DNA of 64,000 nucleotides from Cyanidiococcus yangmingshanensis (taxonomy: Eukaryota; Rhodophyta; Bangiophyceae; Cyanidiales; Cyanidiaceae): positions 310,001-374,000 of the forward strand of contig VWRR01000012.1 of NCBI GenBank assembly GCA_013995675.1, given 5' to 3'. Positions within the stretch are counted from its first letter, which is position 1. Every line of letters starts with the position of its first letter. The position numbers were made by a program, and so were the translations under genes. The notes beneath the pieces were generated by a model. That model saw nothing but the letters and a program-made list of their open reading frames with translations. It was not told where the DNA came from and ran no database searches. Positions 1 through 64,000 of this stretch are shown here, in pieces.

Positions 1-2173
1 GAGTCCAAGCCCGTGTCCGAGAGCAACTGATGCAGCGGCGATGACTCCATGCTGGTGGATGTGTCCCGACTTGGTGAGCGGGCACGATCCCATGTGCGGT
101 GCATGCCACTGTCTTGGTTCAGATGGATCGGCATATCGTGATCCATCGTTCGCCCGACATCCTCGCCCTCAGCGATACTGGTTACACCGACCAACTCCTT
201 CTCGTCGCCGTAAACTGCCTCTGGAGGAGCGAGCGACGCGGTCGCCGTCGCAGCCGCCATCGTCTCCGGTCGAGAAAGCGACGTGACGGGCGCAGTGCCC
301 GCCCATTGAGTGCTTGTCGGGTCATCGAGGCCGTGATAGAGTTGAGACCATCGCGCGCCGTCAACTGCATCCACGCTCTCGAGTAGGGACGATGGCGATA
401 TGTCGCGGGATGTCGACCGGCGTCGACCGCCATTCGAGGATGAGGAAGCGGCTCTCGTTGACATGCCTGGCAAACGTGACCCCGTGAGCACCTCAAGTGA
501 AGTCTCCGGTGTCCATTGTCTGCCGGTACTGACCCATCGAACAGCTTCATCTAGCGGATTAGACCAAAGGACCTGAGCAAGCTCGCCATAGGCGTCCACA
601 TCGCATCCTGGTGGTAGGTCTCGGCTCGTGGTTGGTGCGACCGTGGCTTCACTCGACGCCTCGAGCGGCACTCGAGTCGCATCCATTCCAGCAGCTACGG
701 AATACATTTTATTCATATCCAACAGCTTGCTCGGTGCTTCGTTTTGGCGAGGCGCGCGTTTCGTCACAGCAGAGGACGGGAGCACGGTAGCGCTCGGCCC
801 TGGCCGACTCGGCTTTTCGGGCAGTTCACGACGACTTCTCTGGCGTCGCGCTGTCGCTTCTGACATGGAGTTGAAATACACTTAGCGCCAAGGCATAGTG
901 CAGAACAGCAGCACAACGCACGCGTCGTTCAGGGCGAAGTGCAAGTAGCAACGAGCAGTCGACTGCTGACACACCTACGAAACAATGCTTTCGCAGCCGC
1001 CTCAGCAAACACTGCGTTACCGAGTGATATCCCAAATAGCTTCACCGACCTTGCGAAAGGCAAGCGCAAGCCAGCTTGTTCGCTAATAACGTCGAGTCGC
1101 TCGCTGTGCGCGCAACGGCCTTTGGACCGCACAAGCTTCGTCGTCAACGCCCGCGGGCCAACAAAACCCTGCCACGACTCGGGCCTGCCACAGAGTCACA
1201 AACTGGATCAAAATGAACCACATTGGATTTTTTGATACATGATTGCCCATATGGGATGAGGGCTCAAAACGCCGCACCATCTTGTTTAGGGAAATCATGG
1301 CACTATAGGAGACATCACGGTCTCGATCTCTGATGGGCGGACCCTTGGGTGTGTTGTCACGCGCCTTGCCTGTGTGCGATCCACAACGATGCGGATGAGT
1401 TGGTATGCCCCACAATGGGCTTGTATTTCTCTCTGTAAAGTGGCGATTCATCGCGTACGCGCTGATGTCAATCGCCAAATTCGAAATGAGTGATCGAACC
1501 AGTGAACTTGGAAGGCATGGAGAATGGAATTTTGCAGCAATGAAAGACAAGCACAGGACGCTCTCGCAGGCATTCACCTGCTGGGTAGGAGACGTTCCGG
1601 TCCGTCGCGTATCGAGGCGTACACGCCATTGACATCGTCTCGCATAGGTTGTATTTGCATGGGTCGCGCTATGTTTCATTCTACCGTGGGTTGTTACCAC
1701 CGGCGTTCTAACACGCTCACTGAGAAAGCATCCAACCGTCCTAGTCTATGATGTCGAAATAAATGTCGTTGAAAGGGACGTCTTGAAGCCGAACAGATGA
1801 GCGTCAAGAGTCTTCGAGTCAGTGATACAGTTGCAACTGGGGCAGGCGCTGCTGGAGCCACAGCGCGCAGTCACGATGAATCTGGCTGCCGCGGCCAGCG
1901 CAAGCGCACATGGCAGAGCGCATTCCTATTCAAGGCTAGTTCGCTGGCTGGAGACATTCGTTTTCGTCTGAGACGCCTTGCTCAGCAGCGTCAATAAGTT
2001 TGTTCAGGAGAAAACATGGGTTCCTTATGAGGCCGCAATGGTTTTAGGGACGAGAGAAACTGGACAGTTGTTGACAGAGGCCTTGGAACGGCCCTGGTTC
2101 GCGCTCTACTTCCAGCGAATACCGTGTTCCGTTCGGGGCCGCGACGTACAGACACCAGCTTCTACAAACGGCG
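1..2173. other. Left-edge intergenic region, no supported gene
   Basis: About 2.2 kb with only short open frames on both strands. The longest, 205 codons on the minus strand (1083-1700), has no recognisable motif and a composition rich in Arg, Thr and Ser, as expected of a chance frame. I see no RNA gene, repeat or mobile element. The right end is the 5' flank of the F-box gene. Confidence 0.5.
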
Positions 2174-3124
2174 ATGACTGCTCTAAAAAACCGGGGCAGA
2201 ACGTGGGAAATTGACGGAAACTCGGCGGCCGAGAAACTTCCAGTGGACTTGTTGCGTCGGATCTTTCAACTGCTGAGCCCCGCCGACTTGGCCACAGTGA
2301 GTCGCGTATGTCGTACGTTTTTCACTGTCTCATTCGAGCCAGCACTATGGCGAAGGCACTGCCTCGATGCGTGGGGCGATAAAGAGCCTCTGGTTGATCT
2401 CACGGCACGGGCTTGTCGGTATGGCGGTTGGCGTCGAATGTATCGCTCTCGATCGCACTTGCACTTTCACGGCCTCTACATCCAGAAACAACAATATTTA
2501 CGTATTGGCGGCGACGATGGAACTGGTACGAGACGAGTCTTTTTCGTCTCTTTCTACCGATATCTGCGTTTCTTCCCGGGCGGCAAAGTGCTGGGTATGA
2601 CGACACCTGAAGACCCGCTCGCGAGTCGTGCTCGGCTGCAGACGACTCGCTGGGATACGCCGATGCAGAGTCAACGAAGCGAGATTGCCGCTGGCGGCGT
2701 GGCATGCTCGGACCAGGTCGTACCTGTTGCTGGTGAGTATCTTTTGGACGAACAGAGCCGCATCGTAACCGTGACGCTGCCAATCCACCAGCCTCGATAT
2801 GCTGAAATGCAAGGGGCGCTTGTATGCTATGTGCTTGCACTCAGTGATGCCGACGGGCGACCACGTGGTGCCAACGACCTCTTGAAGTTGCTCGAGCATT
2901 CCACGTTGAGTGCGGATGGTTCGGCGCCGACATATCACGAGGTCAAGCCGTCGCAAGCGGAGTTTCACTTCACGCCATTCGGTTCGCAGTTTCGAAAGGT
3001 GGCCGAAAAGCTCTTTGCCGATCCGGACGATGTGAAGATGTTCAATCGTGTGCAGCTGATGCAGAGACCATCCAGGCTACAGCCACGACGGGCCGGGTGT
3101 GTGCGTATCGCGCAAGCCAGCTGA
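2174..3124 (+). CDS. F-box protein, FBXO9/Hrt3-like
   Basis: Likely substrate-receptor subunit of an SCF (Skp1-cullin-F-box) ubiquitin ligase. An F-box lies near residues 16-62, beginning with AEKLPVDLLRRIFQLLS and followed by a Leu/Val/Cys-rich Skp1-binding surface ending in ALWRRHC. Next comes the block typical of FBXO9 and yeast Hrt3: HLHFHGLYIQKQQYLR, then FYRYLRFFPGGKVLGMTTPE. The protein has 316 residues. FBXO9 relatives usually have a TPR-like N-terminal part, absent here, so this is a short form closer to the F-box plus C-terminal half. The ATG at 2174 is the first in frame and places the F-box close to the N-terminus. The substrate is unknown. It stands alone on this strand, about 1 kb from the dihydroorotate dehydrogenase gene, and the two are convergent. 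The frame is intact throughout. Confidence 0.85.
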   Translation: MTALKNRGRTWEIDGNSAAEKLPVDLLRRIFQLLSPADLATVSRVCRTFFTVSFEPALWRRHCLDAWGDKEPLVDLTARACRYGGWRRMYRSRSHLHFHGLYIQKQQYLRIGGDDGTGTRRVFFVSFYRYLRFFPGGKVLGMTTPEDPLASRARLQTTRWDTPMQSQRSEIAAGGVACSDQVVPVAGEYLLDEQSRIVTVTLPIHQPRYAEMQGALVCYVLALSDADGRPRGANDLLKLLEHSTLSADGSAPTYHEVKPSQAEFHFTPFGSQFRKVAEKLFADPDDVKMFNRVQLMQRPSRLQPRRAGCVRIAQAS

Positions 3125-4145
3125 GCCGGAGTTAACTTACCGGTTCGTGTCACGTAGGCCCGAATTGGTGCACCGCTTCAGGGACGGAGACCCGATGACT
3201 AGACACCGATGATGGTGACGCCAAAAAGCATCGCTCGGCCCTGTTTCCGTACAAGATGGGGTGTAAAACTTGGCACCTTTCCGCTATCCGTCGTCGCGTT
3301 CGAAGCAGACTCTCTGGAAAAAGAGCGTAATATGCTGAGAGCCGACCCGTAACTGTTCCACGGGAAAGTTTTTGGACCGAATTCCATATCGAAAAATAAC
3401 GGGGTAACTGAGATTGCCGATCAGAACCCGTTCCTATCGAGAGCGCCTCGCACCATTTCATGAGAAAGATGTCGCCGGCAAAAGACTTTTGTTACGAGCT
3501 GCGTCGGCTTACCAAAGATCCTTGGGAGCGCTAGCAGCATTCGATATCGGTCTTCGAGGAAACGCGTCCTTTGGACAGCGGCCATCAGTCTGAAGTGGTT
3601 CGCAAAGCCGCCAGTCCGATCGAAACTGAACGGGAATCCACCAAATCAGCGAGGCGTCAGCGACACGGTTCATTCTAATACATTGACGATGCGGAGAGGC
3701 AAACCTGGATCCGTCTGCGAAGCGCCAACAACAGGGAATCAAACTTGCGGGAACCGTCTCTGCCGTCACCGTCACTGCTGACTCCGATCAGACAATGCAA
3801 ACCATCGCTTTGAAGGCCGTTGCTCACACGAGGACGGTACCAGCCTCAGACTGCCTACCCGGGTCGCCGCATATGGCTTGACGAGACCAGGCGTCGAGCG
3901 TTACCTCATACTGACATTTGTATCCAAAAGGAAGCGCATCGAAAGACTCGGTTTACGAAGGACACTGCAGCGTCTACAGCGTCATTTGAGCAACGCTAGG
4001 CGAGCCGAAAGGACCCATGTATCGTCGACAACAGCATGATCAACGTCGCTTCCTGTGAGCATCGAAAACATCCTCTCGTTCGACGCTGAACACACCTGGA
4101 GCCTATTCCGGTGTAGCCGCATTGTCCCGAGCTAACTCCGTCGGC
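3125..4145. other. Intergenic, convergent gene ends
   Basis: About 1 kb between the 3' ends of the F-box gene and the dihydroorotate dehydrogenase gene. It holds only short frames without recognisable content; no RNA gene or repeat was seen. Confidence 0.5.
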
Positions 4146-5424
4146 TCATCGGTGATCAGCACCGACTGCCTCTGCGACATTGCGGTACCCGTCCCGTTCA
4201 AGGCAGTGAGCCAATTCCAGCTCGAATCGGCGAATCGCAAACGGTCCCTCGTACGCCAACGCCGTGTAGAGCTGAACGAGCGACGCTCCCGCTCGAATCT
4301 TGGCATAAGCGTCGGCACCGGAGAAGATACCACCAACTCCAATGAGTGGTATTCGACCTTTTGTGTATCGGTAGAATCGACTGAGCACGTGGTTGCTCAG
4401 ATCGCGCAAGGGCGCCCCGCTGAGACCGCCTTCCTCTTGAACCAGGGCCGTTGGCGAGCGCAACGCTTGCGGTCGCCGGACGGTCGTGTTACTCACCACA
4501 ATACCATCGATGCCTTCACCCATAACCACGTCGGCAATATCTCGAATCTCCTCATCACTCAAATCTGGAGAGACTTTGACCAGTAGCGGTGGTCGACCGT
4601 GAAGCGGCAACGACGCATCTCGTTCGCGCTTGAGCTGCTGAAGGAGGGCGCGCAGGCGCTCCCGCCGCTGCAGCAGACGCAGCCCTGGTGTGTTCGGTGA
4701 GCTCACATTCACCTACCAGATAGTCAGCATAGGGACCTAGAGTTTGGAGGACTTGCACATAGTCGAAGACAGCGTCCTCTTCACGTGTTTCCCGATTCTT
4801 TCCAATGTTGATACCTAGCCATAGCGAGTCCGCCTTCGACTTTTCCTGGTCATGCTCCGGCTCTCGTTCCTCAAAATGAGCACCACGAGCCTTCCTCCCA
4901 CGCATGTTTGCCTGCACAGCTTCGCAACCGGCCGAGTTGAAACCCATCCGGTTAATGATAGCTCTGTCAGCCTCGAGTCGAAAGAGACGCGGTTGTGGGT
5001 TCCCGGCCTGCGGACGCGGCGTCACACTCCCGATCTCCACAAAACCAAAACCTAAATCGAAGAGTGCATCGACTGCGACACCGTCCTTATCAAAGCCGGC
5101 AGCTAGACCAAACGGTGAAGAAAACGACCGCCCCCAGCAGGTGCTCGCCAGAAGCGATCGAAGGTGTTGTGTTGCCGCTGGCGTCGCCTGCGGCGCTAAA
5201 CCAAACCGAGCTTCTAGCTGCAACCACCTCCTCACAAGACCACTAGAAAGCGCCCACAATGCAACGTTGTGGGCTCGTTCCGGATCCATTCGAAACAAAA
5301 CTGGCCTAAGCACTTGTTTATAGACGTCGGTCTCAGTGTCCTTTCCCCAGCCTGTCCAACCAATCGCGAGTGCGCCACCGAGTGTAAACCCAACCATCGC
5401 TCGACCTAGTCTTCGCCAGTACAT
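4146..5424 (-). CDS. Dihydroorotate dehydrogenase (quinone), class 2; frame changes once
   Basis: Oxidises dihydroorotate to orotate in pyrimidine synthesis, passing electrons through FMN to ubiquinone; class 2 enzymes sit on the mitochondrial inner membrane. The N-terminus MYWRRLGRAMVGFTLGGALA, basic then hydrophobic, fits a mitochondrial signal and anchor. Family blocks: FGLAAGFDKDGVAVDALFDL, GFGFVEIGSVTPRPQAGNP, NRMGFNSAG, then NVSSPNTPGLR, LLVKVSPDLSDEEI, IVVSNTT, GGLSGAPLRDLS, and IPLIGVGGIFSGADAYAKI near the C-terminus. The ATG at 5424 is clear. The reading frame shifts by one base near 4712: the frame reads ADYLV, then VNVSSPNTP continues only after one extra base in a GG pair is skipped. 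Both sides match the family, so the shift is certain; whether it is real or a sequence error is not. An acidic/basic insert (HFEEREPEHDQEKSK) before GINIGKN is unusual. Transcribed away from the M20 peptidase gene. Confidence 0.92.
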
Positions 5425-6779
5425 GATAGCGTCTGAATCCCTTTCACCTAGAGCATCATGTACGCTCGATCGCGTCTAGCTTTACTGCATCATTGACGGC
5501 GTCATGCGCCTGAAGCGTACCCCAGCAGCGCCCCGAACATCGGGGTCTACCGTTTCTGCCCATGGCGCGCCGTCGTTTGGCGGCAACCCACGAGATGCTG
5601 GCCATCCTTGAAAACGCCAACTAATAACCCGTCTAGGGTCTGGGACCAAACAAGAACTAACGCTTCCAACCAGATCCTTTCAGTGACTCCTCCCTTTCTC
5701 TCAAAAATTGTCTGTGTATGATGAGGCGAACTTTTAATCAAGATTCGGATGCGTTCACGATCAAGCGAAAGGTAGCCAACAACATAAAGCGTTACTGGTA
5801 GCGTCTGATGCAAGCGATGCGCCCTCTCTCAGGTTTCGTGATCGATAGACTATGTAGCGCTGGACACTTTTTTATGACGTTCAGCCGTGGGCTTGGCAAG
5901 TCTGTTGCCACATACTGAAAACGCAACGAACAGCGAGACCAATGGCAACAAGGTATTCGTTTCATAATGCGGTCGCGACGGGTATACGAAACGTCCTGGG
6001 ATCGCCCGCTCAGGACAAGAGGCCACGTGCGATGGAAACAGCCTCGAAACCAAGGTGACTCGTGACCGAATCGCTTTTCGAATACACCTCGATCCAATGA
6101 TCTACAGTGATCAGCCAGGGCAGAAGCAAGCATCCTGCTCCGCAAAAACGTTGGTTTGCACCAAGCCACAACAAGGTGAGGACAACTCGAATAGCGTTCA
6201 AAATCTGAGTAGATTCCGGTCTCGTATGATCGAGGACGCATCGATCGAGCGCAGTTCTTTCGTGATGAACGGACATGAATGACCACCTATGGGACGTACA
6301 CGAACGTTGTTGTAAAGACCAAGGCCACCCAACGAGTGGCATACCGGGGGGAGGTGTCGACACGTCAAAGGTCTCAGCACCGTTCTGGTGTGCATGCGCT
6401 GCAGTGTATGAAACACTGAGCGGTACACGTGTGTTCAAACGAACGTCATGCAACGAATCGCAACAGAACCGTGCAGATAACCTCGACGCATTCGAATCAA
6501 AGCATCTGAATCAGAACTGGAGTTGCGTATGCAGTATTGATCCTTTGTCCGAAAACGAGCTCGATGAAGCGACTCTGAGAGCATCCCCTAGTCACCAGCC
6601 ATCCATGCCGTTGCACAGCCGAAACTGAGGACCAAACCTACAGCCTAAAGACGTCTTTGCGGCTGGTCGGCAGTGGACGAACACTGACACACCGCCCGTC
6701 GACGGTATCGCTCCCTGTTTCAAGGGTGAGCGTGTCTTGCTGCACCCCAATCGTGAGTGACGCCAGTATTTTTCTCCAA
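5425..6779. other. Divergent intergenic region (DHODH / M20 peptidase)
   Basis: 1.36 kb between two divergent genes, so it must contain both promoters. Only short frames are present (up to about 160 codons on the minus strand at 5792-6286), with no recognisable domain. No tRNA, repeat or clear TATA box was identified. Confidence 0.5.
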
Positions 6780-8559
6780 ATGAACCGGCGACTGTACCTG
6801 ATTCTCGTTATTGTTGTCAGTGTCTTGCTCACGTTGAGTGCGCTACGGTTCGCTCATCAGCTAAGGCGCTCGCGAAGCGTACCTGCGCTTTCTCGTGACG
6901 CTCAACGAACACTTGGACGAGCGAAACTGGAGTATGCGTCTGAGCGGGAGCGATTTCGGGAGTGGCTGCGGGAGCTCGTGCGTTATCGAACGGTCTCGAG
7001 CGAATCAGGCAACGATGCCGCCTTCTTGGCGTGTGCCCAGCGTTTAGAAGAGCTCGCTCGAACCCAAGTTGGCTGCCAAGTGACGCGTATCGTTCAGCGT
7101 CAGGGGCGACGGCCGGCTGTATTGGCACAGTGCACGCTCGGGAGGAGTAGCGAGCGCTCGGTGCTGCCGCAAGCTCCCTTTACGAGTTCAGAAAGGGCTC
7201 GCGCGATCCTCTTCTATGGCCACTATGACGTGCAACCCGCGGATGCTGAAAAGGACGGTTGGACCATGACCAGGGACGCTTTCGATCCAGTTGAGTTTGA
7301 TGGTCGTATTTATGCACGTGGTGTCAGCGACGATAAAGCTGGCGTGACGGCACTCTTGGCCGCATTGACCGTTCTCCGTCAGCGCCTCGCCATCGAGGTA
7401 GAGGAGCAGACCTCAGCACCGATGCGGCCGCTCATGGTGAAGCTTTTGCTAGAGGGTGAGGAGGAGATCGGCAGTCCCGGGCTAGAGGTTCTGCTGGAAC
7501 AACATCAAGACTTGCTCTTCTCAGTCCAGTGTGAGGAGGACGAGGCCGCTGCCTCCTGCAAGAACGCCAGCATTGAATTCATTGTCTCGGTCGATGGGGG
7601 CCAGGTAGACGATCGCACAGGCTCGCTTCTGCTCGGCTTGCGTGGCGCTGCTGCATTCCAAGTCAAGGTCCAGGGCCCCCAAAACGATGTCCATTCAGGC
7701 GCATGGGGTGGCGCCGTGCCAAATCCACTCCAAGGACTGGCGGGGCTGTTGGCGAGCCTCCATCACTCTGGGAACGGATCGGTTGCTATCCCTGGATTCT
7801 ACGCGGGCATTCCAGACCAAAACTGGTCCGGCATACCATTCCACGCACGCATTGGTGTTACGGGAGGCAGCACACATCCTGCCCTCAGAACGAGCCGCCG
7901 CGCAGCGTCTGGGCCTTCAACGACTCGGCGGCGGCGAGTACGCCCTCTTTCCGAGTTACCTTGCCCGCCTGTGGTTCCGACCGACGCTAGAAATCGTCGG
8001 CCTTGGCGGTGGCTATGCGGGTGAAGGTATTCGCGGCGCCATTCCCGCCCAGGCTCTCGCCAAAGTGCTCATGCGCCTGATCCCCGGCCAGGACCCGCAG
8101 CGTATCGCATCTGCTTTCTGCAATTCGGTACAGGAGTACGCGCGGAAACACCTCGAGCCACGCGGATTGCGCTGCAGCTGCCACAACCTCTCATTCTTCG
8201 CAAAACCGTTCGTGTCGAGCCCCGACGACCGCTTGCATTCGCTCCTGCGCGCGACGCTCCTGACAGAATACGGCTCCCGCGTGATTGCTGTTCATTCGGG
8301 CGCCAGCATCCCAGCCTTGAGCCTGCTTCATGAGCACGCAAACCGCCGCACTCGCCACAACCATCATCATTCAGCGCCGATTCCAGTCGGTGTACTCGCG
8401 TTCAGCCTCCCTTCAGATCAGATCCACGGACCAGACGAACACTTCTCATGGTCTAGATTCGATCGGGCGGTGCACAGCTATTTACATCTGCTGCTTCGCG
8501 CGCGCGAAGCTCCGCCAGCGATGGCACCTCTGCCCATCGCACATTCAAAAGCTGTATAA
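6780..8559 (+). CDS. M20 family metallopeptidase, membrane-anchored; frame changes once
   Basis: Zinc di- or aminoacyl-peptidase of the M20/CNDP-like group, probably releasing amino acids from small peptides. The ATG at 6780 gives MNRRLYLILVIVVSVLLTLS, a signal anchor, so the enzyme likely faces the lumen of the secretory system or is membrane-bound. Metal and catalytic motifs: FYGHYDVQPAD (His, Asp), RIYARGVSDDKAG (bridging Asp), LLEGEEEIGSPG (catalytic Glu and metal Glu), and SVDGGQ. The second half has YAGEGIRGAIPAQALAKVLM, LIPGQDPQ and a His-rich C-terminus with HSGASIPAL. The frame moves by +1 between about 7800 and 7870. Before it, VAIPGFYAGIP matches the family; after it, in the new frame, so does LPSERAAAQRLG onward. 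The last 107 bases overlap the end of the convergent pseudouridine synthase gene. An alternative TTG start 123 bases upstream is less likely. Confidence 0.88.
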
Positions 8560-9562
8560 AGTAGTCGAAATCTTCCGGAGGCGGCGCCTCGAACACGCAC
8601 CATGCGTGAGTGAGGGGATGGCGAAACCCCAGCCGCCATGCGTGCAGGAGCGGCCGGCGTGCCCTCGTCCGATATCGCTGATTCCACGCACTATAGCCGT
8701 AGAGGTCATCGCCCAGCACGGGTGCATGCAATCCGTGACGTGCATGCACGCGAATCTGATGCGTGCGTCCTGTCTCGATGCGGACACGCACCAGCGTCAG
8801 CGGCGCTGTCGACGGGCGAATGGCGAGCGTTTCGAAATGACTCCGCGCCGGGCGACCGCCCTGGGTCTCGGCGAGGATTCGGTGCTCGAGCCATCGACTC
8901 GGGTGGCGGCCGATAGGCAACTCCACCAGATAGGGGCCATTCTGGAGCACTCGCGGCGTTCCCGCAAGGACGGCGAGATACTCCTTGTATACTTGACGGA
9001 GGGCGAATGCTCGTTGGAGACGGCGTTCTGCGAGAGCATTTTTGGCGACAACAAGCACTCCTGAAGTGCCCTTGTCGAGTCGATGCACAATGCCGGGTCG
9101 AAGCGCACCATCCGCGTAGGCGCCGCCGCTGTGCGCGCCCTCGACAGCGGCAGCGTCCGTGCGCGTCGGCGTGCCGAAACGAAAGGCAAGGGCGTTCGCC
9201 AGCGTGCCGCGCCAGTTCCCCGGTGCTGGATGCACGACCATATCCGTCGCTTTGTTCAGAACCATGATGTCATCGTCCTCATAAAGAATTTCAAGGGGTA
9301 GGTCTTCGGGTACCAGATCTCGCGCAGCACGCTGTGCTGGTAGCAGAAAGCGAACATGAATCAGATCGCCCTGAGTGACTAATTGAGACTTGCGTCGGGC
9401 CACTTGGCCATTCACGCGAACTGCTTGTTGAGCGACAAGGTATTGAAAATAGGTACGTGAAGGTTCACTGAATCGGTCCGTGAGAACTCGATCGATGCGT
9501 TGTGGACTTTGGTGCCATAAAATCATCGACTGTAAAACTGGATATTGGAATATCCACCTCAT
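8453..9562 (-). CDS. RluA-type pseudouridine synthase
   Basis: Isomerises uridine to pseudouridine in rRNA or tRNA. Domains in order: S4 RNA-binding domain near residues 22-75 (RIDRVLTDRFSEPSRTYFQY and AVRVNGQVARRKSQL), then the catalytic domain with VLNKATDMVVHPAPGNW, the signature PGIVHRLDKGTSGVLVVAKN containing the catalytic Asp, YLAVLAG, and ETGRTHQIRVHARHGLHAPV with LGDDLYG. Closest in layout to bacterial RluD, which suggests an organellar (probably plastid) rRNA substrate. The ATG at 9562 leaves no transit peptide. An open frame just upstream (ATG at 9938, reading MSAFVSAQVPSALWLERG, transit-like, ending near 9465 with an acidic stretch) is offset by +1 and may be the true N-terminus, joined near 9500-9540. 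This is suggested by position only. The 3' end overlaps the M20 peptidase gene by 107 bases. Confidence 0.88.
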   Translation of the reverse strand: MRWIFQYPVLQSMILWHQSPQRIDRVLTDRFSEPSRTYFQYLVAQQAVRVNGQVARRKSQLVTQGDLIHVRFLLPAQRAARDLVPEDLPLEILYEDDDIMVLNKATDMVVHPAPGNWRGTLANALAFRFGTPTRTDAAAVEGAHSGGAYADGALRPGIVHRLDKGTSGVLVVAKNALAERRLQRAFALRQVYKEYLAVLAGTPRVLQNGPYLVELPIGRHPSRWLEHRILAETQGGRPARSHFETLAIRPSTAPLTLVRVRIETGRTHQIRVHARHGLHAPVLGDDLYGYSAWNQRYRTRARRPLLHAWRLGFRHPLTHAWCVFEAPPPEDFDYFIQLLNVRWAEVPSLAELRAREAADVNSCAPPDRI

Positions 9563-11352
9563 CGTCAATGTCGTCGGTGTCAAGCTCCCGGGATGCAGTC
9601 AGCGGCACTGACGAAGGGGGTGCAAGCACCGAGTCACTCTCCGAAGACTCGAGTCGCGTGTCTGTGGCACGTAAGCGCCACGCACCGACAAGCGCCCCGT
9701 GACGCTGAGAAGCACCCAGGCGCCCCACGGGTCGGGCTCTCACGCGCGTACTCGACTTGGACCAGCCGTCCCCGCCCGTCGCACTGAGCGTGCGACTGAC
9801 AGGTTCCGGCTTGGTTTGCCAACCGTCACTGCAGTGAACTGAACGAGTCGTCAGCGGCGCCCTCAAGACGTGCGTGGCATGAACGCCCCTCTCAAGCCAG
9901 AGAGCGCTCGGCACCTGAGCGGACACGAATGCACTCATTGAGCAGTTTATCGTCAGGATCCAAGATTCAGAGCGCGACCAAACTCGGGTCCAGTTCCGCA
10001 TGGCGAGTCTCAGTGCCGAGACGCACTGTAGGCGGTCCGCGCTAGCACAAGCTCTGTTCCTGTTACAACCATGTTGGTGGTCGCCCTGATGCATTTCAGG
10101 GCCTGCGCAACGGTCATGCGCGCCGTGAGCCGGCCTGGAGACCCCGCGACGCCTCGCGTTCTCGATGCCGGTCGTTCATCCCAGTAGTCGTTGCTGATCA
10201 CACCAGGGAGTGACGAGTTCCATCCGAGCTGGGCTCCTCACAAGCCAATGAATACTCATGACATCCCCTTATTGAATGATGAACAGTGAAGTGCGCAAGA
10301 AGCGACTCACAACAAGCATCTGTTCAGGCGGGTGACCGCGGTTGCTTTTCGCTCGCGTCCAGGATGTAGCCTTGGTCGGCGAAGCACATCATTAGGTCAG
10401 TCTCCGAGCCAACGTTGCTCGGATGCGATTCCCCGGACATCTCGAACGAGTGCACCAAAACGCGCGATGGGGTGTACACATGCGATCAGGTCGGATACCG
10501 ACTCGGTCGCAACGCGCGCAACAAAGCGTTGCAACATGAAGGATCCGCCAACGAACTGGAAGGCCAGAAGACCCCATGGAATACATAGAACGTCCCATGC
10601 TGCTCTAGGCGATACACCCGTTCGCGCTTCCCATCGAGCGAATGCGCGTGCTGGCTCCGGTGCACCCGCAGTAAGCGCCACCAGAGCGCTCTCGCGCACC
10701 ATTCGAACAATGCTTATTGTCTGCTGGATGCCGAGACGTAATCCCAGCTGCACCAGAGCCAACGCCCTCGCCTACAAGCGACGTGCATATATCGCCGCAA
10801 CCTCATGAGCGCATTTTTTGAACAGGCACGACCATCTCGTCAAGCGCCGCACGCTTTCCAAGCTGCCAAATCTATACAAAACTACCACAAACAGCTTCTA
10901 TCAGAACGGCCCCGAGAACCAGACGCGCCTCAAAGCGTGCCTGAACCCGCATACATACTGCAGACATCACTGTATTCGAAAAGAAAGACCGCTCATCGTA
11001 CGAGCACGCTCGATAGCCACACCAGTGATGGTCGTTCCTGCTGACATAACCACTGATGATCGCTGAACAGTTCACGCCTAGTTCGGCAGCGCATACGCTC
11101 GGCTCAGCGTCGGTCGCGGGCTCCCAGCCCGGAACGATTTCCTCATGAAGACGCGCGCGCGCGCGCACTCAAACCGCTGTGCTCGTGGACGACGCGTTCG
11201 CAGACGAGGGCACTCAAGTTGGTAACCCTGATCGGCTCGGTACTCGAAATTGTGCGTTTACAGTGCTGCCTAGATCAGGCGCGCATTCCAGGTTTGATTG
11301 ATTTCGAACAGATTTTGTGCTCAGGTAGCGACCCGTGTTGCGCGGCTGATCG
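9563..11352. other. Intergenic region with a possible N-terminal extension and GC-repeat
   Basis: About 1.8 kb. The left part (9563-9938, minus strand) is open in a frame offset by +1 from the pseudouridine synthase and could encode its transit peptide. A 121-codon minus-strand frame at 10397-10762 (starting MALVQLGLRLGIQQTIS) is hydrophobic and Ala/Val-rich and might be a small protein, but no family is recognised and a plus-strand frame covers the same bases. An alternating GC run lies at 11152-11166. The right end is the 5' flank of the ERO1 gene. Confidence 0.45.
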
Positions 11353-12956
11353 ATGCGGTTTACAGCGTATCGTGCGAGTCTCACTGCAGCACTTGCGCTC
11401 TCGGTCGTCTTTATCGTTTTGGTTCAGGCACCAGGGTTGCGTGCAGGGATCGATACGAATGAAGAACTTGAGTTACCGCGCGTGTTTCAGGGACTGACCG
11501 GTCTGGGACTGCAGGGACGACTTGCAGACACCAAGTGCACGTTTGAGGCGTTGACGGCGCATAGTTTTCTTCCCCAAGACGATGCACTTTATGATCACGT
11601 CAGCTTGCTGACAAGCACCCTTTATTTTCGTATATTCAAGGTGGATCTATCTAAAGCGTGTCCATTCTGGGGTGGGACTGCAGCCACCTGTACAAGGCCG
11701 GACTGCTCTGTGCTGGTCTGTGACCCAGAACAGATCCCGGCCGTGTTGGCGAGGCGGGAGCCGTTCAGCGCAGAAACGATCCACCCCAAACATGGGCATC
11801 TATCCGCATGATTCGGCTGAGGCGGCTCTGGGACGGGTCGAGCGCCCCACTGGGTCACAGGCACTACCACCGTTCTTTGCACCGTATGCGCTCGAGGACG
11901 AGTCCGCTTGGACTGCTCCCGATAGTGACGAGCTCTCCGAATACGTTGACCTAACGCTGAACCCAGAGGGCTTCACCGGATATCAAGGGCAGCATATTTG
12001 GGACGCTGTTTACCGAGAGAACTGTTTTCGTCCGCAACTGTGTTCACGTGGCGCTACGGAGAGCAGCGATGCTGCTGACCTGATCGGTTTGGGGTCTGTC
12101 TCGACGAGCACACCGGTTCGTCCCGCAGCCTGTCGAGAGGAGCGTGTTTTCTATCGTTGTGTTAGTGGTATTCATGCGTCGATTAATGTACATATTGCCC
12201 GCCGGTACTTGTTTGGGCGCAACCGCTGGGGGCATCATACGCGTATCTACAGGGAGCGCCTTCGCAAACATCCTGAACGTATCGAAAACCTCTACTTTGT
12301 TTATGCATTAGTGCTCCGGGCACTGAACAAGGCGGCACCTTCGCTTGCCCATCGCTCAGACTACTTGACCGGAAATGAAACCGAGGATGCTCGGACAAGA
12401 CATCTCGTTGAGCAGGTATTATGGAACCCGCTCATTCGCGGTACCCGTCAGCGGATGCACTACGACGTTCGCCGAACACGAAATGTTCCGTGGATGCTGT
12501 GCGAACTGCTTGGTCCAGTTCCGTGCGCATTTTCGGAACATCAGCAAAATCATGGACTGCGTCGGTTGTGAAAAATGCAGGCTCTGGGGCAAACTGCAGT
12601 TTTTGGGTCTCGGAACCGCATTCAAGATCCTCTTCGCTGAACCGTCATACACTGCTCGAACAAACCGCTCTGATTTGGATCTCACTCGAAACGAAGTTGT
12701 TGCCTTGATCAATTTACTCAAAAACCTTTGTCTATCCATTAGAAGTATTCACGAAATGGAATGGATAATCGGCCAAGAGGCTCATCGACAACGTCTGTGG
12801 CTCTGTCTCGTGGCTGCAGTCTTGTGCGGCTTGGGATCCATTCTTATCCGCCTACTTGGCAGGCGATATTCTCTCCTACCGCGGCCAGATCCGTCGCAAT
12901 GCAACCGAGCGAAGACTGAAACGGAACTGCTAGAGTCGCCCAATCGAGTGCTCTAG
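11353..12956 (+). CDS. ERO1-type endoplasmic reticulum oxidoreductin; frame changes twice
   Basis: FAD enzyme of the ER lumen that reoxidises protein disulfide isomerase and passes electrons to O2. Start ATG at 11353 with a signal peptide (LTAALALSVVFIVLVQAPG). Family blocks: DTKCTFEALTAHSFLPQDD; ACPFWGGTAATCTRPDCSV, matching the shuttle-cysteine region; SEYVDLTLNPEGFTGYQG and HIWDAVYRENCF; VSGIHASINVHIARRYL (FAD binding); HFRNISKIMDCVGCEKCRLW, which holds the catalytic CxxC within CxxCxxC; and GLGTAFKILF. After the core comes a hydrophobic segment, LWLCLVAAVLCGLGSILIRL, suggesting a C-terminal membrane anchor in place of the soluble tail of many ERO1 proteins. The frame moves by +1 between about 11780 and 11815 and again between about 12435 and 12475. 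All three parts match ERO1 in order, so this is one gene. No other gene lies close by. Confidence 0.9.
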
Positions 12957-13499
12957 CAGTGGTTTTGCGTCAGAGGCCAACCTCGTTGGCGCTGTTGCCC
13001 TTTTGGTCGGCGAGCACCGAACAACTCCCGCGACGCGTGTTGCCTGCCGGCAGCAATGAACTGCCCATGAATGGTGTTCGGCCCTGCTGTCTCTGAACCA
13101 AGTCAAAGCAGATCACCAGAACCAGGCGAGTTTCAGTGTTGTATCATCGACACGACTGACCATGAAAGCGTTTCGTCTAGAAAACACGCATCTCACCGGG
13201 TCGAGGCGCGACCTATTTCAACCCGAACTTGGACGTGCTGGCCAGAGAGAGTACTCGCAGAAACAAGCGGCTCTAACGGAACGTTTCCTCAGTTTAACGG
13301 GATACGCTTTCGTGCTATTTCGCGAAAGGGTATCAAATCCGGTCTCACCTTTGGCGGCACTTGTGCGTGCCTTACGAAATCCAGAGCGCGGCAAATCACG
13401 AAACTCCCATGCACATATCTATCAACGCACTGGGTAGCGGACACGAATGTCATGCCGCAAGCGCGGTTATAGGGCGGGGCAGCTCGATTCGCTCACAAC
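12957..13499. other. Intergenic, convergent gene ends
   Basis: 543 bases between the 3' ends of the ERO1 and pyruvate kinase genes. Only short frames without recognisable motifs; nothing else seen. Confidence 0.5.
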
Positions 13500-15542
13500 T
13501 CACATGACCACATAACGCAGGAGGTGATGGCCCTGCTCACGCCAGATCCCCCGCATTCCGCTCTGTACGACGACGACCGTGTCTCCCTTTCGAAGGAAAC
13601 TTTCCGCCAAAACCTCCTCTTTGAATCGTTGGAACGTGGCTTCAAATGTCTCTTGCACCTCAATGGTGACGCAGAATACATTCCAGAGTAGCGACAGCTT
13701 GGGTTGGATATCCGCCACAGCAGTGGCTGCTACAATCGGCACTCGCGATCGTAGCTTGGACAGACGCTTGGGCATGTTACCCGTCCGTGTAAAGACGACA
13801 ATCGCGGCAGCGTCCAGCGACTCTGCTAGCGAAACAGCGGCTCGGGCCATCGCATCCGAAACTCGATCCACTTCACGACAGCATTCCGCGAAACCAGCCA
13901 TTGGGTCCAGACCCTGTCGAGCGCGCTCATCAGCAATGAGCTGCTCATTCTGACGCATAATGATATGCCGCATCGTCGCACAGGCGCGAATGGGGTACTT
14001 GCCTTTGGCGGTCTCGCCACTGAGCATCAGTGCATCAGCGCCCTGCTCAACCGCGTGTGCTACATCCGACGCCTCTGCTCGAGTCGGAATGGGCTTGTCG
14101 ATCATTGACTCGAGCATCTCTGTGGCCGTGATCACAACCTTGCCGGCAGCGCGGCACAGCCTCACCATGAACGACTGGACAATGGGCACTTCCTCCAGTG
14201 GTAACTCGCTGCCGAGATCACCGCGGGCCACCATGATGCCGTCGCTCGCTTCGATAATTCCCGGCAAGTTCAGCACACCCTTCATGCTCTCAATTTTGCT
14301 GATAATCGCCGCACGGGAGCCAAGCTTGGTCACGAACTCTCGTACCTTTCGCACCGTGTCCCCATCATTCACGAAAGAGAGTGCAATAAAGTCAACGTTC
14401 AGCTCCTTGACGGCGAACTCGATATCTTTCCAGTCCGATTCTGTCACCGAGGGTAGCGACGCTGTCTTACCCCGGATATTCAAGTGCCGGCGAGCGGTTA
14501 GCTCACCGCCATCCATAACACGGCAGATCAGGTCCCGCTTCTCGGAGTTCTTGCGTTCCAGTTGCAGTTCGAGGAGACCGCCATCAACGAGGATGAGATC
14601 TCCTTCAGCTGCGTCGTCAAAGAACCCCGGGTAACTGACCCCCACAATCGGTGCAAATGGCAAGACCGCCTCATTCACGGTGGCGCCTTCTAGAGGCTCC
14701 GGCTGTGTCTCAAATGCCTCTTTCGTGCAACGCAGGATAAGCGTGCTCCCTGCGACCATCAGCATCGCGTTCTGTTCGACAATTTCGGCAAGTCGGTCGG
14801 GATGCAGCACTCCATGCTGCACCATCTGCTGAGCAATTTGCTCTGCACGGGTAATCTCGCCGCTCCGTACTTCCGCTCCTTTTGAATCCATCATTTTCCC
14901 GATGCGCACATACAGAGCGCTCTTTGCATCATTCTTGAGCTCTTGACCAGCTGCACTACTCAACGAGTCCGTCGAGCTTGATCCACTCTCCGTTTGGAAA
15001 CGCTCCGTGGGCGCCACCGCTGCCTTTGGCCGATCACTCGTGGTGCCCAGCTCTACATCAAGAGACATCCATTTACGACGAGCCTTCTCGAAACGTTCCT
15101 CATTCACCTTATCGATAGCGTCCGATATCTTTTTGTGAAAATCATACGTCCCATGACTAAAGTTCAGACGAGCAACGTCCATACCCGCTTCAGCGAGAGC
15201 CTTGATCTGATCAAACGACGCAGTAGGCGGTCCGATGGTGCAGACAATCTTGGTGCGGCGCAGTTCCCGAAACTTGACGCGACGCCCGGCCGCCATGGCG
15301 CTCAAGGAGGCGACGTTGGCGCTCGACTCGGCGCTGTTGCTCGCCCCACTCCCGTCGCTTCCCACAGACTGAGCAGCACCAGCTCGATGAACAATCACCG
15401 ATTGATAGTTCAGGCGCTGGTCCAGCTGCGATCCCAGAAGAAAATAAGGATAACCGGCCAAACCCGTCGGAGGATAGAGTTCGTACATGGAGGCGTTTGT
15501 ATCAGTCTCGCTGCAAGTCCAAAACGAGAGGCTACTGGCCAC
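13500..15542 (-). CDS. Pyruvate kinase
   Basis: Last step of glycolysis: phosphoenolpyruvate + ADP to pyruvate + ATP. At 680 residues it is longer than usual (about 470-530). After about 90 residues of leader come RRTKIVCTIGP and GMDVARLNFSHGTYDFH, then an insert of about 60 Ser/Thr/Ala-rich residues before MMDSKGAEVRSG (family: DTKGPEIRTG). Later: ILVDGGLLELQL, DVDFIALSF-like NVDFIALSFV, ISKIESMKGVLNLPGII with the catalytic Lys, GIMVARGDLGSELPLEEVP, TATEMLESMIDKPIPTRAE and ALMLSGETAKGKYP. The C-terminal allosteric domain is present. The leader begins MASSLSFWTCSETD, which could be a transit peptide, so a plastid isoform is possible but not proven. The ATG at 15542 follows a 119-bp tandem repeat in the 5' flank. 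The frame is intact. Confidence 0.95.
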   Translation of the reverse strand: MASSLSFWTCSETDTNASMYELYPPTGLAGYPYFLLGSQLDQRLNYQSVIVHRAGAAQSVGSDGSGASNSAESSANVASLSAMAAGRRVKFRELRRTKIVCTIGPPTASFDQIKALAEAGMDVARLNFSHGTYDFHKKISDAIDKVNEERFEKARRKWMSLDVELGTTSDRPKAAVAPTERFQTESGSSSTDSLSSAAGQELKNDAKSALYVRIGKMMDSKGAEVRSGEITRAEQIAQQMVQHGVLHPDRLAEIVEQNAMLMVAGSTLILRCTKEAFETQPEPLEGATVNEAVLPFAPIVGVSYPGFFDDAAEGDLILVDGGLLELQLERKNSEKRDLICRVMDGGELTARRHLNIRGKTASLPSVTESDWKDIEFAVKELNVDFIALSFVNDGDTVRKVREFVTKLGSRAAIISKIESMKGVLNLPGIIEASDGIMVARGDLGSELPLEEVPIVQSFMVRLCRAAGKVVITATEMLESMIDKPIPTRAEASDVAHAVEQGADALMLSGETAKGKYPIRACATMRHIIMRQNEQLIADERARQGLDPMAGFAECCREVDRVSDAMARAAVSLAESLDAAAIVVFTRTGNMPKRLSKLRSRVPIVAATAVADIQPKLSLLWNVFCVTIEVQETFEATFQRFKEEVLAESFLRKGDTVVVVQSGMRGIWREQGHHLLRYVVM

Positions 15543-16466
15543 TGGCCAACGGAATCGCGGTCGCTCGTGGCCGCATCTGGCCCGGCTTCGAGACGGTGCG
15601 GACTCCTCTGTCCAAGAAAAGGCTACTTTGGACGATATGATTCTATACGCTCTTCATGGGGTGCAGACGATGCGCTGCCGAGTGGTCGCGCGGATCGTTT
15701 CAGGAACCCATGGGGATCGTCGGATTCTGTCCAAGAAAAGGCTACTTTGGACGATATGATTCTATACGCTCTTCATGGGGTGCAGACGATGCGCTGCCGA
15801 GTGGTCGCGCGGATCGTTTCAGGAGCCCATGGGGATCGTCGGTCCAAAATCTGATACAGTTCAGGTACTGCAAGCGCCAGGATAGGACCCGTTCGTATGT
15901 GGACGCGCGGCGGTGATGTTCGGAGCGTTAGCGCTCGAACCAAACCACGTTTCGATCCTGCTTACCTCGATCGTATGGTGTACGCAAAGCCGTGTCAGAA
16001 TCGTGTTACCCCATCGGTGAATGAGCGGCTGCAACAGACCGATCTCGATGTGAGAGGCACATGACCGATCCTCGACTGATTGGATTCCAGCCAGTCCTGC
16101 TGTTGTTGCTTGGGTTGGCCTCAATGACTGGACATCGAATGCGATGACGGAGCATATCAAGGTGTCGTACTCCATCCATACACACCATATGGTAAAGTAT
16201 CCAAGAATCCAGGGTCTCGTGGCACGCTGTACCATGAACAGAGATCGATCACTGCGGGCGACCATCCGCGCCGTCGCGCTGCCGCAGAACGCGAGCCAGC
16301 GTCGCCACGGTGCATGCGTGCACGCTGATCGAGCATGCGTGTGCGCGCGAGCACGATATGCGTGCACCGTTCCGGCGTATCGGGTCTTGGCATGCCTGTC
16401 GCTGGTGACGAATACGCGAAAAGCATCGAAGCAAACAAGTAGGGGTTTATAAAAGGGGTGTTTTTC
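15543..16466. other. Divergent intergenic region (pyruvate kinase / 5'-nucleotidase)
   Basis: 924 bases shared by two divergent genes. The left part holds the 119-bp tandem repeat described separately. Near 16305-16375 there are several copies of GCATGCGTG/CACGCATGC-like words in both orientations, an inverted-repeat-rich stretch. A TTATAAAA box at 16447-16454 lies only 13 bases before the nucleotidase ATG. Confidence 0.5.
15607..15841. repeat. 119-bp direct tandem repeat, two copies
   Basis: Unit 1 spans 15607-15725 and unit 2 spans 15726-15841. They start with TCTGTCCAAGAAAAGGC and differ at one position within the unit (caggaaccc versus caggagccc). The period is 119 bases, not a multiple of three. 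The near-identity means a recent duplication. It lies about 65 bases upstream of the pyruvate kinase ATG, so it could duplicate promoter or 5'-leader elements. Confidence 0.93.
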
Positions 16467-18290
16467 ATGTTCGTACAGGTGGCACGTCTATATGGCTTTT
16501 CGAGTCGGTTGCTTTGGCGAACTTGTCGGCTTGGTGTGCACCAAGCGTATCCAGTGCTGGGGTCTCCGAGGCGTCGTCCGGTAACTCCCTTGGCGCCAGC
16601 CTGGCGACTGTCTCACCACAAACCGGTTGCTTCACGAGGGAAACGAAAACGTAGCGCCCCACAACCGGAAAGAAATGGGTCAGGGGAAGTCGAACCTACT
16701 TTGGTCTCCTCACCGGAACCACGCTATCTCGGCGAGATATTCTGCAATCGATCGTTGAAAATGCGTTCGATTAAGGCTATTGGCTTCGATATGGACTATA
16801 CTTTAGCGCACTACAAGGCGGAGAACTTTGAGACACTCGCGTACGAGGGTGCGCTGCGTCGCCTTGTGCATGCGGGCTATCCGAGCGAGGTCCTGACGGA
16901 GTTGCAACCGTACGACCCGCAGGCCTACATCCGCGGACTGGTCATCGACAAGAAACGAGGCAATGTGCTCAAAATGGATCGGCACAAATATGTCAAGCTG
17001 GCGTTTCACGGGTTTCAGCGTCTCTCAAAGAAAGAACGAGATGCTCTCTACAATCCCACGGCTGTTACCTGGGCCTCGTTTAGTGAACCGGATTTTGCGG
17101 TCGTCGACACGCTCTTCTCCCTACCGGATGCGTATCTTTTCAGCAAATTGGTCGAGTTCAAGGATCGGTATCTCGACCTGATTGAGAAGCCCTATGAACA
17201 GATCTATCGCGACGTGCGACGGGCGGTGGACCTCTGTCATCGTGACGGGACCATCAAGCAGCGCGTCGCACAGGAACCCGCCAAGTATATCGAATACGAC
17301 CCGCACTTGATTCCAACTCTCCGCCGGCTAAAACGCTCTGGCCGAAAAACATTCCTCCTTACAAATTCGCTCTGGGAGTACACCAACGTGGTCATGAATT
17401 TTCTGATGGGAAACCCGCCGGGGGTGCTCGAACTAGCGTGGCTTGATTTGTTTGACGTGGTCATTGTTGGCGCCAATAAGCCAGCGTTCCTCACTGATCC
17501 GAGACTTTGGATGTATCGCGTGGATCCCACGTCACTGGAAGGCAAGTTGAGCAACACAGAGGGCGTTATTGATGGGAACGCGGAGGCGTTCTTGCGGGAG
17601 GGCAAAGTGCTCCAGGGTGGCAGCTATACCCATCTACAAGAGATTCTGTCATTGAACACGGGAAGCGAAGTTCTCTACGTAGGCGACCATATGTTCAGTG
17701 ATATTTTGCGCTCCAAACGACAGCTGGGGTGGCGAACCATGCTTATTATTCCCGAATTAACGCACGAGATTGATGAGATGCTGCGCTCGGAGAACGATCG
17801 TCAACGGCTCCGAGAGATGCGTTTCCTTCGAGATGAACTCGACGAAATGATTGACCGAGCTGAATGGGAGCTCCATTGCGAATACGAGCGCTCCGAACAG
17901 TTGCCGGATCCAGAAACGGAGCGCACACGAATGCGGCGTATCGATGCGCTTCGACAGAGCGTCGAGACCGCCGAATCCGAGCTGCAAGTTGTCAAAGCGG
18001 CGCTCGCTGCCGAAACGGAGCGGTACCATCAGCGATTCCACCCGGTATGGGGCCAACTTTTCAAAACGGGATACCAGAACAGTCGATTTGCTGAACAGGT
18101 AGAACAATACGCTTGCCTGTATACCAGTAGAGTGAGCAATTTGCGCTTCGTGTCGCCCGAGATCACTTTCCGTTGCATGTCTGATCAGTGCCCGCATGAT
18201 CGTTTGAGCGAGAATCCCATGCGGCGAATACTGGAGCGCCGGCGTCAGACCACCAAGACCTCGGGTGAGGTTGATATCGCAGCCTCGTAA
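16467..18290 (+). CDS. HAD-type purine 5'-nucleotidase (NT5C2/NT5DC family)
   Basis: Removes phosphate from IMP/GMP-like nucleotides, by similarity to cytosolic 5'-nucleotidase II. HAD motifs: I, IGFDMDYTLAHYK (nucleophile and acid Asp, about residue 110); II, KTFLLTNS; IV, VLYVGDHMFSDILRSK. Family-specific text includes RGLVIDKKRGNVLKMDRHKYV and KPYEQIYRDVRRAVDL. A coiled-coil-like charged stretch (EMRFLRDELDEMIDRAEWE) lies near the C-terminus. The ATG at 16467 is preferred over a GTG nine bases upstream. The N-terminus MFVQVARLYGFSSRLLWRT and the following basic, Pro/Arg-rich 90 residues look like an organelle targeting peptide, so a plastid or mitochondrial site is likely. Family members are usually 450-560 residues; this one has 607. 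The frame is intact. Confidence 0.88.
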   Translation: MFVQVARLYGFSSRLLWRTCRLGVHQAYPVLGSPRRRPVTPLAPAWRLSHHKPVASRGKRKRSAPQPERNGSGEVEPTLVSSPEPRYLGEIFCNRSLKMRSIKAIGFDMDYTLAHYKAENFETLAYEGALRRLVHAGYPSEVLTELQPYDPQAYIRGLVIDKKRGNVLKMDRHKYVKLAFHGFQRLSKKERDALYNPTAVTWASFSEPDFAVVDTLFSLPDAYLFSKLVEFKDRYLDLIEKPYEQIYRDVRRAVDLCHRDGTIKQRVAQEPAKYIEYDPHLIPTLRRLKRSGRKTFLLTNSLWEYTNVVMNFLMGNPPGVLELAWLDLFDVVIVGANKPAFLTDPRLWMYRVDPTSLEGKLSNTEGVIDGNAEAFLREGKVLQGGSYTHLQEILSLNTGSEVLYVGDHMFSDILRSKRQLGWRTMLIIPELTHEIDEMLRSENDRQRLREMRFLRDELDEMIDRAEWELHCEYERSEQLPDPETERTRMRRIDALRQSVETAESELQVVKAALAAETERYHQRFHPVWGQLFKTGYQNSRFAEQVEQYACLYTSRVSNLRFVSPEITFRCMSDQCPHDRLSENPMRRILERRRQTTKTSGEVDIAAS

Positions 18291-19187
18291 CATCAGCGTG
18301 TCGAGGCACGCCTCGTCGAGATCGAAATAGGAAGACGGTGCTCGCTCCTCTCAGCTCGCTGTGAGAAACCCTTTCGTTATCGCGCTGATCGACCACGGCG
18401 CTACTGGTGAGCCAGCAAGCGAGCCATGAGTACGGAACAAACGCAGAACCAGGCCTCTGATCAGTCGATTCTACTGGTGTTTGGACGTCGGATGTGTGAT
18501 CGCCTGGGTCCTGGCCGCAACCTCGATATCAGACGGCAACAATTGCGTTGGTTCAGGGACAAGCCAACGTTCACAGCAGCGTTGCGTCAACAGACCATGA
18601 GATCCACCAGAAATGACACACTGTCGCGGTAGAGCGCCGCTCCGAGGCCAAGTGACGCGACCCCGGCCGACAGCTTCTGGTTCGGGACCACACATCGAAC
18701 TCGTCATGCTCGATCCGCGTATTCGATTGGTGATCGTTTACCCTAACATGAATCTAGAGACATGGTGCCTGGCCCAGGCGCGAATACCTGCAACCTTCTC
18801 CATCGTCATGGTAGCTAGTATCGTCCCTTTCCAGCCGGCGCTCATAAAGTTCGTAAAGCCCTCACCACGTCTTCGTTGACCTGGACCAAGGCATCTGAGG
18901 CATATTCGACCGGGAACGCATCAACGGGTCGACAACCGCCATGGAGGCGCGACCGTGTCGCGAATGCTTTCCCACTGCGCGTAATCACAGACTCGTCTAT
19001 AACCTCGGCATTCACCACCGCTGCGCTTTCTTGCTACTGCAACACCTGTATCCCATAGACGAGTCACGCACAGACTCGTTCATCATGGATCATCGCTTCT
19101 ATCAGTGGTTACAAAGCACCACAATCGCACTGAAGCACGCACATCCATTCCACTTGCGAGAGGTGTAACCCAAACGAAACTGAATAT
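18291..19187. other. Intergenic, convergent gene ends
   Basis: About 0.9 kb between the ends of the nucleotidase and Sec1 genes. Only short frames (longest 88 codons) with no recognisable content; no repeat or RNA gene seen. Confidence 0.5.
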
Positions 19188-22100
19188 TCAGCGACGACTG
19201 AAAAAACGTGAGAGGCTACTCGAGCGACGTCGTCGAGGTACCGACCCTTCCGACGCCTCCGCCTGGGTCGCTATCGTCTCACCGGAGGCCGAGACACCAG
19301 GTCCCGCTGCAGACACCGCTCCATCGAGCAACCTACTCGGGCGACTACTCGTCAACGTAGACGCTGCTGCAGTACCACGACGACGGTGTTCGGTGCTGCT
19401 CCCTGGTCGCCACGCTCGACTCGTCTCCCCAGCGTACACGTGCTGACTGATCTCCCGTAGCGCCTCGAGCATTCGAGCTGGTGTCAGGACGTGCGTTGCA
19501 CCCAGGTAGACATTCAGCGGTAGATCAGCGCTGACCTCATACGCTACGCGCATCTCTGAGGCACACATCCCGCCAGCGATAAACACAATAACCCTTCGAC
19601 GAGGACGTTTGCTCTCCGGTATCCGTTCAGTTCCGTTGGGGAGCCCATCATCCTCGCTGGCACTCGACAACTCCCGCCCAGAGCCTCGTTCCAGATCATC
19701 GACCGAGTCAGAACGTCGTCGAACAACCGAGGATGAGCGTCGTCGTCGTACCGAGGCCGCTCGGTAGCGAGCACCAGCACGACCTGCAGTCTCGCGCTCT
19801 CGAGAAAGCGAGCGAGACCGACTTCGTGGGGTCCGATCCCTCGGTTGGTTGCGCTCAGACTGCTCTGGCTCGTCAGAGAGGAGCACCGGAAATCGGCTAC
19901 GTGAGAGACGGTTTCGAGCGACCGCTTCCAAAACCTCCCGTACGAAAGGAACGTAGCGTGAGAGATCGTAGGATTCCCCACGACTCGCTCGAAAGTATCG
20001 GAGCGCTCGTTCCGCCAACGCTTGTCGTTCTCCGGGTTCTTTCGCCAGACTGACACCCAGCCGAGCATGGAGTAATGCAGACACTAACCTCCCGTCCGAG
20101 ACCGACATCCTCCATGGCATCGAGCAGGTCATCCACATCTCGAGCGCTAACATCCATCGTTACCAGTACGATCGCCAGCAGACGCACCTTGTCCTCCAGG
20201 GGAACATGCTGGTCCTGCAGAATAAGAGCAGTACGTTGCGCTGCCTCTGTCGTCGATATCACGTTCCCGTGACAATCGACCAAACCATCAGCCAGATCCT
20301 GTTCGCATAAAGAGGTGCGCTGGAGATAGCGATCATTGAAGCGATGCATCAGACAGTCCAGGATATCCATATGAACCGCGTACTTGCTCAGCTTTTGCAT
20401 CTGATCATAGGAGATGGTGGACGAGCGCGAGCTGCTTGTGCTTGCGGTCGGATGACGACTCGATGGGGCACTGTCCAGCGTCGAGCGCAGGGCGTTCAGG
20501 GAATTGCTCTGTAGTTCGTCGCTAATCTCGCTGATGGCATCCGCGATATGCAGGTGACGAAGCCGAGCCCATGTCGAGTCAGCGTACTCGTCCAGAAAGG
20601 CTTCGCGTGTGACTCCCTCAGTCGATTCACCTTGTCGCACCATGTAGGAATACCGAGTGGTGCCGCTGTCCTAGCGCATCTGCGGAGAGCAAGTCGTTAC
20701 ACATAGCCTGATAGGTGTACTCGTGGAGAAACGGAGCTACCATATCAATCGATCGATCCAGAATGAGCAACATGGTTGGCATCACTGGAGTCGACTTGCT
20801 CGAGGACGCTCCATCGACAGGAGTCTGGAGTGCATCTGCTTGCAACTGGGCACCGCGCATGCCACCCGGAACATTGGCTTCGTAGTCTTTGATGGTGTCC
20901 ACGAGGGCCTCGGCGATCGCCTGGGCGACACCGCTCTCACTCCGTTGGTAACGAATGGTCGGAACCTCACCGATCAAATGACAGAGCGTGAGGAGGTTCT
21001 GCGCTACTGTGTGAATCAGCTCACGACGATCTTGTTGTGGTGTTGGCGTTGGCAGTGGCTCCCAACTTGGCGCCAGCGATACACGTTCGTCAAGGTCAGC
21101 GGCAACAGCGGTCGGATGAAACAGCGCTTGCAATGCATCGGTATAGTCGAGCGAGAAGATACGCTCCTCGATGGCCATGAAATCTAGGTTCAGCTCCGTG
21201 AAGGTCAGCAGACGTTGTACGAGGCTCGAAGATTGGCGAAGAAGGTTCAATAGTTCATCAGAGACCCGAGCCGTGGTGAAGACATGGGCAGCACGGTAGC
21301 GCGGCCCGGGGAATGTACTCGCATTCGATGCCAAGGTTGTTGAAGGCGCTCCAGTTCTGCGTCCGCGTGGTGTACGTAAGACCCCAGAACCAGATTGGGC
21401 ACGACCTGAGCTACCAGCTTGACGCTGAGCCCCTGACATCGTTGTCGTCGCATTGGACAACGTTGCAAAGCCGTTCGTCTCTCCCGAGCGATCCCGCGTC
21501 ATGGACGGATACATCCCGGTTGGGACGTCGGGAAAATCCGCAACAAGGCGCTCAAAGGAGGCGAGCTGTGGCGAGACGAAATAGACCGCAGACATGCGCG
21601 GTAGCGGCTCCCGTTCACTTCCAGAGACTCGACCACAAAGGCTCCTTCCTGAATCAGATCCGTTAGCCGACATGCCGCCGAGAGCACCGCCAATGAACGT
21701 CTGTCAGCGATAATCAGAAAGACCATTTTGCGGTTGGCTTCATGGAGTGCTGCCGATGAGGCATTCGCTTCGGCTTCAGCGGCACGAACGATCCGCATCA
21801 TTCCCTGAAGGATACGGGCTCTGGCCAACTCACGAAGCGTCACAACACCAGCGTATCGTGCTCGAGAGAGCGCATCACCAGTGGCCTCTCCATCCTGAGG
21901 TAGCGGTGGTGGAATCGGGCGACCGGAGCCACTTGTCAACCGCTGTGCTGCCGCTGCCGCTGCCATGGCGGACTGTTGCTCCCGATATTTGCGTGCTGCC
22001 GCCTCTGCCGCTTCCTTGGTTCGTTGCGCCTCCTGTTTCGCCCGCTGTCGTCGACATCGGCGCCATAGAAGGAAGCCGAAAATTGCTGCAAGGAGAACGC

Positions 22101-23319
22101 CGGCAATGGTGCCAACAACCACTCCTGCAATCAAGCCGGTCGATGGCGAACTGGTACTGCTCGATACGGGGACGTTGAACGGATCCTGTGCTCCACTCCC
22201 AAAGGCGGCTGTTCTGGAAACGACTTGCATGGTGGCATCAGTGGTGTTTGAGGCCGTCGCCAACACGGCAGACAAGAGTCCCGATGTTGTGCGGTTCTGC
22301 ACAGTGGGGATATCGGCGGGATCAGCACTGATCTGCAGGGCAACAGCCACCTGTGTCGTGCTGCTATCGCTCGCCTGCCCAGTGCTACTCTGGCGCAAAT
22401 TCAATGATAATTTCGGGCAAAGTCTGTTGCTGGTTTCAGGTTGTTGGCGAATGCGCCAGCGAATCAACCAGGAAGCGAGACGTCTACGCGTGGTCAACAC
22501 AGGCGCTGTTGTCGGACCGCTATCGCTCGAGTTACTGCTGCTGGCTACGTTGCTGGAACTGTTGGCACTTGCCGATGTGTGCCCATCGCCAGAGATAAAG
22601 TATCCAGCCTGAGGCTGGAACATGGTCAGTTGAATCGACGACGCATTCTCGCAGCGTACACACTGGCTCTGGAGGTTTGACACCAGAATCTCCGTGAACG
22701 TCGCCTGAAACGCTGCATCCTGGTAGAGCCCAAAACTCACGTTCCCCGAATTAGCCAGCACGTTCAACACGCCAGTGTTGTTCGCCGGGCTATGAAAGTG
22801 CGGCGTCGCTGCAGGCCCCACACTTGGTGTCGGCGTGGCTGCGACGGGCGTAGCGGTAGCGGTAGCACTTGGCGAAGGCGAAGGCGAAGGCGTTGACGTT
22901 GGCGTTGGTGTTGGTGTCCCAGTAGGACTCGTTGTCGGCGTGATCGTGCCAGTTGCGTTCGCTCGCACGGAAATAATCGACACGTTTGCCAGCGGCGAGC
23001 TCGGAGCGACCCTGGAGACCACTGCAGTCGCGGTGCGATTCGATGTCACGGAAACGCTCGCCGCTACAGCGCGACTCGTTGTTGCCACAACCCGAGTCGC
23101 CGATGGAGAAGCGCTCGGGATCGCTGTTTCATTCCCAAGAACCGGTATTACTGGTGTCGTCTGACGAAGCGTGAGAGATTGCTCCCCGGTCACTCGCCAG
23201 GAAAGCAACAGACTCCAGGGCCCAGCCAGAACAAGTCGCGACGTCAACAACACCAGAGCCAAACCAAGCCAGACAAGCCACGGCCCGCTGCCAAACAAAC
23301 GTCTCCGTAGACCAGTCAT
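19188..23319 (-). CDS. Sec1/Munc18-family protein joined to an N-terminal membrane glycoprotein region; frame changes three times
   Basis: The C-terminal part is an SM protein, which clasps SNARE bundles during vesicle fusion. SM blocks: RLTDLIQEGAFVVESL, REPLPRMSAVYFVSPQ, LLILDRSIDMVAPFLHEYTY, TWARLRHLHIADAISEIS, MQKLSKYAVHMDILDCLMHR, VIVFIAGGMCASEMRVAYEV, LGATHVLTPARMLEAL. An Arg/Ser-rich insert (TPRSRSRSLSRERE) lies before the last block. Upstream, in one unbroken frame from the ATG at 23319, are a signal peptide, a Ser/Thr/Pro-rich ectodomain with NxS/T sites and a (TP)n stretch, a transmembrane segment near residues 395-418 (GVVVGTIAGVLLAAIFGFLL), a basic stop-transfer and about 70 cytosolic residues before SM sequence begins near residue 490. 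Frame changes: one missing base near 21615, then one extra base near 20670 and near 20087, all inside conserved SM text. The fusion could be genuine, or two genes merged by the same kind of sequence error. Confidence 0.82.
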
Positions 23320-23532
23320 GAACAACCAAAAACCAATACTAAACGCAGACTTGCCAAACTTGAGCCACCTCCTCTTGTTGGTTTCTGAGGAAAACCCGAA
23401 CCAAATAAAGATTAGAAGGACAGCTATGCAGACGTGTCCACGTCGACGAAGAAACGATCGATCGGTTGGCCGTCGACAGCAGAACAAGTTTGAACGGTTT
23501 TTCTCTTCTACGCGACAGACACGTGAAGGCTC
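23320..23532. promoter_or_regulatory. Short divergent promoter region, Sec1-fusion / R-SNARE
   Basis: 213 bases separate the two start codons, so both promoters lie here or in the 5' ends of the genes. No clear TATA box is visible. The close head-to-head placement of two genes for the same fusion machinery suggests shared control; this is an inference. Confidence 0.5.
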
Positions 23533-24361
23533 ATGGACGCTGAGGCTCGCCCGAACGCAAAAGATGACAGTAATGCTCAGAAAAATGGTTCGACTGTCTT
23601 AAACGTAGGTAATGAGCATGGTGCTGTAGATAGCGCAGTGGTTGCTGGTTCGCGGCGGGGTGAAGAGGCTCCCCAGGTACCTCGTCGGGTGCTCTTTATC
23701 ACAGTCGGGAACAGCACGGTGCGTCTGGTGACCTATGTTGACAGGCGAGCTATTCAGGATGGTCTTGGAGGAAACCGTCCACCTTTTGAGGAGATAGCCT
23801 GATCGGATCTTGAACAAGACACCGACCGGGACGGATGTGCGTACCTCGTACGACAGCGAGCAAGTCGGGTACCACGTTCAGGTGCACCGAGACCTCATCT
23901 ATTTGGTTGTGTGCATACGGGGTTACCCGCGCCAGCTGGCGTTCGAACTTCTACAAAAAGTTCAGGATCAATTTGAGGAGAAGTTCTCGGTGGCCGAGTT
24001 GCGCAAAATGACGAAACCAGATGGGCTGAATGCTTCTTTTCGGGGAACGCTGAAAGCGATCACACAGTCGTACACAACACGACGGGACAAGATCACGCAG
24101 TTGCGGGAAGACGTGAAAGAGGTTCACACCATCATGCAGCAGAATATTGAAGATGCTCTAGAGCGGGGCGAGCGACTGGATAATCTCGTCGAACAGGCTG
24201 ACGAGCTACGCGATACAGCGAGCGCATTTCATCGCCAGTCGGGTACGCTGAAAAAGCGGATGTGTCAGCGGAATGTTGCTGCAGCGAGCTGCATTATTGT
24301 GCTGGTGTTGCTCATTATCCTCGCCATTGTTTTGGGTGTGGTACTCACTCATCGGAACTAG
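23533..24361 (+). CDS. Longin-domain R-SNARE (VAMP7/synaptobrevin-like); frame changes once
   Basis: Vesicle SNARE for membrane fusion in the endomembrane system. The longin domain starts near residue 53 with VLFITVGNSTVRLVTYVD and runs on to GYPRQLAFELLQKVQDQF. The SNARE motif follows (KEVHTIMQQNIEDALERGER), with the central-layer Arg in ERGERLDNL. The protein ends with the tail anchor SCIIVLVLLIILAIVLGVVL and a short luminal tail. The frame moves by +1 at 23798-23800: the frame reads EEIA and meets TGA at once, and the longin domain resumes in the next frame as DRILNKTPTG. One extra base in GCC-T-GAT explains it exactly. A 50-residue acidic N-terminal extension before the longin fold is unusual. 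It is head to head with the Sec1-type gene, its likely functional partner class. Confidence 0.93.
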
Positions 24362-25213
24362 GGAGTTCGAGCGGCTGCCGAGGGAGCACGGTCAGCCCTC
24401 TGGGTCGGTTGCGCAACAACCCTTGGTTGGTGGAGAGAGGACGTTCTCGAGACCCCATGCACGCCTCGAGTTGGTGGTTGCTTCTACGGGTACAATGCAG
24501 AAGGTAATCTTGGTGACACCATACAAGTGCCTTTGAGCTGAAAAGTCAAAGCGCGATTCATTCGTGGCAGACGGGCGCTCAGGTGATGGCGATTCCCGTT
24601 CAGTGGTAGGAGACGCTTTCTCCTCTGTCGGCAGTCCAGATGGCTGAACATTGCGCAGCGTTCCATACGTACTCGAGGCCGAATCTTTCCACCCACTTCA
24701 CGACAGAGACAGGAGGTAGCGCATTCCACGGATCAGACACGTTGTCGGGAGCGAGACCAGTCTTGGTAGAACCAAATCCTGCTGCCACAGAGGTGAACTT
24801 GTAGGCTGGTTCTTGCCAGTTTATCGCGCTCTGGAAGGAATAGATCCAGAGGATGGACCAGTTCGAGGCAGCTATGGGGAAGGGGGTCTCCTGACGTATC
24901 GCAGGCACCAAAGGACATCCTGTGGCTTCGACAGCCATCCCTTTGGGCGAATCACACGACCAGATCGACTCGATCTCTGGAAGATTTTTCTCGCTGACGC
25001 CAACGGGATATCCCTTGTCAGTCAACTAGTACCAATTCGAAATGGTTATCGCGCTCTATCGTCATCACTCTAGATGATCCATGATTTGGTCAACCGCTCG
25101 GTGATGTTGCTGTTACGACGAGCAGGACGCTATCTGCGCTGCTTCAATCAACATGCTCTACGGATCACGTACAAAACTCTATTTCATTCGGATGCCTAAA
25201 CGCCGATAATCGT
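24362..25213. other. Intergenic, convergent gene ends
   Basis: About 0.85 kb between the SNARE gene and the end of the methyltransferase-fusion gene. A 141-codon minus-strand frame (24600-25025, starting MTDKGYPVGVSEK) has a protein-like composition but no recognised family; it may be chance or a decayed gene. Nothing else seen. Confidence 0.45.
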
Positions 25214-27523
25214 TCAGCTTGAGAGGCTCTTTTCTTTCACCAACGACGAGATCCATTCCGCATTTTCGGTACAGAACGCTCCTTCGTAACATTGGATCCA
25301 GTGATGAATGTCCCAGCGACCATCCGGGAGGTCAACGAGGTCACTCGCCGACGCACACCAGACATAAACATACGCCTCTGCACTGATTCCGGCGGGTGCT
25401 AGATGAACGGGTGCAACCAGTTTCCGGTACTGTGGACCTTCGTAGGCATCCAAAAGTGCAAGCTCCTCCGCGCTAAGGCCGACAAGCAATTTGCCAGCCA
25501 CAGGGCCGCTAGAGGTATCAAAGGCATTCGAAACTGCTGCAATCGCCGGGTACGACTCTCCGCAAACTCCGTAGATTTGGTAGCCATACAAAGCGGCCGG
25601 AATGGACTGAGGTACCCGACCAAGTATGCTCTCTAGCACTTTTGCAGACTGAAGTGTGCCGTAAGAGAACACACCAGCCGGCTCCGTCTTCGATCCGGGT
25701 CTCTTCCCACCAGGTATCGATGGATGTAACGAGACAGAGCGAGTTATTGGAGCACTCGAATACCTAGAGACCGCAGTTTCTAAACCAGTATCGGGCAAGT
25801 CTAGTGTTCCAGGCTGCATCATCATACCCATCAAGTCCATGTTATGCGCCACGTAGGTAAGGATGCCTTGTTGTTGCTGGGCGAATCGGCAGTGGAACCA
25901 GTGCTCTACGCTCACTCGTTCCTTAGTCGTTTGGGCCTGTACCCAAGCAGTTCCACCGACGAATTTCAAAATACATTCGAGAAAATACGCATCGGTCGAC
26001 GGTAGGTAGACGCCGAGTCCAGCAAACGGCTGAACAAACCAGGTACTCGGAGCCGCCCATAGTACGCGTGGTTGTAGGGTCATCCTCTGCATCGCGGCAG
26101 CAGTTATCGAACTGTTCGGGTCAGACGAAGCGGTATCTCCACAAACGGATGGGTCTGTCGCTGAAACGTCCTTTTTCCAAAGCCCTGCTGGACCAGAGCA
26201 CGGTCGCTCCGAGTCGATGGCCTGTGTTCCAGCAGCAACTCCTGCGAGCATATCATGCGAGCCCGATTCTGTGGCGCTCAAGCGTTGCAGGACATGCAAA
26301 AGCGCTTGACCGCTTCGACCGCTGAACATGTCCCCCATGGATCGATGAAAAGCAGCCAAAACATACCGCTCAGCAGCATCTTCCGCGGAGCTTGGTGCAA
26401 AGGATGGCTCCCAATAAGTCGTGCCATCATAGTGTAGTGGAAAGTAGAACATACCGTCCTTCTTCAGCACCTTCAAAAAGAGCGGCAAAGACCGCCCCAG
26501 TTCACAATCCGTCGTGTCGGGCCCGTCAACGTCACCGAGAAGCAGATCGAAGAACGATGACGCCCATAGGACCTCAGCACACTGCGGGTGTCCTACACAG
26601 AACTCAAGGGCATCTCCTTGAAGGCAGCGCAGGTCGATGTAGAAGCCGTTGTGCTGGCCTTTCGCGAGGATTAGCGCAGAGCCCACCATTTTGAGGTCGT
26701 GACGCTCGCCTTCTATCTCACTGACCGGTGCTGTCTCGCTTTCAATACAGGGAATGGGCTGTTCCGAACTTGTTCCCATTGGACCACACTCTACTGCACA
26801 TGTCCGTGTGCTTTCATTTGGGAAGCGATCAACAAGGTCGTCAGTTCGCCGACCAGCAACAGCAGGGTATGCGAGACCCGTATGATGCGTTCGATTCATA
26901 CCCACTAGATCACGTTTCAGTTCTGACGCACTCGATGATAAGACATCACTTGCTGGTGGGTGAGCGTACACGGGAGTATTGGTCTTGGTTGGGCCTTCCG
27001 CAAGCACTTGATGCGCTTCTGGTTGCTTCCGTTCTGCTCGCGTAGAACGGAACAGCTCATCCTCTGCTCGGTGCAATGCGGAGCCAGCCATGCACCGAGT
27101 CGACATACCGCCACTGTGATCACTGACCGCGTCAGAATCAGACATAAAGTCGATCTGTTGAATGCACCAGTCACCATCGACAGCGGTCGCAAGTGCCTGG
27201 AGCCGTTCCAGCAGAGCCCTTAGAAGCCACGCCTTCTGATCGATCGCCCAGTACCGCACCCCACGGCAGGACGTAGAGACGATACTCCGCACTTCGGGTC
27301 GTTGCCAGTGAGCGAGCAGACGGAACAGGAGTGATCCTAGACCAGCTCCTACGTCCACGATCTGCACTGGCAACTGGGCGGTTGCGTTCTCGACCCGTTG
27401 TCCAAGGATCTCGTGCAAGTATCCTTCGAATCTTCTCCAAAGCTCCGGATGAATAGAGCGATCATCTATGCTCTCCTTCGCTAGTAGATACCTTTCATAG
27501 TCTATCGTCCAGTCGACTGACAT
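25214..27523 (-). CDS. SAM-dependent methyltransferase fused to AIG2/GGCT-like domain
   Basis: 769 residues, ATG at 27523. The N-terminal half is a class I methyltransferase: motif I VQIVDVGAGLGSLLFRLL, then VRYWAIDQKAWLLRAL and FDLLLGDVDG. Its later text (MFYFPLHYDGTTYWEP, YFLECILKFV, ILTYVAHNMDLMG) resembles a family otherwise familiar from bacteria and haloarchaea; the substrate is unknown. A Ser/Thr-rich insert separates motif I from the rest. The last 170 residues form an AIG2/gamma-glutamylcyclotransferase-like domain: GVFSYGTLQS at its start, GESYPAIA, and LLDAYEGPQYRK with the expected catalytic Glu. Such domains release 5-oxoproline from gamma-glutamyl amines or peptides. The joining of the two is unusual. 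The frame is intact. Divergent from the PDCD2-like gene with 166 bases between starts. Confidence 0.8.
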   Translation of the reverse strand: MSVDWTIDYERYLLAKESIDDRSIHPELWRRFEGYLHEILGQRVENATAQLPVQIVDVGAGLGSLLFRLLAHWQRPEVRSIVSTSCRGVRYWAIDQKAWLLRALLERLQALATAVDGDWCIQQIDFMSDSDAVSDHSGGMSTRCMAGSALHRAEDELFRSTRAERKQPEAHQVLAEGPTKTNTPVYAHPPASDVLSSSASELKRDLVGMNRTHHTGLAYPAVAGRRTDDLVDRFPNESTRTCAVECGPMGTSSEQPIPCIESETAPVSEIEGERHDLKMVGSALILAKGQHNGFYIDLRCLQGDALEFCVGHPQCAEVLWASSFFDLLLGDVDGPDTTDCELGRSLPLFLKVLKKDGMFYFPLHYDGTTYWEPSFAPSSAEDAAERYVLAAFHRSMGDMFSGRSGQALLHVLQRLSATESGSHDMLAGVAAGTQAIDSERPCSGPAGLWKKDVSATDPSVCGDTASSDPNSSITAAAMQRMTLQPRVLWAAPSTWFVQPFAGLGVYLPSTDAYFLECILKFVGGTAWVQAQTTKERVSVEHWFHCRFAQQQQGILTYVAHNMDLMGMMMQPGTLDLPDTGLETAVSRYSSAPITRSVSLHPSIPGGKRPGSKTEPAGVFSYGTLQSAKVLESILGRVPQSIPAALYGYQIYGVCGESYPAIAAVSNAFDTSSGPVAGKLLVGLSAEELALLDAYEGPQYRKLVAPVHLAPAGISAEAYVYVWCASASDLVDLPDGRWDIHHWIQCYEGAFCTENAEWISSLVKEKSLSS

Positions 27524-27689
27524 CGTGTGAAAGCAGACCCTCTAGTGTATGAACGACGAGAACGGCTCAGCAAACCTTGGTCCTGGTTTACCAGCCTGCT
27601 GGAGTATGACTACGTGTTCTCGTGAACGGTACTGCTGTTGAAACCGGGCGAGTCGTTCCACTTTCACTATCCGTCTCGTGGACACAACC
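27524..27689. promoter_or_regulatory. Short divergent promoter region
   Basis: 166 bases between the starts of the methyltransferase-fusion and PDCD2-like genes. It must hold or overlap both promoters. No core element was recognised by eye. Confidence 0.4.
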
Positions 27690-29021
27690 ATGGACGAAGA
27701 TAATGAACCCTCGGTTCTTCTGGGATTCGTCCTCGATTCAGTCTATGAAAAGGACCAACCGCAGTCAAAAGTGTTTACTCCGTTCGAGTCGCGAGCCGGA
27801 GGCTCACCTGCGTGGTTGGTGCCAGTGCGTTCACCGCCACCGGAACCACCACATTGCCTGTCGTGTCAACGACTGCTTAGCTTCCTCCTGCAAGTCTATG
27901 CACCGCGTGAGCGCAACCCAGCTGCATTTCACCGGGTGCTCTACGTGTTTGTGTGTGCTTGGTGCGTTGGGCGAACACCGACACCCGCTGGCGCTGTTCG
28001 AGTCTACCGCGTTCAACTGGCTCAAGAGAACCCTTGGTACCCGTTGCAGTTGAACGATCTAGACTCTTTGCGTCGTGACTATGCTTCAGTGCATTCAATA
28101 GACACGATGAACGTTGCTCTGGCGCCAGCGTCCAAGACTGCCGCGTCTGAAGCAGCCGCAAACTCTGTAGAGGAGCTGACGACCTCAAACGCACTCCGGC
28201 TTGCCTTAAAACCGGAGCAGGTCTGCAGAGACGCTTCGCTGCTGAATGAAACGAAACAGGGGGAGTCGTCATCATCCTTTCGGGGATGCATGACCGCTTT
28301 TCCCACCATGGAAATTGTTGTGGATGTCGAAGAGGGCTCGGATCTGGAGCGTAACTCTGTTCAAAGCGATGGAGCCGCTGTTGATGGCGAGAGCGTAGAG
28401 CGTCTAGAGAGCCGCCCTTTGTTGGGTGTCAAGGAAACAGCGCTTGAGGGACATGCTGCAAACGCAGCATCGGAATGGGTATCGCTCATTGAATCTGTCG
28501 AGAGAGACCAACGAGCATGCCTCCCACATCTCATGGACACGTTTGCTTTTGAACAGGCCTTGGGTTCACGACGCGACCAAGTGCTTCGGTATCTGCCGCT
28601 GTGGGATACGGTCCAAGTGGGCATGTCGAAGGACTTGAAGCGACTCGCCGAGTCCCTAGACCAGTACATCGTCTGGTATGGATTGCGTCATCGATTGGCA
28701 TCCGCACTTGTACCGCCTTGTCCGTATTGTGGAGGACCTCGCTTCTTCGAGTTTCAAGTGATGCCACAACTAATCTATTATTTGTGTCGAGAATCGGAAA
28801 CAGCGGACGTTGAATCTAATTCCGCAGAGTCACTGGTGGTCTCTGCCGCCCGAGATGACGACCCTCGTTTAGTTTTGGACTTTGGTACCATCGTCGTTTG
28901 GACTTGCCCGCGTGACTGTTTGGCCCCGGAGGCCGACGTTACGCAGACTGTAAGCGGTTCTCCATTTCATCCCTATTTGGAAGAATTCGCCTATGCGCAA
29001 CCGGCTTTGAATGAAACATAA
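27690..29021 (+). CDS. PDCD2/TSR4-like protein
   Basis: Likely dedicated chaperone for ribosomal protein uS5 (Rps2) and a 40S maturation factor, as known for yeast Tsr4 and animal PDCD2. The N-terminus has EPSVLLGFVLD; the first zinc-binding region follows with PAWLVP, HCLSCQRLLSFLLQVYAP and RVLYVFVCAWC. A Ser/Glu-rich acidic linker of about 150 residues is variable in the family. The C-terminal domain has DQYIVWYG, then PPCPYCGGPRFFEFQVMPQL and VVWTCPRDC, giving paired CxxC-like sites. The ATG at 27690 is preferred to a GTG 12 bases upstream. 443 residues, slightly longer than usual because of the linker. The frame is intact. Confidence 0.88.
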   Translation: MDEDNEPSVLLGFVLDSVYEKDQPQSKVFTPFESRAGGSPAWLVPVRSPPPEPPHCLSCQRLLSFLLQVYAPRERNPAAFHRVLYVFVCAWCVGRTPTPAGAVRVYRVQLAQENPWYPLQLNDLDSLRRDYASVHSIDTMNVALAPASKTAASEAAANSVEELTTSNALRLALKPEQVCRDASLLNETKQGESSSSFRGCMTAFPTMEIVVDVEEGSDLERNSVQSDGAAVDGESVERLESRPLLGVKETALEGHAANAASEWVSLIESVERDQRACLPHLMDTFAFEQALGSRRDQVLRYLPLWDTVQVGMSKDLKRLAESLDQYIVWYGLRHRLASALVPPCPYCGGPRFFEFQVMPQLIYYLCRESETADVESNSAESLVVSAARDDDPRLVLDFGTIVVWTCPRDCLAPEADVTQTVSGSPFHPYLEEFAYAQPALNET

Positions 29022-29725
29022 CGGGAGGTGTCGTGCTCCCGCGGCAACAGGCGTTAGCGCTTCTGGACGCCCTCGATCTTGAAGGAGGCTGAGCTTGAAC
29101 GCTTATGCCTGAGGCTCGATGAGTATTCCAGCCACGACCATGGAAGATTCGAGATCAACAGACCAAGATACGCTTTATGAGGTCGGATGCCATCATTTGC
29201 GGCGAACGTGGGACTCGATTCATTCTAAGTAGCCGCCGATGCGAACCAGATGGTGCCGTTGTAGCACGAATACATGATCAAGGCCATGAGGTCGCCTGCG
29301 GATACCATAGGACGCCTGTTCATGGCAGATAATTCAGCCTTGCCGATCCGCTGCATCGATTTCGACCCCTCTTTGGTGGCTGCTATGGACTGTTGTAAAA
29401 TAGCATTTAGGTCCAAGCTAGTGGCATCCGCCTGACTACAAACACCTCCCCAGGTTCAGGAAGGTTTATTCATGAACGCGGAGAGTACTCGCGATGCACA
29501 GATGTGGCTCAGGTTTCAGGGCCTGTGATTGGCTCGCAGTCGAGGCCAGGCTATCGCGGACAATCCGGAGAACAACCGAAAAAGCAGGACCAGCGGTGGG
29601 TGCGGTCGACATGGCCACTAGGAATCCTGTTCCAAGCAGCATCAAGTGCACGCCCTAGAGCATCGTCGTGCCGACACCGACGCCCCAATGAATCAATTAA
29701 CTGATCGAACAGCAAGTCTTTCCGT
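29022..29725. other. Intergenic, convergent gene ends
   Basis: About 0.7 kb. A 63-codon minus-strand frame at 29225-29416 (starting MDLNAILQQSIAATK) has ordinary protein composition but no recognised family. No repeat or RNA gene seen. Confidence 0.45.
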
Positions 29726-30784
29726 TTACTCTGGCCGAATGATGACGAGCTCTTGGCCGTACTCTACGGGCGCGCCATCTTCGACGCAAACTTTAATCAC
29801 CGTTCCGCTAACCTCAGCGTTGTAGACAAAGTAGTTACCCAATTGTTCGATCATGCAAACGGGGCGTTTGACCTCTACGCGATCGCCTACTTTCACAAAC
29901 GGTGGACGAGATGACGGCCCTGCATGGAAAAATCCCACTCGATTGCTCACGACCTTGAAGTCGGTGTCCAACACTTGAGAGACGTCGTCGTATCGTGGAC
30001 GCTGCTCTGTTGTTGATGCGCGTGAACGCCCAACTTGGGTACCCGTCTGGAACGAGGGAGCGGAGGCATCAATGCGACGACTCGTACCCGCTTTTGTAGC
30101 AGATGTCGATAACTCAGTGGCATCCGAGCCATGTGATCGCCTATCCACAGGTGTCGGTGCGACACGCTCGACATCAGTGGCAGGCTGAGAGGGGACCGCT
30201 CGCAACTCTCCGAACTCATCAAAACCTCGCCCATCTGGCCGGCTTATTTCGATCACTGTATTCCCTACCCGTAACTGCACGTCGCCACAGTGGAGCGTAA
30301 CGTCGCGCAACACTTCTAAGAACTCTTGAATTTCCGTCAGCGTCAAGTCTGGGAGCCGCTCCTCTGACGCTGCCTCCGTTTGATTCGTCCCCCGACCGCT
30401 CAATCCTGCCGCCTCGCGCAGCCCTGCATGGTTCGCCATGACACCATCACTTCGCTGGAGGTGCTCCTCACGGGATGAGGCCGCAGCCTCGCTGGCGCGT
30501 CCCCGCACAGACACGCCGGCAGTGCCCGCACCGAGCCCTTCGCCACGCCGCAGCTCGTTCCGCGCCTCATCAGCGTTATCCTTCACGCTGTCCATCTCAT
30601 CAACGTTATGGCGTTTCGTCTTCATCACGAGTTTGCTCAATCCTGGTGCCGTTGAAAGCTTCGACGACGACGTAAGCGGCCACGTCTGAAGCCTTGAAGA
30701 CCTAGAGCACGCCTCACGAGCTCGAAAACGGCAATTCCCCCCATGATTATTTAGCGCGCTTTGCAAAAACAACAGAAAGGCCAT
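29726..30784 (-). CDS. BADC-like protein (biotin/lipoyl-attachment-domain protein lacking the biotin Lys)
   Basis: Probable non-catalytic relative of BCCP that joins plastid acetyl-CoA carboxylase and limits fatty-acid synthesis, as known for plant BADC proteins. The N-terminus MAFLLFLQSALNNHGG is a good red-algal transit peptide. After a low-complexity linker comes LTEIQEFLEVLRDVTLHCGD, matching the BCCP/BADC helical region. The C-terminal barrel-like domain starts at NRVGFFHAGPSSRPPFVKVG and ends with GTVIKVCVEDGAPVEYGQEL. Where BCCP has an AMKM/AMKL-type biotin site, this protein reads CMIEQLGNYFVYNAEVSG, so it has no Lys to biotinylate. The EQLG text is the BADC-style substitution. 352 residues; ATG at 30784; frame intact. 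The 5' flank carries a GCCGTCGAC microsatellite and a 76-bp repeat array. Confidence 0.85.
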   Translation of the reverse strand: MAFLLFLQSALNNHGGNCRFRAREACSRSSRLQTWPLTSSSKLSTAPGLSKLVMKTKRHNVDEMDSVKDNADEARNELRRGEGLGAGTAGVSVRGRASEAAASSREEHLQRSDGVMANHAGLREAAGLSGRGTNQTEAASEERLPDLTLTEIQEFLEVLRDVTLHCGDVQLRVGNTVIEISRPDGRGFDEFGELRAVPSQPATDVERVAPTPVDRRSHGSDATELSTSATKAGTSRRIDASAPSFQTGTQVGRSRASTTEQRPRYDDVSQVLDTDFKVVSNRVGFFHAGPSSRPPFVKVGDRVEVKRPVCMIEQLGNYFVYNAEVSGTVIKVCVEDGAPVEYGQELVIIRPE

Positions 30785-32630
30785 TCAACGTTCAAGCGTA
30801 TCCTGCTATAACTGACGGGGAGCCGCTTGCGCGTGCCGTCAAGGAACTTTTCAGCTAGGTCGTGTTCGTCCTGTGCCGATGCTGAGAGAGCCAGCCAGAT
30901 GGCCATGCGCGCCAGACGCCCGTCGCCGTCGACGCCGTCGACGCCGTCGTCCCGGGTGCCGTCCAGCGCGCTGAACGCATGATCTGTATCCTTCGATTCT
31001 CGATGTTTAGCGAAGAGATTGATATCATACATCTCCATTGATCCGAATGATCATAGGACTGGAGAGGTTCGATTCTAGATGATTAGAGAAAGTACTGGTA
31101 GCAATAGATCTCTATTGATTCGAATGATCATAGGACTGGAGAGGTTCGATTCTCGATGTTTAGCGAAGAGATTGATATCATACATCTCCATTGATCCGAA
31201 TGATCATAGGACTGGAGAGGTTCGATTCTCGACTTTTCATTGAACATTCTACAAGAGGTATAACATGGACTCGTCACTGGGAAGAACTGTCCTCGAGCTG
31301 GTGTCATCCGTGTTCACAATCGTTCTTCGCTGATAAGGCAGGAGAGACGATCGTTCCTTTGTTTTGGCTGAGTACTGGCAAATCCGACGTTGCCGATATT
31401 CACAATAAACATGATTTGAATGAATCAATTGGTAGGCTCATAATTCGTAGACCCTCGGGCACACCAAGGAGTTAGAATTATCGTCGCGTCGATACTGCGA
31501 ACAAATTATCTGCGAGGCACTGCTCATTCCAGAAGCATTTGCAAATGAGCATCCAGGTCGTTGACGCCACGAAGTAGTCTTACAGGATACACTTGACCCA
31601 GTTCTCCTGCAGACTGTTCCTTGGTTGAAGACGCGTTGTATCAGCGCGCAACGCCGAGCTGGGTATCCCAGCATATCACCGGTGGTAGCCTCACGGGTTG
31701 CGGATCCTTTCTCCCGGAAAAGTCCATATCGCGAGAACGACTCAAAGTTTCACAATCATCTGCACAGGGATGTGCCCGTCACGTTGCGGACTCTGTACTT
31801 TCACCAAAGCGTCGAAGCCACGCCCTCTCCGAACTTGTCCAGCGATGACCAGCACCCTGGACACGAAAACGTCGAGGACGACTTGTCTCTATTCAAAGCG
31901 TGTGCGCCTGCCATGTCTGCAGCCACTTGTCGTGATTGGAATTTCATCAGGTGATCTCCGCTGACATCGACAACACTCGAATTGGATGGTTCCTTTACTC
32001 CAGAGGCATCACCATGCTCGATTGCAAAGAATTGGCAGGTTAAAATCTCTAAATACTTTTAACCAAAGCAGCAATAGGTCATTCCCTATGATCCGTGCAG
32101 GCTCGCAACGAGTTTATCATGATGCAGGGATCTTCGCGTGTTAGCGCTCCGCAGTGTCATGCCCTTAGAAACCGATCACATCCATCGGTGTAAAGTGCCC
32201 GCGTGTACCTAAAGAATTGGCGAGCCAACGAACCGATCATGCCATCGCACGAAATTGCATGCTCGTTCCCTTGCTGGTCTTGCCTGCTCGTATCATCGCC
32301 AAAAAAAGCGTTCATGCCAGCAGGTGTCCCCTCGGACAGCATCGTACACGCTGGATGTCTTCTAGATATACTAGACGTCGCTAGAATGATTCGAAAGCGC
32401 AAACGATCTCCGATCCATCGCATCGGCCAATGGCTAGAAACCGCGCCGGGAAAGCCAATGCGCGGCCGAAAAACGTTCACCAGAGCTGTTTGTTCGCGCT
32501 CGAGCGGTCTTGCGCAACGTCTTGACGAGGTCGGTTTCTCCGTCGACCAGTACGCGCGAAACAATAGACAACTTCCCAGGTTCTTTTGGCGATCTTGACG
32601 CGTACGTTAGTACTGCTTGAAGAATTATCT
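30785..32630. other. Divergent intergenic region (BADC-like / ATP sulfurylase)
   Basis: About 1.85 kb. It holds a short GCCGTCGAC repeat (30925-30950), the 76-bp tandem array (30992-31232), and a long stretch with only short frames. A 131-codon plus-strand frame ends at 32598 just before the ATP sulfurylase start but is not in its frame and shows no targeting features. Confidence 0.5.
30992..31232. repeat. Tandem array of about 76-bp units, three copies plus a partial
   Basis: Units begin at TTCGATTCT: 30992, 31068 and 31145, with a broken fourth start at 31221. Units 1 and 3 are nearly identical. Unit 2 is clearly diverged in its first half (TAGATGATTAGAGAAAGTAC) but keeps GAATGATCATAGGACTGGAG. 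The pattern ABA suggests an older pair of units followed by copying of unit 1. It lies about 210 bases upstream of the BADC-like start codon. Confidence 0.93.
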
Positions 32631-33890
32631 ATGGTGCTGGCTCCAGTCCACGGTGGCCTGGACGTGCCCGTGAACCGTTACGTTCCTAGTTTATCGGAGC
32701 CAGCGATCGCAGACCTGCGATCGATTCTTGTCCGCGAGGTGGACTGTACAACGCTGCATCGCATTGCCGATGGAACGCTGTCTCCTTTGATTGGGCCTAT
32801 GAACGTTGACGACTACGAAAGTGTTCTTGAGGACGCCTGTATCTTTCGAAACGGTGAGGCGTTTGCGTGGACGATTCCGATCTTTCTGCCAGTGAGCGCC
32901 GAAGACGCTTCACAGACGCATATCGGGGACAAAGTTGTTCTATGTGACAATAATCGGAAGCCTATCGGGATTTTGACTGTCGAGTCGGTCTACAAACGTG
33001 ACATGGAACGGTTTTTGCGCGTAGTCTACCGAACAAAGCGGACGGATCATCCAGGGGCTCGCCTCTGGCTCGGTGACTCTCGTCATTGGAGTCTCGGTGG
33101 CTCGCTGGAGATGCTTCCACCGGGGCCTGATCCGCGACCGTTCGCGCCCTACATCAAGGCACCTCGACAGGTTCGGGAGCTGATTCAGTCCCGCGGCTAT
33201 GAACAGACCGTAGCCTTTCAGACGCGCAACCCGCTACATCGCGCTCACGAATACGCCCTAGTGTATGGTGCAGAGCAGCTGCTTGCGGCTCATCCAGAAC
33301 GATACACCGGTGTTTTCCTGAATCCTTTGGTCGGTGAGCTCAAATCAGATGATGTGCCCGCGGTGGTGCGCATGCAAACCTACGTGAACTTGGTAGAACA
33401 ACGTGTCCTAGGCCAAGGCGATCAGAACGAGACGCTCTGGTCTCGAGCAGGCCAGTCACTGGGTGAGCAGCTGCACCTGGTAGGTCTCGATATGCGCATG
33501 TTTTACGGTGGCCCCAGCGAGGCGATCATGCATGCAATATATCGACAGAATCTGGGATTTACGCACTTCATCGTCGGAAGGAAGCATGCAGACGCTCCAT
33601 ATGATGACCAGACCCCTATCTGGGGTGATTTTGACGCCCAGAACATTTTCCACAACTTGCGTGGCAAGCTGGAGATCAAACCAATCCCGGTGGGCTTTGC
33701 AGCCTACTTTGCCGAGCTTGGCCGCGTTGGCCTTGTCGAGGAACATGCAGGCATGACTCCAGTGAATATTAGCGGTACCAAAATGCGCGAAACGCTTCGA
33801 TCAGGGCTCATGCCGGACAGTCGGGTGATGCGCGAATGCGTCGCCCAAGTCTTGATCGAGTATTATCGACCGAACACTCCGCAATCATAG
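32631..33890 (+). CDS. ATP sulfurylase (sulfate adenylyltransferase)
   Basis: Forms adenosine 5'-phosphosulfate from sulfate and ATP, the first step of sulfate assimilation. The N-terminal PUA-like domain begins LAPVHGGLDVPVNRYVPSL and includes GTLSPLIGPMNVDDYESVL. The catalytic domain has the ATP site QTRNPLHRAHEYALVYGA, then FLNPLVGELKSDDVP and MRMFYGGPSEAIMHAIYRQN. The next site reads FIVGRKHADAPYDDQTPIWG where many bacterial and plant enzymes have GRDHAG or GRDPAG. It ends with ISGTKMRETLRSG. No APS-kinase domain follows. The ATG at 32631 leaves only a few residues before conserved text, so no transit peptide is visible and a cytosolic place is likely unless an upstream exon exists. 419 residues, normal for the family; frame intact. 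Confidence 0.95.
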   Translation: MVLAPVHGGLDVPVNRYVPSLSEPAIADLRSILVREVDCTTLHRIADGTLSPLIGPMNVDDYESVLEDACIFRNGEAFAWTIPIFLPVSAEDASQTHIGDKVVLCDNNRKPIGILTVESVYKRDMERFLRVVYRTKRTDHPGARLWLGDSRHWSLGGSLEMLPPGPDPRPFAPYIKAPRQVRELIQSRGYEQTVAFQTRNPLHRAHEYALVYGAEQLLAAHPERYTGVFLNPLVGELKSDDVPAVVRMQTYVNLVEQRVLGQGDQNETLWSRAGQSLGEQLHLVGLDMRMFYGGPSEAIMHAIYRQNLGFTHFIVGRKHADAPYDDQTPIWGDFDAQNIFHNLRGKLEIKPIPVGFAAYFAELGRVGLVEEHAGMTPVNISGTKMRETLRSGLMPDSRVMRECVAQVLIEYYRPNTPQS

Positions 33891-34649
33891 GGGCGAGTAT
33901 CGAGATATCGCCCGAGGGCGAGCGTCTATGCCTCGCTGTCGAAGCGTTGACGGTTGCATGCTCTGCTGCCAGCGATCGAGTCTGATGTCTCGCTTCGAGA
34001 CACTGCCACGGTCGGGAGCGAAGGGTCGCTTGACGCCATGAAACCTGTGTTGTATGGAAGGTTGTAAAGAATACATGGTGGAGCTTGCCGTATATTTCAG
34101 CTTGGATAGAATGTTCATCGACGGGGGTACTTGCATGACTGATTGGTTACGGCCGCACTGAATGCAACGCGGGGTACACGCCAGTTGCCAACGCCTGATC
34201 CGCATCTCTCGGTCCTGGCTTTCGTATGGTCTATTCGGGAGACCATGATGGCAGACTCGTGGGATCAGATCGTTCCCCAAACGATCCACCGGTGAGGTCG
34301 AAGCATCTCAGGCTGGCTTGGACGCGAAAGCTACCAAAGCGAGCACAACCCGCACTGGATTGGACTTGCCAAGTTGATTCCCCTTGCTGACTGCGAATCG
34401 AGATGCAGTAAACGATAAACGCTGAACCAGATCTAACGGATACGTCAGCGGGAGACCCTGACCGAGCATATCGCGGGCATGAGTCTTGGGCCACAATGAC
34501 GGCTCTAGTTTCGGTATGGATGGATTCCGGCCGAGTCGGGTCATGGCTCTCTATCTTCATGGCATCTGACCTGTTTCCTGGTGAATGCTCTCTACCGAGT
34601 TGTTAAAGACTCCATCCAAGAGATGGTATGCGGTCACGGCTCTTTATGC
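33891..34649. other. Intergenic, convergent gene ends
   Basis: About 0.76 kb between ATP sulfurylase and the CNNM-type gene. Only short frames without recognised content; no repeat seen. Confidence 0.5.
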
Positions 34650-36995
34650 TTATGACGTCTGGCCTGTTTCCTGCACCAACCCTGACACTCGATTCGAAAC
34701 GAAAGCTTCCTTCTCGGCCATCGACATGCGCAATGATCGCCGGTAATGACGGGTGGGAATCCGCAACAACCGCAGAGGAAACTCAACCCCTCGGGCGGTA
34801 AAATCCGCAACATAAAGCTCATCGTCGAGGGCGTCTCGAGCAAGCAGTGTCCATGGTCCAGCCTCCGTAATGCGTTGCCGTCGATCCCACATGATTTCGA
34901 CGTGTCCCGACAGGATCAGCGTGGCGTGATGCGACGGCACCCCGCGTTTGTAGATGTAGAGATCACTGGGACGCTCGATCAAGTCATCTGCAGATCCCGA
35001 GACGAGTGGCTCCAACCGTCTCGAGATCATCGAACCATCCGCTTGGCTACCATTTGTGCCGCGCCACAGACGTCGTTCCCGTGCATTGAGCGATCTTCGA
35101 CTACGAACGCGTGGTGCGTAGTCATCGATCTCGGTCTTGTCGGTGATGCTGGGGTCTTGCTCAGGCTCGACGGTATCGCTGATCGGCACCTCACCTTCAC
35201 TTGCCCAGCCTTGCGAAGCGGTCGCTTCCCAGGCCTGTGAATCGCTGTCGGGGTTGTTCACGATCGGCGCACCAGGACGATCGTACTCCGCAATAGAGCA
35301 GTTTGCAAGCATATGCTCCAGCTGATGGAAGCTCATCCGCGACTCGCCAAACTCTTTGGCAAAGTTGTTCGCCAGAAACGAAGCGATAATCGAAGTTTCG
35401 CCCGGCGTCAGACGCGTCTCATGGCGCGGTGTGGAGTCGAGCATACGCAACAGATCTGTATCGATACGCCGTTTTCGAACAACGACTTCATCGCGCACAT
35501 TATCGCGATAGACATCCGTTTCATCTACAATTTCAGACTGAATGATTTCCTCGATGACGTCCTCAAGCGTGGCGATACCCACTGCATCGGTATCTCCGCT
35601 GCGCTGCACAATCGCGAGATGTCCGCGACCGGTCTTGAACTCGTTCAGTAGCACGTTCAGATGCACGTCAGCCATAACTCTTCGCAACTCTCTCCGAAAG
35701 AGGAGTAGAATTGCCGAGACCGGAATGCCATCATCCGGGTCGATGAGGATGAGATCCTTGGTGAAAATGACGCCAATGATGTTCGGGCGACGCTCTAGAT
35801 AGACCGGGACGCGGGAGTGTCCCGATTGGAAGATACTCGTCATGGTTTTGAAATTCAACCGATCGTTTGCGCTCAACATGAAAACCTTGCTAAGCGGTGT
35901 CATGATTTGCTCCACAGTCTTGGCAGCAAATTCCAGCGCACCACTCAGAATCACACTCTCCTCTAAGGTGATCTGCTCCGTGTTCGCTTTCGAGGTGGCT
36001 GCGGCATAGGTCGCCCCAATCGCACCTGCCACAATATTGGCCGAGTCTCGTTCATCAATCACGCTGGTTTCAAAGGAACGCGTCATCATCCTGCGTTCAG
36101 CCTCGGTTGACCTTCGCGCAGCGCCTCTCTCGAGGTCGGGGAACGCTCCAGCAGCCGCTTTGGACGAGGTCGGAGATGATGCCGTCGGAATGGAACCAAA
36201 AGTGGTCGTATTCACTGAGCCAACAGCATGGTTGCGACCCATCGTTGCTCCTTCATCAGATTCATCGTTACTCGATCGATTGCCGAAGATGCGTTTCATG
36301 CCGGCCCCGAGAAGGTTGTTGGCACTGGCCTGATCCCCGTTCACGAGACGACTCGTGCCAGCGGTGGTTGCAATCGCGCCACGAGCCCCATGTCGATGCT
36401 TTCGCCGGTGATGTCGTGTTTTTGGTGCTTTCTGAGATCGCTGCGCTTGCGCTGCAGCTGCAGCAGCAGCAGCCAGCGCCCCGTCCTGTGTCTGAATGTT
36501 TACCAGTGCCTTGAGGGCACGTTTGTTATAGCGCGTGATCGGCTCTGTACCTAGAAAATAGTCCAAAATGCGACTCGTCGGAAAGGCGATGGGCGTGAGC
36601 AGAATCATAAACATCTTGACAAGCCAGACGGTCGCCGCTCCAATACGCAACCCGAAGCGATGGCAAATAGACTGCGGCGTAATCTCCGCGATGAACAGGA
36701 TCGCCAGCGTCGATATCACAAAACCCGTCAGACCGCTCGTCAACTCAGCCGTCAAAATTGAAAACAGAGCGTTCGAAGCAGTGTTCCCAGTTAGTAACGT
36801 ACACAGCAGAAAGTTTCCGTGTTTGCGAACACTCATAACCCGCCGAGCTTGCTCACGCTCGTGAAGCGTCCCCGACTCGGCGATCACCCGCAAATCAACA
36901 AGATCCAACGTGAGCATTCCAAGCGTCAATCCCGCAAATATACCAGAAAAACAAACACAAACAATGGCCAGGATGACCCGCCATACTTCGACCAT
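34650..36995 (-). CDS. CNNM/CorC-type divalent metal transport protein (DUF21 + CBS pair)
   Basis: Membrane protein linked to Mg2+ (or other divalent metal) efflux or homeostasis, like animal CNNM, yeast Mam3 and bacterial CorC. The DUF21 domain (about residues 1-170) starts with VILAIVCVCFSGIFAGLTLG and has LLCTLLTGNTASNALFSILT and FIAEITPQSICHRFG. A low-complexity cytosolic insert follows (poly-Ala, then His/Arg-rich). The CBS pair is TVEQIMTPLSKVFML and FQSGHSRVPVYLERRPNIIG, then GHLAIVQRSG and GIATLEDVIEEIIQSEI. The C-terminal part (YKRGVPSHHATLILSGHVEI) resembles the cNMP-binding-homology domain of CNNMs. The ATG at 36995 is preferred over a GTG 96 bases upstream; 781 residues. Frame intact. 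The insert between DUF21 and CBS is longer than in typical relatives. Confidence 0.92.
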   Translation of the reverse strand: MVEVWRVILAIVCVCFSGIFAGLTLGMLTLDLVDLRVIAESGTLHEREQARRVMSVRKHGNFLLCTLLTGNTASNALFSILTAELTSGLTGFVISTLAILFIAEITPQSICHRFGLRIGAATVWLVKMFMILLTPIAFPTSRILDYFLGTEPITRYNKRALKALVNIQTQDGALAAAAAAAAQAQRSQKAPKTRHHRRKHRHGARGAIATTAGTSRLVNGDQASANNLLGAGMKRIFGNRSSNDESDEGATMGRNHAVGSVNTTTFGSIPTASSPTSSKAAAGAFPDLERGAARRSTEAERRMMTRSFETSVIDERDSANIVAGAIGATYAAATSKANTEQITLEESVILSGALEFAAKTVEQIMTPLSKVFMLSANDRLNFKTMTSIFQSGHSRVPVYLERRPNIIGVIFTKDLILIDPDDGIPVSAILLLFRRELRRVMADVHLNVLLNEFKTGRGHLAIVQRSGDTDAVGIATLEDVIEEIIQSEIVDETDVYRDNVRDEVVVRKRRIDTDLLRMLDSTPRHETRLTPGETSIIASFLANNFAKEFGESRMSFHQLEHMLANCSIAEYDRPGAPIVNNPDSDSQAWEATASQGWASEGEVPISDTVEPEQDPSITDKTEIDDYAPRVRSRRSLNARERRLWRGTNGSQADGSMISRRLEPLVSGSADDLIERPSDLYIYKRGVPSHHATLILSGHVEIMWDRRQRITEAGPWTLLARDALDDELYVADFTARGVEFPLRLLRIPTRHYRRSLRMSMAEKEAFVSNRVSGLVQETGQTS

Positions 36996-37765
36996 CACGA
37001 GACGTGTCGCCGCCGCGGACACCAGCAACCGCGAACGAGCCGCTAAACAGTTGATGTTCGCGAACCACCGGCCAACCGTTTCCCGACCCACACAAGTACA
37101 AGTATCGCCAGATAGCCAGCACCCGACTAGGCTCGCCGATCGTCAACAGCCTATGGAAGGAAACCCGCAGCGCTCGCACCGTCAACCCAAGCCACTGCAA
37201 ATAAACGAAAGGCACCCGCAAACGTTCCAAACGTCACAGAAGCTTCAGCGGAGTGCGGCCCTGCAGCCATCCCAGCCACATCCATACGGACGCCGCGGCC
37301 AACGGATGCGCCCACTCGAGAACGAACCCAGGATGGCGCGCCTGCTGCTGCGTCCGCGATCGACGGAATGCCAGCAGATGTGTAGGCCTTGGCGTCTCTA
37401 TTGCTTTTTTCTGCTTTGTGACGCTGCAACGTGCATGTTGGTTGATCATCAAACCTCGTTCCAGACTCACTCAATCGATTTGCTGTTTTACTGCCTAGGA
37501 ATTGAATGTCAATGATCAGGCAGGCACTGATCTGGAGCGCTGCCTGCACGTGGCCAGCCAGGAGCGTGCATGTATGCCAGTGCCTCGCATGGTCTTGCGA
37601 GCTCATGCTGAGCCCGAGATGATATCCATGGATGTGAAATGAACGCATCACCATGGGTAACGGTGAAGGCGCCGGGTTACCCTTCACGGACACGCCAGCA
37701 CTGGGGGACCGCGCCCCAATGCACGCACGCCCCTGTCACGCACTTGATGGCCATCAACGGTATGC
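36996..37765. other. Divergent intergenic region
   Basis: About 0.77 kb between the CNNM-type gene and the zinc-finger gene, holding both promoters. Short frames only; a 180-codon minus-strand frame (37151-37693) is Ala/Gly/Arg-rich and looks like chance. Confidence 0.45.
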
Positions 37766-38323
37766 ATGGAGCGCCACAGGTTTGCGTTCTGCATGATGCG
37801 TGTTCCGCTGTTGAGCTGGTGCACGGACACGGGTTTGGTATGGCGCTTACCTTTTTATCGTTTCCGACGGTGTGACTCTTCTTGTTCGTTTATAGGCTGC
37901 TCTGGGAAATGCTTCGGTTGGGGGCACGCGCGAACGGTAAGGACTTGGGCTCGTCGTCCCGTTCGAATGGTGCGCTGGCGATACGTGCCTACTGCATGCA
38001 CGAACAAACCGTCGTGCTCAACTTGTGCAGGTGAAGGTGCTATCGTATGTCCGGTTTGCACTGGAACCGGTGTGCTCGGCCGGACGATCACTTGCCCATA
38101 CTGCAAGGGGCGGAAACGGATAGCGTGCCCGGTGTGTGTCGTGGACCCCTACGAGGCCACCTGGGCGGCGGAGGCAGCGGAGCACGGCGACGACAACGAC
38201 AACGAGCCTGAGTTGGAGGCGTTTCTGCCACCTGATGCGGATGCGCGAGTGCGTGGTCTGTATCGCTCGCGTCTGGAGGCGCTGCGTCGTGAGCGTGGCG
38301 ACGAGGACCAACCAGGGACGTGA
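37766..38323 (+). CDS. Small DnaJ-type zinc-finger protein, probably plastid
   Basis: 185 residues. The core is a DnaJ-type cysteine repeat: CSTCAGEGAIVCPVCTGTGV followed by ITCPYCKGRKRIACPVC, giving CxxC pairs that bind zinc. Stand-alone proteins of this type (BSD2, LQY1 and PSA2 in plants) act as thiol chaperones for Rubisco or photosystem assembly. No J domain is present. The first 80 residues are basic and hydrophobic (MMRVPLLSWCTDTGLVWRLP), consistent with a targeting peptide, though the exact start is uncertain. The C-terminus is acidic (EHGDDNDNEPELEAFLP). Assignment to one plant subfamily is not possible from the motif alone. Confidence 0.75.
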   Translation: MERHRFAFCMMRVPLLSWCTDTGLVWRLPFYRFRRCDSSCSFIGCSGKCFGWGHARTVRTWARRPVRMVRWRYVPTACTNKPSCSTCAGEGAIVCPVCTGTGVLGRTITCPYCKGRKRIACPVCVVDPYEATWAAEAAEHGDDNDNEPELEAFLPPDADARVRGLYRSRLEALRRERGDEDQPGT

Positions 38324-38672
38324 CCTGCCACAGGGTGGCTTGATTTATCGGCCCAAGAGGCGGGCATGTTGGTGCCAAAGCCGCTGGCGACAGGACGGCC
38401 TATTGAGATCATACACGCTGAGCCGAAGCGGCTTCGATGCTAGCGTTTGTATAGAGAAACATCGTCACCTGTTTCCCTCGTCCGTGGCATGCGAGGACAT
38501 TTCGAACGATGCGTTTACCAGCAAGAGCGTTCGAAGTCATCACGTACCATGGTGTCTTCAGATTGAGGTATCTGTTTGTGGAACGAGGTCCAGCGAGGTG
38601 AGCTTCAGGGCGTTCAAAGGTCATCAGCAGCACCTGTGACCGCTGAGCTAGTCACCTTTGTCACTGCGTCTG
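38324..38672. other. Intergenic, convergent gene ends
   Basis: 349 bases between the zinc-finger and PAP2 genes; nothing recognised. Confidence 0.5.
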
Positions 38673-39746
38673 TCAGAGCTTTGCCAGAATTCTCGGAGCA
38701 AGCCATAAATATGCGAGGCTCAGCCCATAGATAATGAGAAAAGGCAGCGCTTGAGTAGCGATGATTGACCCGAGAATTGCAGGTACCCCTCCGCTGACAT
38801 CATGGGGGTTTCGTCTCCGACGCACTAGGTGTATGCCGACCAGCACCAGCGCCGATGCCGAACTGGCTCCTGCTAGTGCTCCCCCTATACGAGCTCGCCA
38901 AGGTAGTTGCGGCGATGTGAAGCACAGACCACTCATTCGCAGCGCGATCATGCCCCACAAGGCGCCAAACATGTAGGAGGCCTTGCCCCAGAGCTGCAGC
39001 TTTGGGAGCTCCGCTATAGCGAGCATACCGACGCCGAACGCGCTCATGCACGCGAGACGTAGACCATCAAGCTGACATCGAGCAACACCAAGAGAGACCC
39101 AAAAAGAGCGCGCCCCCAGGCAGTATTGGTACATGCGGGGTTGAACAAGCATTAAGACGAGCGTACCTTGGAGGAAACCAGCGAGAGCATCCGATGGAAA
39201 ATGGACGCCCAGATGCACGCGAGCCCATGCTGTAGCCGCCGCAAACGCGAATGCCAGCGAATACAATGTAAAAAACCAGGGTGATCTTGTCGCCAGCTTG
39301 CTTGAAAGGTATCTGCCGAGGAATGCCCTGCCTAGCGCGACGGGATAGACTAGCGCACAGGTAACTCCTCGCGAAGGGAAAGACGAGGTGCGATCCTGGC
39401 GCAGCGCAATAGCACGTTGTTGCATGTATGGACGACTTCGCCAGACGAAGCGCTTGGGCAGTTGAGAGATCAAGCTGAGCACGAAAACGTGCATGTTCCA
39501 TACACAAGCCGCTTGATAATAGCCAGCACCGTAAAACACGTAGGTCAGCAGAACGCCGGCTTCTACAGTGGTCGTCGCTGTCAGCAACAACGCCAGTCTG
39601 TAGCGGGGCGGTCTCCCAGCACCCTGTTGGCACCAGTGCAACACAGGATTGTCAAACGGACGCAAATAATCTTCTAGTTCCTCGGAAAAACAGAAAGCAG
39701 GCGGCAACTGGCCACTGCTCCACTGCGCACGCTCACGAGCAGTCAT
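38673..39746 (-). CDS. PAP2-superfamily membrane phosphatase
   Basis: Integral membrane lipid- or polyprenyl-phosphate phosphatase. Motif C1 reads KRFVWRSRPYM (family KxxxxxxRP). Motif C3 reads ARVHLGVHFPSDALAG (family SRxxxxxHxxxD), with Arg, His and Asp in place. Motif C2 reads SSFPSRGVTCALVYP, where the usual PSGH/PSSH supplies the general-acid His; here that position is Gly. About six to eight hydrophobic segments surround the motifs, including LALLLTATTTVEAGVLLTYV and WFFTLYSLAFAFAAATAWAR. The ATG at 39746 is preferred over a GTG 27 bases upstream; 357 residues. The missing C2 His could mean altered activity or a subfamily variation. Substrate unknown. Confidence 0.8.
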   Translation of the reverse strand: MTARERAQWSSGQLPPAFCFSEELEDYLRPFDNPVLHWCQQGAGRPPRYRLALLLTATTTVEAGVLLTYVFYGAGYYQAACVWNMHVFVLSLISQLPKRFVWRSRPYMQQRAIALRQDRTSSFPSRGVTCALVYPVALGRAFLGRYLSSKLATRSPWFFTLYSLAFAFAAATAWARVHLGVHFPSDALAGFLQGTLVLMLVQPRMYQYCLGARSFWVSLGVARCQLDGLRLACMSAFGVGMLAIAELPKLQLWGKASYMFGALWGMIALRMSGLCFTSPQLPWRARIGGALAGASSASALVLVGIHLVRRRRNPHDVSGGVPAILGSIIATQALPFLIIYGLSLAYLWLAPRILAKL

Positions 39747-40677
39747 CGCAAAGCCAGCACAGGACACTGCCACAGCCGCACGGGCCGCCTTCTAAACAGC
39801 ACTGCGATTCTTCTGCTCCCAATAAAAAATAGGTCGATTCGCAACTTCCTCGACCCTGAAAAGTCTCTGGAAACTGCTCTGTGGCAGAGAACGCAAAACG
39901 AAACGAACGGATGCCACCCAACTCGGACCCATCGCCGAGTCTCTGGTCGCCCCTACGCAGCGTTTTCAGTTCCTGCGCTTCTCCGGTGTTAACCCATCGA
40001 ATCGACCCCAAGAGCGCTGTCAACAACGTTTCGTTCATATTTTGTGTTCCCATTTGATACCTGGGCAACGACTTTGAGTATCGTGTCGAGAAAGCTAGAC
40101 TGAACGGCCTGGCGGTATTCCCATGAGCCGCTAAAGGGGTAATAATCTGCGAACCAACGCGTTCCCGCAACCATTTAAAAGAACTCCACAAACACTAGCC
40201 GTCTCCTATACACGAAAACAAACCGGTGCCTTGTTGCTGCACCGTCAAAACCCGGCGACTGTTTTGCAAGGTGCTCGTCCGGTTCTCCGGTCGAGAGACA
40301 TCGACGAGAGCTAGTGCTAGTCCCTCTCAGCGCCCTGGACAAAGACACTGCCCTAAAAACACGTGTTCCAATTCTCTATATCCAGTCTGCAGTGAGTGTT
40401 CAAAACGCAAATAGTGCTACAGGTTGCAGCCCCCAACTCGAAAGCGTGTGGCCTCGTTGCCTATCGCATCAACGCTCTATTCAGCTTTATGACTTTGAAA
40501 CACAAGCGCTCCCCATTGATAACCACCTTCCTTTCCAATTTCTCCGCTAAAGACCTTGTGCGACGTGATTCTCAACGAGGCTACCGTCGCTCGAATCCCA
40601 ATGACGAGTTCGAACCAGATTGAGAGGTAGCCAGGCGACGTCGCAACGCAGCCGTCGACGAGCGCTCCAGTGGTGCT
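39747..40677. other. Divergent intergenic region
   Basis: 0.93 kb between the PAP2 gene and the small membrane protein. Short frames only (longest 152 codons, minus strand, 39733-40191); no recognised content. Confidence 0.45.
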
Positions 40678-40972
40678 ATGCCTCAGGAGTCCGTGGGCAC
40701 GACAACGTCGACGACATCGACTTTCTGCTGAGGCGCCCGTCGAGACACCACCCGCTATCGAGTCTCCACCAATTATTAGTGTGACTCCTCGCTATAGGCC
40801 ATTCGTGTTACGTCATCCGCACTTGATTTTCGTCGCGGCGATCTCTGGTCTGGTTAGCGGCTTGTACGCGTTCTCGCCGGGGAAGCCAACACGATCGGAA
40901 CGAGACGCTCCCATTGAAGACACTGCTTCAGTGATCGAAATACAAAAAACGCAAGAGAGCCCAGCTGAATAG
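40678..40972 (+). CDS. Small single-TM protein (hypothetical); frame changes once
   Basis: I do not recognise a family. The ATG at 40678 reads MPQESVGTTTSTTST, then one extra T in a TTT run at 40722-40724 moves the frame, and the rest reads AEAPVETPPAIESPPIISVT, a short basic stretch, a hydrophobic segment (HLIFVAAISGLVSGLYAF), and an acidic tail ending in QESPAE. About 97 residues. The Pro/Glu-rich linker, single membrane segment and acidic end make an ordinary-looking small membrane protein. It ends 16 bases before the Pescadillo ATG on the same strand, so it could instead be part of that gene's 5' leader. Confidence is modest because both the gene and its frame change are inferred. Confidence 0.45.
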
Positions 40973-40988
40973 ATAGTACTAGGTGGCT

Positions 40989-42887
40989 ATGGTTGCAGAA
41001 CGCAACAAACGAGGTTCACAGGGCGCTGCTTCAGCGTATATAACGCGTGCCAAAGCGCTGCGCAAACTGCAGCTCTCGCTCAGCGACTTTCGTCGCTTGT
41101 GCATTCTGAAAGGGATCTTTCCGCGATATCCAAGGAACAAGTTTGAAGGAGCCAACCGGACCTATTACCTGAAGAAAGATATTCAGTTTCTAGCTCATGA
41201 GCCGTTGATCGGCAAGTTTCGGGAGCTGGCTGCCTATTTGCGTCGATACCGCCGAGCGCTCGCTCGTGGCGAGCCTGTCCAAGCCACATTTTTAGGGGAA
41301 TCGAAACCTCTGTATTCGCTGAGTCATCTGGTTCGAGAGCGTTATCCCTCCTTCAGGGATGCGTTGGAGGAACTCGACGATGCCTTGACGATGGTGCACT
41401 TGTTCGCCGAACTGCCCCCATTGGGTAGACAACAAAAGGGCATCAGCAGGACCCTGTTCGGGAGCGCTCGTCTGGCCAACTGTGTGCGACTCGTTCGTGA
41501 GTGGCAATATTTTCTCATCGCGCACCCTGGCTGCTTGCGTCGAGTCTTCGTTGGCGTGCGCGGCTTCTATTTCGAGGCTCGGATAGAGGGCGTGCGTCTG
41601 GTGTGGTCCCAGCCGCATCGCTTTGTCCAACATGTCCCGTCCTCGGTGGACCTTAAGGTCATGAGCACGTTCCTCGAGTTCTACGAAACGCTAATGCACT
41701 TTGTACTCTTGCGGCTGTACCGACAGATCCTTGGCCTCCAGTATCCGCCTCGAATAGACCGAATGGGAGAATCACGGGGCGCGCTGATTCGACAAGTCGT
41801 GCAGGCAAGAAAGCTTCATACCATCGATCCTGCTAAACAAGCAGGTTCGACGAAAGAGCGCGGTGAAGAGGTTTTCCTCGAGGCAGCTACTCCACTTCCA
41901 ATGATCAGTAACGAAGGATCCACTCAGTCATCAGTCAAGTCCATAGTCGCAAGTGGCGATGCGGGTGCTGTCGATGTCGACGAAGAGGATCCGGGTACTT
42001 GGGAGATAGTCGAAGCGCCGGCACTCGGGTCAACAGCTCCGCCACCCTCTACGCTCCTGAATGATCTGAGGAATGCCGACGGCAGTGAGGCGGCTCTGGC
42101 GAGTCTCTTCAGTGGCCTCTACTTCTATCTGCATCGAGAGACACCCATTCAGATCCTGGAGATGGTCCTTTACGCCTGTGGAGCCGAGCTGGTTGGCTAC
42201 GAGAACCCCTGTGCGGGTATATCACCGCTTGCAGTAGACGACGGCCGTATTACTCATGTGATTGCAGACCGATCTCTTGATCAGCTTCCGGGTCGGCGTC
42301 TTGATCGGGATTATGTGCAACCACAGTGGGTATTCGACTCAATCAACGAGGTTTTCCGCTTGCCGACCTGGTTATATCGATTAGGTAGACGTTTGCCTCC
42401 GCATTTGAGTCCATGGGAATCGGAGCAGGAGGACGATAACCAACGGCGGTCGCAGCACTCAAATGCTGCTCCAGCTGGGACTAGGAGGCCCGCCTATCGC
42501 CTCTATTTGGATCGCTTGAAGCGCGGCGAACCCAGTATGCCGCTACCACAAGAGCTGGAGTGGCTCGAACAGACACCATCATGGAACCGGACCACAGACG
42601 CTCCGCATTCAGAGGCGACGCTTGCACACACTGTGCCTGCATCCGAACCGGAGGAAAGCGATCACGAAGAAGATTTTCATGGTGAAACAGGCAGAGATGG
42701 TACTTCGTCTTCAGGGGTGATGAAGCGCTCCGGTTCTAACGGAGCGCTCGAAGAAGAACGAATGCGCCAACGAATGCTGCTGAGCCGACGGAAACAGCGC
42801 CTCTACGATCGGATGACGGCGCGACAGGAAGCCAAGCAGACAGGTACAGCACCAGCATTGATCAAGCGTCCACGAGTACATCCGTAA
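40989..42887 (+). CDS. PES1: Pescadillo homologue (ribosome biogenesis)
   Basis: Nucleolar factor of the PeBoW (Pes1-Bop1-WDR12) complex needed for 27S/32S pre-rRNA processing and 60S assembly; yeast Nop7. The Pescadillo N-domain is complete: AYITRAKALRKLQLSLSDFR, RRLCILKGIFPRYPRNK, TYYLKKDIQFLAHEPL and VFVGVRGFYFEARIEG. A BRCT domain lies near residues 375-455, with SGLYFYLHRETPIQI, ITHVIADRS and YVQPQWVFDSINEVFRLP. The C-terminal tail is acidic then basic (RMRQRMLLSRRKQRLYDRMT), as usual in the family. The ATG at 40989 is preferred over a GTG six bases upstream. 632 residues; frame intact. Confidence 0.95.
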   Translation: MVAERNKRGSQGAASAYITRAKALRKLQLSLSDFRRLCILKGIFPRYPRNKFEGANRTYYLKKDIQFLAHEPLIGKFRELAAYLRRYRRALARGEPVQATFLGESKPLYSLSHLVRERYPSFRDALEELDDALTMVHLFAELPPLGRQQKGISRTLFGSARLANCVRLVREWQYFLIAHPGCLRRVFVGVRGFYFEARIEGVRLVWSQPHRFVQHVPSSVDLKVMSTFLEFYETLMHFVLLRLYRQILGLQYPPRIDRMGESRGALIRQVVQARKLHTIDPAKQAGSTKERGEEVFLEAATPLPMISNEGSTQSSVKSIVASGDAGAVDVDEEDPGTWEIVEAPALGSTAPPPSTLLNDLRNADGSEAALASLFSGLYFYLHRETPIQILEMVLYACGAELVGYENPCAGISPLAVDDGRITHVIADRSLDQLPGRRLDRDYVQPQWVFDSINEVFRLPTWLYRLGRRLPPHLSPWESEQEDDNQRRSQHSNAAPAGTRRPAYRLYLDRLKRGEPSMPLPQELEWLEQTPSWNRTTDAPHSEATLAHTVPASEPEESDHEEDFHGETGRDGTSSSGVMKRSGSNGALEEERMRQRMLLSRRKQRLYDRMTARQEAKQTGTAPALIKRPRVHP

Positions 42888-43370
42888 CTCGACAGAATCA
42901 CATTGTTGCAACCGAATGACAACGATACGTGAGGAAACACACTCGAGCGTGAACGGGACGCTTGGTTTCTATCACGACCAGCTCGATGATACCAATTCCA
43001 GCCGACAAGACCCCGCTTCTCCACCAATACTTCGAGCCCGAATACGATTGGCGTCTCGCCCCTTGCCGCTTGCCGAGTCTGTCGGATATTGGACGCAAAG
43101 AACCGATCACCGTGCTGTTCTCGATACCACGTTGCCATTCGAGCTGCACTTGTGCTTTGGCGTCATCGTGACCAGCGCTTGCGCCAACAAGCATATTTTC
43201 AACGCTCGTTGCCTGCCCCGGACAGTTTTTGTTTCCAGTCGTTGTAAACCGATCAAGAGATGCATGGGGAAATTTTTACAGATCGTCAAAGTACTGGATT
43301 CGGCGGCGCTTCACCCGCATCCATACGAAAGCATATAAAGTACATCGCCAAGCGAGCAAACTACTCAGGC
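42888..43370. other. Intergenic, convergent gene ends
   Basis: 483 bases between Pescadillo and tryptophan dioxygenase; nothing recognised beyond short frames. Confidence 0.5.
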
Positions 43371-45653
43371 CTACCCCTGCGTCCAGGCATACTCCAGTTG
43401 ATGGCGCAGTTTGCCTGGCAGATCTGGCAAGAGCCGTTCTGGAATCAACAACGCTGCCATATTGCCCAGGTCGGTAAACACCCGACTGGATTCCAACGTC
43501 AGCATCAGGTAGTGAACACCGAGCGATCCTCCCGTACCTGTTTTGGATCCAATCATACGCGAGACCAGCTGCACGTGACGAAACCGCCACTGTGCCATGC
43601 CCTCATCGAGATCAAGGAGACGACGCAGCACTCGATGCGGCAGCTGCAGATAGGGTGCACCTCGCTCGTACAGCATGATGAGTAGCGCTGCGGCCATGGC
43701 CTGGAAGCTCATTCGCCGTTGGCCACGCTCAACCATTTCCTGGTGAATCTCTTCGACATAGACGGAACGGAAGAGGTTACGCATGCGGCTGAGTTCTCGG
43801 TAGGCTCGAGCGCGATCGGCACCAGCGTGAATCTCCCGATCAATGAATGCTCGGTCCAGTGCCAACATTCGCTCTGTGGCCCTCTGATAGGCGTCCCAAA
43901 AGTTAAAGTCTGCCTCGGTGGTGACCACAAATGGCAAACGCTCGAGCCATTGGTTGATCAAATCAAAGAGACTCGGTTCCTGTTCCGCGTTGCTCAAGAT
44001 GGCTTGGTGCTCCTCGGACAGGTGGAGTTTCCAGTGATTGGAGACACGCTGTTCTGCTCGGACGCCCAGTTTCACTTCGAGCAAACGATACTGCCACGAT
44101 TGGAACCCGCTTGCCGGAAAGAGATAGTCCCTAAACGTGAGGAACTCTTGCGGAGTCATGGTCTCGAGCACTCGAATCTGCTCGACCAGGAGACGTTGAA
44201 TTTCCACCATTCGGTCCAAACGATGGAGCGCGAGGTTCATCATTCGGTTCGCGTCTGTTGAGACACGCCAATGAGCGGCACCTTCGTTTGATGTCGCGAC
44301 ATCCTGGAGAAAGAGCGAACGTAAACTATCCAGTTCGTAAAGGAGTTGCTTGAACCATAACTCATACACTTGATGGATGGTGATGAACAGCATCTCGTCA
44401 TGGGCACGGTCTCCGAAACGCCAGCTGATCGGTTCCTGACAAGACAACAACCGATCCAACTTGAGGTAGGCACTGTAGTAGAGTGGACGTCCCTTGCGTT
44501 GCCGAATATACGCTGTGCCGCGTTGTTCTGTCGGCAACTCCATCTCAGGTTCCGGACAAGCGGCAAGTTCCAGAACAGTGTTAGAGGGGATGACCACATG
44601 CTTTTGATAGCCTGGTTGTACCGTTTTTGGTTCCGGCTCAAGTTCGTCTGCTTTTTCTTTTTCATCATGAAAAGTACGACTTGTTCCTATGCTGGCCCCA
44701 TTCCGTGGTGGCCACGATGCGTCGACAGCATCCCGTCGCCAGTTTGGAGTTCGCGCTAGTCTTCGCAGACTCCCACGATTCCGGCTCTCCGGCAAGTGCT
44801 CGTTTTGGATCCATCGATCCGAATGACGTTCTGATGTTGTTCGTGGTTCGTAGTCGCCACAGAGCCCACCCTGCCAGGTACGCTCTGTAACCAGAGAATG
44901 CTCGCTCTCAGTGATGCTGCTGCACTCCAGAGCGTCGGCTTTACGAGCTCCGTCACGACGACAAGGAAAATTCGTGTCGTCATGATGTGTTGACGGGACG
45001 ACACCCAAACGCTCCATTGGGTTTAATCTGCTTCCAGCGCCGCAGGTAGATCTGAACTTCAGATCAGACTTTTCTGGATCTTGTGTCAAATGAAGTCGCT
45101 TGTCAGGCATTTCAAGACAATTGGGGACGGGAACTGATCCGCCATCACCCTCAGCCTGGTTATCGGGTCTGAAGAACGTCCACACGTCTCCGGTCGAGCT
45201 GCTTGACGCAAATGCGGATGCTTCGATCTCAGTTTGAGCCTCCTGGGCTGTCGCGACACCCGGCGCTCTCACGGGTTCTGGCGTGCCTTCCGCTTCATCG
45301 GCGTCGACGCAGAGCTCCTCGTCTTCAACGTCTCGCCAATATCCTTGGTTAAGCTCCTCTGGTCGCAGGGGCGGCTCGGGAAGCACACGCAGCGGCCGAT
45401 CGTGCTCCACAATCCGCCGAGACTGTTCCAAACAGATACTACCGATTCCAGGAAAGTAGTCCTGGTCGAGTTCGTGCAAACGGCGGTCGTACGCGACGCC
45501 CGAAAATACCTGCTTGGGGTGCTCGACTGACGTGGGTGCAGCCGAGTGCACCCCTTTGCTACTCGCGGGCGCGTCCTCGTTCAGACTCCCATTCGCTCCG
45601 TCATCTGCACTAGAGCCAACCTCAGAAACACCGAAACCGAAAGGACAGGACAT
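43371..45653 (-). CDS. Tryptophan 2,3-dioxygenase with long N-terminal extension
   Basis: Haem enzyme that opens the indole ring of tryptophan to N-formylkynurenine. The catalytic part is the C-terminal half: YSAYLKLDRLLSCQEPIS, DEMLFITIHQVYELWFKQLL, FRDYLFPASGFQSWQYRLLE, then WRFRHVQLVSRMIGSKTGTG with the proximal haem His, and GSLGVHYLMLTLESSRVFTD. The typical enzyme has 280-400 residues; this one has 760. The first 380 residues are acidic, low complexity and rich in Ser/Glu/Asp, with no domain I recognise; they begin MSCPFGFGVSEVGSS. The open frame runs without a stop from the ATG at 45653, so the extension is likely real. Where the enzyme works and whether the extension regulates it are unknown. 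Frame intact. Confidence 0.93.
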   Translation of the reverse strand: MSCPFGFGVSEVGSSADDGANGSLNEDAPASSKGVHSAAPTSVEHPKQVFSGVAYDRRLHELDQDYFPGIGSICLEQSRRIVEHDRPLRVLPEPPLRPEELNQGYWRDVEDEELCVDADEAEGTPEPVRAPGVATAQEAQTEIEASAFASSSSTGDVWTFFRPDNQAEGDGGSVPVPNCLEMPDKRLHLTQDPEKSDLKFRSTCGAGSRLNPMERLGVVPSTHHDDTNFPCRRDGARKADALECSSITESEHSLVTERTWQGGLCGDYEPRTTSERHSDRWIQNEHLPESRNRGSLRRLARTPNWRRDAVDASWPPRNGASIGTSRTFHDEKEKADELEPEPKTVQPGYQKHVVIPSNTVLELAACPEPEMELPTEQRGTAYIRQRKGRPLYYSAYLKLDRLLSCQEPISWRFGDRAHDEMLFITIHQVYELWFKQLLYELDSLRSLFLQDVATSNEGAAHWRVSTDANRMMNLALHRLDRMVEIQRLLVEQIRVLETMTPQEFLTFRDYLFPASGFQSWQYRLLEVKLGVRAEQRVSNHWKLHLSEEHQAILSNAEQEPSLFDLINQWLERLPFVVTTEADFNFWDAYQRATERMLALDRAFIDREIHAGADRARAYRELSRMRNLFRSVYVEEIHQEMVERGQRRMSFQAMAAALLIMLYERGAPYLQLPHRVLRRLLDLDEGMAQWRFRHVQLVSRMIGSKTGTGGSLGVHYLMLTLESSRVFTDLGNMAALLIPERLLPDLPGKLRHQLEYAWTQG

Positions 45654-46492
45654 GGTTTGGCCCAGACCTATACCCGCAGCCGTTGCGTAAACCGAGCAGA
45701 ATAGCTTTCACTGGCTTGCGCAGCCAGGCCCGTACGCCAAGCCACTAGCTGCCAGCGAAACACAGATGCACACCAGTTCAATCAAGTTTTCCTATGCGCT
45801 AGTCCTTACACTAGCGAGTCTTCCCCAAGACGCTTACAACGAACCGCTCACCAGATCGAAACAAAATCGGTCCAAAACTCTTGTTGGAACGAAGCCGACT
45901 GCGACACGCTGCACGCGGATTCGCGACCACGCGATGGGGCTGGCGACGACGCGCACCGCCACGCACACGGCGCAGCGCAGCGCGTCACGTGCCCATGGAT
46001 GCTGCATCCTGAGCGCTCAGAGGCCCATGTTCCATCCTTGGTGCATCGGATCCAACGCAGATAGCTTCACGTTTCGTAGAATTCGTGGATTGAATCGTCA
46101 GTATAGAATAGCATGTCCACCGCGGTCATCCAATCAGCATGGCCTGGGAGCGTCACAACGAAGTCACAGGGTCGTTCTGGACGCGTCACCGCGCATGGGC
46201 CATCCTAGAGCCAGCAGATGAGCGAATGCGTGCCGGCCCTGTCTCTGAACCGCCGCCCTGGCAGCGCGATCGCAGACGCCATGTGTCCAGATGGAGGGCT
46301 CGGTTCGCATGATGACCTGATCATCCGACTGAACGAGACGATTTGGTTGGCTGGCCGGCTGGCTGCACGCCGGTGCGCGACGACAACGAGCCACATCGAG
46401 GCCCAGTTCACGAGTTGCGAAAAAAGGTGTTGCCTTCGTCGAGGAGCTGGGATAATCGTCGGTGTCTCGGTGGTATCAGCAACCATCTTTTC
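45654..46492. other. Divergent intergenic region
   Basis: 0.84 kb between the tryptophan dioxygenase and GST starts. A plus-strand frame (45766-46221) is Arg/Thr/Ser-rich and looks like chance. GGCTGGC-type short repeats near 46350-46370. Confidence 0.45.
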
Positions 46493-47413
46493 ATGCCTAA
46501 CGTGCGAGTTGATCGAGTTGAGAAACCGCTAGGAGACCGTACCTGCGTGGGAGGCGAACCAGGGACGATCGTGGTCGGCTACTGGGACATTCGGGGGTTA
46601 GGCTCCCCAGTTCGGTTGCTGCTTTACTACCTTGATTTGGACTTTGTTGATCGGCGCTACGTGCAAGGGGACTATGATGATGAGGTTCCTTTTTCGAGGG
46701 ATGCCTGGTTGTCGGTGAAGCACCGGCTTGGACTGGACTTGCCCAACCTGCCGTACTTGTTCGACGCGTACGGCGAGAACGCAGCACGTCCGGTTGCACT
46801 CACGGAGACATTGCCTATTCTGCGGCACTTGGCGCGAACATATGGAAAACTGGTGAGTCCGTATGCCCTCGGTGCGTTTGATCCCTACATGGATATGCTT
46901 GCGAACGTGGTGATGGAATTGAACGGGGCCGCGTCGCGTGCGTTTTATGGGTCGCAATCGGCTGATCAAGTCTTCTACGCCTACACGGAGACCATGGTGC
47001 CGAAAATGGTGGCTTTGGAATCGTACTGCTGGCGTCATCATGTGGCTGCAACACCGAAAGACACAAATCCACGTTTTCTCTCTGTTCAGGAGACCGGCGG
47101 CACTGAGCCAAGCTACACGGACCTGTTTCTTGTGGAACTTTTGGATCTCTTGGAGACCTGCATACCCGGCAGCCTCGACGCTTTTCCATATCTGGCGCAA
47201 CTGCGACAAAACGGCTTGAGTTTGGAACGAGTGCGCACATTTTTGTCTTCACCTTCACGGGCCGGACTGGCATGCAACAACAAGGTCGCCTTTGTCGGCA
47301 GTGCGAGCAGAATGCCACCGCCAGGGAAGATGAAGCAATTGCGGCTTCCTGCAGAGGTCATCGCAGCCGCCAAAGACGCAGTCATCTTGTCCAAGGACCG
47401 GATTGAGCGCTAA
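46493..47413 (+). CDS. Glutathione S-transferase, mu-like
   Basis: Conjugates glutathione to electrophiles. The thioredoxin-fold N-terminal domain reads VVGYWDIRGLGSPVRLLLYY, with the catalytic Tyr in YWDIRG as in mu-class GSTs, then WLSVKHRLGLDLPNLPYLFD and the helix with ALTETLPILRHLARTYGK. The all-helical C-terminal domain follows, with MVALESYCW. It ends FVGSASRMPPPGKMKQLRLP plus a short charged tail. 306 residues against about 220 normally; the extra length is about 30 residues before the fold and a longer tail. The ATG at 46493 is the nearest Met to the domain. An open stretch upstream lacks a plausible start. Mu-like GSTs are better known in animals, so a phylogeny would be worth running. 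Confidence 0.88.
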   Translation: MPNVRVDRVEKPLGDRTCVGGEPGTIVVGYWDIRGLGSPVRLLLYYLDLDFVDRRYVQGDYDDEVPFSRDAWLSVKHRLGLDLPNLPYLFDAYGENAARPVALTETLPILRHLARTYGKLVSPYALGAFDPYMDMLANVVMELNGAASRAFYGSQSADQVFYAYTETMVPKMVALESYCWRHHVAATPKDTNPRFLSVQETGGTEPSYTDLFLVELLDLLETCIPGSLDAFPYLAQLRQNGLSLERVRTFLSSPSRAGLACNNKVAFVGSASRMPPPGKMKQLRLPAEVIAAAKDAVILSKDRIER

Positions 47414-47854
47414 GAGGTGACAAGGATCATCGGTAGATAATCTATGCCCCTGTGCGGCATCGCTCGAGCAATGCATCCTAAACCTGTTTCGTTTCGATGA
47501 TAGTAATCCAGTACGCTGCCTCTTTTCGTAATCGACGAAGAGAGCAAGCCCCCATGTGCATCTCTACACCAACAGGTGTTCTGCGGAGCTGCGTATCCGA
47601 ATCACACACAGAAATCTCACTGTTGCTGCCTGTATGGATGCATATCCTCACTATGGCGTACATGCTATCATTCCTGCATGCGTGTCTGAATATTCTCGCA
47701 GCATCCAATCCAATCAAACCGACTGCGTGCCGATCATCGTTGCTGCGTGTGCGTGCACGCATGCGTGATTCATTTACCAACAGCAACTTTAGGTTCACAT
47801 TCATTTGGGTGTTGGGTTTGAACGCCTTAACGAGCAGCCTTATACAAGACTGGT
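47414..47854. other. Intergenic
   Basis: 441 bases between two same-strand genes (GST and aldo-keto reductase). Nothing recognised. Confidence 0.5.
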
Positions 47855-49126
47855 ATGTTTCTGTGTTCTGCTGGGCTCGGTCGATGGAAAACCAGATCGA
47901 GTAAGACTGGTGTCATCAGAGGGGAGCGAATGCGGGGCGTGCACCTTGACGCACAGGCGGAGGTCGCGCAGACTGGGGCGGAGAGACCGCTGCGGCTCGC
48001 CGGTCGAGACGGAGGCCTCGTGCTTCGTGTTCCACTCGGGCTGGGCGCTTGGTCGTTTGGAGATCGCTTCTATTGGGGCGCATCTGAAGAGTCGGATAAT
48101 GCTGATGCAGTGCGAGAGAGTGCGCGGCGGGGTATCACACTGATTGACACGGCAGAGGTCTACGGCACACCTCCGGGGCGCTCGGAGCAACTTGTTGGCC
48201 GCATTGGGCGTTTGGTCACCGAAGAGCTGATGAAGGAGAGTGGTCATGGTGAACAAGCTCCGGAACTTCAAATTGCTACCAAGTATGCCCCGTTTCCCTG
48301 GCGGACATTGGGGCTCTCCATGAACTTGCTCCAGTGGCTGACTCGACCACAACGTCGCGCAACCGTGCGTCGATCTGTTCTGAACGCACTCAAGGCCTCT
48401 CTAGCTCGTCTGAGTGTCGATTGCGTGGATTTGTATCAACAGCATTGGCCGGCTTTCGTCGGAGAGCATGATGAACCCATATGGGATGCACTGGCAGAGG
48501 CCTACCACGAGGGACTCGTACGTTGCGTTGGGGTGAGCAACTTTAGTCCGAGCCGTGTCGTGAAATGCGAAGCGTACCTACGCAAAGTTCACGGAGTGCC
48601 GCTGGCAACGAACCAAGTTCAGTGGAGCCTGTTGCATCGGGACCCTGAGACGGTGCGACGTCAGGACGCCGTCGATGACCGAACTCTCCTCGAGATATGC
48701 CGAGACAGCAACATTCAAATCTTGGCATACTCACCGCTCGCCCAAGGCCTCCTCACGGGTCGGTACCGTGACGGTAACTGGCCATCGGGTCTGCGACGAC
48801 GGCTCGCTCAATCCTGGGGTCGGCGACTGGATCAACTGATTTCCGAGATGCAGCGCATCGCCACCAAACGACAAGTATCCGTCGCCGCCGTTGCGCTAAA
48901 CTATGTCATCACAGCCGGCCAGGGAGACGGGTCGAACGCGGGCACGACGATTGTGGTTCCCATACCGGGGGCGAAGAACGGCTGGCAGGCTCGCCAGAAT
49001 GCGCAAGCGCTCGGTTGGCGTCTCGATGCGGAAGAGATGGAACGACTGCGCCAAGCAGCTGGACAAGTCAACGCGACGCTGCCATCGATTCCGCTAGCTC
49101 GCGAATCGAATCGCAGAGGTTTGTAA
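47855..49126 (+). CDS. Aldo-keto reductase, plastid-type
   Basis: NADPH-dependent carbonyl reductase of the AKR fold, similar to plastid AKRs of plants and cyanobacteria. Catalytic tetrad visible: Asp in TLIDTAEVYG, Tyr in the same motif, Lys in QIATKYAPFP, and His in YQQHWP. Further family text: LVRCVGVSNFSPSRVVKCE, LATNQVQWSLLHRD, ILAYSPLAQGLLTGRY and TTIVVPIPGAKNGWQARQNA at the coenzyme site. The ATG at 47855 gives a 60-residue leader (MFLCSAGLGRWKTRSSKTGV), basic and Ser-rich, which fits a transit peptide; an internal Met (MRGVHLDAQ) is the alternative start. 423 residues; frame intact. Substrate unknown. Confidence 0.9.
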   Translation: MFLCSAGLGRWKTRSSKTGVIRGERMRGVHLDAQAEVAQTGAERPLRLAGRDGGLVLRVPLGLGAWSFGDRFYWGASEESDNADAVRESARRGITLIDTAEVYGTPPGRSEQLVGRIGRLVTEELMKESGHGEQAPELQIATKYAPFPWRTLGLSMNLLQWLTRPQRRATVRRSVLNALKASLARLSVDCVDLYQQHWPAFVGEHDEPIWDALAEAYHEGLVRCVGVSNFSPSRVVKCEAYLRKVHGVPLATNQVQWSLLHRDPETVRRQDAVDDRTLLEICRDSNIQILAYSPLAQGLLTGRYRDGNWPSGLRRRLAQSWGRRLDQLISEMQRIATKRQVSVAAVALNYVITAGQGDGSNAGTTIVVPIPGAKNGWQARQNAQALGWRLDAEEMERLRQAAGQVNATLPSIPLARESNRRGL

Positions 49127-50065
49127 ATGATCCCTGTAGGAGCGTTTGACCATCAACAAGTCGGGACGATGAGTTCGTCTGAGGTTGAATTTGTTCATTG
49201 CTTCGATGCGGTATGAGCATACAACGTTGGTGTAACTCTGCCAGAGACCACCGATCATGGGCTGTTCCGAGTGCGACGGTGAGCCATGCTGTTTCCGACC
49301 AAGTTTCGACGATGGTAACGATGAATGCAGCCTCGCATCAGAGGCCCGGAAGGCTTGGAGCAGGTGCTATGGCTTGCGTGTCGACAAGCGTGACCACCTG
49401 GTTGCCTGCGACCATCGGGCACTGTCCTCGTTGACAGGATACGGGGCGAGTGCGCTCGCACGAGAGCATACACCCACGTCATCGATTCTCAGTACCACTT
49501 GATTCCATATGTAGACCTCTGCCTCTGTTCGGTCAGGCGCTTGTTTATGCACGAACATACACGTCCTGACGCTTACAACAAGTGTCGGCAGTGCTAGTTC
49601 GTTGTTCAACGGGGCGTCTGACCACGACCCAAGTTGAGGGCTGCGCACCCTATCCGGTCGCAATAGCGGGAAGGCAAGCGCTCTCATGTGCCGAAACCTA
49701 TCAACCAGCAGCGTCCAGAGTCCCCGGGCTATTGAACGAGAGCGACTCCTCTCGCGCGTTAACCGACAAGCCTACTCGGTTAAGCAAACACCGCAGTTCA
49801 CGGTCTACAGCTACCAAAGCCGGCACCGTCTGCAGCATCCTCTATCGGCAGCAGTTTGGGGAACGAAAATGGTTCCGTTCGCACTCGCCTTGCCTTTTCT
49901 GCGTACCCTCTGATCACAAGACACTACGCCGATAGGTTGGGTCGCTTCATCTACCGAACCGAGCGAGAGGCCAGCGGGATGTAGGCACTTGGGGAGGAAC
50001 GTCTCGATCTGGACTGCAGAGTCCTCGCGGGCCAACAGGAGCATACGCCATGAGCAGTCTCTCTT
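49127..50065. other. Intergenic, convergent gene ends
   Basis: 0.94 kb between the aldo-keto reductase and USP5-type genes. Short frames only; no repeat or RNA gene recognised. Confidence 0.5.
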
Positions 50066-53058
50066 TTATGCGTTCAACAGCATGTTTAACGCCGCCTCTA
50101 TATCGCCTCGACATGACTCCAGAGCCTGTCGACTCGCGTCAGCAGTGAAACCCATGCTCATCAGCTGCGCTTGCTCGGACTCATACGATGTCGTCGACGA
50201 CGCGGGCGCTTCTGCAGAGGACCCTACTTGTGGGTTACGATTCAGCACCGTGCCGTCAAAGCGTTGGTCTGTACTCGCTGCCGACTGTGAAAGAGACGTC
50301 GTCTGGACTCGGTTCACCGCCACATCGGATTCGAGAAGCTGTCGATCAGCTGTCATCAAGTTTCGGCAGGTCACGTCCAAATCTTCATCTTGACGACGCC
50401 AGATTAGAACGAACGCCTGCTCCAAAGCACTGGGACTCGAGCCGGCGTCGAATACTTTCTCATCATTGTAGAGGAGCCAGCGTCTATTCCGGTACAAGTA
50501 CGCAACGTAATGGCCAGTATGCACCGAGGCTCCGAGATGAACCATTGCCGCCGCCAAGGTGTAACGAGTGTTCGTGGCCGACGCCAATGCGAAAGACGAA
50601 TCCGCGTTGCCGCTCGTCTCTGACGAACCAGTGCATGCCGTCGTGGCGGCTGCAGCTGCTGCATTTGATCCATCAAGGAGCCACTCAATCGCCCGCGGGC
50701 CGTCGTAATCATTTGTTTGAAGAGCAACGCGAGCCTGCTGAAGCGTAAAGCCCATGTCCAGCAACAGTTGCAGAGAGGGATCACTCGTCTCCGAGGCATC
50801 CGCAGTCGACATCCTGAAGGAAGACGACGGTTCCGATTTGGGTATTTGGCGCTCTGCCGGCAGGACGATCCCATTCGGTTTCATCGAGGACCAGCCAAGT
50901 CGACATGTCCAGGACGATTTCGCCGTTCGAGTTCTGTTCAAGACCTCGCTCAGGATCCGTCAAAGCCACTGCGGTTGTTACTTTGCGCGGGACCCAATCA
51001 TCGCCAGCTTCGAAGCGTCTCATATGCATCACCAGATAGGGTGGGCAGCGACTCGGGCTCTCCTTTCGCTCAGCCTGTCTGACTCGAGCGCTTGTTGAGG
51101 TCCCTCCACAGGCGGGGCATTGGAACGGCACTAGCTCGGAGGCGACACTCAGGTCGAGACATTCTGCTAGAGAGATGCGCTCCCGTACTTGCTCCATCGC
51201 CTCCGTTTTGCTACGAGTTATGTAACGACCGGAATCTGCTGGTGTTCCAATCGGAATATAGAGTGAGTTTGCCTCCGCTATCGTTGAAAGAACACGATGA
51301 CATTGCTGGCACTCTACTCGCTGAACCAACGGAAAGACAAAAAAGCGAGCAGGATCTCGTGTACCATTTCTACGAGCTTCTGCAGTGCAGCGACTCAGGA
51401 GGTACTCGAAAAACTCATGGGCGTCCTGCTGCCGCTTTGTCGCGAATTCGGGATGACCCTGTCCAACCAGGTTCTGGAGCATTCGCGGAGCGACACCTTC
51501 TGGTGGAATGTATCGACTGCCTGACTTGGACTGTCTCCGTCTGGCATCCCAAACGCTGGTGCTGAGCCCTGTTGCACCTGATGAAACATCCCCAACTTCC
51601 AAAGAAGGTATCATTCTGCGTCTGCTTCTCTTGAACGGGCTTGGCTGTCGTCGCACGTTCATGGCTGCTGGCAGTCGCCGACGTCAGCGTCTCCAGCTGG
51701 TCGATGCGTTGTGATCCACTCTCACGTTTCCAGTACCGCTGGCTCAACAGTCCATCTGCGAGTTTCCGCATTTGGCATTCGAAGCATTGCAGGGCATTTG
51801 ACGCACTGCAGCCCAGATAATGTCGATCGAGAGACTCGTTCAGGTAAGGAAATGGTAATGCGTGTGGCTCCTGATACCAACGGTACTGGGCGAACGCCAA
51901 AACATAGATACATTGGAGAACGCTCGACAGATAACACGTATTTCCCATATTTCTCATTCCAGTGGTGAGTAGTTCAGGCCCTAGGGAACTAGGATCCATC
52001 ACTCTCTTCAAGCTTGCATTGTCCTCGCCCGAGATCGAGCCAAGGTCACGCATGTTCAGCTGGATGTTCTGTTCAATCTCCATTTCTATAAGACTTTTCT
52101 CGGTCTTTTCCTCTCCATGAATATCGATACCAAATGCTCCTAGATGCCGCTCCAAGTCTGGATCAATGCGGAGTTCATCACAGGCGTAACAGTGCACATC
52201 AGCAGTGCCGTCGGCGGTGATGGTGCCGAGTTTTACTGCGACGGCGTGGTCAGCGTTCGAGCCACCACAGCTCTTGTAGTGTTCCCAGGCGTGATTGTTA
52301 CCGCCAGTGCCGTCAAAGTGTGTTCGTCCACAACCTAAGTGTCCGCAACTCAAACATAGCCAGAGGTTTTCTCGTAGGTCACATGCTGCACACTTTGCAG
52401 CCGAACGGGTCAGCGGCACATCGAGTTGCGTCTCCTCAAGGCGGGATACCATCAGCGTGTGCTCGCAGGGTTGCAGTTGGAGCTCCCATGACTGGACCTG
52501 CTCCCGATGAGACATCGTTGCTGCAGAAAACACCCTCTGTGCCAGCACTGTCCAACGATCGATATCACGAGCAGCGTACGTATGTGCACCGCGAGCTTGC
52601 TCCCACTGCTGAACTGAGGCGACCTCAGCGGTTGTGCTCATCAGCGGCCGAGCAACCCAGCAGTTATTGGTGATATCGTAGATTCCTTCGAGACGAACTG
52701 GCGGAACGGGAACGTCCAGGGCTTCTGTGCCACTGATGGTGTACCCGTCGACCGTGCGAACGACCTGAGGTGTTGGCCCGTTCTCCGTCGACGCTTCAAG
52801 CTCGGCTGATTCTGAAGCTTCAGAACTTGACGGTTGGGTTTCTAAATCCTCATCTTTTAGCGCGATTCTCTGCAAGTTGGCGTACAGGTTGTGTTTTGTC
52901 TTCTTCGTGTGTAGTTGGGCGTGTCTGCGAAACGCACAGAAACATTGCAAGCAGCTCAAACAGACGCAGACTCCGCCAGGGGAGTCCAGATCCTCAAAAC
53001 AAAGTGAGCATTCTTCCTTCTCGATGCAGTCCATCGATAACTCTGGAACACTTTCCAT
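50066..53058 (-). CDS. USP5/isopeptidase T-type deubiquitinase; frame changes twice
   Basis: Cysteine protease that takes apart free polyubiquitin chains. Order: cysteine-rich N-terminal region (CSLCFEDLDSPGGVCVCLSC); ZnF-UBP domain with LWLCLSCGHLGCGRTHFDGT and NNHAWEHYKSC, which binds the free ubiquitin C-terminus; Cys box MRNMGNTCYLSSVLQCIYVL; GHPEFATKRQQDAHEFFEYL; a CxxC pair in FPLVQRVECQQCHRV; first UBA (LQLLLDMGFTLQQARVALQT); His box GASVHTGHYVAYLYRNRRWL; second UBA at the extreme C-terminus (AQLMSMGFTADASRQALESC). In animal and yeast USP5 both UBAs lie together before the His box, so the second is displaced here. The frame moves by +1 between about 51540 and 51660 and between about 50790 and 50860, both in variable linkers. 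All parts are collinear, so this is one gene. ATG at 53058. Confidence 0.9.
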
Positions 53059-54504
53059 GATTTTCCGAGTCCTACTTACAACCTTATTCGAGTGTCTTCA
53101 GAAACACGAGCGTTCTACGTTCGTTCAAAGCGATCGAAGAAGAAGTCAATGGGACAGCGCGCCGTTAGAATGATTCCAACGAGCATCTATCTCTTGTCTG
53201 TTTTTCAGGGAGAAAGAGATCGACTGGGATACAAAATGGAACGATACACATCCGTTTACGCATACAGTTCTGATAGCAAGCTGCGACCAAGAGATTCTGT
53301 GACGAGCATCTATCTCTTGTCTGTTTTTCAGGGAGAAAGAGATCGACTGGGATACAAGATGGAACGATACACATCCGTTTACGCGTACAGTTCTGATAGC
53401 AAACCTCGATCTAGACGGAGACTCTTTTCTACTCCGCAGTACAGACCGTAGAGCGTCTTCGAGAATGTCGCTTGAGGATTGTGTACCAGGTGTAGGGCAG
53501 ATTCGGGGGCCAGCATGTCTGGCAGCTTTTGTCCGAGTTGCCTCGGTCCTATGGAGGCATTCATCCATACCGTCTGTGATTTTGCGGTTTGTCATTGACA
53601 TAAAACTATTTTCACCCATGATCCAGTTCAAGTGATGGAGTAATATCAGGCGATTCGGTGATCTCCTCATCGCATGTCATGCGTCTGTGGAAGGGTTACG
53701 CACATCGTACCGCTTGCAGAGACCAATTCTCAACGGCGAACGTACTCGCCACCCTTTTTATTCAAGTGCAGTCCCCGAAAGCGCTCTGTTCGCCGAGCTC
53801 CTGCAGAGCTTTGCTGCCAGCTTGAACACGCTGACCTGCAGACATCCAGCGAATCGGAATCATTCGAAGCTGGGGAGTAGACCCCCTCAAGCTGAATCAA
53901 GAGCACGGCACCGACCAAACGCAACGCACTCGGCCTTGTGCTGTCACCTCAATCTAGAGAATTCCGGGCACAAGCACGAGCAAGACAGCAAATACCTTCT
54001 TCCGAACAGACCTTTGAAGATGAAACGAACCAAGAGATGCAAACACTTACCCGCAGAAAACGAGAAAACAGCGCCAGCACACAACGCAAGGTTCTACGCT
54101 CAAGATCCAACCACCATATATACTCATCCGAGTGCGTTTAGAGACAGTGTTGGCCAACCGGCGGAACGACTTTGCTTCACAATAAGCCCCATAGCTGATG
54201 CCGCGCCCTCGGATCGCAACCAAAAATGAGCTTTTAATCCTGCCTAGCCAAGCGATGTCGGTTGACCATTCTTGACTTGACACGAAATCACCCACGAACA
54301 ACGTCGCTATGACTTGAACGTTTCACAGTCCGGTCATCATCAACCCCGTTTCGGTTGTTCTTGAGCGAGGCGTGCGCGCACGACACCAACCTGAATGCTT
54401 TCGGGCTTTCGCGGCCCCGAACGTCCTTGAGCATCGCGAGATCGCAGTCGCTCGATCTCGTCCTTGAACAGCAAGGCGAACGAAAACGAACTAGTTCCAT
54501 AAAA
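53059..54504. other. Divergent intergenic region (USP5 / plastid protein)
   Basis: 1.45 kb holding both promoters and the 123-bp tandem repeat. A 180-codon plus-strand frame (53687-54229) is Arg/Asn/Ser-rich with no recognised domain; probably chance. Confidence 0.45.
53179..53403. repeat. 123-bp tandem repeat, two copies
   Basis: Unit 1 spans 53179-53301 and unit 2 spans 53302-53403 (last 21 bases not repeated). Both start ACGAGCATCTATCTCTTG and differ at only two positions (aaaatgg/aagatgg and gcatac/gcgtac). The unit is exactly 41 codons. In the plus frame open from 53092 to 53451 both differences are synonymous, and the frame repeats TSIYLLSVFQGERDRLGYKM. The minus strand is open too. 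Each unit contains a pyrimidine-rich tract ending in TTTTTCAG, like a 3' splice acceptor. It lies about 120 bases upstream of the USP5 ATG. Confidence 0.92.
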
Positions 54505-55287
54505 ATGCTTCTTTTCGTTCCACCAATTAGGTTTTCGTCCTCTAGCTGTCTTTTTAGATACAGTAAACCCCGTAGGGAGTGGCGGGCCTCACCATACTTG
54601 ATCGATCCCAACGGTGCCGTTTTTGTGCCGGTGCAAAGTCGTGCACGGGTACAGCCAAGAGGGCGTTCTCGAGAATCGAGAATCAGAACATTGTGCGTGG
54701 CTTCGGTGCAACCTGGCAGTATTGCTCTAGTTCCTTCACCCTATCCAGGTGGACAGGATACAGTGGTCTTGGTCGTTGGTCTGGATACGACGGGAAGAAC
54801 GGCAGATGTGGTTCCGCTAACGGCTGCGGGCCGTTCTGGTAACGCTGCGACGTTGTATGAACGCGAGGCCGGTGCAACGACGAGTTTTGAGCGCGTCGAT
54901 AAGCTCGTCCCAATCCAAGGGGCAGAGAGAGATGATTCCAAGGACGCATGGGTGGTACTCCAGGCGAACATCGAGGCTGCCAAGGCACGCTACCTCTCCC
55001 CATCGGGCCAGGCTGCAGCTCGGGCCGAGATGGAGCAGCTCGAGGCCAACATCGATCCGCGAATATTCGAACGAGAACCGCAGGCACCAGCCAGTTTACA
55101 GCAACTCTGGATTGGCTCTGGACTCGCCGCTGGGGCTGCTCTGGCATGTCTCGTGATGCAGTCGCAAGCGACGATGAAAAGCGCTGAATCTGCGACTAAC
55201 GTCCTGAATGGAATTGCGGCTTTTCTGGGCATCGTGGCAGTGGGCCTGGCCCTAGCGGCGCTTCGAAATCAGTCCGGAGAAAGTTAG
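54505..55287 (+). CDS. Predicted plastid membrane protein, two TM segments (unknown function)
   Basis: I do not recognise a family. The ATG at 54505 gives MLLFVPPIRFSSSSCLFRYS followed by 60 basic residues, a clear red-algal transit peptide with early Phe. The mature part starts near VASVQPGSIALVPSPYPGGQ, a beta-rich stretch (VVLVVGLDTTGRTADVVPL) that resembles a small SH3-like barrel. A helix follows (LQANIEAAKARYLSPSGQAA), then two hydrophobic segments, LWIGSGLAAGAALACLVMQS and AAFLGIVAVGLALAAL, close to the C-terminus. 260 residues; frame intact. The arrangement (soluble domain, then a hairpin anchor) would fit a thylakoid or envelope protein with the barrel in the stroma. Confidence 0.75.
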   Translation: MLLFVPPIRFSSSSCLFRYSKPRREWRASPYLIDPNGAVFVPVQSRARVQPRGRSRESRIRTLCVASVQPGSIALVPSPYPGGQDTVVLVVGLDTTGRTADVVPLTAAGRSGNAATLYEREAGATTSFERVDKLVPIQGAERDDSKDAWVVLQANIEAAKARYLSPSGQAAARAEMEQLEANIDPRIFEREPQAPASLQQLWIGSGLAAGAALACLVMQSQATMKSAESATNVLNGIAAFLGIVAVGLALAALRNQSGES

Positions 55288-57342
55288 GGAAGGCTTTGAG
55301 GGTTGAACCAAATCGAGTTCTGCGGACCGAACCATGACAGGCACGTTCACAAAAAAAGGACGGGCGGGACGCGGAACCGTGCCATCCTCCAGAGATCATT
55401 CGAATTGCGTTGGTCCACGAGACCGCATGCTAGGCTGGCTTCAGATGCGAAGGATACCGCTTGGTAGATGCATATTGTCGATCAATAGTCAGGGTCACCA
55501 AGCAGCCATCCAGTAGTATATTTCCATTGACAAAATGGATCCGGTATGTAGTGACTGAGACGCCTGCTCGGATGCGTACCCGCGCCTCCGCGTAATTGCA
55601 GAACCCAGATCCTTGTCGAGCAGTTCTGAACACTTCCTCCGTCAGTGTTATTCAGATTGTCGACCTCGAGATGCTCTCTAGAGCTCATTGATAGAACGAC
55701 GCCTTCATGTCATGCAAATGAGAGGAACAGGGAAAGGCGATCGAGCCATCTGCGGTAAATATTTCGATGGATTCCACTGAATGTGAACAAAGCGCACGAG
55801 GATTTATATTGCCTCGGGCAAGACCTCGTTACGAAATCGAGCCTGTTATCTGGCGCAACGATTCGGCTTTAGAACCGCCTCATTTGCAGAGAGGTCGCTT
55901 CTCAACCAGAAGGCCGATGGTGCAGGACATCGGACATCCGTTGGCGCAACACTGATAGAACATGCGACTCGTGCGCGGATCAGCCGATAGACCTGGGGTG
56001 TCTCTCTGAGACTAGTCAACTAGCATTGGCAGAACCAGTATCCGCCGTATCGATGTAAATGGCGCGATGATGATTTTGCGGTCACTGAGAGACCGCATCG
56101 CTCGTCGAGAAACGTCTGATAGCTCCTTCAGAGATTCAAAATTCGCGCTTTTGAAGGGTCTGGCTCCGTCGAGATGTGCACAAATGGATCCTTTGATGTT
56201 GCCAAACGCCGAGTGCTACCGCTCGTACACCTATATTTGAACGCAAGACCAGTCTCGCTGCATCTTTGGAGCGCAGTTGCGCACCAAGCTCCGTGATATC
56301 GTGCAATTTCTTTCAATGCGTCGCGCAGGTATCCGAGAATCAGTTGAACCAAGGTGATGCAAATCTCTCGTGATTCGAGCTTTTTTGAGATATTCGAAAG
56401 TTCGTGATCCGCCCGCTGGAGCAACCACTAGAATGATGGCAGCTCCGTTGCAGGTGCCTGAGCACGCGATACTCGTAGACTACCTCATCGATCAAGTGGC
56501 CTTTACGAATATATGAGGCAAGACCAGGTTTGTGGAGCGCACGTCGTGGTCGTTGCTGCGAGCGTCTGGAGAAAAATGAACGGTCCGGATACATACTCAT
56601 TTTCTGGCCGTACCATTATCAGCATCATGCCTGTGCCGGTGGGGCTTGGTTTCGAACACTCGATCCCGCAATGAAAAACAATTTTACGGCCGCTGAATCG
56701 TGGACAGCCCGGCACCTCTGATATCTGTCCATGCTCTCTATGAGAAATGTGCCGGTTTCGCTGCTGAGCATCAAGCACAACATCACATGCGGAACATAGA
56801 TCGACGGAGAGCCATGACCCCTAGGATATCCGAGACGCATTCAAGTCCTTGTTCTGTGCTGGCAAGCAAGGCAGGCGACAACTTCTCTTTGAGAGAGGCG
56901 AGAGGCGTGATTGTAGACTTTCGATATCCTCTTCGGAACCAGCAGCAGGTGAATGTGTGCAGCTGCACGCCACGTGCCTACTTCAGAAACCGAGATACGC
57001 CGAGCTCGCATTTCCTCGTGGGACGAGGCGCGCCATACGAGCGTTAAGCAAAACGACCACCAGCAAATACTCATGTGGCACTGCGAGACGCCAGTCGTCA
57101 TTCGAAAAACACTCGATCACCTATTCCTGGTGACGATTTCTTCGCTCTGCCCTCGGAAATGAGCGCTAGCCTCTTGTCGATGAACTCGGTGTGAAATCTC
57201 TGGCTACTCGCTTGTTTTCAGTGACATGCCTCATATTGATGAGCGAGGAGGCGCATGCCCTTTCCCGGTGAAAGCGCAGTATCAGAACCAACGTTCTTGA
57301 CTTCAGCTCGAGAGCGGTTTCTAGGCAGAATCCTCGAAATGC
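55288..57342. other. Long intergenic region, convergent gene ends
   Basis: About 2 kb, the longest gap in the right half. Minus-strand frames at 56128-56424 (starting LLQRADHELSNISKKLE, amphipathic, helix-like) and 56340-56600 (with KGHLIDEVVYEYRVLRHLQ) have protein-like composition and adjoin each other in different frames. They could be remnants of one gene or an unrecognised gene with frame changes; no family is evident. No repeat or RNA gene seen. Confidence 0.4.
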
Positions 57343-57933
57343 TCATCGGTGAGGTACAGGCTCCTCAAAAGAGTCATTGTCTTCCAAAAGAGACTCGAGC
57401 AACGGCATTTGCTCCTCTAGTGTCATCGCCAACGGCAAATCGATCATGACTTGCTCACGACGCCTCGTTTCCAGCGCTTCGAGAACGTTCTCCAAGTCAC
57501 GAACGAGCATCTCCGCGGCCTCAAACTCTTTCCAGCTGCGCTCATCCAAGGCTCCAGCCCGATGCAGCTCCGCAAGTGCCAGTCGAACTGCGTCAGTCCT
57601 GGATGCGCTTAGCGAGGTTTCCGCTGGATCCTCACACGATTCTGAATCATGAGAAGCTGGAGGCACTTCCGCTTTCCCATTCAGTGGGGAGATTGCGTGC
57701 CCATCGGTGGCGGCGATCAGACGCTGTTTCGAAACAGGCTTGGGAGGCGTCAGATCACTCGCTGGCCCTGCTCGTTCTGTAGACCCCGATCGAGAGGCTG
57801 CACTCGTCTCTCGAATAGAGCCATCACGTCTGCAGTCTGAGTCTGATGCGTCGGATACGATACCGTCGTGCAGTGGTGTCGCTTGCTTGTCAACATGGTT
57901 GGATGGAACGCCCTCTATTCCTGTGGAACGCAT
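57343..57933 (-). CDS. Hypothetical acidic protein
   Basis: No family recognised. The ATG at 57933 opens a 196-residue frame (MRSTGIEGVPSNHVDKQATP). The first two thirds are low complexity, rich in Ser, Asp and Pro. The C-terminal third looks folded and helical: TDAVRLALAELHRAGALDER, WKEFEAAEMLVRDLENVLEA and LPLAMTLEEQMPLLESLLED, then a short acidic end. The balanced helix-forming composition at the C-terminus argues for a real gene. A minus-strand frame just upstream (57945-58142, ending VAVKKPFHLKRRCEHLDRI) might be an N-terminal part in another frame, but nothing confirms it. Confidence 0.45.
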   Translation of the reverse strand: MRSTGIEGVPSNHVDKQATPLHDGIVSDASDSDCRRDGSIRETSAASRSGSTERAGPASDLTPPKPVSKQRLIAATDGHAISPLNGKAEVPPASHDSESCEDPAETSLSASRTDAVRLALAELHRAGALDERSWKEFEAAEMLVRDLENVLEALETRRREQVMIDLPLAMTLEEQMPLLESLLEDNDSFEEPVPHR

Positions 57934-59229
57934 CAAACGCCAAATCAAATTCGATCGAGATGCTCGCACCTCCTCTTCAAGTGGAACGGTTTCTTAACAG
58001 CAACAGCTCCGATGAGCGAATAACGGACTGCGCTTGTGGGCCCTGCCCAGTTTCGGTTGCGCTGAACAAGCAGGCGATATGGTCGAACGCCTCGTCGTTG
58101 AGGTCGCAAACTCATCCGACACTCCCTGAACTGCGTACTCAACCAAAACCTGCACCAAGCGCAAGCGCTAAATATCGCAAGTGCAACACTTGAGCTCCAA
58201 CAAGTTTATCGCAAAGTACAGGGGTTGCGAGCCACCCAGAACGGCCAAACGTGCTGCAACTTTGGTGGCCACACTCGCAGCCGTTGGTCTCGGCTTCGCC
58301 ACCCGTGGTAACAGTGCATCAGGGTTTCCCTGCGAGGCGGGCGCAATCGATTCCGATTGAAATAGGACAGAAACGCATCATCATGGATGAAACGGACAAT
58401 AACGTCGATGTGCGCTCCAGGCGTCTCAGTTCGATGCGCCTCGACCCCGATTTGGCTGGCTGCTGGGTTCAAGCTGCCATGCCAATCGCATGCGTCCTGC
58501 TCTCCACGGACACAAGTAGACTGATACAGCGGCAGTCTCGGTTATAGAGAACGTTTCAAGACTGCTTTTTACTTGCCGATTGGGTGCCCCAGTCTTCAGT
58601 CCGGATCCAGTGGTGGCTTGTTGGTGTTGTGGCCACCGGAATAGCGGGCGCCCGGCACGCACCATATCCCGCTGAAGTGTATCAGGTTCGTATCCGCGCT
58701 TGAGCGTGAATCAATGATTAGCATCGCGACCTCGTTGCTGGCGTTGTTGGCTATCATCTGAGCACGTCAACGCCACCGGCCTCGGTCATCCAATGAGGTT
58801 GCGCATCCGTGAGGAAATTCCGAACATGAGATTCTCTGACTTCTGCCTAGTATACACCAGCAGTGCAGACTCGGTCCTTTTGCAGGCATACAGGACTCGG
58901 TTCCGCCCAGCGGCGAATCCATAGCACGCACCGATACATCCCGAGCATTCCTCAGAAAAGCAGTCATCAAGGACACGCATGTTGGCGATCGCCAGCACTG
59001 TCTATGCATGCACGGATCGAGCACTGGTGGCGGCCGTTGCGCGCCCTGCGATGCACACGAGAGAGCCCCCTCCCCAGCGGAGCCCGGTCGAGAACCCGGA
59101 CGGCAGGCCTTGCGCAAGACCGCACAACTCGGCGTCATGGTGCCATCGCCGCAACGGTCGTCGCAGCAACAGCTGGCCAAAGGACCGGATCGTGCTGCGG
59201 TCGCGTCCGATAGACACGTCGGCGATGCG

Positions 59230-59266
<37 letters not shown>

Positions 59267-59464
59267 CACGCATGCGTTGACGCGCGGCCCATGCAACGCC
59301 GCATTTCGAATTCCCGGCCACGGATGCGTGCTTCGGGGGACACGTAGGCCCTCAAACGACACGCAGGTTGTGCGTGATTGTGCGCGCTTGTTCGCTTGGA
59401 TAACTAGCAGACTAGATACAAAGATTCTTGTTGAAGTGACGGAGGAGCACTTGTTTTATTGGAT
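57934..59464. other. Divergent intergenic region with AGCC microsatellite
   Basis: About 1.5 kb upstream of the kinesin gene. It contains the AGCC repeat at 59230-59266 and several frames on both strands that owe their length to high GC content (for example 58767-59321, minus). No gene recognised. Confidence 0.45.
59230..59266. repeat. AGCC/CAGC microsatellite
   Basis: About nine uninterrupted tetranucleotide units between GATGCG and GCACGC, 200 bases upstream of the kinesin start codon. Confidence 0.95.
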
Positions 59465-62400
59465 ATGCCAAAAAGCCACAGTGGTACGCCGAGAAAGCCG
59501 CAGGGGAAACGCAGCCGCAAGAACGCTGAGAGCGCTGCGTCGAGTGCACTTCCACTGATGTCTGCATCCTCTGTGGCTACTGCGAGTACACAGTATCGGA
59601 TCACGGTGACCACTGGAGATGTATGTCCAGAGTCGGCGCGATTTTTCGTTTACATTAGTCTGGTCGGTTCACTTGGGGCGACGCCGGAGGTTCGGCTGAA
59701 TACACGTGCCCAAGCTGACCGTTGCGATAGCGTTTGCCCTCTGCCTCATGATTCGGCCAAGTCAGACCTTGTGCCTCTGGTGGAGAAGAGCACAAACGTA
59801 TTTATCTTGAATGAATTTCTGGACATTGGCTCTCTTGACAAGGTGATCATGCGTCTGGAGAGCGAGACTGGTCTTGCCGTCGACTTGGAAGCTGTGGGCT
59901 GGCTCCTCGAACGCGTCGCAGTGGAGAACGTGTGCGAGGGTGCGAAAGAGAGCGGCACAGAGTGGGCTTTTTCTGTCAATCGATGGGTCAATCAGGCCAC
60001 GGATCATATTATCGAATTGCAGCGAGCGATGGCCACTGAAATTTTGCTCGACGATCGCGGAAGCAAAGTGGTGCGTGTGCGTCTCGCGATGCATCATTTA
60101 CCGAGCGAGCTCGCCCATGAAGAGATCTACGTATCGGGATCGATCCCAGAGCTCGGTAGTTGGAACGTGGATCGAGCAGTTCGCATGGAGAAGGTACAGC
60201 CGGTTGCTCTGGCGCAGAAGGAAAGCGGCCGGCGAAGCCTCAATCGCAACTCTTGGCATGGCGACTGGGAGTACTGCTTTACTTTGGACCCAGAGGCTGC
60301 CAGTGACTTTGATTACAAGTATTTTATTCGGAACCATCGAACAAATGCAATGGTTTGGGAGCACGGGCCCAACCGCAAAATGATCATCGAGCGCATTGCG
60401 AGCGGCGGAAACGATGCCAACATCACGCTACGCTTGAACGATCAATGGAATACCCCCACCCTCTGTCGTAAGGTTCTCAATTCGTACCTCGTGAATGGCA
60501 TCATGAGTCCTTTGAGCAAGATCCTCGGGTCCTCCGAGGATGGCGTCATGGCTGCAGTACGGCGCATTCGAAATGAGCTCGAGGAGATGCGTCGGGAGAA
60601 CACAACCTTGCGGAGCATGTTGCAGGCCCAATCGGATAGAAGCTCACCTGCAAAGCTCTCTGATTCCCCACTTGATCGCGTTGCAGTGGATGCTGCTGGC
60701 GATGTAGGCACTTTGCCGGCTGCTGTCGAGAAGATCAATCTGTCGCAGCTCTCTTTCCATGCCATTGAGCAGGCGCCATCAGCAGTATCCGCACACACCG
60801 GGCTTGCATTCCAGCTGCGCCAGACACATGAGCAAACGCAGATGCTTCACGCCATGCTTGAACAACTTCGCGTAGAAGCACGTGCCTCCAGCAAATCTGT
60901 CGCTCATCTCATTGGCGAGCAAGGTGAGGAGCTGCAGCGAGCGGTCAAGCGTTGTCAAGCTGCTCGCGAACAAGCCATGGCAGTTGTGGCGCAAGGAATT
61001 TCAATGGCGCCGGAAGCTCTTTAACCGGGTCCAGGAGATCACTGGAAATATTCGCGTCTTTTGTAGGGTTCGTCCGACGCTGCCAAGCGAGGTTGATCTG
61101 GCCACCAGTCAGGTTATTGACAGCGACAAGATCGTTGTTCGACAGAAGGTATTCGAATTCGATCGTGTTTTTGGCCCAGGACACACTCAAGAACAGGTCT
61201 ATGAGGACACTTCCCCTCTGGTTACCTGCGCTATGGATGGTTACAACGTGTGCATCTTCGCATATGGACAGACAGGGAGTGGGAAGACCTATACCATGAC
61301 CGGACCTCCCGAGTCACGCGGCGTCAATCATCGGGCGCTGGCTGAGCTTTTCCGTCTCTGCGACGAACGTTCCGCCGCATTCATTTACAGCATCCAGGTG
61401 AGCATGCTGGAGATCTACAACGAATGTATCCGTGACTTGGTCACTGGCAAGACGGACAATCGCCTGGAGATCAAACTCGGGCCCGATGGAAACCCATTCG
61501 TCCCGGATTTGATTTGGATTCCCGTTGAGAGCCTTCAGCAAGTCTGGTCTGTAATTGACGCCTGGGACACGAAATCGTGCCCAGGGGAGCACGCGAATGA
61601 ACATTCACTCGTCGCGTTCCCATCTCATCGTGTCGATCAGTGATTGAGGCGACAAATCGAGACACTGGTGACAAACTTGCCGGAAAACTCCACCTGGTTG
61701 ATTTGGCGGGCAGCGAGCGCGTTTCGCGCAGCGAAGCTGAAGGGGAGCGCCTTCGAGAGGCGCAACACATCAACAAGAGTTTATCTGCGCTGGGCGACGT
61801 GTTCATGGCGTTGCTCGCAAAACAGTCTCACGTGCCGTATCGCAACAGCAAGCTCACCTTCCTGTTACAGGATTCACTCGGCGGTGACAGCAAAACGCTC
61901 ATGTTCGTGAATGTTAGCCCTGCGGCTGCCGATGAGACCGAGACGTTGAGCTCACTCATGTTCGCGCAACGAGTGGCCAAAGTGGAGCTGCCACAAGCCA
62001 GCCGACATGGCGAAAGCGCAACGGTGGCAAAATATATGAAAGCAGCTGCCAAGGCTCAGGAGGAGATCCGAGCGCGCGATGAGGAAATCGTCCAGCTGCG
62101 CAAACAGATCGAGCAGTTGCGCAGCCAAGTCGCTAGCACACGTTCCGCTCCTGCTCTGATGCAATCTGCACCATCCAGTTCAAGCTTGCGGCGGCGGTGC
62201 AGTACGACGTTCGCAACGTCCAGCGAGCACGCCCGCCCCACCAGTCTCCATGAACTGAACCAGACTCAAGAAGATTGCTTCGCCGCGGACGATAAGGAAA
62301 ACCACTTGGACACGTCGTCTGAGCCGCGGCGGTTCGAGTGCCCAGCTGTCTCCGCCCAAAAGAGCAATAACGGCGACTCGCTGCACGTCGATGGGAACCA

Positions 62401-62755
62401 AAATCAGTCCAGTCGCTCCGACGAGGAGACAAGACCGGCCAATACGTTCGTGGGAACCCGCGCCAGACGTAGCCAGAGTGCTGTGTCTATCTCCTCTGGA
62501 CATGCGGCAAGCGAGACGTCGACGCAATCTACGAACTCGGCCGCCGCTTTGCAACCGCGGTCGCGTCGTTCATCCTCGCACCAATCATCGAACTGCATAC
62601 GCTCTCCATTGGCTGCTGCCAATCGCGACAACGACCAAACCTCGAGACCATCGCCGACGGTCCCATCCAAGACGACGACCGCCAAAACCAAAGCCACAAC
62701 TGCCGCGGAGCGGTCCAGTACCGGTACCATCCAGCGCTTCGCCAATTCGATCTGA
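59465..62755 (+). CDS. Kinesin-14 with PLAT and CBM20 domains; frame changes three times
   Basis: Minus-end-directed microtubule motor by family. Domains in order: basic leader ([19 protein letters not shown]); PLAT/LH2 domain about residues 43-175 ([20 protein letters not shown] to [10 protein letters not shown]); CBM20 starch-binding domain about 200-320 ([20 protein letters not shown], then [10 protein letters not shown] and FDYKYFIRN); coiled coil ([15 protein letters not shown] and later); kinesin-14 neck [18 protein letters not shown]; motor with [12 protein letters not shown]-loop [10 protein letters not shown], switch I NIHSSRSH, switch [22 protein letters not shown] and [18 protein letters not shown] coiled coil and a Ser-rich tail follow. 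Frame changes, each one extra base: near 60984 (TT), near 61562, and near 61640. Each is fixed by conserved kinesin text on both sides. The ATG at 59465 is the first in frame. The tail may continue in another frame past 62755. Cargo is unknown; starch is suggested by the CBM20. Confidence 0.9.
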
Positions 62756-63243
62756 TCCTGGAACGAAAACAACAACGACGGCGAGACTGCCTCGCCACGA
62801 AGCCGCAGCGCCCGCCCATGGTTCTGGTCAACGAGTCGTTCTGTTGCGAGAGACGCGAGCCGACCTCCTGCGGCGCCAAGCGAACGAGGCCAAACGCAAC
62901 GGCACCCCAAGTCGTGTTCACTACGCCTTTGGGTCCCGCATAGAACGAAGCATCACGGGCACCGATTCGGCCTCACCAAGTGATTCGCGCCGGCGCCCTT
63001 CAGGTAGCTGACAAGAACCCCCAACCCAAACGCACCCGAAGATGCTCACCGATGAGTACCTAACCCCCCCGAATCGAAGGCGAACGCCATTTCGGTTTCA
63101 GCGAAATATTCAGTGCGCCCCTCTCTATCGCTTTCCCTGCCATGATGGTTGTCGCGTGCACGATCACAACGAAGCGATGCTGGAACCGTTGCAGTGATCA
63201 GGAGCCCATGGGCATTCCGTCCGTGGTTTCGTCAACGCGCCAG
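62756..63243. other. Intergenic, convergent gene ends
   Basis: 488 bases after the kinesin stop. A frame offset by +1 from the kinesin tail stays open to 63011 (with RRQANEAKRNGTPSRVHYAF), so the kinesin tail may end there. Nothing else recognised. Confidence 0.45.
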
Positions 63244-64000
63244 TCAGGCTCGTTGGTCGCTGCACCGGCAACATGCCTTGTCGTCGTCGTCGTCGAGTAC
63301 CCAGTCGCTGAGGACGACGACAGCGTCGCTCCTGGCCTTGTTCCGAAATGAAAACCACCCGATAGCGCAGGGAACGTCATCGACACCAAAGCCGAAACCG
63401 TCCCCTTCCGATGCCGTCATGGGCACCAGGCCCTGAATTTCGTCCTCCTCCTCGACGTCGAAATAGGTACGTAAAATATGCTGCGATTTGAAGTAAATAT
63501 CCTCATTGACGTGATTCTGGAGCATTTCGATCTTCTCCAGACCACCTACCTGTTCGATGAGGGACGCGTATTCGTTCGCGGGTTGGTGCATTCGTTCCCG
63601 CTCTCGTTCGCCCGAGGCGAGTATATTCTCCAGGCCCTCGAGGACGACGATGAGTAGTTTGCTATCATTCACCAGGAGCAGGTCACACATGGGTTTGATA
63701 CAACCTTGCATCACTAGGGCGCGTATCTGAGGGTCAGTGCCACCGGCAGTGGCGTTACTGATAGCCCAGGCTGCTTCTCGTCGAGTCTCAAAGTCACTTG
63801 TCGCCAACAGGGACACCAGCGGGGGCACAAGACCGTTCTCAATGACCAGTTCGATCTGTTCAATCGTGCCAGCAGTGATATTGCTCACCGTCCAGCAGGT
63901 CTCCTTACGAATGAGCCGCTTGGCTGACGACAGCAGGCGCAAAAGATAGGGCAGCGCACCGCAGTCCAGCACAGTCTGGGTCTGTTCATCGGTGCCAGTG
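63244..64000 (-). CDS. Importin alpha, C-terminal part (cut by window edge)
   Basis: Adaptor that binds nuclear localisation signals and importin beta. The gene is cut by the right edge; only the last ARM repeats and tail are seen. Motifs: VLDCGALPYLLRLLSSAKRL, KETCWTVSNITAGT, RREAAWAISNATAGG and CIKPMCDLLLVNDSKLL, the W/N-containing ARM pattern of the minor NLS site. Then YASLIEQVGGLEKIEMLQNH and EEEDEIQGLVPM, the acidic end. Family members usually finish soon after a GGFNF-like motif. Here the frame reads CAIGWFSFRNKARSD and runs 35 more residues, while a +1 change in the CCC/GGG run at 63358-63360 would read CAIGGFHFGTRPG. So the annotated C-terminus is doubtful and the stop may be elsewhere. 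The N-terminal importin-beta-binding domain lies outside the window. Confidence 0.93.
   Translation of the reverse strand, partial: TGTDEQTQTVLDCGALPYLLRLLSSAKRLIRKETCWTVSNITAGTIEQIELVIENGLVPPLVSLLATSDFETRREAAWAISNATAGGTDPQIRALVMQGCIKPMCDLLLVNDSKLLIVVLEGLENILASGERERERMHQPANEYASLIEQVGGLEKIEMLQNHVNEDIYFKSQHILRTYFDVEEEDEIQGLVPMTASEGDGFGFGVDDVPCAIGWFSFRNKARSDAVVVLSDWVLDDDDDKACCRCSDQRA

Follow-up and report, generated by a model that had tools for sequence, protein, structure and literature searches.

A single gene of the red alga Cyanidiococcus yangmingshanensis encodes a kinesin-14 in which a PLAT-like domain and a CBM20 starch-binding domain precede the motor. The gene lies at 59465–63011 on the plus strand of the window, the 64,000-nucleotide stretch of genomic DNA that was analysed, and we regard the gene and its domain architecture as secure. 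It is a red-algal version of a kinesin-14 with a carbohydrate-binding-type domain. The arrangement occurs in many red algae and suggests, short of proof, that in some of them starch grains are held or moved by a motor. The best single account of the cyanidiophyte protein, to which we assign a probability of about one in two, is a minus-end motor by which starch granules in the cytosol would be tethered to microtubules, perhaps during division.

Domain architecture and its place in the literature

Read along the plus strand, the protein comprises a PLAT-like domain, a CBM20 domain, a linker with a presumed coiled coil, a kinesin-14 motor and a tail of about 320 residues. PLAT, CBM20 and a kinesin-14 motor in one gene had been proposed from the nucleotide sequence, and both the domain profiles and the relatives bear this out, with the coiled coil still presumed. 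The N-terminal lead (59465–59593, +) holds an 11-residue basic stretch that, by eye, is a possible nuclear signal; a similar stretch opens the related protein P0003, and the records of P0001 and P0002 start later. The PLAT/LH2-like domain follows (59594–60019, +). Here the profile places the window protein just below the cut-off (PF01477, 21.8 against 23 bits, E 3.2e-4), but 27 of 32 relatives match the family and P0003 passes the cut-off at 24.3 bits, so the PLAT assignment is supported through the relatives and is tentative for the window's own copy. Queried against PDB sequences, the PLAT stretch of the window protein gave nothing meaningful (best E 0.43); for the corresponding domain of the Galdieria partita copy, lipoxygenase, polycystin-1 and Rab6-interacting protein 1 chains were recovered. 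A PLAT search of the source genome came back empty and missed even the present kinesin gene, and its control was silent too.

The CBM20 domain (60041–60454, +), with residues W233, W268, K285, W298 and N303, lies well above its Pfam cut-off (PF00686, 49 bits against 23.3, E 5.5e-13), and this assignment stands as predicted. It is followed by a conserved linker and presumed coiled coil (60455–60985, +), recognised in the alignment and heptad-like by eye. The kinesin-14 motor (60984–62005, +) contains the neck GNIRVFCR, the P-loop, switch I and switch II, runs through three frames with two internal breaks, and matches PF00225 in both of its pieces (about 151 bits each, E about 4e-44). The motor is internal, with about 320 residues following it in P0001. 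In the window, the tail (62006–63011, +) is of low conservation and carries DDKEN, then RRQANEAKR...YAFGSR near its end, with a break near 62729. The YAFGSR motif also stands near the C-terminus of P0001–P0004 and P0015–P0017 and is kept from Cyanidiococcus to Rhodosorus, and YAFG occurs after the motor in 21 of 32 relatives.

Part of this architecture is already in print. Five C. merolae kinesins were listed by Richardson et al. (2006), including CMT097C, a kinesin-14 of 1160 residues with a coiled coil, an LH2 domain, an internal motor and EST support (PMC1434745, Table 2). LH2 is PLAT, so the PLAT half of the architecture has been in print since 2006. Among the open-licence papers searched, CMT097C turned up in this one only. 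CMT097C resembles the present gene in its motor class and internal motor position, and in having LH2 (PLAT-like in the present gene) and a coiled coil (presumed in the present gene); it is most likely the C. merolae orthologue, but CBM20 is not listed for it in that table (PMC1434745). The C. merolae protein itself was not among the matches listed in our similarity searches, and we do not read this as an absence of CBM20. The original prediction knew of no described kinesin with both domains. This is too strong in one respect, as the combination already stands in public records as precomputed domains and LH2 was tabulated in 2006 (PMC1434745); it holds in another, for no paper that names CBM20 on a kinesin or describes a starch-binding kinesin was found among the open-licence papers searched.

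Relatives and phylogeny of the motor

The best relative, P0001, is 94% identical over 95% of the query, followed by P0002 (69% over 95%), P0003 (68% over 86%) and P0004 from Cyanidium caldarium (56% over 78%). All four have precomputed kinesin and CBM20 domains in their protein records. A search with the P0004 motor added Galdieria partita, G. sulphuraria, Rhodosorus marinus, Porphyridium purpureum, Gracilariopsis chorda and many transcriptome records (best 120 of 8000), whereas the PLAT–CBM20 part of P0004 retrieved P0001–P0005 only (5 of 6561 candidates). Relatives beyond P0001–P0005 were thus reached through the motor only, and the counts below hold among the matches listed (best 120 of 8000). 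P0005, which is 89% identical to P0004 in the PLAT–CBM20 part and whose later part is apparently out of frame, was excluded from the counts, and P0006–P0010 were not counted as family.

Among the 32 aligned relatives (alignment A2), domain matches at E ≤ 0.01 were obtained for kinesin in 32, for CBM20 in 31 and for PLAT in 27 (best PLAT 9.8e-17). The sole relative without CBM20, P0028, has a record that appears to begin inside that domain. Motor hallmarks, namely the neck GNIRVFCR, the P-loop and the two switch motifs, with DLAGSE among them, are invariant in all 32. The architecture, for which a search in other red algae had been suggested, is therefore present in cyanidiophytes, Galdieria, Rhodosorus, Porphyridium and Gracilariopsis. 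P0037 and P0044 (Rhodosorus) and P0047 (Purpureofilum) belong to a second kinesin-14 type of red algae, whose start resembles PLAT. The two Rhodosorus records of this type show a weak CBM20 match (22.8 and 24.8 bits, cut-off 23.3); the Purpureofilum sequence, which groups with these two, has no CBM20, but its start looks cut.

The window motor groups with kinesin-14s and is separated from the kinesin-5 and kinesin-12-like outgroups, with a support of 99, in a quick larger tree that carries a long-branch warning. Likewise, the PDB motors closest to that of the Galdieria copy are kinesin-14s (E 5e-82 and weaker), with KCBP, KIFC3, Kar3 and Ncd as the best matches; to our knowledge, none of these four has CBM20 or PLAT. 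By these sequence features the motor would be minus-end directed. In a tree of 43 motors, the red-algal sequences, including the second Rhodosorus/Purpureofilum type, occupy one side of a branch (support 100/96.9), and Cyanidiales plus Galdieria stand against the remaining red motors (98/90 for that group). The red-algal clade fits inheritance from an early red alga.

A comparable described design is that of the plant malectin-domain kinesins (MDKIN/KIN-14E), which are likewise kinesin-14s with a carbohydrate-binding-type domain ahead of an internal or central motor (PMC7094084). They differ in having malectin in place of PLAT and CBM20, and together with KIN-14S and Chara they form a separate motor clade (100/100 in the 43-motor tree). 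Even with E values as high as 10 allowed, malectin (PF11721) did not match the window pieces, nor does it appear in the family lists of the 32 relatives. Holding the red and malectin clades as sisters was not rejected (p-AU 0.117). An earlier test of red and malectin motors as one clade left out KIN-14S and Chara and ended in rejection (p 1e-8), but it was badly posed, because KIN-14S falls within the malectin group. When the second Rhodosorus/Purpureofilum type was taken out of the red rows, the remainder gave p 0.06 as one clade.

The glucan site of CBM20 and what the motor may carry

The CBM20 domain of the window aligns to a PDB amylase (1qho, E 1.8e-4) and a glucoamylase (1ac0, E 2.2e-4). 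Starch site 1 of glucoamylase consists of W543, K578, W590 and N595, and W233, K285, W298 and N303 of the window protein stand at these positions. All 8 cyanidiophyte rows have the full set W/K/W/N (window, P0001–P0004 and P0015–P0017, representing about three lineages). A third tryptophan, W268, is kept in all 28 rows of the alignment used here (A3), which omits five of the 32 A2 rows (P0028, P0033, P0043, P0050 and P0079), four of them with CBM20. Judged by sequence, the key starch-binding tryptophans, the loss of which had been named as a sign against the prediction, are not lost in the window protein. Taking P0002 as reference, and giving values for P0001, P0003 and P0004 in that order, CBM20 is 92, 89 and 65% identical and the motor 90, 87 and 75%, against 71, 57 and 43% for PLAT, 57, 49 and 30% for the coil and 44, 33 and 39% for the tail. 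CBM20 thus comes close to the motor in conservation, which argues for strong constraint on this domain, site included, in these algae.

Outside this group the site is less stable. W/K/W is kept in Rhodosorus (two rows) and Porphyridium has F/K/W (one row), and the remaining 17 of 28 aligned rows are without both the lysine and the second tryptophan. When the four CBM20-bearing relatives outside the alignment are added by eye, these two residues are missing in 21 of 31 CBM20-bearing relatives. Gracilariopsis chorda is the only named alga among the 21, and the tree suggests that the others come from similar algae. To judge by the alignment, a large group of relatives has kept the CBM20 domain and changed its site. 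Starch binding is therefore unlikely as a function throughout the family, and the starch cargo of the original prediction survives in a narrower form: the residues kept in every cyanidiophyte row make it plausible there, but less so for the 21 relatives with an altered site.

We propose that the N-terminal half serves as the cargo adaptor of the kinesin-14. The coiled coil would dimerise the protein, and the motor, from its kinesin-14 features, would bind microtubules and step or crosslink toward the minus end. CBM20, given its retained site residues, would grip alpha-glucan chains on cytosolic starch granules, with PLAT offering a second contact, to a membrane or a protein. Granules would thereby be held in place, collected or distributed along microtubules, most probably at about the time the cell divides, and the level of the motor could be set through a KEN motif in the tail. 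KEN can act as an APC/C signal. It is found in the tail of the window protein and of all seven cyanidiophyte relatives, rows that are mutually related, and shuffled tails yield it in 0.6–9.3% of cases; it follows the motor in 2 of the 25 other A2 rows and is absent from 23. It also occurs somewhere in 10 of 17 malectin kinesins examined. The motif may work as a cell-cycle signal in the cyanidiophyte kinesin.

Red algae keep their starch in the cytosol. We know of no motor that was shown to carry or anchor starch, and none was found among the open-licence papers searched. C. merolae is reported to be without myosin or dynein (PMC1434745), which leaves kinesin-14 as the candidate minus-end motor. 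Cytosolic starch combined with this reported absence makes the placement and inheritance of granules a question. Our own searches of the source genome for dynein and myosin were empty and their controls equally silent, so they are not used as evidence. In C. merolae, where genes can be targeted (PMC7169423), this protein makes the question approachable through a single gene that could be tagged or deleted and through individual residues that could be changed.

Several observations favour a different role or fit it equally well. First, the basic N-terminal stretch is as compatible with a spindle protein as with a starch motor. Second, MDKIN2 of plants is located in the nucleus, spindle and phragmoplast, a location that a spindle role would match just as readily, and that report does not settle whether polysaccharide is bound by the malectin domain of MDKIN2 (PMC7094084). 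Finally, the KEN motif would suit a division protein, and the 21 of 31 relatives that have lost the glucan-site residues retain those of the domain fold. The main rival explanation is therefore a kinesin-14 of the spindle or of cell division whose PLAT and CBM20 domains are protein-binding or structural modules, with glucan binding ancestral or incidental. We consider it possible but rather doubtful for cyanidiophytes, where the full site is present in every row and CBM20 and motor show similar conservation. A membrane or vesicle motor, with PLAT binding lipid or a small GTPase and CBM20 acting as a glucan sensor that ties motor activity to carbon status, seems decidedly improbable. It would account for the PLAT domain of 27 of 32 relatives and for the lipoxygenase, polycystin-1 and Rab6-interacting protein 1 matches of the Galdieria copy, and the reported lack of myosin and dynein in C. 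merolae (PMC1434745) agrees with it; PLAT, however, is far less conserved than CBM20 in Cyanidiales, and that of the window is below the cut-off.

A starch-tethering motor has partial parallels elsewhere. Mammalian STBD1, a glycogen receptor, likewise links an alpha-glucan store to a different cell structure by means of a CBM20, but, as described, it has no motor and acts in glycophagy at membranes, so the likeness is in mode of action only (PMC12785236). In the same genome, a laforin-like protein (L007, 1701–3034, −) combines two CBM20 domains with a dual-specificity phosphatase and has no motor. More tentatively, the tether could be extended to the whole group, as a polysaccharide-granule motor dedicated since the red-algal common ancestor, in which CBM20 would grip starch and the kinesin-14 would partition cytosolic starch at division under cell-cycle control, with a malectin-bearing counterpart in land plants and a grip later altered in one large red-algal group. 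On this view, the gripping of carbohydrate by kinesin-14s may be ancient in algae and plants or may have arisen more than once. We hold this wider proposal to be unlikely as a whole.

Extent of the gene and its frame breaks

The span of the gene was determined by tblastn alignments between the window and three intact relatives (P0001, P0002 and P0003). Residue 1 of P0003 falls at 59465, P0001–P0003 are collinear with the window to about 62999, and a frame-0 stop lies at 63011. The end at 62755 given in the original prediction is wrong, as the stop is 256 bases further and the last stretch matches the conserved C-terminus of the intact relatives. In the same alignments the gene forms five collinear stretches (59465–60985, 60984–~61563, 61564–61656, ~61640–62728 and 62730–63011), with four one-base frame changes near 60985, 61563, 61640–61656 and 62729, two of them within the motor, instead of the one predicted. 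The intact relatives, P0001 best of all, run in a single frame and thus indicate one gene; with their identical domain order they exclude a chance union of two genes.

The frame breaks are likely the result of assembly error, since other genes of the window are broken alike; a gene truly broken in this strain is the less likely alternative. One-base breaks are widespread in the assembly: the Sec1 (19191–21703, −), ubiquitin-protease (50069–53097, −) and ERO1 (11350–12953, +) genes are each split over three frames, with profile positions in order. An M20 peptidase gene (6579–8556, +) is split over two. Short reads were used to correct the C. yangmingshanensis genome (PMC9812998), which counts against a simple assembly error and suggests that the window perhaps comes from another, less corrected assembly. 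Introns are rejected as the source of the breaks, because the relatives align straight through with no missing stretch; 36 introns are reported for the whole genome (PMC9812998). Programmed frameshifting is not favoured, given that Sec1, ERO1 and the ubiquitin protease show the same kind of splitting, each over three frames. That the kinesin is a pseudogene or an artefact without function, as its four frame breaks might imply, deserves hardly any credence, for the relatives are intact in one frame, the same type of break in the Sec1, ERO1 and ubiquitin-protease genes points to the assembly, and CBM20 and motor stay close to the intact relatives across the breaks.

The window, mostly of 52–60% GC, belongs to a genome of 12.07 Mb in 20 contigs. 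A run of a 4-base repeat (CAGC) occupies 59230–59265, some 200 bases before the kinesin begins, and tail to tail with the kinesin lies an importin-alpha-like gene (Arm repeats and Arm_3), of which the window holds the C-terminal part (63247–63999, −).
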